Shown here: in pieces, positions 1-46,759 of the stretch
Position numbering within the stretch: position 1 is the stretch's first letter
Layout: every line of letters starts with the position of its first letter
From: Zetaproteobacteria bacterium
GTDB taxonomy: Bacteria > Pseudomonadota > Zetaproteobacteria > Mariprofundales > Mariprofundaceae
Reading direction: 5' to 3'
NCBI GenBank assembly: GCA_002746295.2
Contig: NVWS02000034.1
Coordinates: 1-46,759, forward strand
Length of the DNA stretch: 46,759 nt
Notes under the pieces: model-generated
What the model was told of the DNA's origin: nothing
Databases searched by the model: none
Seen by the model: the letters and a program-made list of their open reading frames with translations, nothing else
Made by a program: the position numbers and the translations under genes

Positions 1-159
1 CTGTAAATTCAAATGATTGTATGCCATAAGTTGCACCTCAAAATAACGTTGCCTTGTAGACTCGACTCTCACCCAAACCATGGGAAGAATGACGACTCTG
101 ACAAGATTGCACTTATGATACGAATTCAGGTTGTTGAATATCAATGTCAAAAGCATGAC

Positions 160-177
160 AAACACTTGGGTGTTTTT
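160..177 (+). terminator. weak hairpin upstream of the DUF4438 gene
   Basis: A 6-bp inverted repeat (AAACAC at 160-165, GTGTTT at 170-175) with a 4-base loop is followed by a short T stretch. It could end a transcript coming from before the window. The stem is short and the T run brief, so this is only a candidate. The rest of bases 1-212 shows no gene I can support. Confidence 0.3.
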
Positions 178-212
178 CATACCAATCGAGAGATTTACAC
201 GAGGGATAACAA

Positions 213-1094
213 ATGAGTTTAACAAGCAATAAAAACCAACTGGTGATGACTGCTGTGCAAGGTGGTGTGGCAGCCGCCCAACAGTGGGCGCCATTTGAAG
301 TCGGAAGCAATGGTGAAATTTTTTCTTGGCCTTCCACAGGTGGCATTACCTATAACGTCAAAATTGGTGATTCGGTGTTTGGTTGGGCAGGTGAACATAT
401 TGAAACAGGTGTTTCCAGTACCTTGGAGCATAAAAGTGCCAAGCGTGCCTCGGGTTATCAGTTTATGTCTTGTTGTGGCAACCAAGTTCGTGTGATTTCT
501 GGTGAAGCCAAAGGCGAGATGGGTACGGTATTGGGGCATCATGGTGGTGTCGATCATTTGATGCTGGATTTCCCTGATAGCACGCTCGAAAAATTAACCT
601 GTGATGATAAGTTTTTGGTCAAGGGACATGGGCAAGGCTTGAAGTTCATCGATCATGATGATGTCTATATTTACAACCTTGATCCTTTTCTTTTAGAACA
701 GTGGGGCTTAAAGGAACGGGAAGATGGTAAGATTGAAGTGCCTGTGCATGTGATTGTGCCTGAATATGCGATGGGCAGTGGTATTGGCGCATTGTCGGTG
801 ACCACGGGTGATTATGATATTTTATGTCATGATGAGAACATGGTGAAAGAGCATGGTTTGGATAAGCTTCGTTTTGGTGATTTTGTGGCTGTGTTGGATC
901 ATGATAACCGTTATGGACGCACGTATCGCAAGGGAGCCATCACCATTGGCGTGGTCATTCATTCGGATTCGCCGTTGGCAGGGCATGGTCCTGGTATGAT
1001 GACCTTGATGACTTCTGCGACCGATAAGCTTGTACCTGTGCTTTCTGAACATGCCAATGTAGGAAAGATTAGAGGGATTGGTCGCTTTGCATAA
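213..1094 (+). CDS. DUF4438 family protein
   Basis: A 293-residue protein with no signal peptide or membrane segment. It matches the DUF4438 family along its whole length, as I recall it from the Thermotoga protein of this family: a GGITYNVKIGDSVF block near residue 45, a WAGEHIE-GVS block, a GNQVRVISGEAKG-G block and, near the C-terminus, YGRTY-GAITIGVVIHSDS followed by GHGPGMMTLMTS. The family has a known fold but no established biochemical role, so no reaction is claimed. An AGGG-type RBS (gaggga) lies 6-10 bases before the ATG at 213. It is the first gene of a tightly packed operon; the next gene starts before its stop codon. Confidence 0.85.
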   Translation: MSLTSNKNQLVMTAVQGGVAAAQQWAPFEVGSNGEIFSWPSTGGITYNVKIGDSVFGWAGEHIETGVSSTLEHKSAKRASGYQFMSCCGNQVRVISGEAKGEMGTVLGHHGGVDHLMLDFPDSTLEKLTCDDKFLVKGHGQGLKFIDHDDVYIYNLDPFLLEQWGLKEREDGKIEVPVHVIVPEYAMGSGIGALSVTTGDYDILCHDENMVKEHGLDKLRFGDFVAVLDHDNRYGRTYRKGAITIGVVIHSDSPLAGHGPGMMTLMTSATDKLVPVLSEHANVGKIRGIGRFA

Positions 1095-1647
1095 GTTTTT
1101 TTTGATCGTGTCACTATCGGTTTGGGCTATGTCAGCTCAAGCTGCGGTATATCAATGGAAGGATGAGCAAGGTCATATCCATTTTTCTGATACACCACAT
1201 ATTGGCGCTAAAAAGCATGCTATTCAGCCCCTTCATAGCATTAAAAATCCAAGCTTTAATATGGATAAACAGGTTTTAGAACTACCTTATCAAGATGTGT
1301 ATGGGTCGATGATGGTGAAAGCACGCATCAATGATGTCTTGATGTCATTTATTTTGGATACAGGCGCAACACTGGTGGTAATTTCGCCAAATATGGCAAA
1401 ACAAGCCCATATTGATACCAGATATAGCAAGAAAATCATCTTGCAAACAGCCAATGGTTTGGTTCGTGTCCCTCAAGTCATGATTGATAGTGTGCAAGTG
1501 GGGCACTGGAGACAACAGCATATCCAAGCGGCAGTTAAAACTGTATCTGTGCAGAAAAATATCGGTTTATTGGGCATGAGCTTTTTAAAAGCCTATCGTA
1601 TGAGTATCGATCATCAACGTCATATCATTACATTGGAGGCGCGATAG
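1078..1647 (+). CDS. DUF4124 plus retropepsin-like aspartic protease, exported
   Basis: About 189 residues. A short hydrophobic N-terminus ending near SAQA looks like a Sec signal peptide. It is followed by a DUF4124-type segment (YQWKDEQGHIHFSDTP), a domain common in exported proteobacterial proteins. From about residue 85 comes a clan AA retropepsin-like domain with the catalytic motif FILDTGATLVVIS and a second hydrophobic-Gly block, IGLLGMSFL. Such single-domain aspartic proteases are thought to act as dimers. The only in-frame starts are TTG codons: 1078 (with TAGGAAAG upstream) or 1087 (with AGAGGG 10 bases upstream). It overlaps the DUF4438 stop and its own stop shares one base with the next start, so it is translationally coupled. 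The substrate is unknown. Confidence 0.75.
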   Translation: MVALHKFFLIVSLSVWAMSAQAAVYQWKDEQGHIHFSDTPHIGAKKHAIQPLHSIKNPSFNMDKQVLELPYQDVYGSMMVKARINDVLMSFILDTGATLVVISPNMAKQAHIDTRYSKKIILQTANGLVRVPQVMIDSVQVGHWRQQHIQAAVKTVSVQKNIGLLGMSFLKAYRMSIDHQRHIITLEAR

Positions 1648-2467
1648 TGTCTGAAACATTGCGTGTTGCCTGTGTACAAATGACTTCAAGCGATTCATTG
1701 GCACAAAATTTAACGGTTGCTTCTCATCGGATTCGTCAAGCAACTGCCTGTAAAAGTCAGTTGGTTGTATTGCCTGAAAACTTTGCATGGGTTGGTAAAG
1801 ATATATCTTTGTTCACGGCAGATTCGAGCAGTGTTATCAAGCATTTTTTGGGTGAATGTGCCAAACAATATCAAGTATGGATTGTGGCAGGTTCAGTGCT
1901 TTGGAAATCCAGTGAACATGAAAAACCTTTCAACCGTAGTTTGGTCATCAATCCGCAAGGCGAAATATGTTGTTACTATGATAAAATTCACTTGTTTGAA
2001 ACCGTATTGACGCATGAATTTTGGAAAAAATCGGATGATTGTCAGGTAGGAAAAAAGCCCAGTATATTTCATTTAAATGATGATTGGCATGTAGGTTTAT
2101 CGATTTGTTATGATCTTCGTTTCCGCGCCTTTATAATTTTTATACTGCACAAGGGTGCAATATTTTGACTGTCCCATCCGCTTTCACCTTGGAAACAGGG
2201 CAAGCGCATTGGGAAGTATTGTTGCGGGCTAGAGCCATTGAGAATCAATGCTATGTCTTGGCTGCGGCACAGGTTGGCAACCATGGTGATGCTCGCCGTA
2301 CTTATGGATATAGTATGATTATTGACCCTTGGGGTAAGGTATTGGCGATTCAAGAAGAAGGTGAAGGTGTGATTCATGCTGAACTTTCCTTGCATTTTAT
2401 CAGCGATGTGCATAAAAAGTTACCCAAGGTTAAACATGGAGAGAAAAAAAATGAACGAACATTATAG
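1647..2467 (+). pseudogene. carbon-nitrogen hydrolase (nitrilase/omega-amidase type), single-base frameshift
   Basis: The first part (GTG at 1647, RBS ggagg at 1634-1638) has the Glu of VVLPENFAW, the Lys of YDKIHLF and the Cys of SICYDLRF, the three catalytic residues of the nitrilase superfamily. After RF the frame runs into a stop at 2166-2168. Read in the shifted frame from about 2124, the sequence continues as P-RLYNFYTAQGCNILTVPSAFT and then LRARAIENQCYVLAAAQ and a normal C-terminus ending at 2467. One missing C in the run at 2123-2124 (TTCC where TTCCC is expected) explains it. The repaired protein would be about 273 residues, normal for bacterial Nit-type amidases that deaminate metabolite side products. 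Everything else is well conserved, so this is either a very recent mutation or a sequencing error. Confidence 0.85.
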
Positions 2468-2900
2468 CCCCTCTCGTGAAACATTACGCGCACATCGCCA
2501 AATATTTTGGGATGCTTGGCAAAAAGCACAAGCTGATTTACCGCTCAATGCTCTTGAAGTGCGTATTGCACGTGTGATTCGTATGCATCCAGAGTATCAT
2601 CCTTATTTTGAAGATATGGAAGACTTTTTGGAACGTGATTTTCAAATGGATGATGGCATGAATCCGTATCTTCATTTGTCTCTTCATTTGGCTTTGGAAG
2701 AACAAGCGGCCACCAAACAACCGCCTGAAATGGCTCAAGCATTGATTCAGATGGTGTCTGTTAAAAAAATGAATCGACATGATGCCTTGCATAAGATTCT
2801 TGAAGTATTGGCGGAAGTGATTCATCAATCCCAACGCTTGGGGCAAGAACCCAATCATCAAGCCTATGCATCACAACTTAAGGAGCTAACACGCACATGA
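2451..2900 (+). CDS. DUF1841 family protein
   Basis: 149 residues, starting at the ATG at 2451, which is preceded by ggagag. This start is chosen because the family begins with a motif like YSPSRETLR. Conserved DUF1841 features are visible: FWDAWQKAQADLPLNALE, then IRMHPEYHPYFED, and NPYLHLSLHLALEEQ in the middle, followed by QPPEM and a C-terminal helix with LAEVIHQSQR. The family is common in beta- and gammaproteobacteria and has no assigned function. It starts 17 bases before the end of the nitrilase frame and overlaps the next gene by four bases, so it belongs to the same operon. Confidence 0.85.
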   Translation: MNEHYSPSRETLRAHRQIFWDAWQKAQADLPLNALEVRIARVIRMHPEYHPYFEDMEDFLERDFQMDDGMNPYLHLSLHLALEEQAATKQPPEMAQALIQMVSVKKMNRHDALHKILEVLAEVIHQSQRLGQEPNHQAYASQLKELTRT

Positions 2901-3226
2901 TTCGTAGTATTATTGTCACACTTTTTTTCTTTTTTGGTCCTGCTTTATTGATGCTTTTATTACGCAATATATTTTTATTTTGGCAGTTTCGACGTGGCTT
3001 AAATCGCCAAGACCCTGACATCATTGATATTACCCCAAATAAGCATCAAAAAACACCACCCTCGCGCTTCTTTTTAGCCAGTGCAATCACGGTTGGATTG
3101 ATTTTTGCGTGGTTGGCTTGGTCGCAAATGCATAGTTTACCGCCGCATGAAGGTTTGCAATACATTCCTGCCCATATCAACCAAGAGGGTAAGCTTGTGG
3201 ATGGTCATTATTCACCTCACCCCTGA
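2897..3226 (+). CDS. small two-helix inner membrane protein, DUF6111-like
   Basis: 109 residues with an N-terminal hydrophobic helix (about residues 2-28), a basic cytoplasmic loop, a second helix (about 57-76) and a short tail ending LVDGHYSPHP. The layout and the tail pattern YIPAHINQEGKLVDGHY resemble small alphaproteobacterial DUF6111 proteins, but I recall that family only loosely. The function is unknown. It overlaps DUF1841 by ATGA and is the last gene of the operon. Only 34 bases separate its stop from the stop of the convergent flavodoxin gene, and I see no convincing terminator there. Confidence 0.5.
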   Translation: MIRSIIVTLFFFFGPALLMLLLRNIFLFWQFRRGLNRQDPDIIDITPNKHQKTPPSRFFLASAITVGLIFAWLAWSQMHSLPPHEGLQYIPAHINQEGKLVDGHYSPHP

Positions 3227-3260
3227 TTTTCTCGGTGGGGCTTGAAAAAGACTTATTTAT

Positions 3261-3806
3261 CTAAGCATGTCGTAATTTATGAGCCACACGACAAACATGT
3301 GCGCCATAACTACGGCAAGCGGTTAAAGCAGCATCACTGATAGTTTGTGGCATACCTTCATGGTTACCCGTGCGTGCGGCAACACCCCATTGAATGCCAG
3401 CATCAGCATATCCCAATAAACTTTTGGGAAAGCCAACTGCTATCATACCATGCTCCAATAAAAGTGAATGCAAGGAAATCAATGTTTGTTCGATACCACC
3501 ACCTGCACCGCCTAAGCCGCCTGAACAGGCAAATACTCCCCCCACTTTCCCTTCCAACAAATCTTCCATCCAAAGTTTGGATGTGCTATCAAGTAGTTTT
3601 TTCATGCCCCAAGCCATAGAACCCATGTGTACTGGTGTACCCAAAAAAATGACATCGGCACGTTCGAAATCACTTAACTGTGTTTGTTCAGCCGTGAGTA
3701 TATGCAGTGCCGCATCAGGAAAACTGGCTTGGCAACCTGCTGCAATGGCAGTTGCCATGTTTTCGGTATGACCGTAATCAGAATGAAATGAAATAAGAAT
3801 ATGCAT
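3261..3806 (-). CDS. flavodoxin-fold / WrbA-like FMN oxidoreductase
   Basis: 181 residues. The N-terminal beta strand is followed by the phosphate-binding loop SDYGHTENMA, which fits FMN binding in WrbA/flavodoxin proteins. The second FMN loop, LGTPVHMGSMAWGMK, and a Gly-rich third loop (CSGGLGGAGGG) are also present. The likely role is cytosolic quinone or other electron transfer; the donor and acceptor cannot be read from sequence. The start at 3806 is preferred because AAAGGA lies seven bases upstream; the longer frame to 3830 would run into trkH. It is the last gene of the DUF4390-ntrYX-trkAH operon, 11 bases after trkH. Confidence 0.75.
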   Translation of the reverse strand: MHILISFHSDYGHTENMATAIAAGCQASFPDAALHILTAEQTQLSDFERADVIFLGTPVHMGSMAWGMKKLLDSTSKLWMEDLLEGKVGGVFACSGGLGGAGGGIEQTLISLHSLLLEHGMIAVGFPKSLLGYADAGIQWGVAARTGNHEGMPQTISDAALTACRSYGAHVCRVAHKLRHA

Positions 3807-3817
3807 AATAAGTCCTT

Positions 3818-5254
3818 TTAACGCTTCCAAAACTCAGGAACAAGTAACACGAAAAATGTAAAAATCTCTAAACGTCCTAAAATCATGGCAAACAATAAGA
3901 TGAATTTACCCAAATCAGGTAAGTTTGTGTAGGTCGAAGCAGGTCCAACATCGCCAAAACCAGGACCTGTGTTGGTGATACAGGCGGCTGATGCCGATAG
4001 CGAGGTCAACATGTCCACACCTGTCGATGCCAATAAAATAGAAATGACAGCAAAGCAAACGATATAGAGTACAAAAAATCCCCAAAGTGCTTGAACAATA
4101 GTAGGGGAAAGGCTTTGTTCATTGATTTTAACATGAATCACCGCATGTGGATGGATCAACCTGTGAATCTCACGCATGCCTTGGCGAAATAAAAGAAGCA
4201 CACGAACGACTTTCATCCCACCGCCAGTTGAACCTGCACAGGCACCAATAAACATTGCCATCAACAGCAGCATGGATGTACCAGGTGGCCATTGAGCATA
4301 ATCACTGACGGCAAATCCCGTGGTGGTGGCAACAGCGACAGCATTAAAAATCACTTCATCCCAAGTGCCTTTATGGGTTGCTAGTGTGAGCGCCCCCACC
4401 AATAAAATTAAACTGCTTAACCATTTGAGGTAGGTGCGAAATTCATCATCGAAAAGGTAGGTTTTAAGATGAAAACCCTTGCGTAATGCTGCAAAATGAA
4501 GTGTGAAATTGATGCCTGCTAAAAACATAAAAAAAACGCACAAACCACGAATCCACAAGGAATCATAGTATCCCATGCTGCTATCATGGGTGGAAAATCC
4601 GCCAATGGCGACGGTGGTCATGGCATGATTGATTGCATCAAATGCTTTCATGCCAGCCATCCAAAAGGTGAGACCAGCGATGATAGTCATCCCCAAATAA
4701 ATGTACCACAATGCCTTGGCTGTTTCAGTGACGCGTGCGGTGAGCTTATCTTTAACAGGGCCTGGGGCTTCAGCTTTAAACAACTGCATACCGCCTACGC
4801 CCAAAAGTGGCATCACTGCTACTGCCAAAACAATGATACCCATACCTCCCAACCACTCTTGCATGGATCGCCAAAATAAAATAGCAGGTGGTGTGTGTTC
4901 TAAATCGGTAAGAATGGTGGCACCTGTGGTGGTCAACCCTGATGTGGATTCAAATAAACCATCAACCCAAGTGGTACAAGTCCCTGTTGTCCAGAAAGGA
5001 ATAGCTCCCAGCACGGAAAGGGATATCCAAGCCAAGACCACAATCAAGAATCCATCTTTATGACTTAAGCGTTCGGGTTTATCGCCTACATATTGTAAGA
5101 GAATCCCAATGCCAACAGTCATTGAGCCTGCAAGAAGAAATTGTAATGCATGTCCTGATGCATAAAACCAAGAAATTGCGGCAGGGATGCTCATACCAAT
5201 ACCAAATAAACTGGTCAGAATACCCAAAGTCCAAGCAACACCTTTAAAATGCAT
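3818..5254 (-). CDS. trkH: Trk system potassium uptake protein TrkH
   Basis: 478 residues, a polytopic inner membrane protein with about ten hydrophobic segments arranged as four M1-P-M2 repeats. The first filter region reads TSGLTTTGATIL, a later one TTGFAVSD and another ACITNTGPGFG. A Gly-rich STGGGMKVVR loop is also typical of TrkH/KtrB channels. It forms the K+-conducting subunit gated by the cytosolic TrkA protein, whose gene lies directly upstream with a one-base overlap (TAATG). Length is normal for TrkH (about 480). Confidence 0.95.
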   Translation of the reverse strand: MHFKGVAWTLGILTSLFGIGMSIPAAISWFYASGHALQFLLAGSMTVGIGILLQYVGDKPERLSHKDGFLIVVLAWISLSVLGAIPFWTTGTCTTWVDGLFESTSGLTTTGATILTDLEHTPPAILFWRSMQEWLGGMGIIVLAVAVMPLLGVGGMQLFKAEAPGPVKDKLTARVTETAKALWYIYLGMTIIAGLTFWMAGMKAFDAINHAMTTVAIGGFSTHDSSMGYYDSLWIRGLCVFFMFLAGINFTLHFAALRKGFHLKTYLFDDEFRTYLKWLSSLILLVGALTLATHKGTWDEVIFNAVAVATTTGFAVSDYAQWPPGTSMLLLMAMFIGACAGSTGGGMKVVRVLLLFRQGMREIHRLIHPHAVIHVKINEQSLSPTIVQALWGFFVLYIVCFAVISILLASTGVDMLTSLSASAACITNTGPGFGDVGPASTYTNLPDLGKFILLFAMILGRLEIFTFFVLLVPEFWKR

Positions 5255-6630
5255 TAAAAGAACTCCAAACGTACTTCGAAGAGTTTTTCGACTTCTTTGA
5301 GATTATGACCTTGAGAGACTAGAAGAACATGGTCATTGGGTTCAATGACAGTATGCCCATTGGGAATAATGACCTCATCTTGACGAATCACAGCACCAAT
5401 GACAGTGTTTTTGGGAAGAACCAAATCTTTCAAAGGTCTTCCTAAAATAGCGGAGGTTTTGAGTGCCTCTGCCTCCAAAACTTCCAAGCTTCCATCACCA
5501 AGTGATGACAAACCAAAAATGCGACCTTTACGAATATGGCGAAGAATAGTAGAGGCGGTTGTCAAGCGAGGGGAAACGGTGACTTCCAGACCAATTTCAT
5601 GACTTAAATCATTGTAAATACCACGGTTGATGAGTGTGACGATATGAGGAACTTTGTATTTTTTGGCAATCATACTGCTTAAAATATTGGTTTCATCATC
5701 ATTGGTGAGGCTTAAAAAATCATCGGTATTCTCAATCCCTTCTTCTTCAAGAAGCTTTCGATCCAAAGCATCACCTTTGATGATATGGGTTGAGTTTAAC
5801 TTTTCAGCCAACCAATCAGCACGGTTGGGATTACATTCAAACACAGAGACGTTGACATCCATTTTTTCAAGCTGTTGTGCAACCAGATAACCCACATTAC
5901 CGCCACCAATAATCATAGCTTTGCGTCCATGTTTGCGTTGTTGGCTGGTATCACCCCCCACTTTTTCCAATAAACTTTCGACATTTTTGGTGGCAACGGC
6001 AATATAAATACTGTCACCCGCCAAGAGTACCGTATCTGATTTAGGAATAGACCAATGGCGGTTACGTTCGTGTGCCACAATATAAGTAGGTAAATCCCCC
6101 ATGACTTCATGTAACTCTTTGAGTGCAATACCTGCAAGTTCACCTTTGGGTGGGATGTGCATCCCCAACAATTGAACTTTACCATCAGCAAATTCTTGTG
6201 CATCCACAGCTGATGTGATTTGAAAGCGTTTGATAATGGAATTCGCCGCTTCTTTTTCTGGACAAATCATCATATCGATGGGTAATTCATCAGGTCCAAA
6301 TAAGCCCGTGGCATTAATATAATCGGGTTCGCGAATGCGCGCCATCTTGGTCGTCACTTTGAAGAGAGAGTGTGCAACCTGGCATGCCAACATATTGATT
6401 TCATCATTGGTAGTTGCGGCAATGAGTAGCTCAGCATCGGCTGCGCCTGCTTTCTCCAGAACACTGGGGTGGGCTGCATGACCAAAAACAGTTTTAACAT
6501 CCATGGAGTCAGCCACACGTTGCAAACGTTCGGCATCATTATCAATGACAGAGACATTGTTACCTTCGGAGGCAAGCCGTGATGCGATATGAAAACCGAC
6601 TTCACCTGCACCAAGAATAAGGATATTCAT
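5254..6630 (-). CDS. trkA: Trk system potassium uptake protein TrkA
   Basis: 458 residues with two tandem RCK modules. The first Rossmann domain starts ILILGAGEVGFHIASRL with an acidic residue after strand 2 (SVIDND). The second starts near residue 238 with IIGGGNVGYLVAQQL. Each is followed by an RCK_C domain, the last ending with VLLVSQGHNLKEVE. This is the usual TrkA size and duplication. The protein binds NAD(H)/ATP and gates TrkH at the cytosolic face. It overlaps ntrX upstream by four bases and trkH downstream by one, so the pair is translated together with the NtrYX regulators, as in many alphaproteobacteria. Confidence 0.95.
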   Translation of the reverse strand: MNILILGAGEVGFHIASRLASEGNNVSVIDNDAERLQRVADSMDVKTVFGHAAHPSVLEKAGAADAELLIAATTNDEINMLACQVAHSLFKVTTKMARIREPDYINATGLFGPDELPIDMMICPEKEAANSIIKRFQITSAVDAQEFADGKVQLLGMHIPPKGELAGIALKELHEVMGDLPTYIVAHERNRHWSIPKSDTVLLAGDSIYIAVATKNVESLLEKVGGDTSQQRKHGRKAMIIGGGNVGYLVAQQLEKMDVNVSVFECNPNRADWLAEKLNSTHIIKGDALDRKLLEEEGIENTDDFLSLTNDDETNILSSMIAKKYKVPHIVTLINRGIYNDLSHEIGLEVTVSPRLTTASTILRHIRKGRIFGLSSLGDGSLEVLEAEALKTSAILGRPLKDLVLPKNTVIGAVIRQDEVIIPNGHTVIEPNDHVLLVSQGHNLKEVEKLFEVRLEFF

Positions 6631-8018
6631 GTATTGGGCTCCGTTTGTGTAAGTGTAAAACTTTTTATTTTGCGGTGTAGTTGTGTGCGTTCCATGCCTA
6701 TTTGTGCGGCTGTTTGACTGATATTCCAGTTGTTTTCATTTAAATATTGCAATAAATATTGTCGTTCAAATGCTTTGCGTGCGTTGCTGAAATTTTCATC
6801 ACTGATGGGTATTTCAACGTTTTTTTGCGGCGGTGGAACTTGGGCTACAGTCATATCAAGAGGGGGCATCTGTTCGATATCCAAGGTTTTTCCAGCATGT
6901 AAAATATGGCAGCGTTCAATGTAATTACGTAATTCACGAATATTACCGAACCAAGTGTAACGTTGCATGGCAGCAAGAACTTTTTCATCTTGGAATTGCA
7001 CGGGTTCGCCTCCCAACAGTTGGGATTGTTCAAATGCAAGGGTATGAATAAGTAGGGGCAAATCTTCGATTCGATCACGTAACCTTGGCATATGAATGGT
7101 GATAATATTGAGGCGGTAATAAAAATCTTCGCGTAATTTACCTGACTTAAGCAGTGATTCTGGTGAACATGATGTGGCACCAAGGACGCGCACATTGGCA
7201 GGAATACGTGTTGGGTTACCCAAGCGTTGAACCCTGCGTTCATGCATGGTTCGTAATATTTTAGCTTGTGTACTTAAACTCATATCACTGATTTCATCAA
7301 AAAACAAACTACCACCATGGGCACGTTCAAAGCGACCATGTTGGGCATGTAAAGCACCTGGGAATGCCCCTTTTTCATGACCAAAAAGTTCTGAATCAAG
7401 TTGACCCTCGGGGATACTGGCAAGGTTGATAGCACTGAAAGGCTTGTCTTTACGGTTGGATTGTAAGTGTAACATACGTGCAGCAACGGCTTTGCCTGTA
7501 CCATGCTCACCCAAAATCAAAACTGGGGTATCTGTCCTAGCGACCTGTTGAATCAATTGACGTACCTTTTGAATGGGGGGGCTTTCCCCAAGTAATTCAT
7601 GGCGCGTTTGTTGTTGAATATTATCTTTAAGTTCGTGATTTTCCCGTTGTAACTTGCGTTTTTCAAGCGCATTTCTCACCAAAACAGTCAGTTTATCAGA
7701 GGAAAATGGTTTTTCGACGAAATCGAAAGCACCTTGGCGGGTGGCTCGAACTGCTGTATCAATGGTGGCATGGCCAGACATGATGATGATGGGTAAATCA
7801 GCATCCATTTGATGCAAGCGAAGCATGGTTTCAAGTCCATCAATACCTGGCATCCATATATCAAGCAAGACGCAATCAACCGATTGTTTGCGGAAACGTG
7901 CAACCGCTTCTTCACCTGAAGGTGCTGTGCTGACGCGGTACATCTCATCTTCAAATAAACCTTGTAAAGATTCACGAATGGCAGGTTCATCATCAACAAT
8001 CATAATACTTTGATTCAT
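6627..8018 (-). CDS. ntrX: NtrX-like response regulator with GAFPGA instead of GAFTGA
   Basis: 463 residues. The receiver domain (1-120) has the acidic pocket DD9-10, phosphoacceptor D53 (LLDIWMPG) and K103. The AAA+ domain (about 142-370) has Walker A GEHGTGK at 170-176, Walker B SLFFDE near 237-242 and arginine-finger region REDFYYRL at 296-303. The loop that contacts sigma-54 reads GAFPGA at 217-222, so the essential Thr is Pro. A Fis-type helix-turn-helix ends the protein (NISQTAAQIGMERTQLHRK). It is encoded directly after its kinase ntrY with a four-base overlap. The name NtrX rests on this pairing. Alphaproteobacterial NtrX proteins often lack GAFTGA altogether, so this protein may act without sigma-54. 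Confidence 0.88.
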   Translation of the reverse strand: MNQSIMIVDDEPAIRESLQGLFEDEMYRVSTAPSGEEAVARFRKQSVDCVLLDIWMPGIDGLETMLRLHQMDADLPIIIMSGHATIDTAVRATRQGAFDFVEKPFSSDKLTVLVRNALEKRKLQRENHELKDNIQQQTRHELLGESPPIQKVRQLIQQVARTDTPVLILGEHGTGKAVAARMLHLQSNRKDKPFSAINLASIPEGQLDSELFGHEKGAFPGALHAQHGRFERAHGGSLFFDEISDMSLSTQAKILRTMHERRVQRLGNPTRIPANVRVLGATSCSPESLLKSGKLREDFYYRLNIITIHMPRLRDRIEDLPLLIHTLAFEQSQLLGGEPVQFQDEKVLAAMQRYTWFGNIRELRNYIERCHILHAGKTLDIEQMPPLDMTVAQVPPPQKNVEIPISDENFSNARKAFERQYLLQYLNENNWNISQTAAQIGMERTQLHRKIKSFTLTQTEPNT

Positions 8019-10189
8019 GTTTTCTCCGCTTCTTCAAAAAGTTGGGTTTGTTCTGACTGAGCAGGTAAGTATAAACAAAAGTGGGTGGGGTTTTGCGGTG
8101 AAATAAGCAACAAATCCCCCGCATGTTCATCGGCAATGCGCTTGGCAATGGAAAGCCCCAAGCCAGATCCTTCAGCCTTGGTGGAGTAATAGGCATCAAA
8201 AAGATGAGCTTGATGTATATCAGGGATACCTTGACCCAGATCTTCAATATGAAAGGCAATGAATTGACCTTCATGTTTGAGGTAAAAATGAATACTTTCA
8301 TGGTGTTCGGCAGTGGCTGCCAATGCATTCTCCATCAAATTAATAAGCACTTGGCGAATTTGATCGGCATCACAATTTGCCTGAAATGACATCACATTTG
8401 TTTCAATGTGAACGCGAGGATAAGCACTGTAAAGGTCACGCATCTCTTCAAGTAAGGTGTTGCAAGCTGTGGGTTTACAGTGGGGTTCAGGTAAGCGCGC
8501 GAGCGTGGAAAAATCAGAAATAAGTCGTTGCAAGCGCTCTGTCTGAGTAATAATAGCACCTGTGCAGCGATCAAAAATATCGGTGGGTTCAACCTGTTGG
8601 CGAAAACGGCGTTGCAGGCGTTCTGCGGCCAGCTTGATGGGTGTCAAAGGGTTTTTAATTTCATGTGCCAAACGCTGGGCAACTTCAGCCCATGCTCGAT
8701 GTTTTTGTGCATCTGCCAAGGCTGTTACATCGTCAAATAGGAGGAGATAGCCTGTGAAACCTGCCGAACCTGATGTTTCAAGTCTTTCTCCACGGGCTAA
8801 GATATGATGGGTTTTCCCCTTGTTGATCCATTCCAACTCACGTTGTAAGCGGTGTGGCTGTTGATGGTGCAGTTCGCTATAAAAATCAGCAATCATGGGC
8901 AAATGATGGAGAGCAAGGTTGGTAAAATCTTTGCCAGCCAACCAGTCTTTTTCGGAAAGTGAAAAAAGTTTACGAAATGATTGATTGATTAATCGTATTT
9001 CACTTTGATGGTTCATTAAAATAACACCACTTTGCAAATTTCCGAGCAATGTTTCCAAAACATATTGACGTTGGCGACTGCTGTTAAGTGCTTGAGTTAA
9101 ATCATGTTGGACATGTTCCAGTGCTTCAATGTTTTGCTTCATTCGCAATGCCATACGGTTAAATGATTTGACCAAAACCCCCAAATCATCATCGGGTGCC
9201 TGTGGGATATGCACATTGAAATCCCCTTGGGTGACTTGTTCCAAGGCTCGCGCCAACTGACCAATGGGGCGTGTGAGGCGCCGAGAAAAAACAATGGCGA
9301 CAAGACCGACAGCAATCACCACAATCAAAGTAATCAATAACATACTTTGGGTGAATGTTTTACGAATGGATTGACGATCTCTCTCCAAAGTGCGGTAGGT
9401 TCGATAATCTGACTCAACAGCACGCGCGTGTTGAATGAGGTCATGGGGAAGGGTGACCGTAGCTTTGATCAGTGCCACCGCATGGTTTTGAATGAAAATG
9501 GGAGCATAGGCAATCATCTCTTCTTCTTGCCCATGACGCACCAGTTCACTGCTGACCTTGCCCAATGCAAAGCTTAAGCGTGCCTGTTCACTCCACGTTT
9601 CAGCTTTCATATTGGCAAGACCTTCAAGTTGCAAGGCGGCAATCAAGCGTTCATTGCGATCGTAAACTTGCAAGCTATGCCAGCCTTCATGGTGGATGAT
9701 GGTGTTGAGTTTTTGATTTAAATCTCGGTAACTGATGGGTAAGCCAGCGACATCAGCAATCAACAAGTCATCTTGGCTATACTGTTGTAGGTTACGTTGT
9801 AAATCTTGATCAATACGTGAGTAGAAGCCTTGGGCAAGATTTAAAGCGCGGTCTAAAAGTGTATCGACACGCATGTCAAACCAAGTGTTCATGCCTTTTT
9901 CAACCATTTGATTGGCAGCCAACTGCAAGGTTCCAGCAGGAATGAGCAACATACCCACCAACCCCAAAACCAATTTGGCACGCAAACGTGACCCAGGAGG
10001 TGCTGAAATCTGACGCAATAAATAAATGCCATATATGGAAAGTGAAATAGAAATGACAATCAAGAGTGACATGTTGACCCATGCCAAGAGTGGGACATCT
10101 TGAATGCGACCTTCGGGCCACAACCAAATGGTTAGACCACAAAGTAAGCCTGCAAAAACAATGGGCAGCGAACGAATCCAAATGGTCAT
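8015..10189 (-). CDS. ntrY: NtrY-like sensor histidine kinase
   Basis: 724 residues. Hydrophobic segments lie at about 6-24, 41-60, 73-90 and 282-300, with a periplasmic sensing region between the third and fourth. A HAMP domain follows (FSRRLTRPIGQLARALEQVTQGD, about 301-355), then a PAS domain (about 375-490). The HisKA domain has the phosphorylated His at 509 in the H-box AHEIKNPLTPIKL. The ATPase domain shows an N-box (NLMENALAA), G1 DLGQGIP and G2 GSGLGLSIAKRI. This is the full NtrY architecture. It phosphorylates the adjacent NtrX and is linked in other bacteria to nitrogen and redox control. It overlaps DUF4390 upstream and ntrX downstream by four bases each. Confidence 0.93.
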   Translation of the reverse strand: MTIWIRSLPIVFAGLLCGLTIWLWPEGRIQDVPLLAWVNMSLLIVISISLSIYGIYLLRQISAPPGSRLRAKLVLGLVGMLLIPAGTLQLAANQMVEKGMNTWFDMRVDTLLDRALNLAQGFYSRIDQDLQRNLQQYSQDDLLIADVAGLPISYRDLNQKLNTIIHHEGWHSLQVYDRNERLIAALQLEGLANMKAETWSEQARLSFALGKVSSELVRHGQEEEMIAYAPIFIQNHAVALIKATVTLPHDLIQHARAVESDYRTYRTLERDRQSIRKTFTQSMLLITLIVVIAVGLVAIVFSRRLTRPIGQLARALEQVTQGDFNVHIPQAPDDDLGVLVKSFNRMALRMKQNIEALEHVQHDLTQALNSSRQRQYVLETLLGNLQSGVILMNHQSEIRLINQSFRKLFSLSEKDWLAGKDFTNLALHHLPMIADFYSELHHQQPHRLQRELEWINKGKTHHILARGERLETSGSAGFTGYLLLFDDVTALADAQKHRAWAEVAQRLAHEIKNPLTPIKLAAERLQRRFRQQVEPTDIFDRCTGAIITQTERLQRLISDFSTLARLPEPHCKPTACNTLLEEMRDLYSAYPRVHIETNVMSFQANCDADQIRQVLINLMENALAATAEHHESIHFYLKHEGQFIAFHIEDLGQGIPDIHQAHLFDAYYSTKAEGSGLGLSIAKRIADEHAGDLLLISPQNPTHFCLYLPAQSEQTQLFEEAEKT

Positions 10190-10746
10190 GGTAGGTTCAG
10201 GATACTGGAGGCAATGGTATGTTCAGTATGAAGTATGGCATTCCACCAGGTGTGATTTTGTTTTCCCTCTTCAATATTCAACGAAACGGTGATGAGATAA
10301 GCAGTATGTGGAGAAAGTAAGCTTTTATCAATGATCGGAAAATGTTTAATTTGGGATAAAAAGGCAAGGGCTTGAGAAAGTGAATGGGTGTGTGTGGGAA
10401 TATCTGTTAAACTATCATGGAGTTGCCATTGTTGGGTTAAAAGGTCGGGAAGCACTTGGCGGGTAAAATGAATATCTGCAACTTGCTGGTTTAACCAGTA
10501 ATTTTGGATGCTTTCGACCTCAATATGCCAGTAAAAAAAAACTTCTGTCCCATCATTTAAGCGTTGAATTACATCGTTTTGATTGAAACTGGGGGTAATA
10601 TCGCAGTAAACAATGTTTTGTGTCGCATCCAAGTGAAATTGACTGTTTTCTTCCGCAAGGCAGGGAAATGAAATGAGTAAACTTATAATGATTGGAACGA
10701 TGTAGGTTTGAATCGGTGAGGAAAGTGAAATGTTTGTCGAAAACAT
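10186..10746 (-). CDS. DUF4390 family exported protein
   Basis: 186 residues from the ATG at 10746, chosen because AGGG lies eight bases upstream and a signal peptide follows directly (hydrophobic stretch ending FPCLA before EENSQ). The mature part matches the DUF4390 pattern: strand with YCDITPSF, LNDGTEVFFYWHIEV, a HFTRQVLPDLLTQQW block and a C-terminal YLITVSLNIEEG. DUF4390 genes are commonly found immediately upstream of ntrY-type kinases in beta- and gammaproteobacteria, as here. It probably works with the periplasmic part of NtrY, but this is inferred from position only. Longer in-frame starts up to 10857 lack an RBS and would add a non-signal extension. Confidence 0.8.
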   Translation of the reverse strand: MFSTNISLSSPIQTYIVPIIISLLISFPCLAEENSQFHLDATQNIVYCDITPSFNQNDVIQRLNDGTEVFFYWHIEVESIQNYWLNQQVADIHFTRQVLPDLLTQQWQLHDSLTDIPTHTHSLSQALAFLSQIKHFPIIDKSLLSPHTAYLITVSLNIEEGKQNHTWWNAILHTEHTIASSILNLP

Positions 10747-10979
10747 GAATGGAACCCTAGAAAACTTGGTTGTCATAAGCAATATTGTATGGAATATGGG
10801 AGACGCTTGAGTGTAAGTTGAATTCATACTGTATATTTTACTAGGCATGAAGTCCATACAGATGCTTTAAGGAAAATGAGGTGCCTTAACTTTAAAAGTC
10901 AGGCAATATGACTTCTAAATTCAGGCTATTTAATGTATGGTTTTGGTTAGAAAATAAGTGATTTTTTGATGTTTATCAG

Positions 10980-13706
10980 TCAACACACAAGCAATAATTT
11001 TTTAAAACAACCGTGTACATATTGCATGTTTTCTAATAAAATATTGGGGCTTTTGATGTGCATATGCCGTCGCATGGTTTCCCATTCAGTCGCATGTTGA
11101 TTCATCGGTAAAGAACCAATAGATGCCCATAACTCAACCCGCAAGATATTTTCCATTTGGCGATACTGAAGATAAATATCAGCAAGCTTGCCTGCTTCTT
11201 CTCGCCAAATATGAGGTGCATCAGTGGGTAGTGATTGTAAAATCATGACCGTGGCAATATTATCATTACCAAACATCAAGCGAGCATATTGAGCTAAAAA
11301 CTCAATATCAACAAGCCCGCCCTTATCTTGTTTTAAGTTAATCACCGTTGAATCTTTACTGGCTAGGTGATTTATCATCTTTTGGCGCATGTTCCAAACA
11401 TCATGGGCGAGTGATTGAACATCACGGGGAAGGTTCATGATTTCTTGAATGACCGACATCACCTTGGATTGTATATGCTCACTTCCTGTCACGGCACGTG
11501 CGCGACATAGCGCTTGGTGTTCCCAAGTTTGCGCTTGATTGAGTTGATAATTACGAAAACCCTCAAGTGTTGTCACCAACACACCACTATTTCCTGATGG
11601 TCGTAATCGGGCATCAAATTCATAGCCCGCGCCATAAGGTGGTATGCCTGTTAACTGCCGAATCATGCGCCTGCCCAAGCGTTGTGCCCACTCTCTTGCA
11701 GACCGCCCATTGATGTCTAAATTTGGATCTTCAGCCAGTACAAAAACCATATCTAAATCAGATACCAGCCCCATTTCTCGGCTGCCATGTTTGCCCAAAG
11801 CCAATGCGACCAAAGGAAAATCCATGGGTAGTTTTAATTGATGCAAGCTGGTGCGCAAACATGTTTGTACGGCACGATCCGCAACATCTGCCAAACGCGT
11901 TCCAATTTCCATGGGGTCAGCTTGATGAGCATCAATGGCTAGAGCGCATTGAACCCTTGCTTGATCCAGCAAGTGTCCAAGCTTGGCTAAGCATTCTCCT
12001 TCATCTTTATCGCCTTGCAAAGCATCCAAATACTTACACAGATGATGAATTTCAGCCTCACCTCGTTCATTGGTCAAAGGCCATTCCAGCCAAGATGGAT
12101 TCTTTACAATATGTTCAGCGAGGTAGCGGCTGGCTGAAAGAACACCAATCAACCACGCCAATGCCCCTTGATGGGTTGCTAGCAAATCAATCCATGTTGC
12201 TCGCCCTGCAATCGCATGCAGCAAATCTGAAAATGCAGCAATTGCCTGTACACCATTGATATCATTCAACCAGCGTGGCATGGCTGTGTTTAAAATTATT
12301 TCGACTTGTTTACGACTACGTTCTGGTAATAAACCACGCGATAATTGTTTATCAATTTGTCGCAAAGAAAATTGTATATTCTGTTTACTTTCCTCTGGCA
12401 ATGTAAAAATATTTACCAATTTTGAGCCTGTTAACCAATCTTGATGTGTTCTTTCATGATTCGATACAGGTAACACCCGTTCAGAAAAAATTTCAGAAAC
12501 ATAGGTGCTTTGCTCTCTCATCTCTTGCCCAATATGTTCCATGCCCAAAGCCTTCGAAAGGTAATCCTCATAATCAGCGGGCAAGATATGGGTTTGCTCG
12601 CCCTTTCGTGCTTGGAGAGCATGCTCTATTTTACGCCAAAAACAATAGGCTTTGAATAGACGTTTAGCATCACCCTTTTGCATAAACCTTTTTTTTTGCA
12701 AGAGGTTTAGCGCAGCTTCTCCTTCTTGAACCCTTAAAGAAATATCGAGTCCAGCATGCAGTAATTGCATGGATTGAATGATAAATTCAATGTCTCGAAT
12801 ACCACCCATACCACGTTTCACATCAAAACCTTCAGCCATAAGCTGATGACCTGTTTGATAATTGATACGTTGTTTCATATCTGCTAATGCTGCCACACAG
12901 GTATAATCAAGGTAACGTCGATAAACAAAAGGGGCGATGCCTTCAAGAAAGGCTTTGCCCAAAGCCATATCTCCAGCCACAGCTCTCGCCTTAATCAACA
13001 TGGCACGTTCCCATGTTTGTCCGTATTCCAAATAATGTGAAAGTGTGGCATCTAAATTTAAACAAATGGCAGCACCATCACCACCAGGGCGTAAGCGCAT
13101 ATCTACGGGCCAAACGACACCGTCTTGCGTTTGTTCAGACATTAACTTGATAAGCATCCGTGATAAATGATTATAATATTCTTTGGCAGGTATGCTTTTG
13201 CGCCCCCCCTCACTGTTGCCGCTAGCTTGCCAAATAAACAAGGGATCAACATCTGAACCCAAATTGAGTTCATTGCCACCCAACTTTCCCAATCCAATCA
13301 CACAAAAAGATCCCCTTTTTAAATAACCAAAGCGTGGGGCAATAAAATGCTCTGCCATACATACAGCTTGTTGTAATAAACCTTCTGCAACAGCTGTAAT
13401 CGCATGATATGAATCCTCAATATCACCATGAATACCCAACTCCCACCAAATGATATATCGCATAGCACGTTGTTTAAGGTGGCGTAAATGAGCCATACAT
13501 TGGGCTAAATCATCACTTTCTAAGCTCGGAATCCACTGGTTGCTTTGACAAGGAAGAACCGCATGCGCTTTATCTTGAAAAACAGCATAACATTCCTCCT
13601 CACTCGCTGTACGCATCAATGCAACAAATAACGGTGATATATTGCATAAGCGTTGAACATCCGCTTGCACAGTATGGGGGATGTTTTCTAGGCGAGGTAA
13701 ATTCAT
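10980..13706 (-). CDS. glnE: bifunctional glutamine synthetase adenylyltransferase/deadenylase GlnE
   Basis: About 908 residues. Two nucleotidyltransferase domains are visible: the N-terminal adenylyl-removing domain with GLGKLGGNELNLGSDVDPLF (about residues 138-157), and the C-terminal adenylyl-transferring domain with GKHGSREMGLVSDLDMVFV (about residue 660), each carrying the DxD metal-binding motif. A conserved helical block with RGMGGIRDIEFIIQ follows the first domain and GGLVDIEFLAQY the second. It modifies the Tyr of the GlnA encoded just upstream. The ATG at 13706 and a TTG at 13730 are possible starts; neither has a strong RBS. Size is slightly below E. coli GlnE (946). Bases 10747-10979 upstream of DUF4390 hold no gene. 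Confidence 0.95.
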   Translation of the reverse strand: MNLPRLENIPHTVQADVQRLCNISPLFVALMRTASEEECYAVFQDKAHAVLPCQSNQWIPSLESDDLAQCMAHLRHLKQRAMRYIIWWELGIHGDIEDSYHAITAVAEGLLQQAVCMAEHFIAPRFGYLKRGSFCVIGLGKLGGNELNLGSDVDPLFIWQASGNSEGGRKSIPAKEYYNHLSRMLIKLMSEQTQDGVVWPVDMRLRPGGDGAAICLNLDATLSHYLEYGQTWERAMLIKARAVAGDMALGKAFLEGIAPFVYRRYLDYTCVAALADMKQRINYQTGHQLMAEGFDVKRGMGGIRDIEFIIQSMQLLHAGLDISLRVQEGEAALNLLQKKRFMQKGDAKRLFKAYCFWRKIEHALQARKGEQTHILPADYEDYLSKALGMEHIGQEMREQSTYVSEIFSERVLPVSNHERTHQDWLTGSKLVNIFTLPEESKQNIQFSLRQIDKQLSRGLLPERSRKQVEIILNTAMPRWLNDINGVQAIAAFSDLLHAIAGRATWIDLLATHQGALAWLIGVLSASRYLAEHIVKNPSWLEWPLTNERGEAEIHHLCKYLDALQGDKDEGECLAKLGHLLDQARVQCALAIDAHQADPMEIGTRLADVADRAVQTCLRTSLHQLKLPMDFPLVALALGKHGSREMGLVSDLDMVFVLAEDPNLDINGRSAREWAQRLGRRMIRQLTGIPPYGAGYEFDARLRPSGNSGVLVTTLEGFRNYQLNQAQTWEHQALCRARAVTGSEHIQSKVMSVIQEIMNLPRDVQSLAHDVWNMRQKMINHLASKDSTVINLKQDKGGLVDIEFLAQYARLMFGNDNIATVMILQSLPTDAPHIWREEAGKLADIYLQYRQMENILRVELWASIGSLPMNQHATEWETMRRHMHIKSPNILLENMQYVHGCFKKLLLVC

Positions 13707-13737
13707 AGGCAAAAGATACGCTTCTTTCAATCACAAA

Positions 13738-13767
13738 AAAAGACCGCCACTTTCATGACGGTCTTTT
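13738..13767 (-). terminator. Rho-independent terminator after glnA
   Basis: A stem AAAAGACCG/CGGTCTTTT at 13738-13746 and 13759-13767 with a 12-base loop is followed on the minus strand by a run of T (A run at 13735-13741 on the plus strand). It sits 26 bases after the glnA stop and just before the glnE start. It should therefore cut most glnA transcription and leave glnE at a lower level, or let glnE use its own promoter. Confidence 0.85.
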
Positions 13768-13792
13768 GCTTTCTTACGGTACTCTGAAAAGA

Positions 13793-15208
13793 CTAAACTG
13801 AGTAATACATATCCATTTCAATCGGATGCGGACGCATACGAAGTTGCTGTACATCATCCATCTTCATGGCGATATAGGCATCAATCATATCATCATCCAT
13901 CACACCACCCATTTTCAAGAAATCACGATCTGCACTCAATGCTTCTAAGGCTTGATCCAAACTAGAACATACGGTTGGAATTTTTAGTGCTTCTTCTGCA
14001 GGTAAGTCATACAAGTTTTTATCCGCAGCTTCACCTGGATCAATCTTGTTGGCAATACCATCAAGACCAGCCATCAACAATGCTGTGAATGCCAAATATG
14101 GGTTGGCAGAACAATCTGGGAAACGCACTTCAATACGACGTGCAGGATCAGAATTGACCACTGGGATACGAATCGAAGCTGAACGGTTGCGGTTTGAATA
14201 GGCAAGCATCACTGGCGCTTCAAAGCCTGGAACCAAACGTTTGTATGAGTTTGTTGAAGCATTGGTAAAGGCATTGATGGCACGTGCATGTTTGATGATA
14301 CCACCAATATACCACAACGCTTCTTGTGAAAGATTGGCATATTTATCGCCTGCAAAAAGGTTAACGCCATCCTTCCAAATAGATTGATGCACATGCATCG
14401 CCGTACCATTATCATTATAAATTGCTTTCGGCATGAATGTTGCAGTTTTACCATGCGCATCTGCGACATTGTGAACCACGTATTTGTACCATTGAGATTT
14501 ATCGGCTTGTTCAATCAACTGACCAAAACGCATCGCCAACTCGCACTGCCCTGCTGTTGCCACTTCATGATGATGACATTCCATATGAATACCAAGATCC
14601 GTCATCACCAATGACATGTCATTACGCATTTCATGCAATGAATCCACGGGAGGAACAGGGAAATAGCCACCTTTCACTTTAGGGCGATGGCCTGTGTTGC
14701 CACCTTCAAATGATTTGTTTGAGTTCCAAGCAGCTTCTTCAGAATCAATGCTATAACCGCATGAACCCATTTCGTTGTTGTAACGAATGCCATCAAACAC
14801 GAAAAATTCTAGCTCAGGGCCGAAATATACCGTATCTGCAATGCCCGCCGCATTGATATATTTTAAGGCACGTTGTGCGACTTGGCGTGGGCAACGGTTA
14901 TAATCTTGACCTGTAATAGGGTCAATCACCTGAGAAACCAACACCAAGGTGCAAGCTTCAAAGAACGGGTCAATGCGCGCACTTTCTGGGTCAGGAATCA
15001 GAGCCATGTCTGAATTGTTAATATCACACCAACCTTCAATAGAAGAGCCATCAAAAGCGAAGCCATCTTCAAAACTATCTTCACTTAACTCGTGGATTGG
15101 AAATGTTACATGCTGCCATTTTCCTCTGGTATCAGTAAACCGAACATCTACAAAATCACATTCATTTTCTTCGATAAGTTCGAAGACCTTTTTAATCGCG
15201 TCACTCAC
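13793..15208 (-). CDS. glnA: type I glutamine synthetase GlnA
   Basis: 471 residues, the normal length of GSI-beta. The GTG at 15208 is the start because GGAGGA lies just upstream and the family begins with a motif like [11 protein letters not shown]; the open frame to 15475 is not coding. Visible motifs: FDGSSIEGW near residue 50, the metal-binding [23 protein letters not shown], the ATP-site NPYLAF and the adenylylation Tyr in [10 protein letters not shown]. The enzyme makes glutamine from glutamate, ammonia and ATP in the cytosol. The intact Tyr site agrees with the adjacent glnE. I looked for a sigma-54 promoter (GG-N10-GC) upstream and did not find one. Confidence 0.97.
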
Positions 15209-15317
15209 AATTATTTCCTCCAGAAGTAGTTTGCCCATGCAAAAAAACAGACGGAACGATACACAACTCCATTCAATGCACAATATACCAAGCCTGCGGA
15301 TGTTAAAATCATCATAA

Positions 15318-15346
15318 GTGTTACAGTGCGCCAAATTTATTATAAT
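15318..15346 (+). promoter_or_regulatory. possible promoter between glnA and pyrE
   Basis: A perfect TATAAT lies at 15341-15346 within the palindrome ATTATAAT, so it could serve either direction in this divergent gap. A good -35 is lacking: TTACAG at 15321 is spaced 14 bases away. It would give pyrE a leader of about 60 bases. Confidence 0.3.
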
Positions 15347-15407
15347 GTATGATATTTCAACCGTGGGTAAGTAAGAACAAATGATAAGAAAAAATAAAGG
15401 ATAAAAC

Positions 15408-15989
15408 ATGATGAATGAACAAAAAATCTTAGATATGTATGAGGATGCGGGTGCATTGCTGAATGGACATTTCATACTGTCCAGCGGTCGCCACTCAGCG
15501 CGTTATTTACAATCAGCATTGGTGTTGATGTCAATGGATAATGCGGAAAAATTGGCTCAAGTTTTGATTGAAAAAATCAACCCCGATGATTTTGATATGG
15601 TGGTTGCACCTGCGATTGGCGGCTTGGTGATTGGTCAAGAAGTAGCGCGTCAACTCAAAAAACCATTTATTTTTACGGAGCGTAAAGAGGGTGTCATGCA
15701 AATGCGCCGTGGCTTCTCTATTCCTCAAGGTACGAAGGTTTTGGTGGTGGAAGATGTGATTACCACAGGCGGATCCGTGTGTGAATGTATGGCAGTGGTG
15801 CGTGAACATGGTGGTGTGCCAACATCAGTGGTGGCAGTGGTGGATCGCGCCCCCGATGCACAAGGTCGTTTTGATGTCCCCCATACGACCGCGATTGCAC
15901 TCAATGTTGAAACCTATGCCAACGATGTTTGTCCACTGTGTGCAGAAGGTACGCCAGCGGTGAAGCCAGGTAGCCGAGGTACTATTTAA
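15408..15989 (+). CDS. pyrE: orotate phosphoribosyltransferase PyrE
   Basis: About 193 residues. Key motifs: [11 protein letters not shown] at the N-terminus, [15 protein letters not shown] in the middle and the PRPP-binding loop [13 protein letters not shown]. It converts orotate and PRPP to orotidine monophosphate in pyrimidine synthesis. Two adjacent ATGs (15408, 15411) are possible starts; AAAGG lies 7 and 10 bases upstream. The C-terminal tail has a CPLCAEG Cys pair, as seen in the long bacterial and archaeal PyrE variants. The stop overlaps the start of the RNase J gene (TAATG). Confidence 0.95.
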
Positions 15990-17656
15990 TGGGTAAATTT
16001 TCAGAAGATGCCGTGATTCGCTGTTTTCCTTTCGGTGGTGTGGGTGAATTTGGCAAGAATATGATGGTCTATGCTGTCGATGATGATGCCGTGATTGTGG
16101 ATTGTGGTATGGGGTTTCCTGAACCAGGGCAACATGGTATTGATGTGGTTGTACCTGATATTTCAGCATTGAATGAGATGGGCTTAAAAATTCATGCCTT
16201 ACTATTAACGCATGGTCATGAAGATCACATTGGTGGCGTACCCTTTTTATTGCCGAAGTTGCATGTGCCTGTGTATGGCACAGCGATTACTTTGGCGATG
16301 GTCAAAGCAAAATTATCTGAACGTGGTTATAAAGGTGATTTGCGTAAGCTGGATGAACATACGCCGATTAAGATTGGTCCTTTCCGTGTGGAAGGTGTGC
16401 CTGTTACGCATTCGATTATGGATGCGATTTCAGTGGTGATTCATACCAAGCAAGGTGCGATTATTCATACAGGTGATTTCAAATTTGATGCCTCTCCCAT
16501 TGATGGACGAGTGAGTGGTTTGGCACGATTTGGTGAATTGGGTGAAGAAGGGGTGTTATTATTGGCTTCCGATTCTACCAATGCCACGCGTGATGGCACA
16601 GTCCCTTCTGAAAGCACCGTAGGTCCGGCTTTAAAAGAAGCAGTCGCAAGCTGTAAAGGTAAAGTGGTCGTCACAACCTTTGCCTCCAATATGTTCCGCA
16701 TTCAACAAATTATTGAGGCGGCCCAAGCAGCAGGACGACGTGTTGCCATTGCAGGACGTAGTCTTGAAAAGAACATTGGTTTAAGCCGTGAGTTGAATCG
16801 CATTAAGTTTCCATCTGATATTTTGGTGGACATCAAACGCTCGCATAGTGTGCCTGATTCAGAATTATTGATTATTGCCACGGGTTCACAAGGTGAATGG
16901 CGGGCTGCTTTGGCACGCATTGCACAAAATAAATTCCCAGGTATTCGTTTGGGCGTGGATGACTTGGTGATTTTCTCCTCCTCCAACATTCCAGGGAATG
17001 AGCGGGTGATTGCAGGTCTTTTCAATCATATTTATCGCCGTGGTGCGCGTGTCTTGCATGCACGCCAAGCTGATTTGCATGTTTCAGGTCATGCTCAAGC
17101 CGATGAACTTAAAACCATGTTAACACTGACGAAACCCAAGTATTTTTATCCTGTACATGGTGAATTCCGCAATTTGGTGGAACATCAAGAATTGGGCGTG
17201 AGTACAGGTATTGCCTTTGAAAACACGGTATTGGCAGAAAATGGTCAGAGTGTGGTGATTGATGAGTATGGCATTGGTCATGGTCCTAAATTTCATGCTG
17301 GCGCGGTATTTGTGGACGGTACCCATCGGGATGAAGTCGATGATTTGGTGTTGCGTGATCGTCGTATTTTGGCGGATGATGGCATGATTTCAGTCACCGT
17401 TCTTATTTCACAAAATGAAGGCACACTGTTAACCAAACCTGAATTGGTGGCGCGTGGCGTATTGCATGAATCCGTGAGTGAAGAAGTGCTGGAAGAAGCT
17501 GCCGATGATATGCACCGTCATCTAAACAAGTTGGATCAAGAGATGTTGGCTGATTTAGATGAAACCCGTGAAGAAATTCGTGTTTGGTTGCGTCGTTGGT
17601 GTAAACGTCACTTGGGGCGCCGTCCTATGGTCTTGCCAGTTGTGATTGAAATTTAA
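15989..17656 (+). CDS. rnj: ribonuclease J family (metallo-beta-lactamase, beta-CASP)
   Basis: 555 residues, the normal length of RNase J. The metallo-beta-lactamase core has LLLTHGHEDHIGG near residue 75 and the His and Asp ligands further on (VTHSIMD, HTGDFKFD). The beta-CASP region includes SDSTNATRDG and ASNMFRIQQIIEAA, and HVSGHAQADEL plus YFYPVHGEFRNL close the active site. The C-terminal domain is present. RNase J has 5'-3' exo- and endonuclease activity on RNA; in alphaproteobacteria it coexists with RNase E. It is translationally coupled to pyrE. Confidence 0.93.
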   Translation: MGKFSEDAVIRCFPFGGVGEFGKNMMVYAVDDDAVIVDCGMGFPEPGQHGIDVVVPDISALNEMGLKIHALLLTHGHEDHIGGVPFLLPKLHVPVYGTAITLAMVKAKLSERGYKGDLRKLDEHTPIKIGPFRVEGVPVTHSIMDAISVVIHTKQGAIIHTGDFKFDASPIDGRVSGLARFGELGEEGVLLLASDSTNATRDGTVPSESTVGPALKEAVASCKGKVVVTTFASNMFRIQQIIEAAQAAGRRVAIAGRSLEKNIGLSRELNRIKFPSDILVDIKRSHSVPDSELLIIATGSQGEWRAALARIAQNKFPGIRLGVDDLVIFSSSNIPGNERVIAGLFNHIYRRGARVLHARQADLHVSGHAQADELKTMLTLTKPKYFYPVHGEFRNLVEHQELGVSTGIAFENTVLAENGQSVVIDEYGIGHGPKFHAGAVFVDGTHRDEVDDLVLRDRRILADDGMISVTVLISQNEGTLLTKPELVARGVLHESVSEEVLEEAADDMHRHLNKLDQEMLADLDETREEIRVWLRRWCKRHLGRRPMVLPVVIEI

Positions 17657-17668
17657 TATATCATCATC

Positions 17669-17792
17669 TATAGATTTTCAAGTATGAATACTACATCGTC
17701 ACCCTCGAATGCTTGTATCGAGGGTCTTTTGCACTATAGATTCCCGATAAAAGATTTCGGGAATGACGGTGGTTTAATACTTGAATGACTTG
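17669..17792 (+). repeat. hairpin element, copy A (MITE with inverted REP pair)
   Basis: The left end is TATAGATTTTCAAGTAT at 17669-17685; the right end TTTAATACTTGAATGACT is its imperfect inverse. Two hairpins lie inside: ACCCTCGA/TCGAGGGT at 17701-17725 and ATTCCCGA/TCGGGAAT at 17740-17764, framed by CGTC and GACG. It fills the gap between rnj and the NusG-II gene and may also act as an RNA hairpin that stops or protects the rnj message. Confidence 0.85.
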
Positions 17793-17820
17793 TATCTTTC
17801 AAACGCTGAAAGGTACTTGG

Positions 17821-18183
17821 ATGGATCGCTTACTGCTGTTACTTGCGTTGGTTTCAGTATTGGGCGCATGGCAGTGGGTGCAAACTTCGGTGGCTGCATC
17901 CACGCCCATGGTTCATATTTATCATGGTCAAACATTGTTGGCGAGTTATCCATTAAGATCAGATAAAGCGGTGCATTATCATGCGCAAGGTGATGTGGGT
18001 GGTGCTGAGGTTGTGATTGCAGCGGGACATGTACGCATCATTCATTCAACATGTACAAGCAAGGCATGTGTGTTATCGGGCGAGCATGAACATTTGGGCG
18101 ATATGATTGCTTGTGTGCCAAATCGGATTCTTGTGCTGATTGAGGGTGAAAAATCACTGCAGCTGGATGCAGTGAGCCAATGA
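17821..18183 (+). CDS. NusG domain II-containing small exported or anchored protein
   Basis: 120 residues from the ATG at 17821 (AAAGG eight bases upstream). An N-terminal hydrophobic helix (DRLLLLLALVSVLGAWQW) acts as signal anchor. The rest matches the NusG_II fold found alone: MVHIYHGQTLLASYPL, then VVIAAGHVRIIHSTCTSKACV with two Cys, and a C-terminal MIACVPNRILVLIEG. In many bacteria this small protein is encoded next to a Gx-type transporter, as here, and close to flavin-transfer functions. Its exact role is not known. It overlaps the next gene by four bases. Confidence 0.85.
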   Translation: MDRLLLLLALVSVLGAWQWVQTSVAASTPMVHIYHGQTLLASYPLRSDKAVHYHAQGDVGGAEVVIAAGHVRIIHSTCTSKACVLSGEHEHLGDMIACVPNRILVLIEGEKSLQLDAVSQ

Positions 18184-18737
18184 AGCATATACAACCACCA
18201 GAGCGTCCAAGTTTGGAAGATATTGAAAAAAAAGCCTATTGGCTTGGTTTTTTACTGCTTGCCAGTGGTTTACATGTGTTTGAAGCTGCCATGCCCAGTT
18301 TTGGACCTTGGTTTAAGCTTGGACTTGCCAATATTATCACCTTAATTGTATTGGTATTGATGGGGGAGCGATATGCCATAGGATTGGCATTGGCACGCAT
18401 TGTGATTGGAGCCTTATTGTTGGGTACGTTGTTTACCCCCACCTTTATGGTTTCATTGATTGCCACGCTGTTGGCAACTGCTACCATGATTATAGTCTGG
18501 AGGTATGTACCTAGGGTGAGTTTAATGGGGGTGAGTTTATGTGCTGCTTTGGTGCATATGACGGCCCAATTTTGGGTGGTGGGTGAATTTATTATCCAAC
18601 AAAGTGCCTTGTATTATCTTTTGCCCCCCTTACTTTTACTTTCTTGTGTGACGGGTTGGTTGAATGGAGCCTTGGCACACTATATGGTCGCACAACTTCA
18701 CACGAGGGATGGGGAAAAAATTGTTGGAAAAAATTGA
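18180..18737 (+). CDS. Gx transporter family membrane protein
   Basis: 185 residues with about five to six hydrophobic segments. The stretch HVFEAAMPSFGPWFKLGLANIITL is the signature of the Gx transporter family (formerly named heptaprenyl diphosphate synthase component I), a branch of S-component-like small transporters. Downstream hydrophobic blocks include LARIVIGALLLGTLFTPTF. The partner pattern NusG_II plus Gx transporter is conserved across phyla. The substrate is not established. It overlaps the TonB-like gene by about 29 bases. Confidence 0.85.
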   Translation: MKHIQPPERPSLEDIEKKAYWLGFLLLASGLHVFEAAMPSFGPWFKLGLANIITLIVLVLMGERYAIGLALARIVIGALLLGTLFTPTFMVSLIATLLATATMIIVWRYVPRVSLMGVSLCAALVHMTAQFWVVGEFIIQQSALYYLLPPLLLLSCVTGWLNGALAHYMVAQLHTRDGEKIVGKN

Positions 18738-19641
18738 ACATAAGCGTTTGGGTATTGCTCTTCTTGCATCGGTTATGGTGCATGTTTTGTTGGCATGGAT
18801 GATTACCCTCAAACATCATGATAAACCATTGGCGAAGAAAAAAACACCGCAGTTTATGGATGTGGTGTTGTTAAAACCCAATGAAATGGCGTTGAAACAA
18901 AAGCCAAAAGATGCCAAGACGATCTCCAATCAAAATGCACAAGGTAGTAGTGTCCATGCTAAGGATAAAATGACACGTCGTGCCAAGGCACCCGTGGTCG
19001 GCCAACAACATCAAAAGCCCAAACCAGTACGTCCAAGTATGCCTAAAACATCTGTAGCTCCGCCTCAATCGAGTAAAAAACGCCCCGAAATCATGACTAA
19101 AAACAGCCTAAACCATAGCGATGGTCAACGCTCGCCTGAAGCAGCGAAAAAGATTGAGAAAAAAGTGGTGAAAACGAAACCCTTGCCTCGCCACCCTGTG
19201 AGTTTGTCCAATTTATTGCCCTCTAGCATGGCATTGTCGGAATTATCGCGTGATTTTGAGCGTGAACGCCGTTTAAAACAGATGCTTTCCAAAGAGGCTG
19301 ATATTCCTATCAATACCCGTGAAGCCAAATATGCACCGTATGCCCAAGGTTTGGTGCGTTCTTTGGAAGAACAATGGCGACCTAGTGATGCAGATTACCG
19401 TCAGTTTTCCGATCATGCGCGGCAAGTGCTGATGCGTGTGACCATAGAACTCAATGGTGAGATGAGCAACTTGGAAATCTTACGCCCAAGCCCGATTCAA
19501 GGCTTGAATGAAAGTGCTTACAAAGCCTTGCATGCAGCTGCGCCTTTCAAACCTTTACCAAGCTCTTGGGGCTTGGATCGTGCAAGTTTTTACTTAACAT
19601 TTGAAGTCATTGAGGATCAAGCTGTCTTCCGCGCGATGTAA
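18709..19641 (+). CDS. TonB/TolA-like energy-transducing protein
   Basis: About 310 residues with the classic layout: a short basic cytoplasmic N-terminus, one transmembrane helix (about residues 14-34, LGIALLASVMVHVLLAWMIT), a long Lys/Pro/Gln-rich periplasmic spacer, and a C-terminal TonB-type domain (about 215-305; VLMRVTIELNGEMSNLEILRPS, ALHAAAPFKPLP). Such proteins carry the proton motive force to outer-membrane receptors or the Tol complex. No exbB/exbD lies nearby. The start is uncertain: ATG 18709 or TTG 18721, with GAGGG and GGGG just upstream. It overlaps mutY. Confidence 0.8.
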   Translation: MGKKLLEKIEHKRLGIALLASVMVHVLLAWMITLKHHDKPLAKKKTPQFMDVVLLKPNEMALKQKPKDAKTISNQNAQGSSVHAKDKMTRRAKAPVVGQQHQKPKPVRPSMPKTSVAPPQSSKKRPEIMTKNSLNHSDGQRSPEAAKKIEKKVVKTKPLPRHPVSLSNLLPSSMALSELSRDFERERRLKQMLSKEADIPINTREAKYAPYAQGLVRSLEEQWRPSDADYRQFSDHARQVLMRVTIELNGEMSNLEILRPSPIQGLNESAYKALHAAAPFKPLPSSWGLDRASFYLTFEVIEDQAVFRAM

Positions 19642-20581
19642 AGCACTGCTGACTTGGTATGCAGCACATCACCGTCATTTACCATGGCGAAATACAGTAA
19701 ACCCTTATCGTATTTGGGTTTCTGAAATCATGTTGCAACAGACCCAAGTGAAGACGGTATTACCACGTTATGAAGCATGGTTTGAGCGATTTCCAAGTAT
19801 TCAAAGTTTGGCAGAAGCCAGTTTGGATGATGCGCTCAAAGCATGGGAAGGCTTGGGGTATTATAGACGCGCTCGTTTTATCCATCAGGCTGCACAACGC
19901 ATCATGGAAACCTATGCAGGTCAATTTCCTGTGGATTTTGAAGCCATGCTGACCCTTTCAGGTATTGGACGTTCCACGGCTGGGGCAATTTCCTCGTTTT
20001 GTTTTCAAACGCCAACGCCTATTTTGGATGGTAACGTCAAACGTGTGCTAAAACGCTGGGAAAAAAATGTTGATTTAAAAGGTAAGCAGCTTTGGCATGT
20101 GGCACAATATGCGATTGAACAAGCGTGTGATGCAGGTCTTTGGAATCAAGCGATGATGGAACTGGGTGCAACAGTGTGTTCACCGCGTCAACCAAGCTGC
20201 CAGACTTGCCCAGTATCAGAGCATTGCTTGTCGGCATTTGATGTGGACACATCGCTACCTACAAAGAAACAACTTGTGAAAGATGTTTATTGGCAAGTTC
20301 TGATCCATCAACAGGATGATAAAGGTATTTTTTTGCAACAACGTCCCAAGCAAGGTATTTGGGCAAGCTTATGGTCACCACCACTGATTGAGTTGCAAGA
20401 AAAGCCGCAACAAAAGCCAAACCATATCCATCTACTGACCCATAGACGCTTACACCTGTATGTCAATACTGATGAATTTGACTCTGATGGAGTAGAAGGT
20501 CAGTGGTTTCACTCTTTGGATGCTATCGCCCTACCAACAGGCATTCATCGACTTTTTTCATCCCTAAATTTAAAGCTTTAG
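19601..20581 (+). CDS. mutY: A/G-specific adenine glycosylase MutY
   Basis: About 326 residues. The helix-hairpin-helix DNA glycosylase domain shows the catalytic Glu in WVSEIMLQQTQV, the conserved GLGYYRRAR, the Asp in LDGNVKRVL, and the [4Fe-4S] ligands C-x6-C-x2-C-x5-C in CSPRQPSCQTCPVSEHC. A NUDIX-like C-terminal domain (about 230-320) recognises 8-oxoG opposite A. It removes adenine mispaired with 8-oxoguanine. The start is unclear: only TTG codons at 19601 and 19610 are in frame, both inside the end of the TonB-like gene. Confidence 0.93.
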   Translation: MKSLRIKLSSARCKALLTWYAAHHRHLPWRNTVNPYRIWVSEIMLQQTQVKTVLPRYEAWFERFPSIQSLAEASLDDALKAWEGLGYYRRARFIHQAAQRIMETYAGQFPVDFEAMLTLSGIGRSTAGAISSFCFQTPTPILDGNVKRVLKRWEKNVDLKGKQLWHVAQYAIEQACDAGLWNQAMMELGATVCSPRQPSCQTCPVSEHCLSAFDVDTSLPTKKQLVKDVYWQVLIHQQDDKGIFLQQRPKQGIWASLWSPPLIELQEKPQQKPNHIHLLTHRRLHLYVNTDEFDSDGVEGQWFHSLDAIALPTGIHRLFSSLNLKL

Positions 20582-20627
20582 CTATGAAATTCGCAGCACA
20601 GGACTGACTGAATTTAGCTAGACCAAC

Positions 20628-21113
20628 TCAGTTCGTTAATTTAAAGGATGCGACCTGATCACTCATCGCTTTTGCTTGCTCATTGAGGTTGGCACTGGCT
20701 GCCGCTGTTTCTTCAACCAATGCACTGTTTTGTTGAACGGCTGTATCCATCGCGGTGACAGCACTATTGATTTGTTCAATGCCCATGGCTTGCTCTTGTT
20801 CTGCAATAGATATTTCAGAAATAATATCGCCAACTTTTTGCACGGCTGCCACAATATCATTCAAGGCAATACCCGATTGATTGACCAAACTTGAACCTTC
20901 GTTAACATTTTTAACACTGGTGCGAATCAAGTCTTTAATCTCTTTGGCTGCGCTTGCGGAGCGTTGTGCCAAGGTTCGAACTTCTCCTGCCACCACAGCA
21001 AACCCGCGCCCTTGTTCACCTGCCCGTGCAGCCTCCACAGCAGCATTCAATGCCAGTAAGTTGGTTTGGAAGGCAATTTCATCAATGACACCGATAATAT
21101 CGTTGATTTGATT
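20628..21113 (-). pseudogene. methyl-accepting chemotaxis protein, C-terminal remnant
   Basis: Only the cytoplasmic signalling tip and the last helix of a chemoreceptor remain: [16 protein letters not shown], then [36 protein letters not shown] and a tail of coiled-coil ending ASFKLTN. All sensor, membrane and HAMP parts are missing. Homology stops exactly where the inverted repeat of an IS remnant begins (21114). The missing half is not found on the far side of that IS, so a deletion accompanied or followed the insertion. There is no plausible start codon or RBS within the MCP part. Confidence 0.85.
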
Positions 21114-21454
21114 GGCTCTTTTGAAAATCAAGTGGGTAAGTAAAATTTATTAACCTTGGAAAAGTCCAATTTCCCAGTCATTAAGTAAGCCATAGTTTTG
21201 AAGTGTGCGAATTTATAGCCGCGTGCTTTACGTTTAGCAGCCTGTAAAACTGGATCTTCTAAATTCCAAGTAGGTAGCAAAAATTCATAAGGGGATAATC
21301 AAGCTCAATCACCACCACAAAATAAGCATTCTAGGCTATATTGGAGCTTATTTTCAAACTAAAAGGACTGCAACCATCGGGTGAATATACAGTTACTCTA
21401 ATTTCTCTGAAATATCAAAATGATAATAGCTACCCACTTGAATTCAGGAGAACC
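21114..21454 (-). mobile_element. internally deleted insertion sequence, ISL3-family-like
   Basis: The two ends are imperfect inverted repeats: GGCTCTTTTGAAAATCAAG at 21114 onward, continuing TGGGTA, and on the right, read on the minus strand from 21454, GGTTCTCCTGAATTCAAG continuing TGGGTA. The GG(C/T)TCT start fits ISL3-family termini. Only the 3' end of a transposase remains inside. The 341-bp remnant has no clear target duplication. It truncates the chemoreceptor and lies 20 bases from the end of the DUF262 gene. Confidence 0.7.
21128..21298 (-). pseudogene. transposase C-terminal fragment (ISL3-like)
   Basis: A 56-residue open stretch ends at a stop at 21128-21130. It carries LQAAKRKARGYKFAHF followed by MAYLMTGKLDFSK, which corresponds to the K-x-A-R-G-(F/Y)...GKLD pattern I recall at the end of ISL3 transposases. 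The part before it (YEFLLPTWNLEDP) is not recognisable and an in-frame stop precedes it, so the gene is dead. The family name is a moderate-confidence call. Confidence 0.6.
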
Positions 21455-21474
21455 AAAAAAAGGGGATATTAATC

Positions 21475-23256
21475 CTAGCCAAATTCCCACTTATCTCTAA
21501 GATATATCTTGATATCATTCTCTCTGTTTTCTATTGAATCTTTATTAATATCACTATTTATTTGTATAGTCGTTAAAATATTTTGTGTATCTTGTGGAGT
21601 TCTATTATTTCTCGCTATTATTGATTTTTTCTCTAGTGGTGATAGTAGTGTTATTTTTTCATCTTCATTTATTTTTGTAAATTGAGTATTCCCAATAAGA
21701 ATCAGATTACCGCCACTTAAACAAACTTGATTAAATATTTTTTGCGTGCCACAGCCATGATCATTTCTTATTTTGATATCGGTATAACTGCGTAATAAAG
21801 GAATAGCGACAGGAGAAAATTTATGAAAAGCTTTTAATTTTATAATATCATTTTTATAATCTCGTGTCGCATAATCAGATAAAAGACTTAAAAAATACTT
21901 ATCCTTTAATTTACCACTCTTTAGCTGAAAGCCATCTGTGTAAATATTATATCCAACATCTCTATTGGTTGGAGATAACCATCTTCTTTTATGATAATCA
22001 ATGAGTTCATCGTATACTTTTTCTATTTCTAAATCACTTTCCTGAAAGTACTTATAAGCCATTAAAATTACTTCATTCCCTTGTACTCCAGTACAACGAT
22101 GTATTTTATCAATAATTTTTATGAGACCTATAATAGGATATGTTTTTTCAGCATGTTCAATTTGTTTATTGAGAATTCCTTTATATTGCAAACAAACTGT
22201 TAAAGGCCAAATAACGTTTGTTAAATTTATATTAGCAATAATATCGTAATAAACAGGATCCGTTGTTGTTTGTTCAAGAATTTCTTTTAAGCTAGTGAAA
22301 AATTGGTGGACGCTAGTAATATATTCTTCAATAAAGTCTCTTTTTTTACCGTTATCCGTTATTTCCTTTAACTTTAATTCAAGTTCTGAAAACACCTTAC
22401 TGGAGGCTAGGATTTTCTTATTAACCTCTAACCAACAGTAATGCCAAGTCAATAAAATATCTTCATTAATATCCATTCTAAGATGTTCTGTTTCATCTAT
22501 CTCATCTATGGTGTCATAAAGCTGTTGCATTTCACCAAATTTTATCTGAATATAATGAGCAAGCACATTATTGTCTTCAATCAGTGCTGTATGATATATT
22601 AACAGTGCCTTTATTCTTTCCATATTGGTTAATGCTTTTCCCCTTGCATTAAGTGTTAAAAATATTTTATTGGCTTCAATAATATTATCAACTTCGTGTA
22701 CAGTAATTTCTGCCTTTAAAATTTGACTCAATAAGATAACTACATTTTCTATGTTCATGTTCTTTATTTCATTCTCAATGAACTTGTATGAAGTTTTAAT
22801 CCGTGTCTCAACCCTGTTTCTTGGTTTTGGCTTATTACCTTGTAATATTTTCTCTAAATATTTTGTATTGTTATTATCAATGGCATCAATAACAAATTTT
22901 TCTTCATCCAAAGCATTCCACAACATGCTTTCTATAACCTGACTTTTCTTTTTGTATATTTCCCTTTGGTCAGATTCAAAATATTTTTTTATAACACCCA
23001 AAATTAAAATAATAGTGGTGAGACGTTGTTGTCCATCAATGATATCCTTTCTTACTTCTTTATTATCCAATCTACGCATGATTACTATGCTTGCAAGGTA
23101 ATAGGCTTGCGTATGATTATCGTTCTTAGCATCCATTTCAATTTGGTCTTTAATGTCGGTTAATAAAGCCTTAACATGCTCTTCTTCCCACGAATACCCT
23201 CTTTGATACGTTGGAATATAATATCTATTATTTAATAAATCTCTTACACTACTCAT
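21475..23256 (-). CDS. DUF262 (GmrSD/ParB-like) protein, possible defence gene
   Basis: 593 residues from the ATG at 23256, which has a strong RBS (GGAGGGG six bases upstream). The N-terminal DUF262 domain shows IPTYQRGYSWEEEH (about residues 14-27) and IIDGQQRLTTIILILG (about 70-85), the nucleotide-binding DGQQR motif of the GmrS/ParB-Srx superfamily. The middle has VHEVDNIIEANKIFLTLNARGKALTNMERIKALL, as in DUF262 proteins. The C-terminus has a DUF1524-like GGNLILIGNTQF block, but the expected EHI-PQ part of the HNH nuclease motif is not visible. Base composition is far more AT-rich than its neighbours. It stands alone between an IS remnant and a hairpin element, which suggests acquisition. 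Proteins of this class restrict modified phage DNA; that role here is inference. Confidence 0.8.
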   Translation of the reverse strand: MSSVRDLLNNRYYIPTYQRGYSWEEEHVKALLTDIKDQIEMDAKNDNHTQAYYLASIVIMRRLDNKEVRKDIIDGQQRLTTIILILGVIKKYFESDQREIYKKKSQVIESMLWNALDEEKFVIDAIDNNNTKYLEKILQGNKPKPRNRVETRIKTSYKFIENEIKNMNIENVVILLSQILKAEITVHEVDNIIEANKIFLTLNARGKALTNMERIKALLIYHTALIEDNNVLAHYIQIKFGEMQQLYDTIDEIDETEHLRMDINEDILLTWHYCWLEVNKKILASSKVFSELELKLKEITDNGKKRDFIEEYITSVHQFFTSLKEILEQTTTDPVYYDIIANINLTNVIWPLTVCLQYKGILNKQIEHAEKTYPIIGLIKIIDKIHRCTGVQGNEVILMAYKYFQESDLEIEKVYDELIDYHKRRWLSPTNRDVGYNIYTDGFQLKSGKLKDKYFLSLLSDYATRDYKNDIIKLKAFHKFSPVAIPLLRSYTDIKIRNDHGCGTQKIFNQVCLSGGNLILIGNTQFTKINEDEKITLLSPLEKKSIIARNNRTPQDTQNILTTIQINSDINKDSIENRENDIKIYLRDKWEFG

Positions 23257-23313
23257 TTCCCCTCCGTTTATATCTGCAAAAATATTGTTCAATAACTGAT
23301 GTTACGCACACAA

Positions 23314-23343
23314 CTATTTCACCACAAGAAATAGGTGAAATAG
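23314..23343. promoter_or_regulatory. perfect 10-bp inverted repeat upstream of the DUF262 gene
   Basis: CTATTTCACC (23314-23323) and GGTGAAATAG (23334-23343) are perfect inverse copies with a 10-base spacer. They lie 58-87 bases before the DUF262 start and are not part of the hairpin element family. This could be an operator or a hairpin in the leader; no T run follows on the minus strand. Confidence 0.45.
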
Positions 23344-23411
23344 AGGTTTGATGATCGCGTTGATCTGCATTCCCACGATACAAACGTATGAAAATGATCT
23401 ATTATCCCGTC

Positions 23412-23566
23412 AACCTATAGTCATTCAAGTATTAAACCACCGTCATTCCCGAAATATTTTATCGGGTATCTACCATAGCCCCGACACAAGCATTCAGGGG
23501 TGACGACGGAGCCTGACAATTCGGATGATGAACGAAAACTTAGTTCCATACTTAAAAACGACTATA
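23412..23566 (-). repeat. hairpin element, copy B, ending in the polA stop codon
   Basis: The left end is TATAGTCATTCAAGTATTAA; the right end, read on the minus strand from 23566, is TATAGTCGTTTTTAAGTAT. Inside, ATTCCCGA/TCGGGTAT and CCCCGA-type/TCAGGGG hairpins appear in the opposite order to copy A, so it lies inverted. The last five bases (TATAG on the minus strand) contain the TAG that terminates polA. Confidence 0.85.
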
Positions 23567-26285
23567 ACGCATGGGCATCAAACCAGTTTTTCCCCACACC
23601 GATATCGACATCCAACGGCACATTCAAGGCAATGGCTGTTTGCATACACTCACGCATGATACCAGTCACTTGTTCCAACATCACATCAGGGCATTCCACA
23701 ATCAATTCATCATGCACTTGTAGTATCATCTTGGCTTGGGGGGCTTCTTGTTTTAAGCGTTCATGCAAAGCAATCATGGCAACTTTGATGATGTCCGCTG
23801 CTGAACCTTGCAAGGGCGCATTGACTGCCGTGCGTTCGGCATAGGCTTTACGCATACCATTGCTACTATTGATGTCAGGCACATACATCCGATGCCCCAA
23901 CAATGTTTCCACATAGCCTTGGCGCCGCGCCGTTTCCAGTGTCTCATCCATAAACGCCTGAATGGTTGGAAACTGTTCAAAATAACTTTCGATAAATGTC
24001 TTGGCCTCCGTGCGCGAAATATCGAGTTGTTTGGCAAGACCAAAGGCACTCATACCATACAAAATACCAAAATTGACAGCTTTGGCACACCGACGCATGT
24101 CACCTGTCACCTCTTCAATCGGTACATGTTGAATCGCCGCCGCCGTGGCCGCATGAATATCACGACCGTCTGCAAACGCTTGCATCAAATTGGCATCTTG
24201 CGAGAAGTGCGCCATCAAACGAAGTTCAATTTGCGAATAATCGGCAGCTAATAAACTGTAACCCTCTTGAGCCACAAAAGCCTTGCGAATCTCCCGACCT
24301 TCCAAGGTACGAATGGGTATATTTTGCAAGTTGGGTTCAGAGGATGAAAGACGACCAGTGGTGGTCACAGCTTGGTTGTAGGAGGTATGAATACGCCCCG
24401 TTTGAGGATGAACCAATTTGGGCAAAGCATCGGTATAGGTGGATTTAAGCTTGGATAAGCCGCGTACTTCTAAAATTAAACGCGGTATATCATGTTGATT
24501 GGCGAGTTTTTCCAACACCGATTGACCTGTTGCCCATTGTCCTGACTTGGTTTTTTTGCCGCCTGCCAATGCCAGTGTTTCAAACAATAACACACCGAGT
24601 TGTTTGGGTGAGTTGATATTGAAGATTTCGCCTGCTGCCTCGTGAATTTGGTTTTTCAGTGCATCAATGCGTTCGCCAAATTTTTCAGAGAGTTGCGCCA
24701 ACTGTCTGACATCAATGCTTGCTCCCGTCCATTCCATATCAGCTAACACCAAGGAAAGTGGCAATTCGATGTCATCATGGCGTTGGATGCGTGTGTCTAA
24801 GCGTTCTTTCAAAGTTTGGGTTAAGCGAAGGGTGACTTCAGCATCTTCACTGGCATACGGTGCGGCAATATCCAAAGGCACCAAATCAAAGGTGATTTGT
24901 TTCGCGCCTTTGCCTGCAACATCAGAAAAAGCAATGCAATCATAATTCAAATATTTTTTAGCCACACTATCCATATTGGCCGCTTGTCCTGCTTCATCGA
25001 CATACGCCAACAACATGGAATCATAAGCGATGCCACGCAAGTGGATGCCTGCTTTACGCAACACTTGCCTATCATACTTTAAGTTGTGACCGCATTTGGC
25101 TTGCGTTGTATCTTCAAGCAAAGGGCGAAGTGCTTCTAAAACAAGCTCTCGCGGCAGTTGTTTGGGGGTGCTATCCAATAAATTATCCGAACGGTGTCCT
25201 ACAGGAATATAAAAGCCTTCACCTGCTTGAGTGGCAAACGATAAGCCCACCACATCGGCATCATGGCAATGCAATGATGTGGTTTCTGTATCAACGGCAA
25301 ACAAGGCGGCTTTATTGAGTTGTTGTATCAGTTGTTGAAGTTTGCCTTCATCATCGACGATATGGTCAATGCGTGGTTGATTGGCTTCTACTGTTTCCGA
25401 TTTTGTTTCAGTGACCGTGCTTGCTTGGCTATCGGCATCACTAAATTCCACCGTTAAACGTCGAAATTCCAGTGCTTGGAAACATGAAGCTAGAGCAGGG
25501 CGGTTGGGTGATTGCACTTGCAAATCATTCAAACTTAGCGGCACAGGTGTGTTCATATCCAACGCCACCAAGCGATAGGATAAGCGTGCATCTTCGGCAA
25601 ATTCAATCAGATTTTCACGGCGTTTTTTTTGTTTAATCTCGGGGGCATGTTGTAACACACCCTCCAAATCACCATAGGTATTGAGTAAATCCAAGGCTGT
25701 TTTCGGCCCAATGCCTGGCACACCGGGGATGTTGTCAGCAGAATCACCTGCTAGCGCAAGTAAATCATGGACTTTGACAGGTTCAACACCCCATTTTTCT
25801 TTGACTTCCTCAATACCATATTCTTTATGACGCATGGTATCCAACATCCAAACCTTGGCAGATACGAGTTGCATCAAATCTTTATCGGTGGAAACAATGG
25901 TAACATCCCAATCCTTGGCTTCGGCTTGCTTGGCAAGGGTGGCAATCACATCATCCGCTTCATAATTTTCTACGCAAATACGAGCAATATTAAAGGCATC
26001 GGTGACATCAAACACAGGCTGCCATTGTGGAACCAAATCTTCAGGCATGGGTGGGCGATGGGCTTTGTATTCAGCATACATCTCATTGCGAAAGGTGCCG
26101 CCCTTGGGATCAAAAATTACTGCCACATGGGTGGGTGATAAATCTTTGAGAATACCACGCAGCATTTGGACATAGCCAAAGACGGCATTGGTCGGTTCCC
26201 CCTTGGAATTGGATAAATTGTGTTTGACGGCATGAAATGCACGAAATACATAATTAGGACCGTCAATAAGCACTAAGTGGGGCAT
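23562..26285 (-). CDS. polA: DNA polymerase I
   Basis: 907 residues. The 5' nuclease domain (1-about 290) starts LVLIDGPNYVFRAFHA and has ADDVIATLA and the helix-hairpin-helix GVPGIGPKTA. The 3'-5' exonuclease domain is likely active: FAVDTETTSL supplies the DxE, GHNLKYD the second Asp region and YASEDAEVTL the last. The polymerase domain has motif A LAADYSQIELR, motif B RRCAKAVNFGILYG and motif C QVHDELIVE. All three activities for repair and Okazaki fragment processing seem present. The stop TAG lies inside the terminal repeat of hairpin element B, so the native end of the gene may have been altered. Confidence 0.97.
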   Translation of the reverse strand: MPHLVLIDGPNYVFRAFHAVKHNLSNSKGEPTNAVFGYVQMLRGILKDLSPTHVAVIFDPKGGTFRNEMYAEYKAHRPPMPEDLVPQWQPVFDVTDAFNIARICVENYEADDVIATLAKQAEAKDWDVTIVSTDKDLMQLVSAKVWMLDTMRHKEYGIEEVKEKWGVEPVKVHDLLALAGDSADNIPGVPGIGPKTALDLLNTYGDLEGVLQHAPEIKQKKRRENLIEFAEDARLSYRLVALDMNTPVPLSLNDLQVQSPNRPALASCFQALEFRRLTVEFSDADSQASTVTETKSETVEANQPRIDHIVDDEGKLQQLIQQLNKAALFAVDTETTSLHCHDADVVGLSFATQAGEGFYIPVGHRSDNLLDSTPKQLPRELVLEALRPLLEDTTQAKCGHNLKYDRQVLRKAGIHLRGIAYDSMLLAYVDEAGQAANMDSVAKKYLNYDCIAFSDVAGKGAKQITFDLVPLDIAAPYASEDAEVTLRLTQTLKERLDTRIQRHDDIELPLSLVLADMEWTGASIDVRQLAQLSEKFGERIDALKNQIHEAAGEIFNINSPKQLGVLLFETLALAGGKKTKSGQWATGQSVLEKLANQHDIPRLILEVRGLSKLKSTYTDALPKLVHPQTGRIHTSYNQAVTTTGRLSSSEPNLQNIPIRTLEGREIRKAFVAQEGYSLLAADYSQIELRLMAHFSQDANLMQAFADGRDIHAATAAAIQHVPIEEVTGDMRRCAKAVNFGILYGMSAFGLAKQLDISRTEAKTFIESYFEQFPTIQAFMDETLETARRQGYVETLLGHRMYVPDINSSNGMRKAYAERTAVNAPLQGSAADIIKVAMIALHERLKQEAPQAKMILQVHDELIVECPDVMLEQVTGIMRECMQTAIALNVPLDVDIGVGKNWFDAHAL

Positions 26286-26311
26286 AGGAAAACCTTTTCA
26301 AATGATTGTTT

Positions 26312-26965
26312 TTAATGGTTGGGAAAGATACTCACTTCATCACCTGCTTGCCATGCTGGATATTTTTTCATGCAAAGCCTGAAAAATTCACTTTGAAGGA
26401 TGGATTGCAACCACCTGAGAGTGTTGGGGTAAGGCGTGACGTTTGATTTTCCTTCAAACCAAGTCGGCTCGACCATGCTAAATTGACGAATGAAGGGAGC
26501 GATTGCCATATCCACAAACGAGCGGTGTTTACCAGCCAAGTATGATGAATGTTGCAAGGACTGTTCGATGCGTTGCAAAAACATACCGCACGAGTCGCGA
26601 TATTGGGTTTGTGTATATTCGGGGAAGCGATCTGAATATTTATACATATCCAAGAATGACTTAAATGATGTGTCATTGTCATGGATCAATGGGTGTGATG
26701 CTGTATTTAACCAAGCCTCTGGATCAGATTTCTGGCATGCCCAAAGCATAATATGATGACTTTCATCCAGCATTTTTCCATCGTCACAGATCAAAACAGG
26801 TACAGTAGCCTTGTTGGAAGCCTGTAAAAGTTCAGGTGGTTTATTTTTAAGCGTAACTTCGCGCAATTCAACAACAATACCACTATACAGTAATGCCAAA
26901 CGCGCACGCATGGCGTAAGGGCAACGTCGAAATGAATAGAGAATAGAAAAAACTTTTTGTGTCAT
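26312..26965 (-). CDS. glutathione S-transferase family protein
   Basis: 217 residues. The N-terminal thioredoxin-like domain has YSFRRCPYAMRARLAL, with Cys in the position used by omega/beta-type GSTs, followed by NKATVPVLICDDGKMLDES, where VPVL and the ES pair bind glutathione. A helical C-terminal domain follows (about 90-200) with YLAGKHRSFVDMAIAPFIRQF. It is probably a cytosolic thiol transferase or glutathionyl reductase; the substrate is unknown. It overlaps the small [2Fe-2S] gene upstream by ATGA. Confidence 0.85.
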   Translation of the reverse strand: MTQKVFSILYSFRRCPYAMRARLALLYSGIVVELREVTLKNKPPELLQASNKATVPVLICDDGKMLDESHHIMLWACQKSDPEAWLNTASHPLIHDNDTSFKSFLDMYKYSDRFPEYTQTQYRDSCGMFLQRIEQSLQHSSYLAGKHRSFVDMAIAPFIRQFSMVEPTWFEGKSNVTPYPNTLRWLQSILQSEFFRLCMKKYPAWQAGDEVSIFPNH

Positions 26966-27186
26966 TTTACAGTCAATATTTTATCAAAATTTACGCGTAA
27001 AATCGCGACACCATTTAGCTTTGCAGTGGGTGCGTGATTGCACAGACTTTGACAGCTTATGGACTCAAAATCCATGCCAAGGCGTTGGCATTGCTCTGCT
27101 AGGGAAAGACCGCCCACATCACGGCAGTTTTGACCATGACAAATCTGAATGGGTGCTATTTTTGTTGCCGTTGTTGGATTTGTCAT
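26962..27186 (-). CDS. mini thioredoxin-like [2Fe-2S] protein
   Basis: 74 residues with AAAGGA seven bases before the ATG. Four Cys are arranged C-x4-C (ICHGQNCRD) and C-x3-C (SCQSLCNHAP), the ligand order of thioredoxin-like [2Fe-2S] ferredoxins and NuoE-like domains. It is shorter than those families. Translational overlap with the GST gene suggests a joint redox function, which is inference. Confidence 0.7.
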   Translation of the reverse strand: MTNPTTATKIAPIQICHGQNCRDVGGLSLAEQCQRLGMDFESISCQSLCNHAPTAKLNGVAILRVNFDKILTVK

Positions 27187-27486
27187 GAGTTGTCCTTTTT
27201 ATGCTTACTTGATATGATAATAAATTGAAGAAAGCTCTTGACATATTCATTTTTATAGATCTTTTCCACAATTTTACTTTTGAATCCACGTAAGTTGTTG
27301 TTTTCTTTTATGTTCACATACATAAATCTTTTAAGTTATTGTTTTATTTAAGTTATTACAAGTGTGCCTAAATTTTAATCATTATGTCATATTGGCTTAG
27401 AATATGACAAAATGACATCTTTTCACAGCTTTATCCCCAGACTTATCCACAGCTTACTTAAAGTGACTCAACAACTGTAAAATAGA
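27187..27486. other. AT-rich gene-free region with DnaA-box-like sites (possible origin)
   Basis: No gene is seen in these 300 bases. The stretch is very AT-rich and holds a perfect DnaA box TTATCCACA at 27443-27451, one-mismatch boxes TTATCCCCA at 27431-27439 and TTTTCCACA at 27262-27270, and a looser TTTTCACAG at 27420, all in the same direction. Clustered boxes beside an AT-rich tract are what an oriC looks like, but a DnaA-controlled promoter is also possible. No dnaA, dnaN, gidA or parAB lies nearby, so this is a candidate only. Confidence 0.35.
27385..27409. promoter_or_regulatory. perfect 9-bp inverted repeat in the AT-rich gap
   Basis: TGTCATATT (27385-27393) and AATATGACA (27401-27409) are separated by 7 bases, and a further ATGACAT follows. 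It may be a regulator-binding site for the minus-strand [2Fe-2S]/GST genes or a structural part of an origin. Confidence 0.4.
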
Positions 27487-29019
27487 TTACAATTGCAGTG
27501 CAATATGGCAATGATAGGAAGGCATATCCAAATCCAGAAGTGTTTGAGGCTCTAAGCCATCCTTTAATAGTTGCTCTCTTATATCGTGTAAGTTGACACC
27601 TGCATCACGCATTTCTGAGGCAATACTTTCAGGCATTAAGTTTTCAAGATCCAAGGCACTGATCGCCGTTAGCGTGATGTTGATGTCGTTCTTTCCATGC
27701 GGTTTGATGCGAATGGATAATTGTGTTGCAGAGCCTTGTATGTGTGGTGGTTCAGGTAAATCAATGCCATCAGGTGTCCAGTGCTTGGCTTGTTCCCATG
27801 TGGATTTTTTTAAGGCTTGTTGGAGCAAGGGAAACCAAGGAAGTTTGACATCCAATAAAGCAAGTTGACTCATCAAGCCTTGAAAAATACGGATAATCAG
27901 AAACAAATTGGCAGGGGCGGCTGAGCGAAACCACCACTTATCATCACCCAGTAATAATTCAACAGACACGCTTAAATCCCACTGTTCGACATCAAAGGCG
28001 CGTTCCTCAATAAAGGGGCGGCATAGCAATTGAATCAAGGTGGGAAGCTTGGCTTCAATATATTGCAATTTATGTTCATCAAAGCCCATGGAAGCAAACA
28101 GAGATAAAAGGTTGATATGTCGATCACCGCGTGCCACCAAAATCATATTGAGCAATGCCAAGCGCGGCATCTCATCGACGTGAATCATGCAACCAAAATC
28201 CAACAATGTGGTTTGTGGTTCTTTTATATCATCACTGAATAACATATTACCAGGGTGAGGATCGCCATGCACCAAGCCTGCTTGAAATAGGCTTTGAAAC
28301 ATGGTTTGCATCAAGGTTCGCGCCACAAACAAGCGTGGTGGCAAGGCCCACTTGGCAACTTCCGAAAGCCGTACACCCTCTGCCCAACTTTGTACCAAGA
28401 TATTTTTACGGCATAACAAAGGGTAAGTGCTCGGAACATGCAGGCCTTGCACATGGACAGAACCTGAAAAAAGCATTTGTTGTTTCATTTCATGCAAATA
28501 ATCCAGTTCTTCATGGATATTTTGATTTAACGTCTGCTTATAGGCCTGCATGTCAAAACCCCATGTTTTGACAGGTCCAGCGGCAGGCATCAAACCAGCT
28601 AACGTCATCTCTGCTTGCATGGCTTTGGCAATATCAGGGTATTGAATTTTAATCGCCAAGGTTTCGCGGGCATTGAGTTTGGCACGATGGACTTGACCCA
28701 AAGATGCCGCAGCTTGACTTTCTTCCATGCTTTCCAAGATTATCAACGCAGGTTTCCCCCATGCTTTTTCTAGCACTGGTAGCATTTTATCCAGTGACCA
28801 AGGCTCAACCGATTGGGTTAATACTGCATATTCAGATTCATCTCCCATACCTGCCAAGACTTGCCCTACCTTCATGGGTAAACCACGTGAGCCAGCCAAA
28901 ATATCACTCAAAGCATGACGGGCTTGTTGTTTAACATCATCGTTATCCGCTTGTCGTAAGGCTTTGATCGCCCAAGCCGTGCGAATCAGGCGGTAGGTGC
29001 GTTGAATTAGTGGGAACAT
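27487..29019 (-). CDS. ABC1/UbiB-family atypical kinase (AarF/UbiB-like)
   Basis: 510 residues. Hallmarks of the UbiB/COQ8 family: KxGQ motif (LPMKVGQVLAG, residues 50-53), Ala-rich loop (AAASLGQVHRA, about 103-113), ATP-site Lys124 in LAIKIQYP, catalytic loop HGDPHPGN (251-258) and DFG (274-276). The family supports ubiquinone synthesis or related lipid handling. The C-terminal third (after about 400) is not the usual UbiB membrane anchor and I do not recognise it, so true UbiB function is not certain. No other ubi gene is nearby. It overlaps the VOC/PCP_red gene upstream by 13 bases. Confidence 0.88.
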   Translation of the reverse strand: MFPLIQRTYRLIRTAWAIKALRQADNDDVKQQARHALSDILAGSRGLPMKVGQVLAGMGDESEYAVLTQSVEPWSLDKMLPVLEKAWGKPALIILESMEESQAAASLGQVHRAKLNARETLAIKIQYPDIAKAMQAEMTLAGLMPAAGPVKTWGFDMQAYKQTLNQNIHEELDYLHEMKQQMLFSGSVHVQGLHVPSTYPLLCRKNILVQSWAEGVRLSEVAKWALPPRLFVARTLMQTMFQSLFQAGLVHGDPHPGNMLFSDDIKEPQTTLLDFGCMIHVDEMPRLALLNMILVARGDRHINLLSLFASMGFDEHKLQYIEAKLPTLIQLLCRPFIEERAFDVEQWDLSVSVELLLGDDKWWFRSAAPANLFLIIRIFQGLMSQLALLDVKLPWFPLLQQALKKSTWEQAKHWTPDGIDLPEPPHIQGSATQLSIRIKPHGKNDINITLTAISALDLENLMPESIASEMRDAGVNLHDIREQLLKDGLEPQTLLDLDMPSYHCHIALQL

Positions 29020-29639
29020 GGTAACTCATAAGCCTCAGGTGCAATACCTTCATCTTGAATGGCTTGATACAGGGTCGGGTGTTGAAACTTCAGTGTTATA
29101 TCCACCAAGGCACGCATAGCATAAGCCTCATTGACCATCAAATCCCCTCCCACCACAGCTAAATATTCGGCTCGCTCTGTCACCCGCTGGCGTGCTTTGG
29201 CACGGAAATCAAGCGGTACAATGCGTAAAATACGTTGGACTTGTTGCATGGTCTTTTCATCCCAAGCCAATGATGTGGGTAAATCAGGCAATTCATTCAA
29301 ATCATCTTCAGTAAGAATTTGAGATAGAATCAAGGTGATACCACAATCACTAAGAAAGCGTTGTTGCAAACGATGGTCGTATTGTTCGACATCACTCAAA
29401 GCATGAATTCCATCATGTTTTAACAAGGCTTGGGTATCTTGCTCAATATGATTACATTGTACTTCAAACGTGGCTTGCGCTTGCTCTGCGAAGTGTATCA
29501 ATAAACTCACTGTGCCATTTTCAGCGCACCAACCGTAGCCCTCTTTGTATTGTGTCTGAAAGCCCAAACAATTACCAAGAAAGCTTGCACTTCGTTCAGG
29601 ATTGGGGACGAAAATATGGGTAGCAATAACAAAATACAT
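29007..29639 (-). CDS. VOC (glyoxalase)-like domain fused to a PCP_red-like domain
   Basis: 210 residues. Residues 1-110 resemble half of a vicinal-oxygen-chelate/glyoxalase fold: THIFVPNPERSASFLGNCLGF, then GTVSLLIHF and a closing ITLILSQI. Residues about 125-180 resemble the PCP_red domain seen at the end of protochlorophyllide reductase subunits: W126, VPLDFRAKARQRVTERAEY with conserved Arg/Glu, then an Ala-rich helix. No photosynthesis genes are here, so the second domain probably has another role. It is coupled to the UbiB-like kinase. Both domain calls come from pattern memory. Confidence 0.6.
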   Translation of the reverse strand: MYFVIATHIFVPNPERSASFLGNCLGFQTQYKEGYGWCAENGTVSLLIHFAEQAQATFEVQCNHIEQDTQALLKHDGIHALSDVEQYDHRLQQRFLSDCGITLILSQILTEDDLNELPDLPTSLAWDEKTMQQVQRILRIVPLDFRAKARQRVTERAEYLAVVGGDLMVNEAYAMRALVDITLKFQHPTLYQAIQDEGIAPEAYELPCSH

Positions 29640-29662
29640 GCGTAATAAACCTCAAAAAGTCA

Positions 29663-29794
29663 TGGTAAGCCGTTTAGGTAGAAAGTACCTCGTCATCCTC
29701 GCGTGCTTTTGTCGAGGATCTCTTTAAAGTATAGATTCCCGATACAAGATTTCGGGAATGACGATAAGAGTAAATTAATACTTAAATTACTATA
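29663..29794 (+). repeat. hairpin element, copy C
   Basis: The right end TTAATACTTAAATTACTATA is clear; the left end (GGTAAGCCGTTTAGGTAG) is decayed. The hairpins ATCCTCG/CGAGGAT and ATTCCCGA/TCGGGAAT sit in the same order as copy A. It lies between the VOC/PCP_red gene and trmB, and the open frame in front of trmB runs through its end. Confidence 0.8.
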
Positions 29795-29879
29795 TTGGGC
29801 GCAAGATGATGGATTGCCATGCTCATGGCTACGATGGCTTATTTGTGACTTAAAAGGTGAAGCTCTACTATGCCGCCCC

Positions 29880-30581
29880 ATGCGTTTATCCAAAGAGTTT
29901 AGAGAACAGTTTGCCCAACAAGAAATGCGTACCCATGGACGCAAAAATGGCTTTGTGACCGATGGTCAAGAAAAGCGTTTGCTTCATTGGTTGCCAAAAA
30001 TAGGTCTGCCCAAAGATAAAACCTTAAACGATGCCAATATTCCAGAAAAATCATCGATTGTGATGGAAATTGGCTTTGGTAATGGTGATTTTTTGGTTGA
30101 TACCGCCAAAAAACATCCCGATTGGATCTTGGTCGGTGTTGAAATTTATTTACCGGGGGTGGCAAAAGCAGTCGGACGCTTGGAAGATGCTGGGGTGATT
30201 GAACAAGCACGTATCACCCAATTGCCCGCGCAATATGTATTGGAACATCAAGTGCAAGTCGAACAGTTGGATGGCATCATTGTCAATCATCCCGACCCTT
30301 GGCCCAAAGCCAAGCACCATAAACGACGGATTATTCAAAAAGATATGGCGAACTTGATGGTCAGTCGTTTGCAAGTCGGTGGCTTTATTCAGTTGGCATC
30401 GGATATTGCGGAACTGGCGGAATGGATGCGTGATATTCTTGATAACACCCAAGGGCTACGCAATGTGGCAGGAAAAGGGGCTTATATTGAACGTGCTGAT
30501 GATCGTATTTTCACCAAGTTTGAACAACGTGGCATCCATGCTGGGCGTACCAGTCAGTTTTTACATTATGTGAAAGAGTGA
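29880..30581 (+). CDS. trmB: tRNA (guanine-N7-)-methyltransferase TrmB
   Basis: About 233 residues from ATG 29880. The SAM-binding motif is VMEIGFGNGDFLVDTA, with VGVEIYLPGVAKAV after it. The family signature VNHPDPWPKAKHHKRR and a C-terminal FTKFEQRGIHAGR are present. It methylates G46 of tRNA. The start is unclear: ATG 29880 and ATG 29925 both lack a good RBS; the second matches the E. coli-type beginning (RTHGRKNGFVTDGQE). The same frame stays open upstream as far as 29703, into the hairpin element, with residues such as SWLRWLICDLKGEALLCRP that I do not recognise. Confidence 0.92.
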   Translation: MRLSKEFREQFAQQEMRTHGRKNGFVTDGQEKRLLHWLPKIGLPKDKTLNDANIPEKSSIVMEIGFGNGDFLVDTAKKHPDWILVGVEIYLPGVAKAVGRLEDAGVIEQARITQLPAQYVLEHQVQVEQLDGIIVNHPDPWPKAKHHKRRIIQKDMANLMVSRLQVGGFIQLASDIAELAEWMRDILDNTQGLRNVAGKGAYIERADDRIFTKFEQRGIHAGRTSQFLHYVKE

Positions 30582-30610
30582 ATGTCAGATGATTATCAAA
30601 GAACGTGGTC

Positions 30611-30768
30611 TATAGTGCTTTAAGTATGAAACTACCGTTTCAATCATCATCCCCCAGTACTTGTGTCGGGGGTCTATAGGTAGACTCCCGAGAAAAGATT
30701 TCGGCAATGACGAACCAAAGGGTAAATTTATACGAATCATGGCTATATTGAAAAAACTTTGAAAAAAA
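30611..30768 (+). repeat. hairpin element, copy D (unoccupied counterpart of copy G)
   Basis: Starts TATAGTGCTTTAAGTATGAA. The first hairpin is CCCCCAG.../GTGTCGGGGG; the second CTCCCGA/TCGGCAA has mismatches. A conserved ATTTATACGAATCATG-GCTATA follows, then an A-rich tail shared with copy G. The right terminal repeat is missing, so the outer boundary is approximate. Confidence 0.8.
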
Positions 30769-30784
30769 TGCCAATTCATTCGGG

Positions 30785-32458
30785 TTAAGTCCCTGTTTTA
30801 AGTCGCTCAATCAATTGTTCAGGAAACTTATGTATAATCATATCGTGAATCACATCACGTAATTCATATTCCACCTGTTTGAGTTCGACTTGGGCTTGGC
30901 GCGGGCGGACAACTGCGTAACAAGCTTTGGTAATGCCATCACGGGGTTGTCCCACAGAACCTGGGCAAATTAAAGCGGCTTCTTCTTGGCTGATATCAAT
31001 ATAAATCTCACCTTTAATATGCTTGGCTTGCTGATCTTGTAAGATGTAAATACCCTGAAAGTGACTATGGCCATGAAGACAGAATTTATAACTATTTTGA
31101 GCCATCCATTGAAGATTCTTAAGGGCTGTTGCTTGATAAATATAACCATTGAAGCAGGTCAGATCCATGGGTGCGCCATGTACTGCCATCCAAGGACGCA
31201 GGGTGATTTTCAGCGGCAAATTGGATAGGTATAAACGCTGTTTATCTTCAATGGTATGAATGGTCCATTCAGCAATATGTGAGGATGATGAGGTCATACT
31301 GTGTACCATATTGCCTGTGCCAATGGCATGATCATGGTTGCCACGTAAACTTAAAAGCCCACGCTTTTGTAACAGTTCAAGACATTCAGTGGGGTGAGGA
31401 CCATAACCCACCAAATCACCAAGTATAAAGATACGACTGATGCCTTGACGATCAATATCAGCCAATGTGGCTTTGAGTGCAGGTAGGTTGGCATGAATAT
31501 CCGATAAAATGGCAATGGGTTCATATTCATCGAACCATGTTGTAACATCATCCATGCAACCTTGTGTCGTGACAGGTATATTAGGACTATCAGCTTGGTA
31601 GGTGTAACTGGCAAGAATTTCAATAATATGATCCGCAGCACTTTGGATATTACCTGATGGGAAAAACATATCTTTGAGCTGTTCCGCCACAATATGTGGG
31701 GCATCTATCCCTTCACTCTGATTAAAATGTTTATGTAGCAATGTACGTAAGGTTTCACCAAGTTGACGGGATCGGCTGGCATTCAACCAAGTATGGGAAT
31801 AGCGGCGTAACCAGCCTGCAACCCAAGCTGAAAATGCGAAAAAATGATCCCAAGCGTAAATATCATCATCCAAATAATAAATCTTGCCGTCCATAAATCC
31901 AAAATTGGACAAGCCTTCATCCAATCGCTTATCACAACGTGTAATGTAAGATAAATACATATCACAAATGGTAGCAATAAAGGACAATGCTTTGTCGGCT
32001 GGAAAATCAGGGGATTCAAAAAGCGTATGCACGGGTGTAAGACGGCGGGTGATGTTGCCAATATGCCAATGAGACCCTTGGTGTTGAATAAACCAGGTGC
32101 GCGAAGGGTGGTAAACATTCGCTTCACGCTCGTTTTCAATGAGGTTGCTAAGCCAGCGTGTGGCAATTCTTTCTTCGGCAAAATTCTTATCAGGGTGGAG
32201 CTTTAAAACATAATGATCGTTGAACTTAAGATGGGTGGTTGTTTTACCCATAAATTCACCAGCATGTCCAAGTTCGATATTATCTTGTAATAAAATGCGT
32301 TGGATATGTTGAAGGTCGATATTTTCATTTCCAAGTGAGCCAATGATATGAATGTTTTCTTGCTTTGCCTGATTTTCCATCTGGCAAGGATATACATTTC
32401 CGTCTATATAAGCATGCCTAAACTGTTTTTTGATGGACGAATGAAGTTTTTTTAGCAT
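30785..32458 (-). CDS. predicted kinase-fold domain fused to a calcineurin-like phosphoesterase
   Basis: 557 residues from ATG 32458; longer frames would run into the divergent gene and have no better RBS. The N-terminal part (about 60-225) has a kinase-like plan: Lys86 in YVLKLHP, a hinge region HIGNITRRLTP, a catalytic loop D180-x4-N185 in RLDEGLSNFGF, and an acidic metal site YYLDDDIY (197-199), as in aminoglycoside- or lipopolysaccharide-kinase-type folds. The C-terminal part (about 315-520) is a metallophosphoesterase with all metal motifs: SDIHANL (DxH 320-322), LGDLVGYG (GD 347-348), RGNHDHA (373-376), VHGAP and HGHSH. A protein joining phosphorylation-like and phosphatase-like modules is uncommon. 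The substrates are unknown. Two Roadblock-like genes lie on the other strand. Confidence 0.75.
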   Translation of the reverse strand: MLKKLHSSIKKQFRHAYIDGNVYPCQMENQAKQENIHIIGSLGNENIDLQHIQRILLQDNIELGHAGEFMGKTTTHLKFNDHYVLKLHPDKNFAEERIATRWLSNLIENEREANVYHPSRTWFIQHQGSHWHIGNITRRLTPVHTLFESPDFPADKALSFIATICDMYLSYITRCDKRLDEGLSNFGFMDGKIYYLDDDIYAWDHFFAFSAWVAGWLRRYSHTWLNASRSRQLGETLRTLLHKHFNQSEGIDAPHIVAEQLKDMFFPSGNIQSAADHIIEILASYTYQADSPNIPVTTQGCMDDVTTWFDEYEPIAILSDIHANLPALKATLADIDRQGISRIFILGDLVGYGPHPTECLELLQKRGLLSLRGNHDHAIGTGNMVHSMTSSSSHIAEWTIHTIEDKQRLYLSNLPLKITLRPWMAVHGAPMDLTCFNGYIYQATALKNLQWMAQNSYKFCLHGHSHFQGIYILQDQQAKHIKGEIYIDISQEEAALICPGSVGQPRDGITKACYAVVRPRQAQVELKQVEYELRDVIHDMIIHKFPEQLIERLKTGT

Positions 32459-32490
32459 GATGCCATGAACGGCATGGAGGGGTAGGGTTG

Positions 32491-32850
32491 ATGGAAGCAT
32501 ATTTGAAAAATTGTTGTGATACCCATCAATGGATGGGCTGTGTGGTCGTGGGTGGTGATGGACTATTGTTGGCAAGTGTTGGACATGGTTTGGATGATGG
32601 CTGTACAGCACTGTTGCCAGATTGGCTTTCAGCGGGTGAGGGTATTGCCATGCAGGGGGATCTAAATGGTATGACCTGCTGTTGTATGATGCCTAAAAAT
32701 CAGAGTGCGATGATTTTGGCTTGGAGTGTGAATGTGAAACAAGCTGGTACATTATATTTTGCCATACGGACACGACATATTCCAAGGTCTGTCATTTCAG
32801 TATTGGAAGGTATAGGGAAAGATGTACGGCAGATGCTATACCCTGAATAA
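32491..32850 (+). CDS. Roadblock/LC7-like small protein, Cys-rich
   Basis: 119 residues from ATG 32491; GGAGGGG lies a few bases upstream. The layout suggests a Roadblock/LC7-type fold: an N-terminal helix, the strand turn GCVVVGGDGLLLASVG, a helix (LPDWLSAGEGIAM), two strands and a C-terminal helix (RSVISVLEGIGKDVRQML). It contains many Cys, including TCCC. Roadblock proteins regulate small GTPases, but no GTPase gene is nearby. It is divergent from the kinase-phosphoesterase gene with about 30 bases between starts, so they share a promoter region. Confidence 0.5.
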   Translation: MEAYLKNCCDTHQWMGCVVVGGDGLLLASVGHGLDDGCTALLPDWLSAGEGIAMQGDLNGMTCCCMMPKNQSAMILAWSVNVKQAGTLYFAIRTRHIPRSVISVLEGIGKDVRQMLYPE

Positions 32851-32905
32851 AAAAATATGACTATTTAAATAACATATTGACACAAATGTAGGCTATAGTG
32901 CGTCA

Positions 32906-33035
32906 TATAGTGGTTTAAGTATTGATTGAACCTTATCGTCATTCCCGATTTTTTTATCGGGAACCTATGGCTTAAAGAGACCCTCGACAAAAGCACACGA
33001 GGATGACGAGCTACTTTCATACTTAAACGACTATA
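32906..33035 (-). repeat. hairpin element, copy E
   Basis: Bounded by TATAGTGGTTTAAGTATTGA on the left and ATACTTAAACGACTATA on the right. Hairpins ATTCCCGA/TCGGGAA and ACCCTCG/CGAGGAT are in the same order as copy B. A second TATAGTG start at 32894 suggests a partial older end. It separates the two Roadblock-like genes. Confidence 0.85.
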
Positions 33036-33068
33036 GTTAAGAATTAAATTGAAATAGGAGTGAATAAT

Positions 33069-33428
33069 ATGGCAAGTGCAGATGAAGTTGTAAAAGATTT
33101 GATGCTGATTGATGGCGCGATTGCTGCCATTATTGCAGATTCCGACAGTGGATTGGTGATGGCATCGCAATCCAAAGGCTTTGATACGGATACAGCAGCA
33201 GCAGGCAATACGCGCGTGATGCTGGCAAAACGTGATACCATGCGTATGTTGGGTTTGGATGATGACATTGAGGATATTTTGATTACCTTGGGCAAGCAAC
33301 TACATTTGATTGCACCTTGGCCAAAGAATGATGCTATTTTTGCTTACCTTGTAGTGGATAAAGCGGGTAGCAACTTGGGCATGGCACGCGCTCAATTGAG
33401 AAGTGCTGTGGCATCATTGAGTATGTAA
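33069..33428 (+). CDS. Roadblock/LC7 domain protein
   Basis: 119 residues with TAGGAG eight bases before ATG 33069. The Roadblock signature is clear: IDGAIAAIIADSDSGLVMASQS, a helix with AAAGNTRVMLAKRDTMRML, then EDILITLGKQLHLIAPW, FAYLVVDKAGSNLGMARAQL and a final helix. This fold dimerises and binds GTPases or other regulators; there is no mglA-like partner in the window. A hairpin with a short T-rich tail follows the stop. Confidence 0.75.
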   Translation: MASADEVVKDLMLIDGAIAAIIADSDSGLVMASQSKGFDTDTAAAGNTRVMLAKRDTMRMLGLDDDIEDILITLGKQLHLIAPWPKNDAIFAYLVVDKAGSNLGMARAQLRSAVASLSM

Positions 33429-33464
33429 GTATCTATTGCTTGTTTCAAGATGTTTGTATGAAGA

Positions 33465-33485
33465 AAGGGAGCCAATGGCTTCCTT
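33465..33485 (+). terminator. hairpin after the second Roadblock gene
   Basis: AAGGGAGCC (33465-33473) pairs with GGCTTCCTT (33477-33485) over a 3-base loop, with one G-T pair. The following CTTTGTGCTT is only moderately T-rich. It lies 37 bases after the stop codon and probably ends that transcript. Confidence 0.5.
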
Positions 33486-33499
33486 CTTTGTGCTTGATG

Positions 33500-33625
33500 T
33501 CATCGTTTAAGTATCAAGTTACCCCATCATGCTCGAAATCTTGTATGAGGCATCTAGTCATAGACCCCTAACACAAGCATTCTGGGCTAACGACGGGGGG
33601 TGACGATTCGGATGATATTTTAAGA
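33500..33625 (-). repeat. hairpin element, copy F (decayed)
   Basis: Left CATCGTTTAAGTATCAAG matches the terminal repeat. The central ACACAAGCATTCTGGG and TGACGATTCGGATGAT match copy B, but the stems are broken and the right end is lost. It is an old copy between the Roadblock and cytochrome genes. Confidence 0.6.
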
Positions 33626-33663
33626 CCTGATTCTAGCCTCTGTAAATATTAGAACAGGTGAAA

Positions 33664-34065
33664 TTACTTGAGTGTTTTAAGAAATTCAATGATGTCCAAG
33701 CGATCATGTTCTTTGACCATCTCAGGCAGTGTTGGCATCACCAAACCATAAGGATTGGCATCCACCACTGTTTTTGCTTTGACATTCGTTTTGGCAAAAG
33801 ATTCAGGTGATGTTAACCAAGCATCAATCCATTCAGCATTATGACGGGTCAAAACGCCTTCTAAACCAGGGCATCCCACCGCACTAATTTCATGGGTTAA
33901 ATGATGGCAGTGAACACACACAGCATCAAAAGTAGCTTTGCCCCGCTCTGCACTGGCTTGAAAGCTAGGAGATTCTGGCGCTAAGTCACCTTCAGCAAAA
34001 GCTGATGTGGAAAGTAGCAGCAGTGATATGATGTAAAACACATTGAACATAGGCATAGAATACAT
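33664..34065 (-). CDS. periplasmic class I cytochrome c
   Basis: 133 residues with a signal peptide (YIISLLLLSTSAFA before EGDLAPE). One haem attachment site CVHCH lies near residue 50; the distal Met is probably in YGLVMPTLPEM near residue 110. The middle ITRHNAEWIDAWL-type block (GVLTRHNAEWIDAWLTSPE) is usual in small cytochrome c domains. It would be a soluble periplasmic electron carrier. The start may be 34065 or 34056 (GGGAGGG upstream). It is divergent from purB and stands alone. Confidence 0.85.
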   Translation of the reverse strand: MYSMPMFNVFYIISLLLLSTSAFAEGDLAPESPSFQASAERGKATFDAVCVHCHHLTHEISAVGCPGLEGVLTRHNAEWIDAWLTSPESFAKTNVKAKTVVDANPYGLVMPTLPEMVKEHDRLDIIEFLKTLK

Positions 34066-34143
34066 GTCCCTCCCAAACTTAACCCACGCACTTTAGGTAT
34101 AAGCTGTACAAGCTGCAAGGGTATGTAATGCACCAGCATGAAA

Positions 34144-35600
<1,457 letters not shown>

Positions 35601-35609
35601 CAGCCCATT

Positions 35610-35665
35610 GAGAGCCTCTCGTTCCCATGCTCTGCGTGGGATTCTGTTTCCAAAATTTGGCTCTC
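35610..35665. repeat. REP-like palindrome between purB and hrpA
   Basis: An inner stem TCCCATGC/GCGTGGGA (35623-35641) is enclosed by GAGAGCC (35610-35616) and GGCTCTC (35659-35665). The motif CGTTCCCATGCTCTGCGTGG looks like a REP type found in many proteobacteria and is unrelated to the other hairpin family here. It may end purB transcripts. Confidence 0.6.
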
Positions 35666-35702
35666 GCTGGTGGGTTTTTCATACCGATAGGCTGAACCCT
35701 TG

Positions 35703-38700
35703 ATGAAGCATATTATTGAGCAGCACCTTGCTGCACTTGACCACTGCATGATGGTGGATCGAAGAGTGTTGAGCAAACGCCTGCATGGTTTGAAGCATCG
35801 TTTGCGGCAGGAGGGCAAACCCATTGATAAAAGTTTACAAGATGTGGCAAGGCAACTGGCTGTATCGCAGACTAAATATCAACAACGTCTCACCCGTATC
35901 CCTGCTATTTCATTTCCTGAAAGCTTACCCGTATCTGCCAAACGCAATGATATTGCGCGCGCTATTGAACAGAACCAAGTGGTCATTGTGGCGGGTGAAA
36001 CAGGTTCAGGAAAGACCACGCAAATCCCCAAAATTTGCTTGGAACTCGGGCGCGGCATTGCAGGTTTGATTGGGCATACGCAGCCGCGCCGCATTGCCGC
36101 CCGTAGTGTGGCAACACGCATTGCCCAAGAATTGGATAGCAAGGTCGGCGAACATGTGGGCTATAAAGTTCGTTTTGCCGATAAAAGCCAGCCACATGGT
36201 TATATTAAATTAATGACCGATGGTATTTTACTGGCAGAGGTTCAAAGCGATGCTCGCCTTGAACAGTATGACACCATCATCATTGATGAAGCCCACGAAC
36301 GAAGCTTAAATATTGATTTTTTACTGGGTTATTTGAAACAACTCTTGCCCAAACGCCCTGATTTGAAAGTCATTGTCACCTCTGCGACCATCAACACGAA
36401 ACACTTTTCCGAATTTTTCAATGATGCACCCATTATTGAAGTATCAGGGCGTTCCTACCCTGTGGATATTTTATATCACCCGATTGTGGGTGATGATGAT
36501 GCGGTGGAGCAAGGTTTACCGCAGGCGATTGTAGCAGCGGTCGATGAAGTGGAACGCATGGATGCGATGGGTGATGTCTTGGTTTTTTTACCCGGTGAGC
36601 GTGAAATTCGTGAAGCCATGCATGCGCTGGATGACCATGCGATGAAACATACCGAAGTGATTCCCTTGTTTTCAAGGCTTTCTGCCAGCGAGCAAGATCG
36701 GGTGTTTCAAGGTCATCGTGGGCGGCGCATTGTCTTGGCAACCAATGTCGCAGAAACGTCATTGACCGTACCAGGGATTCGTTTTGTGATTGATTCTGGT
36801 TTGGCACGTATTTCACGCTATAGTGCAAAAACCAAGGTGCAGCGTTTGCCCATTGAGCCGATTTCTCAAGCCAGTGCCAATCAACGCGCTGGACGTTGCG
36901 GACGTGTGGCAGCAGGTGTGTGTATTCGTCTTTATGATGAGGCTGCTTTTTCACAACGCAGTGAACAAACCGATCCTGAAATTTTACGCACCAACCTCGC
37001 CAGTGTGATTTTACAAATGGCGAGTTTGGGCTTGGGGGATGTGGCAAAATTTCCGTTCATGAACCCACCTGAATCGCGTTCGATTACCGATGGTTACCGT
37101 TTGTTGTATGAACTTCAAGCTGTCGATGAGCAACGAAAGCTCACACCCATTGGTCGGAAATTGGTGCGTTTGCCTGTTGATCCCCGTTTGGGACGCATGC
37201 TGTTGCAAGCGCATCAAGAGCGTTCCTTGCATGAGGTTTTGGTGATTGTTGCGGCACTTTCGGTGCAAGATCCGCGTACACGTCCGATGGATGCCCAACA
37301 AAAAGCCGATGAAAAACAACGTATTTTTCGTGATGAAACATCTGATTTTATGGGTTACATCAAATTATGGGATTGGTATCACGAACAAGGCAAACATCAT
37401 TCTAAAAACCAGTTGTGGAAACTGTGTCAAAAACATTATTTATCCTATATCCGCTTGCGTGAATGGCATGATTTGCATGGTCAATTGTTGGGCATGGTGC
37501 GAGATTTGGGCTTAAAACCCAATCAAGAAGCTGCCAAGCCTGATGCCGTGCATCGTGCATTGTTGGCAGGCTTATTGGGGCATATTGCGGTTCAGGATGA
37601 AAAGAAAAACTACTTGGGCGCACGAAACTTGAAATTATCGGTGTTTCCCGGCTCTCATTTATATAAAAAACCACCCAAATGGTTGATGGCAGCGAATTTA
37701 ATGGAAACCAACCGTTTGTATGCGCGCATCATTGCCCCGATTGATCCGATATGGTTGGAGCGTTTAGCCCCGCATATCGTTAAACGCGAGTATTCTGAAC
37801 CGCACTGGTCGGCAAAACGCGCCCAAGTATTGGCGCATGAACGATTGACCTTATTTGGTTTAACCATCGTTGCCAATCGCTTGGTGAATTATGCCCCGAT
37901 TGATGCGGTGATGTCGCGTGAGTTGTTTATTCGCCATGCCTTGGTGTTGGGTGAATATCGGACACATGGAAAATATGCGCAACACAATCAAAGTCTGATC
38001 AAACAGTTGGAGACCTTGGAAGCCAAATCACGACGACGGGATGTGTTGGCAGAAGAACAAGTGATTTTTGAGTTTTTTGATGCCTTAATTCCTGAACATG
38101 TATGCAGTGGCAAACTGTTTGAGCAATGGCGCAAAGAAATTGAAGCCAAACAGCCCAAATACTTATATTTAAGCAAACAAGTGTTGCTTGCCAATGATGA
38201 TGTGGGCATTCATGCCGATGATTTCCCTGATACGGTGCAAATCGGGGCGCAACGTCTGCGTTATGACTATCATTTTGATCCATCGCACCATGCCGATGGT
38301 GTGACTTTGGTGATTCCTCAAGCCATCTTGGGGCAATTGCAAGCGGAACGCTTTGAGTGGCTGGTGGTGGGCATGTTGCAAGAAAAGCTGGTGGCGTTAA
38401 TCAAAGGTTTACCCAAATCCTTGCGGCGAAATTTTGTGCCAGTGCCACAGTTTGCAGAGGCGGCGATGGATGCCATGAGCTTTGGCGAAGGGCATCTTTT
38501 GCCCGCTTTTTCACGCCAATTGGAACGCATGACAGGCATCTATATCAGCAGTGAACAATGGGCAGTCGATGCTTTACCCAAGCATTTAAAGATGAACTTT
38601 CGTGTGCTCAATGAACGTAAAAAAATATTAGAAGAACATACGGATTTGGTTGTTTTACAGCAAAAGTTTGCGATGGATGGGCAAGCGAATGCGGTATCGC

Positions 38701-39557
38701 ATGAATTGGAAAAAGAAGGCATCAAACGCTGGGAATTTGGTGATTTACCTGAATCGGTGACGCAAAAAGTGAATGGTGTGCATATTCAACGCTTTCCTAC
38801 CTTGATGGATAGGCAAGATAGTGTTGCCATTGTGATGTTGGAGCAGAAACAGGCAGCAAATGAAGCCATGTATGCTGGTGTTCGACGTTTGTTGATGTTG
38901 GCGATGTATCAACAGGTTAACGTGTTGAATCAACAGATGAAAAAGAACAAAGCGATGATGATGCAAGCGGCATTGTTGGGTGATGCTGAAAAACTACGAA
39001 AAGATGTGATTGCTAAAGTCTTTGAATCTGTCTTTTTATCCAACACATTGCCGCGCACGCAGCCTGATTTTGAATCGTGTTTGAAGCAAGGACGCAGTCA
39101 ACTTGTGCAAGAAGGTCAGCGCATCATGCAATGGGTCGATGATGCTTTGCAAGCTCATGCACAATTAAGGGCAAGCATGCAGGCGAGTGTTGCGCCCCAA
39201 AAGAAGGCGATGTTGGATGATGTCAACCATCAACTTGAGCATTTCATGGGCGTGGGTTTCGTTGCCAACACACCAGCATCATGGTTGATGCACTTGCCTA
39301 GGTTTTTAAATGCAGCGGCGGTTCGTGTGGAAAAATCAGGGCGTGATTTGGTAAAAGATAAGGCATTATCCCAACAGGTGAATGGTTTTTGGCAATGTTA
39401 TGAACAACGTGCCAAAGCAGGGGGGCAAAGTGATGATTTATTACAATTTCGTTGGATGATTGAGGAGTTGCGCGTGTCGATGTTTGCCCAAAATCTCAAA
39501 ACAAGTCTACCGATTTCGGTGAAGCGACTTGAAAAACAATGGCAGAAAATGCGATGA
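35703..39557 (+). CDS. hrpA: ATP-dependent RNA helicase HrpA
   Basis: About 1284 residues, the usual size of HrpA. DEAH-box motifs: Walker A GETGSGKTTQIPK (about residue 99), TQPRRIAARSVA, DEAH in IIIDEAHERSLN, SAT in VTSATIN, then TNVAETSLTVPGI and QRAGRCGRV. A helicase-associated region and the long C-terminal HrpA-specific part follow. HrpA processes or unwinds mRNA and helps resolve stalled ribosomes. The RBS is weak; TTG 35700 directly before the ATG is an alternative start. It overlaps hslR by ATGA. Confidence 0.96.
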   Translation: MKHIIEQHLAALDHCMMVDRRVLSKRLHGLKHRLRQEGKPIDKSLQDVARQLAVSQTKYQQRLTRIPAISFPESLPVSAKRNDIARAIEQNQVVIVAGETGSGKTTQIPKICLELGRGIAGLIGHTQPRRIAARSVATRIAQELDSKVGEHVGYKVRFADKSQPHGYIKLMTDGILLAEVQSDARLEQYDTIIIDEAHERSLNIDFLLGYLKQLLPKRPDLKVIVTSATINTKHFSEFFNDAPIIEVSGRSYPVDILYHPIVGDDDAVEQGLPQAIVAAVDEVERMDAMGDVLVFLPGEREIREAMHALDDHAMKHTEVIPLFSRLSASEQDRVFQGHRGRRIVLATNVAETSLTVPGIRFVIDSGLARISRYSAKTKVQRLPIEPISQASANQRAGRCGRVAAGVCIRLYDEAAFSQRSEQTDPEILRTNLASVILQMASLGLGDVAKFPFMNPPESRSITDGYRLLYELQAVDEQRKLTPIGRKLVRLPVDPRLGRMLLQAHQERSLHEVLVIVAALSVQDPRTRPMDAQQKADEKQRIFRDETSDFMGYIKLWDWYHEQGKHHSKNQLWKLCQKHYLSYIRLREWHDLHGQLLGMVRDLGLKPNQEAAKPDAVHRALLAGLLGHIAVQDEKKNYLGARNLKLSVFPGSHLYKKPPKWLMAANLMETNRLYARIIAPIDPIWLERLAPHIVKREYSEPHWSAKRAQVLAHERLTLFGLTIVANRLVNYAPIDAVMSRELFIRHALVLGEYRTHGKYAQHNQSLIKQLETLEAKSRRRDVLAEEQVIFEFFDALIPEHVCSGKLFEQWRKEIEAKQPKYLYLSKQVLLANDDVGIHADDFPDTVQIGAQRLRYDYHFDPSHHADGVTLVIPQAILGQLQAERFEWLVVGMLQEKLVALIKGLPKSLRRNFVPVPQFAEAAMDAMSFGEGHLLPAFSRQLERMTGIYISSEQWAVDALPKHLKMNFRVLNERKKILEEHTDLVVLQQKFAMDGQANAVSHELEKEGIKRWEFGDLPESVTQKVNGVHIQRFPTLMDRQDSVAIVMLEQKQAANEAMYAGVRRLLMLAMYQQVNVLNQQMKKNKAMMMQAALLGDAEKLRKDVIAKVFESVFLSNTLPRTQPDFESCLKQGRSQLVQEGQRIMQWVDDALQAHAQLRASMQASVAPQKKAMLDDVNHQLEHFMGVGFVANTPASWLMHLPRFLNAAAVRVEKSGRDLVKDKALSQQVNGFWQCYEQRAKAGGQSDDLLQFRWMIEELRVSMFAQNLKTSLPISVKRLEKQWQKMR

Positions 39558-39931
39558 GTGTACGTGTGGATAAATGGTTGTGGGCAGCGCGTTTTTTCAA
39601 AACACGCGGTTTATCGAGTGAATCCGTGAAAGGTGGGCATGTGAGTTTGAATGGTATGCGGACAAAACCTGCCAAAGAAGTAAAAATCGGTGATGTACTG
39701 GTCATTAAAAAAGGTCTGGAAGTATTTGAAGTGACGGTGTTGGCACTGGCTGAAAAACGGGGTTCGGCCACCATTGCACAGGCTTTGTATGAAGAAAGAG
39801 AGTCTAGCATCCAAGCCCGTGCAAGACTTCGGGAGCAACAAAAAAACCATGTAGCATCCGCGCCTGCACCCAAAAAGCGACCCGATAAAAAAGCGCGAAG
39901 ACATATTATTCAGTTTAAGCATGCTTTGTAA
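39554..39931 (+). CDS. hslR: S4-domain RNA-binding heat-shock protein Hsp15
   Basis: 125 residues from ATG 39554, chosen for its four-base overlap with the hrpA stop and because Hsp15 begins close to VRVDKWLWAARFFKTR. The S4 domain (about 3-65) has VRVDKWLWAARFFKTRGL and GHVSLNGMRTKPAKEVKIGD. A basic tail (KKRPDKKARRHIIQF) ends the protein. Hsp15 recycles free 50S subunits that carry a nascent chain. Its coupling with hrpA puts two ribosome-rescue-related genes together. Confidence 0.9.
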   Translation: MSVRVDKWLWAARFFKTRGLSSESVKGGHVSLNGMRTKPAKEVKIGDVLVIKKGLEVFEVTVLALAEKRGSATIAQALYEERESSIQARARLREQQKNHVASAPAPKKRPDKKARRHIIQFKHAL

Positions 39932-39978
39932 TTATTTTAAGTTTTTTTCAGACATAAAAGGAAATGGGTTTGATACAA

Positions 39979-40200
39979 ATGATTAAGGTTTTATTTTTTG
40001 GAGTCGTTGCAGATAAATTAGGTCAGCGAAGTACCGATATGCAAGCTGGGCAAACCCTTGCCGAATTGATTGATAAAGTGGATTGTGTCGATATTCATCC
40101 CTTGTTGGTGGCTGTGAACCAAGAACAAACAGATGATATGGATTATGTTTTGCAAGATGGTGATGAAGTCGCATTGATGCCGCCGTTTTCGGGTGGCTGA
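39979..40200 (+). CDS. moaD: molybdopterin synthase small subunit MoaD
   Basis: 73 residues from ATG 39979 with a ubiquitin-like fold: MIKVLFFGVVADKLG at the start, VAVNQE, LQDGDEVALMPPFSGG at the end. The C-terminal Gly-Gly is the site of thiocarboxylate formation. It donates sulfur to cPMP together with MoaE. Starts at 39964 (ATG) or 39970 (TTG) are also possible given AAAGGA at about 39957. A nested hairpin element begins in the base after its stop and separates it from moaE. Confidence 0.92.
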   Translation: MIKVLFFGVVADKLGQRSTDMQAGQTLAELIDKVDCVDIHPLLVAVNQEQTDDMDYVLQDGDEVALMPPFSGG

Positions 40201-40530
40201 TATAGTGCTTTAAGTATGGAACTAGCCTTTCGTTCATCAACCGAATCGTCACCCCCGAGTGCTTGTGTCGGGGGTCTATAGTGATTCAAGTATTAAATCA
40301 CCGTCATTCCAGAGTGCTTGTGTCTGGAATCTATTGATAGACCCTCGACACAAGCATTCGAGGGTGACGAAAACATAATACCTATTTAATACTTAAACGA
40401 CTATATAGATAGATTCCCGATAAAAGATTTCGGGAATGACGAACTAAGAGGTAGATTTATACGAATCATGACTATATTTAAAAATCTTTGAAAAAGAAAA
40501 AAATACCATTTTAATACTTAAACGACTATA
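40201..40530 (+). repeat. hairpin element, copy G, containing a second element
   Basis: The outer copy starts TATAGTGCTTTAAGTATGG directly after the moaD stop and ends ATACTTAAACGACTATA at 40530. Its hairpins are ACCCCCGA/TCGGGGGT and ATTCCCGA/TCGGGAAT, with an ATTTATACGAATCATG block after them, as in copy D. It is split by a second complete element at about 40277-40405. The last A of the element is the first base of a possible moaE ATG. Confidence 0.9.
40277..40405 (+). repeat. hairpin element, inner copy inserted in copy G
   Basis: TATAGTGATTCAAGTATTAA on the left, TTTAATACTTAAACGACTATA-type end on the right. The core is nearly symmetric: CGTCA, hairpin ATTCCAGA/TCTGGAAT, central CTATTGATAG, hairpin ACCCTCGA/TCGAGGGT, TGACG. 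Removing it with one TA restores the copy D sequence, so it is a TA-target insertion. Confidence 0.9.
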
Positions 40531-40541
40531 TGGGAATAAAT

Positions 40542-40967
40542 ATGCGTAAAGCTATTCGGATTCAGAAAGAAGACTTTTCACTGGAAGAAGAGGTGAATGC
40601 ACTTCGCCAAACTTCTCAGCGCATCGGAGGAGTCACCACATTTCTCGGCTGTGCGCGTGATTTTTCAGAAGGTCGTGATGTATTCTCCATCAACTTTGAA
40701 CAATACGCAGACATGGCAGAAAAGGCGATGCAAACTTTGGCCGATGAAGCCAAAGCCAAGTTTAATGTTATGGATATACGCATGGTACATCGTGTGACTA
40801 CGGTTCATGCAGGTGATCAAATTGTGTTGATTGTGGTCGGTTCAGAACATCGAAAACCAGCCTTTGAAGCATGCGAGTGGTTGATTGATAGCTTGAAACA
40901 ACGTGTACCGATTTGGAAAAAAGAGACTACGCCTGATGGTGACACTTGGGTAACACAGCATCCATGA
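40542..40967 (+). CDS. moaE: molybdopterin synthase catalytic subunit MoaE
   Basis: 141 residues from ATG 40542 (GGGA six bases upstream); ATG 40530 is inside the end of the hairpin element and is less likely. Motifs: GGVTTFLGCARDFSEG with the MoaD-binding loop, INFEQYADMAEKAM in the place of LEYE-M, MVHRVTTVHAGDQIVLIVVGSEHR and the catalytic-Lys region VPIWKKE. With MoaD it inserts the dithiolene sulfurs into cPMP. The element between moaD and moaE may weaken their cotranscription or bring its own signals. Confidence 0.93.
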   Translation: MRKAIRIQKEDFSLEEEVNALRQTSQRIGGVTTFLGCARDFSEGRDVFSINFEQYADMAEKAMQTLADEAKAKFNVMDIRMVHRVTTVHAGDQIVLIVVGSEHRKPAFEACEWLIDSLKQRVPIWKKETTPDGDTWVTQHP

Positions 40968-40986
40968 CGGATGCGGGAGGTTTATG

Positions 40987-41508
40987 ATGGATATTCCAGT
41001 GTTGGCGATTGTGGGTTTTTCTAATTCAGGTAAAACCACTTTGATGGAAAAGTTGATTGCTGCACTCACGGCAAAAGGCTTGTATATTTGCACCATCAAA
41101 CATTCCCACCACCAACCTGATATGGATACGAAAGGTAAGGATAGCTGGCGACACAAACAAGCAGGTGCAAAAGCCTCATTATTGGTAGGATCTGAGCAGT
41201 TGTTGATGGTGACAGATATGCCCCAACCATTATCACCGCAGGAGATGGCAAAAAAATATTTTTCTGATGCGGATTTGGTTTTGGTCGAAGGCTATGCTTC
41301 GATGCCCTGCCCAAAAATTGAAGTGATGCGTGCAGCGAGATCCACAGACTTACGCTGTGCAGGAAGTGATTTGCTTGCTGTGGTCACGGACATGGATGAT
41401 TTGGATATTCATGTGCCACAATTGCCTTTGAATGATGTGGCGCAGGTGGTGGACTTTATTTTACAATGGGGGAATTTTCATGGGCGAGAAATATACATCA
41501 ATACCTGA
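40987..41508 (+). CDS. mobB: molybdopterin-guanine dinucleotide biosynthesis protein MobB
   Basis: 173 residues from ATG 40987 (GGGAGG six bases upstream; ATG 40984 is too close). P-loop VGFSNSGKTTLMEKL, then TIKHSHHQPDMDTKGKDSWR with the KH-D-DT-GKDS block characteristic of MobB, and DLVLVEGYASMPCPKIEV. It is a GTP-binding helper of MobA in making MGD cofactor. It overlaps the FMN-type oxidase gene by 29 bases. Confidence 0.92.
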   Translation: MDIPVLAIVGFSNSGKTTLMEKLIAALTAKGLYICTIKHSHHQPDMDTKGKDSWRHKQAGAKASLLVGSEQLLMVTDMPQPLSPQEMAKKYFSDADLVLVEGYASMPCPKIEVMRAARSTDLRCAGSDLLAVVTDMDDLDIHVPQLPLNDVAQVVDFILQWGNFHGREIYINT

Positions 41509-42040
41509 AAAACAGATTCAATTTATCGCCAAGCAACAGGTGTATTTTGTCGGTACGGCGACAAGCGATAGCAGGGTGAATATTTCGCCCAAAGGCATGG
41601 ATAGTTTTCGTGTACTGAGTCCCAATCGTGTGCTTTGGTTGAATGTAACGGGAAGTGGCAATGAATCGGCGGCCCATTTGCAACAAAACAATCGTATGAC
41701 CATTATGTTTTGTAGTTTTGAGAAAGTTCCGCTTATTCTTCGCTTGTATGGTAAGGCACGCACGATTTTAACATCCGATGATGATTGGGATGAATATTAT
41801 GGTCATTTTGAGCCATTGGCTGGTGCGCGGCAAATTTTTGATGTGTCCGTTGATCTTGTGCATACTTCCTGTGGTTATGGTGTACCGTTGTATGATTTTG
41901 TGGGGCAACGTCCAACGCTAAACAAATGGGCCGAAAAAAAAGGTGAGCAAGGTATCAAGGATTATTGGCAAGAAAAAAATAGCCTCAGCCTTGATGATGA
42001 GCCGATTATCATTGCAGGTTTGGATTCAGAACAAGCATGA
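41480..42040 (+). CDS. pyridoxamine 5'-phosphate oxidase-like FMN-binding protein
   Basis: 186 residues from ATG 41480 (GGGGGAA seven bases upstream). The split-barrel flavin fold is suggested by QIQFIAKQQVYFVGTATSDS, VNISPKGMDSFRVL, VLWLNVTGSGNESAAHL, then RMTIMFCSFEKVPLILRLYG. This is the subfamily often called pyridoxamine 5'-phosphate oxidase family protein, with substrates mostly unknown. It is placed inside a molybdenum cofactor operon with overlaps on both sides, so it is probably made together with the pathway; a direct role is unproven. Confidence 0.85.
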   Translation: MGEKYTSIPEKQIQFIAKQQVYFVGTATSDSRVNISPKGMDSFRVLSPNRVLWLNVTGSGNESAAHLQQNNRMTIMFCSFEKVPLILRLYGKARTILTSDDDWDEYYGHFEPLAGARQIFDVSVDLVHTSCGYGVPLYDFVGQRPTLNKWAEKKGEQGIKDYWQEKNSLSLDDEPIIIAGLDSEQA

Positions 42041-42615
42041 TCCATGATTGTACGGCCGTTATTTTAGCAGGTGGTGAATCCAAACGTATGGGACAAGATA
42101 AGGCTTCCATACTTTTTCAGGGTCAAACTTTATTGCAGCATAGTATCAAACAATTAAGACCGTGCTTTGAGAATGTGAGCGTCAGTGTTCGCAAACAGCG
42201 AAGTGATACAGATTTGCGACAAATTTTGGACAACAGTGAAAATCGCGCGCCCATGCTGGGCATTGCAGCCGCACTGCAAGCAGTGCATACCGATTGGATT
42301 TTTGTGGTGGGGGTCGATATGCCATTTGTTGCCCATAAACTATTGAAAAATATGGCTTCAAAACGTGAAAATCATGATGCTGTGGCGGTGTATAGTGGTG
42401 GTTTTATGCAACCCTTATGCTGCTTTTATCGACAAACGTGTTGGTCTAAAATGCAACAGAGTATTCAAGCAGAAAGACGCAGTTTAAAACACCTATTAAA
42501 GGCCTTGAACACACACATAATTTCCGAACATGAAGCGCGTTTATATGACCCCAAACTGCAAAGCTTTGTGAGTTTAAATACACCAACCGATCTAAAAACT
42601 TGGAGTAAAACATGA
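42037..42615 (+). CDS. mobA: molybdenum cofactor guanylyltransferase MobA
   Basis: 192 residues. The nucleotidyltransferase start AVILAGGESKRMGQDKASI is diagnostic, and VVGVDMPFVAHKLL carries the metal-binding Asp. QPLCCFYRQTC and LNTPTDL follow as in MobA. It transfers GMP from GTP to Mo-molybdopterin. It is linked to its neighbours by ATGA overlaps on both sides. Confidence 0.93.
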   Translation: MIHDCTAVILAGGESKRMGQDKASILFQGQTLLQHSIKQLRPCFENVSVSVRKQRSDTDLRQILDNSENRAPMLGIAAALQAVHTDWIFVVGVDMPFVAHKLLKNMASKRENHDAVAVYSGGFMQPLCCFYRQTCWSKMQQSIQAERRSLKHLLKALNTHIISEHEARLYDPKLQSFVSLNTPTDLKTWSKT

Positions 42616-43859
42616 ACTATTTATCTGTATCTGATGCACAGGAAGTGATTTTTAAGCATATTCACATGCAAAAGAGCGAGTATCTGTCTTTGCATGCAAG
42701 TTTGAACCGAATCTTGGCAGAGGATGTGATTTCCAACCGTAATCATCCGCCATATGATGTGTCTGCTATGGATGGTTATGCTGTGCGATTTGATGATGTG
42801 AAAAATGCAATACCTGAACAACCCGTTCGCTTGCATGTGGTGGATGATATTCGTGCTGGGAACATGCCAAACATTAAGGTACTGCAAGGTAGAGCCGCAC
42901 GCATTATGACAGGCGCACCCACGCCACAAGGTGTTGATACCGTCATACGCTGTGAAGATACACAAGATGATGGCAATGATGTATTGATTCTTACATCGCC
43001 AAAGCAAGGTGCAAACATTCGACCCATGGGTGAAAACCTGATGGATGGCAAAATTGTATTGAACCAAGGCACATTGATTACGCCAAGCGTTTTAGCTATT
43101 TTAGCCATGGTGAAACAAAAAAAGGTGCGTGTCTTTGCCCAGCCAACTGTGGCCATTTTATCATCGGGTGATGAGTTGGAAGGTTTGGATGAGGCGGTGG
43201 ATGACAATAAAATACCTGATGCCAATTCCCATGCTCTATATGCCCAATGCAAAGCCTTGGGCATCGAGCCAACATTGCTTGGTATTGCGCGTGATAACCC
43301 GATTGAATTGCGTGCTAAACTTGCGCAAGGTTTGAAATACGATGTGTTGTTGGCAAGTGGTGGCGTATCGGTTGGACACCATGATTTTATGCGCCCAACC
43401 TTGGATGCTTTGGGCATTACGATGCACTTTTGGCGGGTTGCCATGCGCCCAGGTCACCCTTTGGCCTTTGGCACAACAGAACATGGCACGGCTGTGTTTG
43501 GTTTACCTGGGAACCCAGTATCCAGCATGGTTTGTTTTGAACAATTTGTTTCGCCAGCTTTACGTCAGATGATGGGGCATAAAAAAATCTTTCGCCGAAC
43601 CATTCAAGCACGTTTGGGGCAAGATTTAAAGGATCGGACAGGACGCGCGCATTTTGTACGGGTCAGCTTAGAAAAAGATATAAAAGGTGATTATGTGGCA
43701 TATTCGACTGGCTCACAAGGCAGTGGTATTTTGATGAGTATGGCAGTGGCACAGGGTTTTGTGGTGGTGCCTGAATATTCGGATGGATTGAGAGAAGGTG
43801 ATGGGGTGCAAGTGCAACTTTTACAGGGTATGGATTTTCAAGAGGGTATGGATGTATGA
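42612..43859 (+). CDS. moeA: molybdopterin molybdenumtransferase MoeA
   Basis: 415 residues, normal for MoeA. The N-terminal part has RNHPPYDVSAMDGYAVR, and a RIMTGAPTPQGVDTVIRCED block follows. The molybdopterin-binding domain has ILSSGDEL, DANSHAL, LASGGVSVGHHDF and FGLPGNPVSSMVCFE. A C-terminal domain IV is present (about 345-410). It inserts molybdate into adenylylated molybdopterin made by Mog, whose gene follows with a four-base overlap. Confidence 0.96.
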   Translation: MNYLSVSDAQEVIFKHIHMQKSEYLSLHASLNRILAEDVISNRNHPPYDVSAMDGYAVRFDDVKNAIPEQPVRLHVVDDIRAGNMPNIKVLQGRAARIMTGAPTPQGVDTVIRCEDTQDDGNDVLILTSPKQGANIRPMGENLMDGKIVLNQGTLITPSVLAILAMVKQKKVRVFAQPTVAILSSGDELEGLDEAVDDNKIPDANSHALYAQCKALGIEPTLLGIARDNPIELRAKLAQGLKYDVLLASGGVSVGHHDFMRPTLDALGITMHFWRVAMRPGHPLAFGTTEHGTAVFGLPGNPVSSMVCFEQFVSPALRQMMGHKKIFRRTIQARLGQDLKDRTGRAHFVRVSLEKDIKGDYVAYSTGSQGSGILMSMAVAQGFVVVPEYSDGLREGDGVQVQLLQGMDFQEGMDV

Positions 43860-44383
43860 AAGCTAAAATTGGATTTATCACAGTTTCCGACCGCGCCAGT
43901 CGCGGTGAATACAAAGATTTGGGCGGCCCCGCGATGATTGCATGGTTTGAACGTGTATTAAGCAGCCAATGGGAGGCTGTTTCGCGCGTGATTCCAGACA
44001 ATCAAGCTGGCATTGAAGCAACCTTAAAAGAACTTTCTGATATTGAGCTTTGTTCATTGATTGTCACCACAGGCGGTACAGGTCCTGCGGTACGGGATGT
44101 GACCCCAGAAGCAACTGAAGTTGTTTGCGAAAAAATATTACCTGGTTTTGGCGAGCTGATGCGTCAAGCATCACTTAAATTTGTGCCAACGGCTATTTTA
44201 TCGCGGCAAACAGCGGGTATTCGAGGTAAATCACTCATTATTAACCTCCCTGGTAAACCTTCTGCCATTGATGATTGTTTAAACGCAGTATTCCCAGCCG
44301 TGCCATACTGTGTTGATTTGATTGAAGGGGCATACTTGGAAGCGCATGACGTGGAATGCAAGGTGTTTCGTCCCAAACATTAG
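43856..44383 (+). CDS. mog: molybdopterin adenylyltransferase Mog
   Basis: 175 residues. Motifs: IGFITVSDRASRGEYKDLGGP, VTTGGTGPAVRDVTPEAT and INLPGKPSAIDDCLNAVFPA. The length and the SDRASRGEYxD start fit Mog rather than the shorter MoaB. It activates molybdopterin by adenylylation before MoeA acts. It is the last gene of the operon, which lacks moaA and moaC; those must be elsewhere. A strong hairpin follows ten bases after the stop. Confidence 0.94.
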   Translation: MKAKIGFITVSDRASRGEYKDLGGPAMIAWFERVLSSQWEAVSRVIPDNQAGIEATLKELSDIELCSLIVTTGGTGPAVRDVTPEATEVVCEKILPGFGELMRQASLKFVPTAILSRQTAGIRGKSLIINLPGKPSAIDDCLNAVFPAVPYCVDLIEGAYLEAHDVECKVFRPKH

Positions 44384-44392
44384 CTATAAAAA

Positions 44393-44426
44393 AACCCTCC
44401 CAAACAATCCAATGTTGGGGAGGGTT
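44393..44426. terminator. bidirectional-type terminator between mog and the 57-aa gene
   Basis: AACCCTCCC (44393-44401) and GGGAGGGTT (44418-44426) form a perfect 9-bp stem with a 16-base loop. On the minus strand seven T follow, so it is a good terminator for the leftward operon. On the plus strand the T run is absent, but the strong stem likely also ends mog transcripts. Confidence 0.85.
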
Positions 44427-44452
44427 GCGTAAGCGAACTTACGATAAAAGAC

Positions 44453-44626
44453 CTATTTTTCGGTTGAACAAACCAATTCTTCTTCGATTTTACCAGATTC
44501 AACTTCGTTGATAATGTTTTGGTAATGTTCGTTCACAGGGCAACCGCAAGAATGCTGTGTTGTTGCATGCAAACGCGCTTGTTCCATGTGCCATTGTGCT
44601 ACTTTCAAATGTTGATCGACGTTCAT
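44453..44626 (-). CDS. 57-residue Cys-containing small protein
   Basis: A short open frame: ATG at 44626, stop TAG at 44453-44455, with GGTGA shortly upstream. It begins MNVDQHLKVAQWHMEQARLH, continues with SCGCPVNEHYQNII and ends with an acidic helix and LVCSTEK. It has a C-x-C pair plus one more Cys and several His, which could bind metal or form a disulfide. There is no signal peptide. It is the last gene before a strong terminator, 118 bases after the membrane-protein genes. Codon use and the RBS make it a probable gene; the family is not recognised. Confidence 0.7.
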   Translation of the reverse strand: MNVDQHLKVAQWHMEQARLHATTQHSCGCPVNEHYQNIINEVESGKIEEELVCSTEK

Positions 44627-44744
44627 ATATTCACCATTTTCATAAAAATTTGGCTAAAAATGCCATACAACGAAGCTTAACAAGGCATTTTCTAAACACA
44701 AAGAAAAGTCTCCCTTGATAAAATAATGACATCAAAAATTTTGC

Positions 44745-45170
44745 TTAATCTTTTAACATACGAAGTACCAAAACAGCCATCAAAGCCAAACCAATCATAG
44801 CCACAGCACCCAAACCGAACTCATTGAACCACTGACATAGAAAAATCCACAGTATCATAAGCACCACGGTGAGAGGAATATCAGCCCAATGTCGATCATC
44901 ACGCACTTCTTTTTGAACACCAAATGACCAAGGTTTAGAAAAAATACGGCTAATATGTATCATCCACGGTGCTTTATTGGCTAAAGCTTTACCAAAAACA
45001 ACCGCAGCAAGCCCAAATAATACATAGTTAAGCATCAACATCGCTAAACCTGCATAACCCAACATATCAGGCGCACCACGATTCACATAACCTTCATCGG
45101 CATCAAAGGGATCTGCCATAGCAGCATCACCACATACCATCAATAAGAGTAACATCCAAAGTAATTTCAT
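44745..45170 (-). CDS. exported or membrane protein with three hydrophobic segments
   Basis: 141 residues. An N-terminal signal-like segment (LLWMLLLLMVCGDAAMA) is followed by an acidic stretch (DPFDADEGYVNRG), a hydrophobic helix (about 38-62), a basic cytosolic loop with HISRIFSKPWSFGVQKEVRDDRHW-type residues and two more hydrophobic helices (about 96-113, 118-136). I do not recognise the family. It overlaps the preceding small gene by ATGA and belongs to the CZB-methyltransferase operon. Confidence 0.65.
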   Translation of the reverse strand: MKLLWMLLLLMVCGDAAMADPFDADEGYVNRGAPDMLGYAGLAMLMLNYVLFGLAAVVFGKALANKAPWMIHISRIFSKPWSFGVQKEVRDDRHWADIPLTVVLMILWIFLCQWFNEFGLGAVAMIGLALMAVLVLRMLKD

Positions 45171-45397
45171 ACCCCACCTTTATGTTGCATGACATCACGG
45201 GATATTTTCAAAATCAGTAAGAACGCGGGAAGTAAATGCCAAAAAACATCAAATATATCCAATAAACGGTGCAATTCCCCCGCTTTCCACATATGATATT
45301 TTTCTACCAAATGGGGTTCAGGTTGAAATGGCATCATCGCCATCAACACGACTGCACCAATAAGAAAGATATACGACATATCATCAAGCCATTTCAT
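45167..45397 (-). CDS. small membrane protein (type often mislabelled RND transporter)
   Basis: 76 residues with two hydrophobic segments (about 8-24 and 50-66) and a conserved middle, FQPEPHLVEKYHMWKAGELHRLLDIFDVFWH. I recall similar small proteins (P-PEPHLVEKLRML...PIDIFDLL) in gammaproteobacteria, some labelled RND transporter although they are far too short for one. The function is unknown. It starts four bases after the methyltransferase stop. Confidence 0.7.
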   Translation of the reverse strand: MKWLDDMSYIFLIGAVVLMAMMPFQPEPHLVEKYHMWKAGELHRLLDIFDVFWHLLPAFLLILKISRDVMQHKGGV

Positions 45398-45400
45398 GCG

Positions 45401-45985
45401 TTACCTCCGAATCAAGCGAAATGCTAATTCAAAACGCTTGCCTTTGGGTCTTGCTATCAATAAGGGTGGCTTTTGTTGCCATAGCCAGTCTTCGGCACCA
45501 AATAAGCACTGCATATCAGCCCAATCACAATGAAAGGGCGGACCTTCTTTCTCCCCTGTTTGCATCATCGAAAAATAAAAGCTACCTTGAGGCTTAAGCC
45601 ATGCTTTGATATGCGATGCGTAAGCTGAACGAAGCTCAAGGGGTAAAGCACATAAGCATGTCTGCTCATATACCGCATCAAACGGCGTAGTGGTTTGATA
45701 ATCGAATAAATCACCACATATCAATGTTGCATGTAAACCTTCCTGCTTTAGTGAGTTTTTTAAGGATTCAATGGCAGAAGGTGCGATGTCCAACGCAGTG
45801 ACATCAAAGCCTAAACGTGCCAACTCAATCACTTCATAGCCACGACCACAGCCAGGAATCAATATGCGCTGTTCTTTGTTTAATCCAGATTCAAGCCAGT
45901 GAGTCAGGGCGGGACTCATCTCACCACGATCCCAACCCGTATCCCCTTGTTGATATAAATCTTCCCAAGCAATGTCTTGATTCAT
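45401..45985 (-). CDS. TPMT-family SAM-dependent methyltransferase
   Basis: 194 residues. The thiopurine methyltransferase family pattern is seen: an N-terminal WEDLYQQGDTGWDRGEMSPAL, the SAM motif RILIPGCGRGYEVIELA, FDVTALDIAPSAI, then YEQTCLCALPLELR-Y and a GPPFHCDW segment near the C-terminus. Members methylate thiols, selenium or tellurium compounds or other nucleophiles; the substrate here is unknown. It follows the CZB gene by two bases. Confidence 0.9.
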   Translation of the reverse strand: MNQDIAWEDLYQQGDTGWDRGEMSPALTHWLESGLNKEQRILIPGCGRGYEVIELARLGFDVTALDIAPSAIESLKNSLKQEGLHATLICGDLFDYQTTTPFDAVYEQTCLCALPLELRSAYASHIKAWLKPQGSFYFSMMQTGEKEGPPFHCDWADMQCLFGAEDWLWQQKPPLLIARPKGKRFELAFRLIRR

Positions 45986-45987
45986 TG

Positions 45988-46503
45988 TTATGACTTTCCT
46001 GTATATCCCATATTTTCTAAATCATTGTATAGTTTTTCCAAATCACTCAAAGGCGTATTTTTTTGAATGTTTTTACGTTTAACATATTGATTTAACTCAA
46101 AAGTTAGATGCTCTAGTGATTCTAACACTTCTTGAGATGCAAGTTTAAGTTTAGGCAGTAAGGCGCGTGCTTTATCTCGATTGGGTTGATTCATGCGGCG
46201 TTGAATGCCTAGCCATTGCAAAATATTAAAGCGTTCTTCTTCAGTATATAATGCTGCAAAAATATCCGAATAAATATGATGTAAGCGCTCATGAGGAGGA
46301 GCGACCCTATCATAAGCAGGCAAATGCCGTAAGGCGCGACCTGCCCCTAAATACCAATGGGCAAAGTCGCAATCTGTTGCCAAAAGGGGAACTTGCTCTT
46401 TATTTAAAGCTACACCTTCAACCAATGCTTCTGCTCGGGCAACCCAGCGTAAATGTGCAACACGAGCCTCTAATAACTGCGTAAAAACTTCCTGAATTTC
46501 CAT
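45988..46503 (-). CDS. CZB (chemoreceptor zinc-binding) domain protein
   Basis: 171 residues. The N-terminal four-helix CZB domain has the 3His/1Cys zinc site: H17 (VAHLRWV), C45 in TDCDFAHWYLG, and H71 and H75 in APPHERLHHIY. A C-terminal helical part (about 105-171) is not recognised. It has no membrane or signalling domain, so it is a stand-alone CZB. In other bacteria CZB domains sense zinc or hypochlorous acid through the Cys. An RBS (AAAAGGAG) lies nine bases before the ATG, partly touching the end of an IS element. Confidence 0.82.
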   Translation of the reverse strand: MEIQEVFTQLLEARVAHLRWVARAEALVEGVALNKEQVPLLATDCDFAHWYLGAGRALRHLPAYDRVAPPHERLHHIYSDIFAALYTEEERFNILQWLGIQRRMNQPNRDKARALLPKLKLASQEVLESLEHLTFELNQYVKRKNIQKNTPLSDLEKLYNDLENMGYTGKS

Positions 46504-46519
46504 TATCTATGCTCCTTTT

Positions 46520-46759
46520 GGTAATGGGTCAAATCTGAATTTAAGGATAAATATCCACCCCGAATTCAACTTTGTTAATGAGTAATCCTATTACAATATC
46601 GTGCATTTTTCCACACTTTGAAAAACATATTGTTTTTCGAGTCAAGCGTTTAATCCAAGTTCTCAAGTTTAAATTTTTACGTTCAATTTTTTGAGTATTG
46701 GCTTTACCTATTTCATGTTCTTTGGAGTTAAGGTAACGTTTATACGTACCCCAATCATC
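46520..46759 (-). mobile_element. IS1-family insertion sequence, right part (runs off the window)
   Basis: The end of the element is probably at 46520, where GGTAATGGGTCAAATC resembles IS1-type terminal repeats (GGTAATG...). The transposase 3' end lies inside. The element continues past the window end. It sits 17 bases upstream of the CZB gene start. Confidence 0.75.
46541..46759 (-). CDS. IS1-family transposase, C-terminal 72 residues (partial)
   Basis: The reading frame enters from the window edge as DDWGTYKRYL and ends at a stop at 46541-46543. It carries the IS1 transposase C-terminal signature: IGKANTQKIERKNLNLRT followed by WIKRLTRKTICFSKCGKMHD and VIGLLINKVEF. IS1 InsB reads GKAFTQQTERTNLTLRT and RIKRLARKTICFS here. 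The Asp at the very start fits the last conserved Asp of the IS1 catalytic region. The frame is open throughout the visible part. Confidence 0.88.
   Translation of the reverse strand, partial: DDWGTYKRYLNSKEHEIGKANTQKIERKNLNLRTWIKRLTRKTICFSKCGKMHDIVIGLLINKVEFGVDIYP

Follow-up and report, generated by a model that had tools for sequence, protein, structure and literature searches.

Inverted CGTC REP pairs framed by IS630-type terminal repeats form a mobile-element family in Mariprofundaceae

Introduction

Several intergenic sequences in the 46,759-nt stretch of DNA analyzed here (the window) share a pair of inverted hairpins enclosed between repeated ends. This layout recalls REP pairs as well as TA-flanked MITEs, and it raises the question of which part of the unit moves and which enzyme moves it. 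In their 2013 survey, Di Nocera et al. described CGTC REPs as apparently having no transposase dedicated to them, and did not decide between RAYTs and other enzymes as their movers (PMC3733652). We addressed this question with the window's own genome (G000, 2.09 Mb in 138 contigs), a sister species of the same genus (G005), a Mariprofundus of another genus (G064) and further relatives. Genome counts given below derive from pattern searches and fetched stretches.

Results

Anatomy of the unit

The full unit, of ~129–200 bp, consists of a 17-bp terminal inverted repeat (TIR, TATAGTSRTTYAAGTAT), an arm, a CGTC REP, a spacer, an inverted CGTC REP, a second arm and the reverse complement of the TIR; it is short, non-coding and multicopy, as is usual for an IS630-type MITE. 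Arms are mostly 8–72 nt long and fall in discrete length classes, the spacer between paired REPs is short (usually 4 nt), and an 8-nt arm preceding CGTCAT recurs across genera. Complete copies cluster at 129–140 bp, and their mean length is 145 bp for G000 and 138 bp for G005. Each REP of G000 is made up of CGTC, an 8-bp stem, a 9-nt loop and CTA, and most pairs consist of two unlike REPs, loop-type X being joined with loop-type Y in 61 of 70 pairs. The tag, the stem of 8–9 bp starting with A-T and the inverted pairs are those of the CGTC superfamily; G000 departs from the 4–5-nt loop and CCA tail of that superfamily by its 9-nt loop and CTA, and CCA tails occur in G064. Exceptions in CGTC REP loop length are reported in the survey (PMC3733652). 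Many G064 units are shorter (85–94 bp), with one collapsed hairpin each, and it is the longer ones that hold the REPs with CCA tails.

The association between REPs and TIRs is frequent. An end motif lies within 110 nt on the CGTC side of 133 of the 183 sampled REPs, compared to 6 of 183 with shuffled flanks. Conversely, 35 of the 183 have no recognisable TIR and 20 are accompanied by the end of another MITE, which speaks against this MITE as sole vehicle and indicates that REPs spread in other ways too. Two variants of the unit were also observed. A perfect 32-bp TIR-TIR palindrome devoid of a REP core (G010 L082:1501–1532, L395) represents the smallest MITE form, and at G061 L084:1501–1674 the same TIRs surround a different hairpin-rich core without CGTC REPs, so these ends can carry other cargo.

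Copies in the window

Related sequences are present at all seven intergenic sites named in the first-pass annotation (17669, 23412, 29663, 30611, 32906, 33500 and 40201/40277), but its statement that each copy has ends proved slightly too strong: it holds for four elements with both ends and not for those at 17669, 29663, 30611 and 33500. Both TIRs are well kept at 23416–23566 (left REP 23441–23472, +), 32906–33035 (REPs 32937–32967, +, and 32977–33008, −), 40201–40530 and 40277–40405; no strand is assigned to the copies themselves. The last two form a nest, in which the outer element 40201–40530 (REPs 40247–40278 and 40410–40441) is split by an inner 129-bp MITE at 40277–40405 (REPs 40302–40333 and 40338–40369) that sits in the spacer between the two outer REPs. 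The right end is partly degenerate (...GACTTGTA) in the copy at 17669–17794 (REPs 17697–17728, +, and 17737–17768, −), and so is the left end of the copy at 29668–29794 (REPs 29691–29722, +, and 29732–29763, −). The right TIR is missing from the copy at 30611–30770 (REPs 30645–30676, +, and 30681–30712, −) and from the degenerate copy at 33500–33616, whose right border is approximate (REPs 33525–33556, +, and 33561–33592, −).

RNA folding of four window copies gave z-scores of −2.4 to −7.9, and an Rfam scan of the window returned zero family matches. Another type of palindromic repeat, CGTTCCCATGCTCTGCGTGGGA, is contained in ~113 bp at 35588–35701, downstream of a purB-like gene and missing from G005.

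Empty sites delimit the mobile piece

Comparison of orthologous sites revealed a clean empty site in each of the two genomes G000 and G005, both with a TA target duplication. The whole block 40201–40530 is missing in G005, which reads TGA-TA-TGGG with a single TA (TGATATGGG), where G000 reads TGA-TA-[TAGTGC...GACTA]-TA-TGGG. Reciprocally, window positions 20619–20620 are an empty TA in G000 (GGTC-TA-GCTA; no strand assigned), at which G005 has GATC-TA-[TAGT...ACTA]-TA-GATA; the C before the TA excludes a longer duplication there. The joined-flank screen picked up REP and MITE sequence as such too; of its matches we relied only on the one at 20619, which is full-length and lies in unique flanks, and a further candidate (L035) was left out as its junction was too gapped. 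What is polymorphic between genomes is thus the element in its full extent from TIR to TIR. G007 and G010 lack the copies at 29663 and 32906 and show none at 33500; the first is also missing at the orthologous site in G005, and the other two are common to G000 and G005. The 129-bp unit inserted in G005 at the site corresponding to 20619–20620 is found identical over its 129 bp at 11 G005 sites with different flanks, so its amplification was recent.

Copy number and distribution

The family is present genome-wide in G000 and recurs patchily within Mariprofundaceae. In G000 we counted 81 matches to the REP half-pattern (0 to its reversed control), the TIR pattern with one mismatch allowed has 216 ends (16 for the reversed-pattern control), and the exact TIR including the leading T has 126 (control 0); these counts exclude chance. 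The wider search for copies proposed in the first-pass annotation was thus productive in the genome itself as well as in relatives. Exact ends occur in 9 of the 120 genomes of the relatives search, G000 included, all from the same family: 126 in G000, 120 in G005, 78 in G064, 14 in G010 and 2–5 in five others, with 0 in the controls. A scan of 84,980 species for the end followed by 8 nt and CGTCAT yielded 79 stretches, in records titled Mariprofundus or Mariprofundaceae with the sole exception of one titled uncultured proteobacterium. On this basis the host is taken as a member of the Mariprofundaceae (Zetaproteobacteria), a group of iron-oxidising marine bacteria.

IS630-family elements with matching ends

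We found IS630-type elements with similar ends in relatives, as the first-pass annotation had suggested looking for. DDE_3/IS630 genes within the Mariprofundaceae lie in elements of 928–951 bp whose ends begin with TATAGT. In five such IS630-family elements the ends match the MITE TIR at 12–16 of 17 positions, with no identical pair found. The element at G011:C157 holds an open frame of 252 aa, and its ends agree with the long MITE arm at 25–26 of 32 positions. The G005 transposase is assigned to NCBIfam IS630 with 134.8 bits (cut-off 100). The assembled G000 contains only two right ends of such elements, both at contig edges and matching at 13 of 17 positions; an intact IS630 element with exactly the MITE ends was not found in assembled G000 or G064. 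In G005, a MITE located directly in an IS630 fragment beside a broken ISAs1-like element constitutes a mobile-element stack (G005:C22:41700–42860, L112).

Taken with the empty sites, these matches make it very probable that the family is a non-autonomous IS630-type MITE whose cargo is an inverted CGTC REP pair and which is moved by an IS630-family DDE transposase. Judging from the similarity of the ends, an IS630-type transposase would act in trans on these units: it would recognize the ends TATAGTSRTTYAAGTAT, the first TA of which would be the target, move the entire TIR-to-TIR unit, insert it at a TA and duplicate that TA, the REP pair riding along as a passenger. Tolerance of the hairpins at gene ends, or some use for them there, may account for their retention.

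RAYT-like genes

RAYT-like gene matches occur in nine of ten genomes, with one clear RAYT-like gene in G000 (on C34). We examined 20 RAYT-like loci from nine genomes and saw no CGTC hairpin within 500 bp of any of them, in agreement with the missing dedicated transposase of the survey (PMC3733652), and the hairpins at the genes on C34 and G005:C54 are of the GTAG type. A RAYT, which had been put forward as a possible mover of the CGTC REPs, was consequently rejected on the basis of these gene flanks. A Y1 gene on C56 was likewise set aside as a RAYT candidate since its sequence reads as IS200-like. The RAYT-like gene of C34 is flanked by the GTAGGGGCAATCCCTTGTGGTTGCCC hairpin in a region of pilin- and secretion-like genes (G000:C34:2110–2511; L069, L370), and a CGTC REP pair lies ~0.6 kb from it.

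We accordingly do not read the family as a RAYT-moved REPIN, and the proposal that it combines REP-pair and TA-flanked MITE layouts stands with regard to the combined layout and the matching IS630 ends while its link to RAYTs is not supported. It could still be argued that the REP pair is itself mobile by means of a Y1 transposase of the RAYT type, with palindromic TIR elements as its preferred insertion sites, given that REP pairs occur without these TIRs and inside a second MITE type (see below), and that Anabaena variabilis and Halothiobacillus neapolitanus are reported to have REP dimers within palindromes (PMC3733652). We consider this improbable: the clean empty sites end at the TIR and TA and not at the REPs, the 20 RAYT-like loci are without CGTC hairpins within 500 bp, and four bare REP pairs tested at orthologous sites gave no clean insertion. 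Even harder to credit is an origin of the copies by decay of a larger IS, in place of a propagating miniature element. The loss of one end in the window copies at 30611 and 33500 and the TIR fused to the C-terminus of a transposase at G005:C39 would fit such an origin, but the narrow size class of the complete copies and the clean empty sites do not, and the 11 identical complete copies of G005 with their differing flanks already refute it. Genome-wide copies without covariation or consistent ends, or consisting only of degenerate IS fragments, would have undone the initial description of the family; we found covariation, consistent ends and identical complete copies.

Among the bare CGTC REP pairs, the one at G000 L024:1501–1600 replaces ~44 bp present in G005, G007 and G010, apparently within a coding gene.

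Covariation of the stems

We analyzed 144 REPs picked by tag, loop and tail only, and compared pair counts with 1000 partner shuffles. Overall, 96% of stem positions are paired. Position 1 is A-T in 141 of the 144 REPs, and both bases switch at several other positions, from T-A to C-G at positions 2 and 3 and from C-G to T-A at position 5 (T-A 101, C-G 41 and broken 2 at position 2; C-G 96 and T-A 41 at position 5). When each of the 44 distinct stem combinations is counted once, pairing holds at 89.5% of positions, compared to 80.0 ± 1.1% with shuffled partners (highest value in the 1000 shuffles, 83.8%), a procedure that leaves relatedness in.

Covariation of the stems is thereby confirmed, but the selection on hairpins that the first-pass annotation drew from it need not follow, since template switching at imperfect palindromes would also restore pairing. 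The pattern can be explained by selection for hairpins or, alternatively, by such templated repair. That the pattern arose by such template switching together with the spread of a few stem types is a realistic possibility: the stem types are few and mostly perfect, half-corrected stems occur (for example ATTCCCGA/TCGGGTAT), and units that are mobile passengers need no host function. Selection for terminator-like or mRNA-end hairpins fits these observations equally well.

Nesting and a second carrier

In an automatic flank test, another REP or REP pair was abutted or split by 9 of the 44 complete G000 copies and by 12 of the 36 in G005. This rate is approximate, as a few of the assignments seem on inspection to be due to chance and the copies had been collected by means of REP and TIR patterns. 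Clear cases of nesting are the window copy at 40277 and loci L001, L115, L127, L168 and L181. REPs are known as targets of five IS families, IS630 not among them (PMC1525189).

A second MITE type with ends CTGATGTTACGCA frames the same CGTC REP pairs, with 8-bp duplications where these are clear (exact in 6 of 22 cases, and three more with 7 of 7). Its ends number 84 in G000, 50 in G005 and 184 in G010 (controls 0–2); examples are G000 L387, L392, L396, L275 and L022 and G005 L332, and a single end lies at window positions 23296–23308. Candidates for its parent were rejected, as a 2.5-kb G010 segment between such ends holds ordinary genes and CTGATGTTACGCA ends are absent from both DDE_Tnp_1 elements that were found. 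REP pairs without either MITE end also exist. A different mode of REP growth is seen in tandem or clustered arrays of REP halves (for example repeated GGATTCGAGGGTGACG) at G000 L021 from ~820, G005 L327 and G010 L314.

We tentatively propose that CGTC REP pairs, having no transposase of their own, may owe most of their spread to MITEs moved by DDE transposases, in which they ride as cargo. In these genomes the same pairs lie in two or more MITE systems that differ in their ends and target duplications (TA for the IS630 type, 8 bp for the other), and the IS630-type MITE would also insert in REP-pair spacers, giving nested mosaics that feed the spread.

Discussion

IS630-type MITEs such as RUP, MITEs with a REP such as QMITE2, and REP dimers in palindromes are each already known (PMC2229807, PMC5896051, PMC3733652), while our search of open-access literature turned up no case that combines them with an identified type of transposon for CGTC REPs. 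For CGTC REPs, a carrier can be named in this lineage, along with empty sites and candidate enzymes, which makes the question of the mover directly testable. The IS630-like ends, the two-base target duplication and the empty sites suggest how CGTC repeats can spread, and from the second MITE type it seems that transposons of more than one kind can carry REP pairs.

Comparison with known systems

The Correia elements of Neisseria have ends that may be similar to those of our MITE (TATAG...). Correia/NEMIS elements are also alike in their size of ~107–155 bp, TIRs of ~24 bp and TA at the termini (PMC2229807); they differ in that no REP pair is reported as their core. Another parallel is RUP of Streptococcus pneumoniae, a MITE proposed to be mobilized by IS630-Spn1, which is a ~107-bp non-coding element with TIRs like those of IS630-family IS, a TA target and about a hundred copies (PMC2229807). 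Here, in contrast, the cargo is a CGTC REP pair, and host and sequence are unrelated to those of RUP. QMITE2 of Coxiella burnetii is likewise a MITE containing a REP that serves as an insertion target, but its REP is of the GTAG type, its direct repeats are 7–11 nt long and the inserting element is IS1111 (PMC5896051).

As in REPINs, two inverted REPs have their tags outside (PMC3116915, PMC2817692), whereas here no cognate RAYT with the same REP at its flanks was found, the moving unit is bounded by TIRs and not by REPs, and a target duplication is present. The CGTC superfamily of the 2013 survey has the same tag, an 8-bp stem starting with A-T, inverted pairs with tags outside, frequent heterodimers and no dedicated transposase (PMC3733652); the family described here differs in being regularly framed by IS630-type TIRs. 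Within that survey, GTAG-15 dimers of A. variabilis lie inside TATAGGA...TCCTATA and CGTC-1 of H. neapolitanus inside 41-bp palindromes (PMC3733652), that is, a REP dimer in a constant inverted repeat, which in A. variabilis also begins with TATAGG. The survey interpreted the palindrome as a target for insertion, whereas here the TA duplication, the empty sites and the matching IS630 ends mark it as transposon ends; the present family also offers an explanation for the REP dimers reported inside palindromes of other bacteria.
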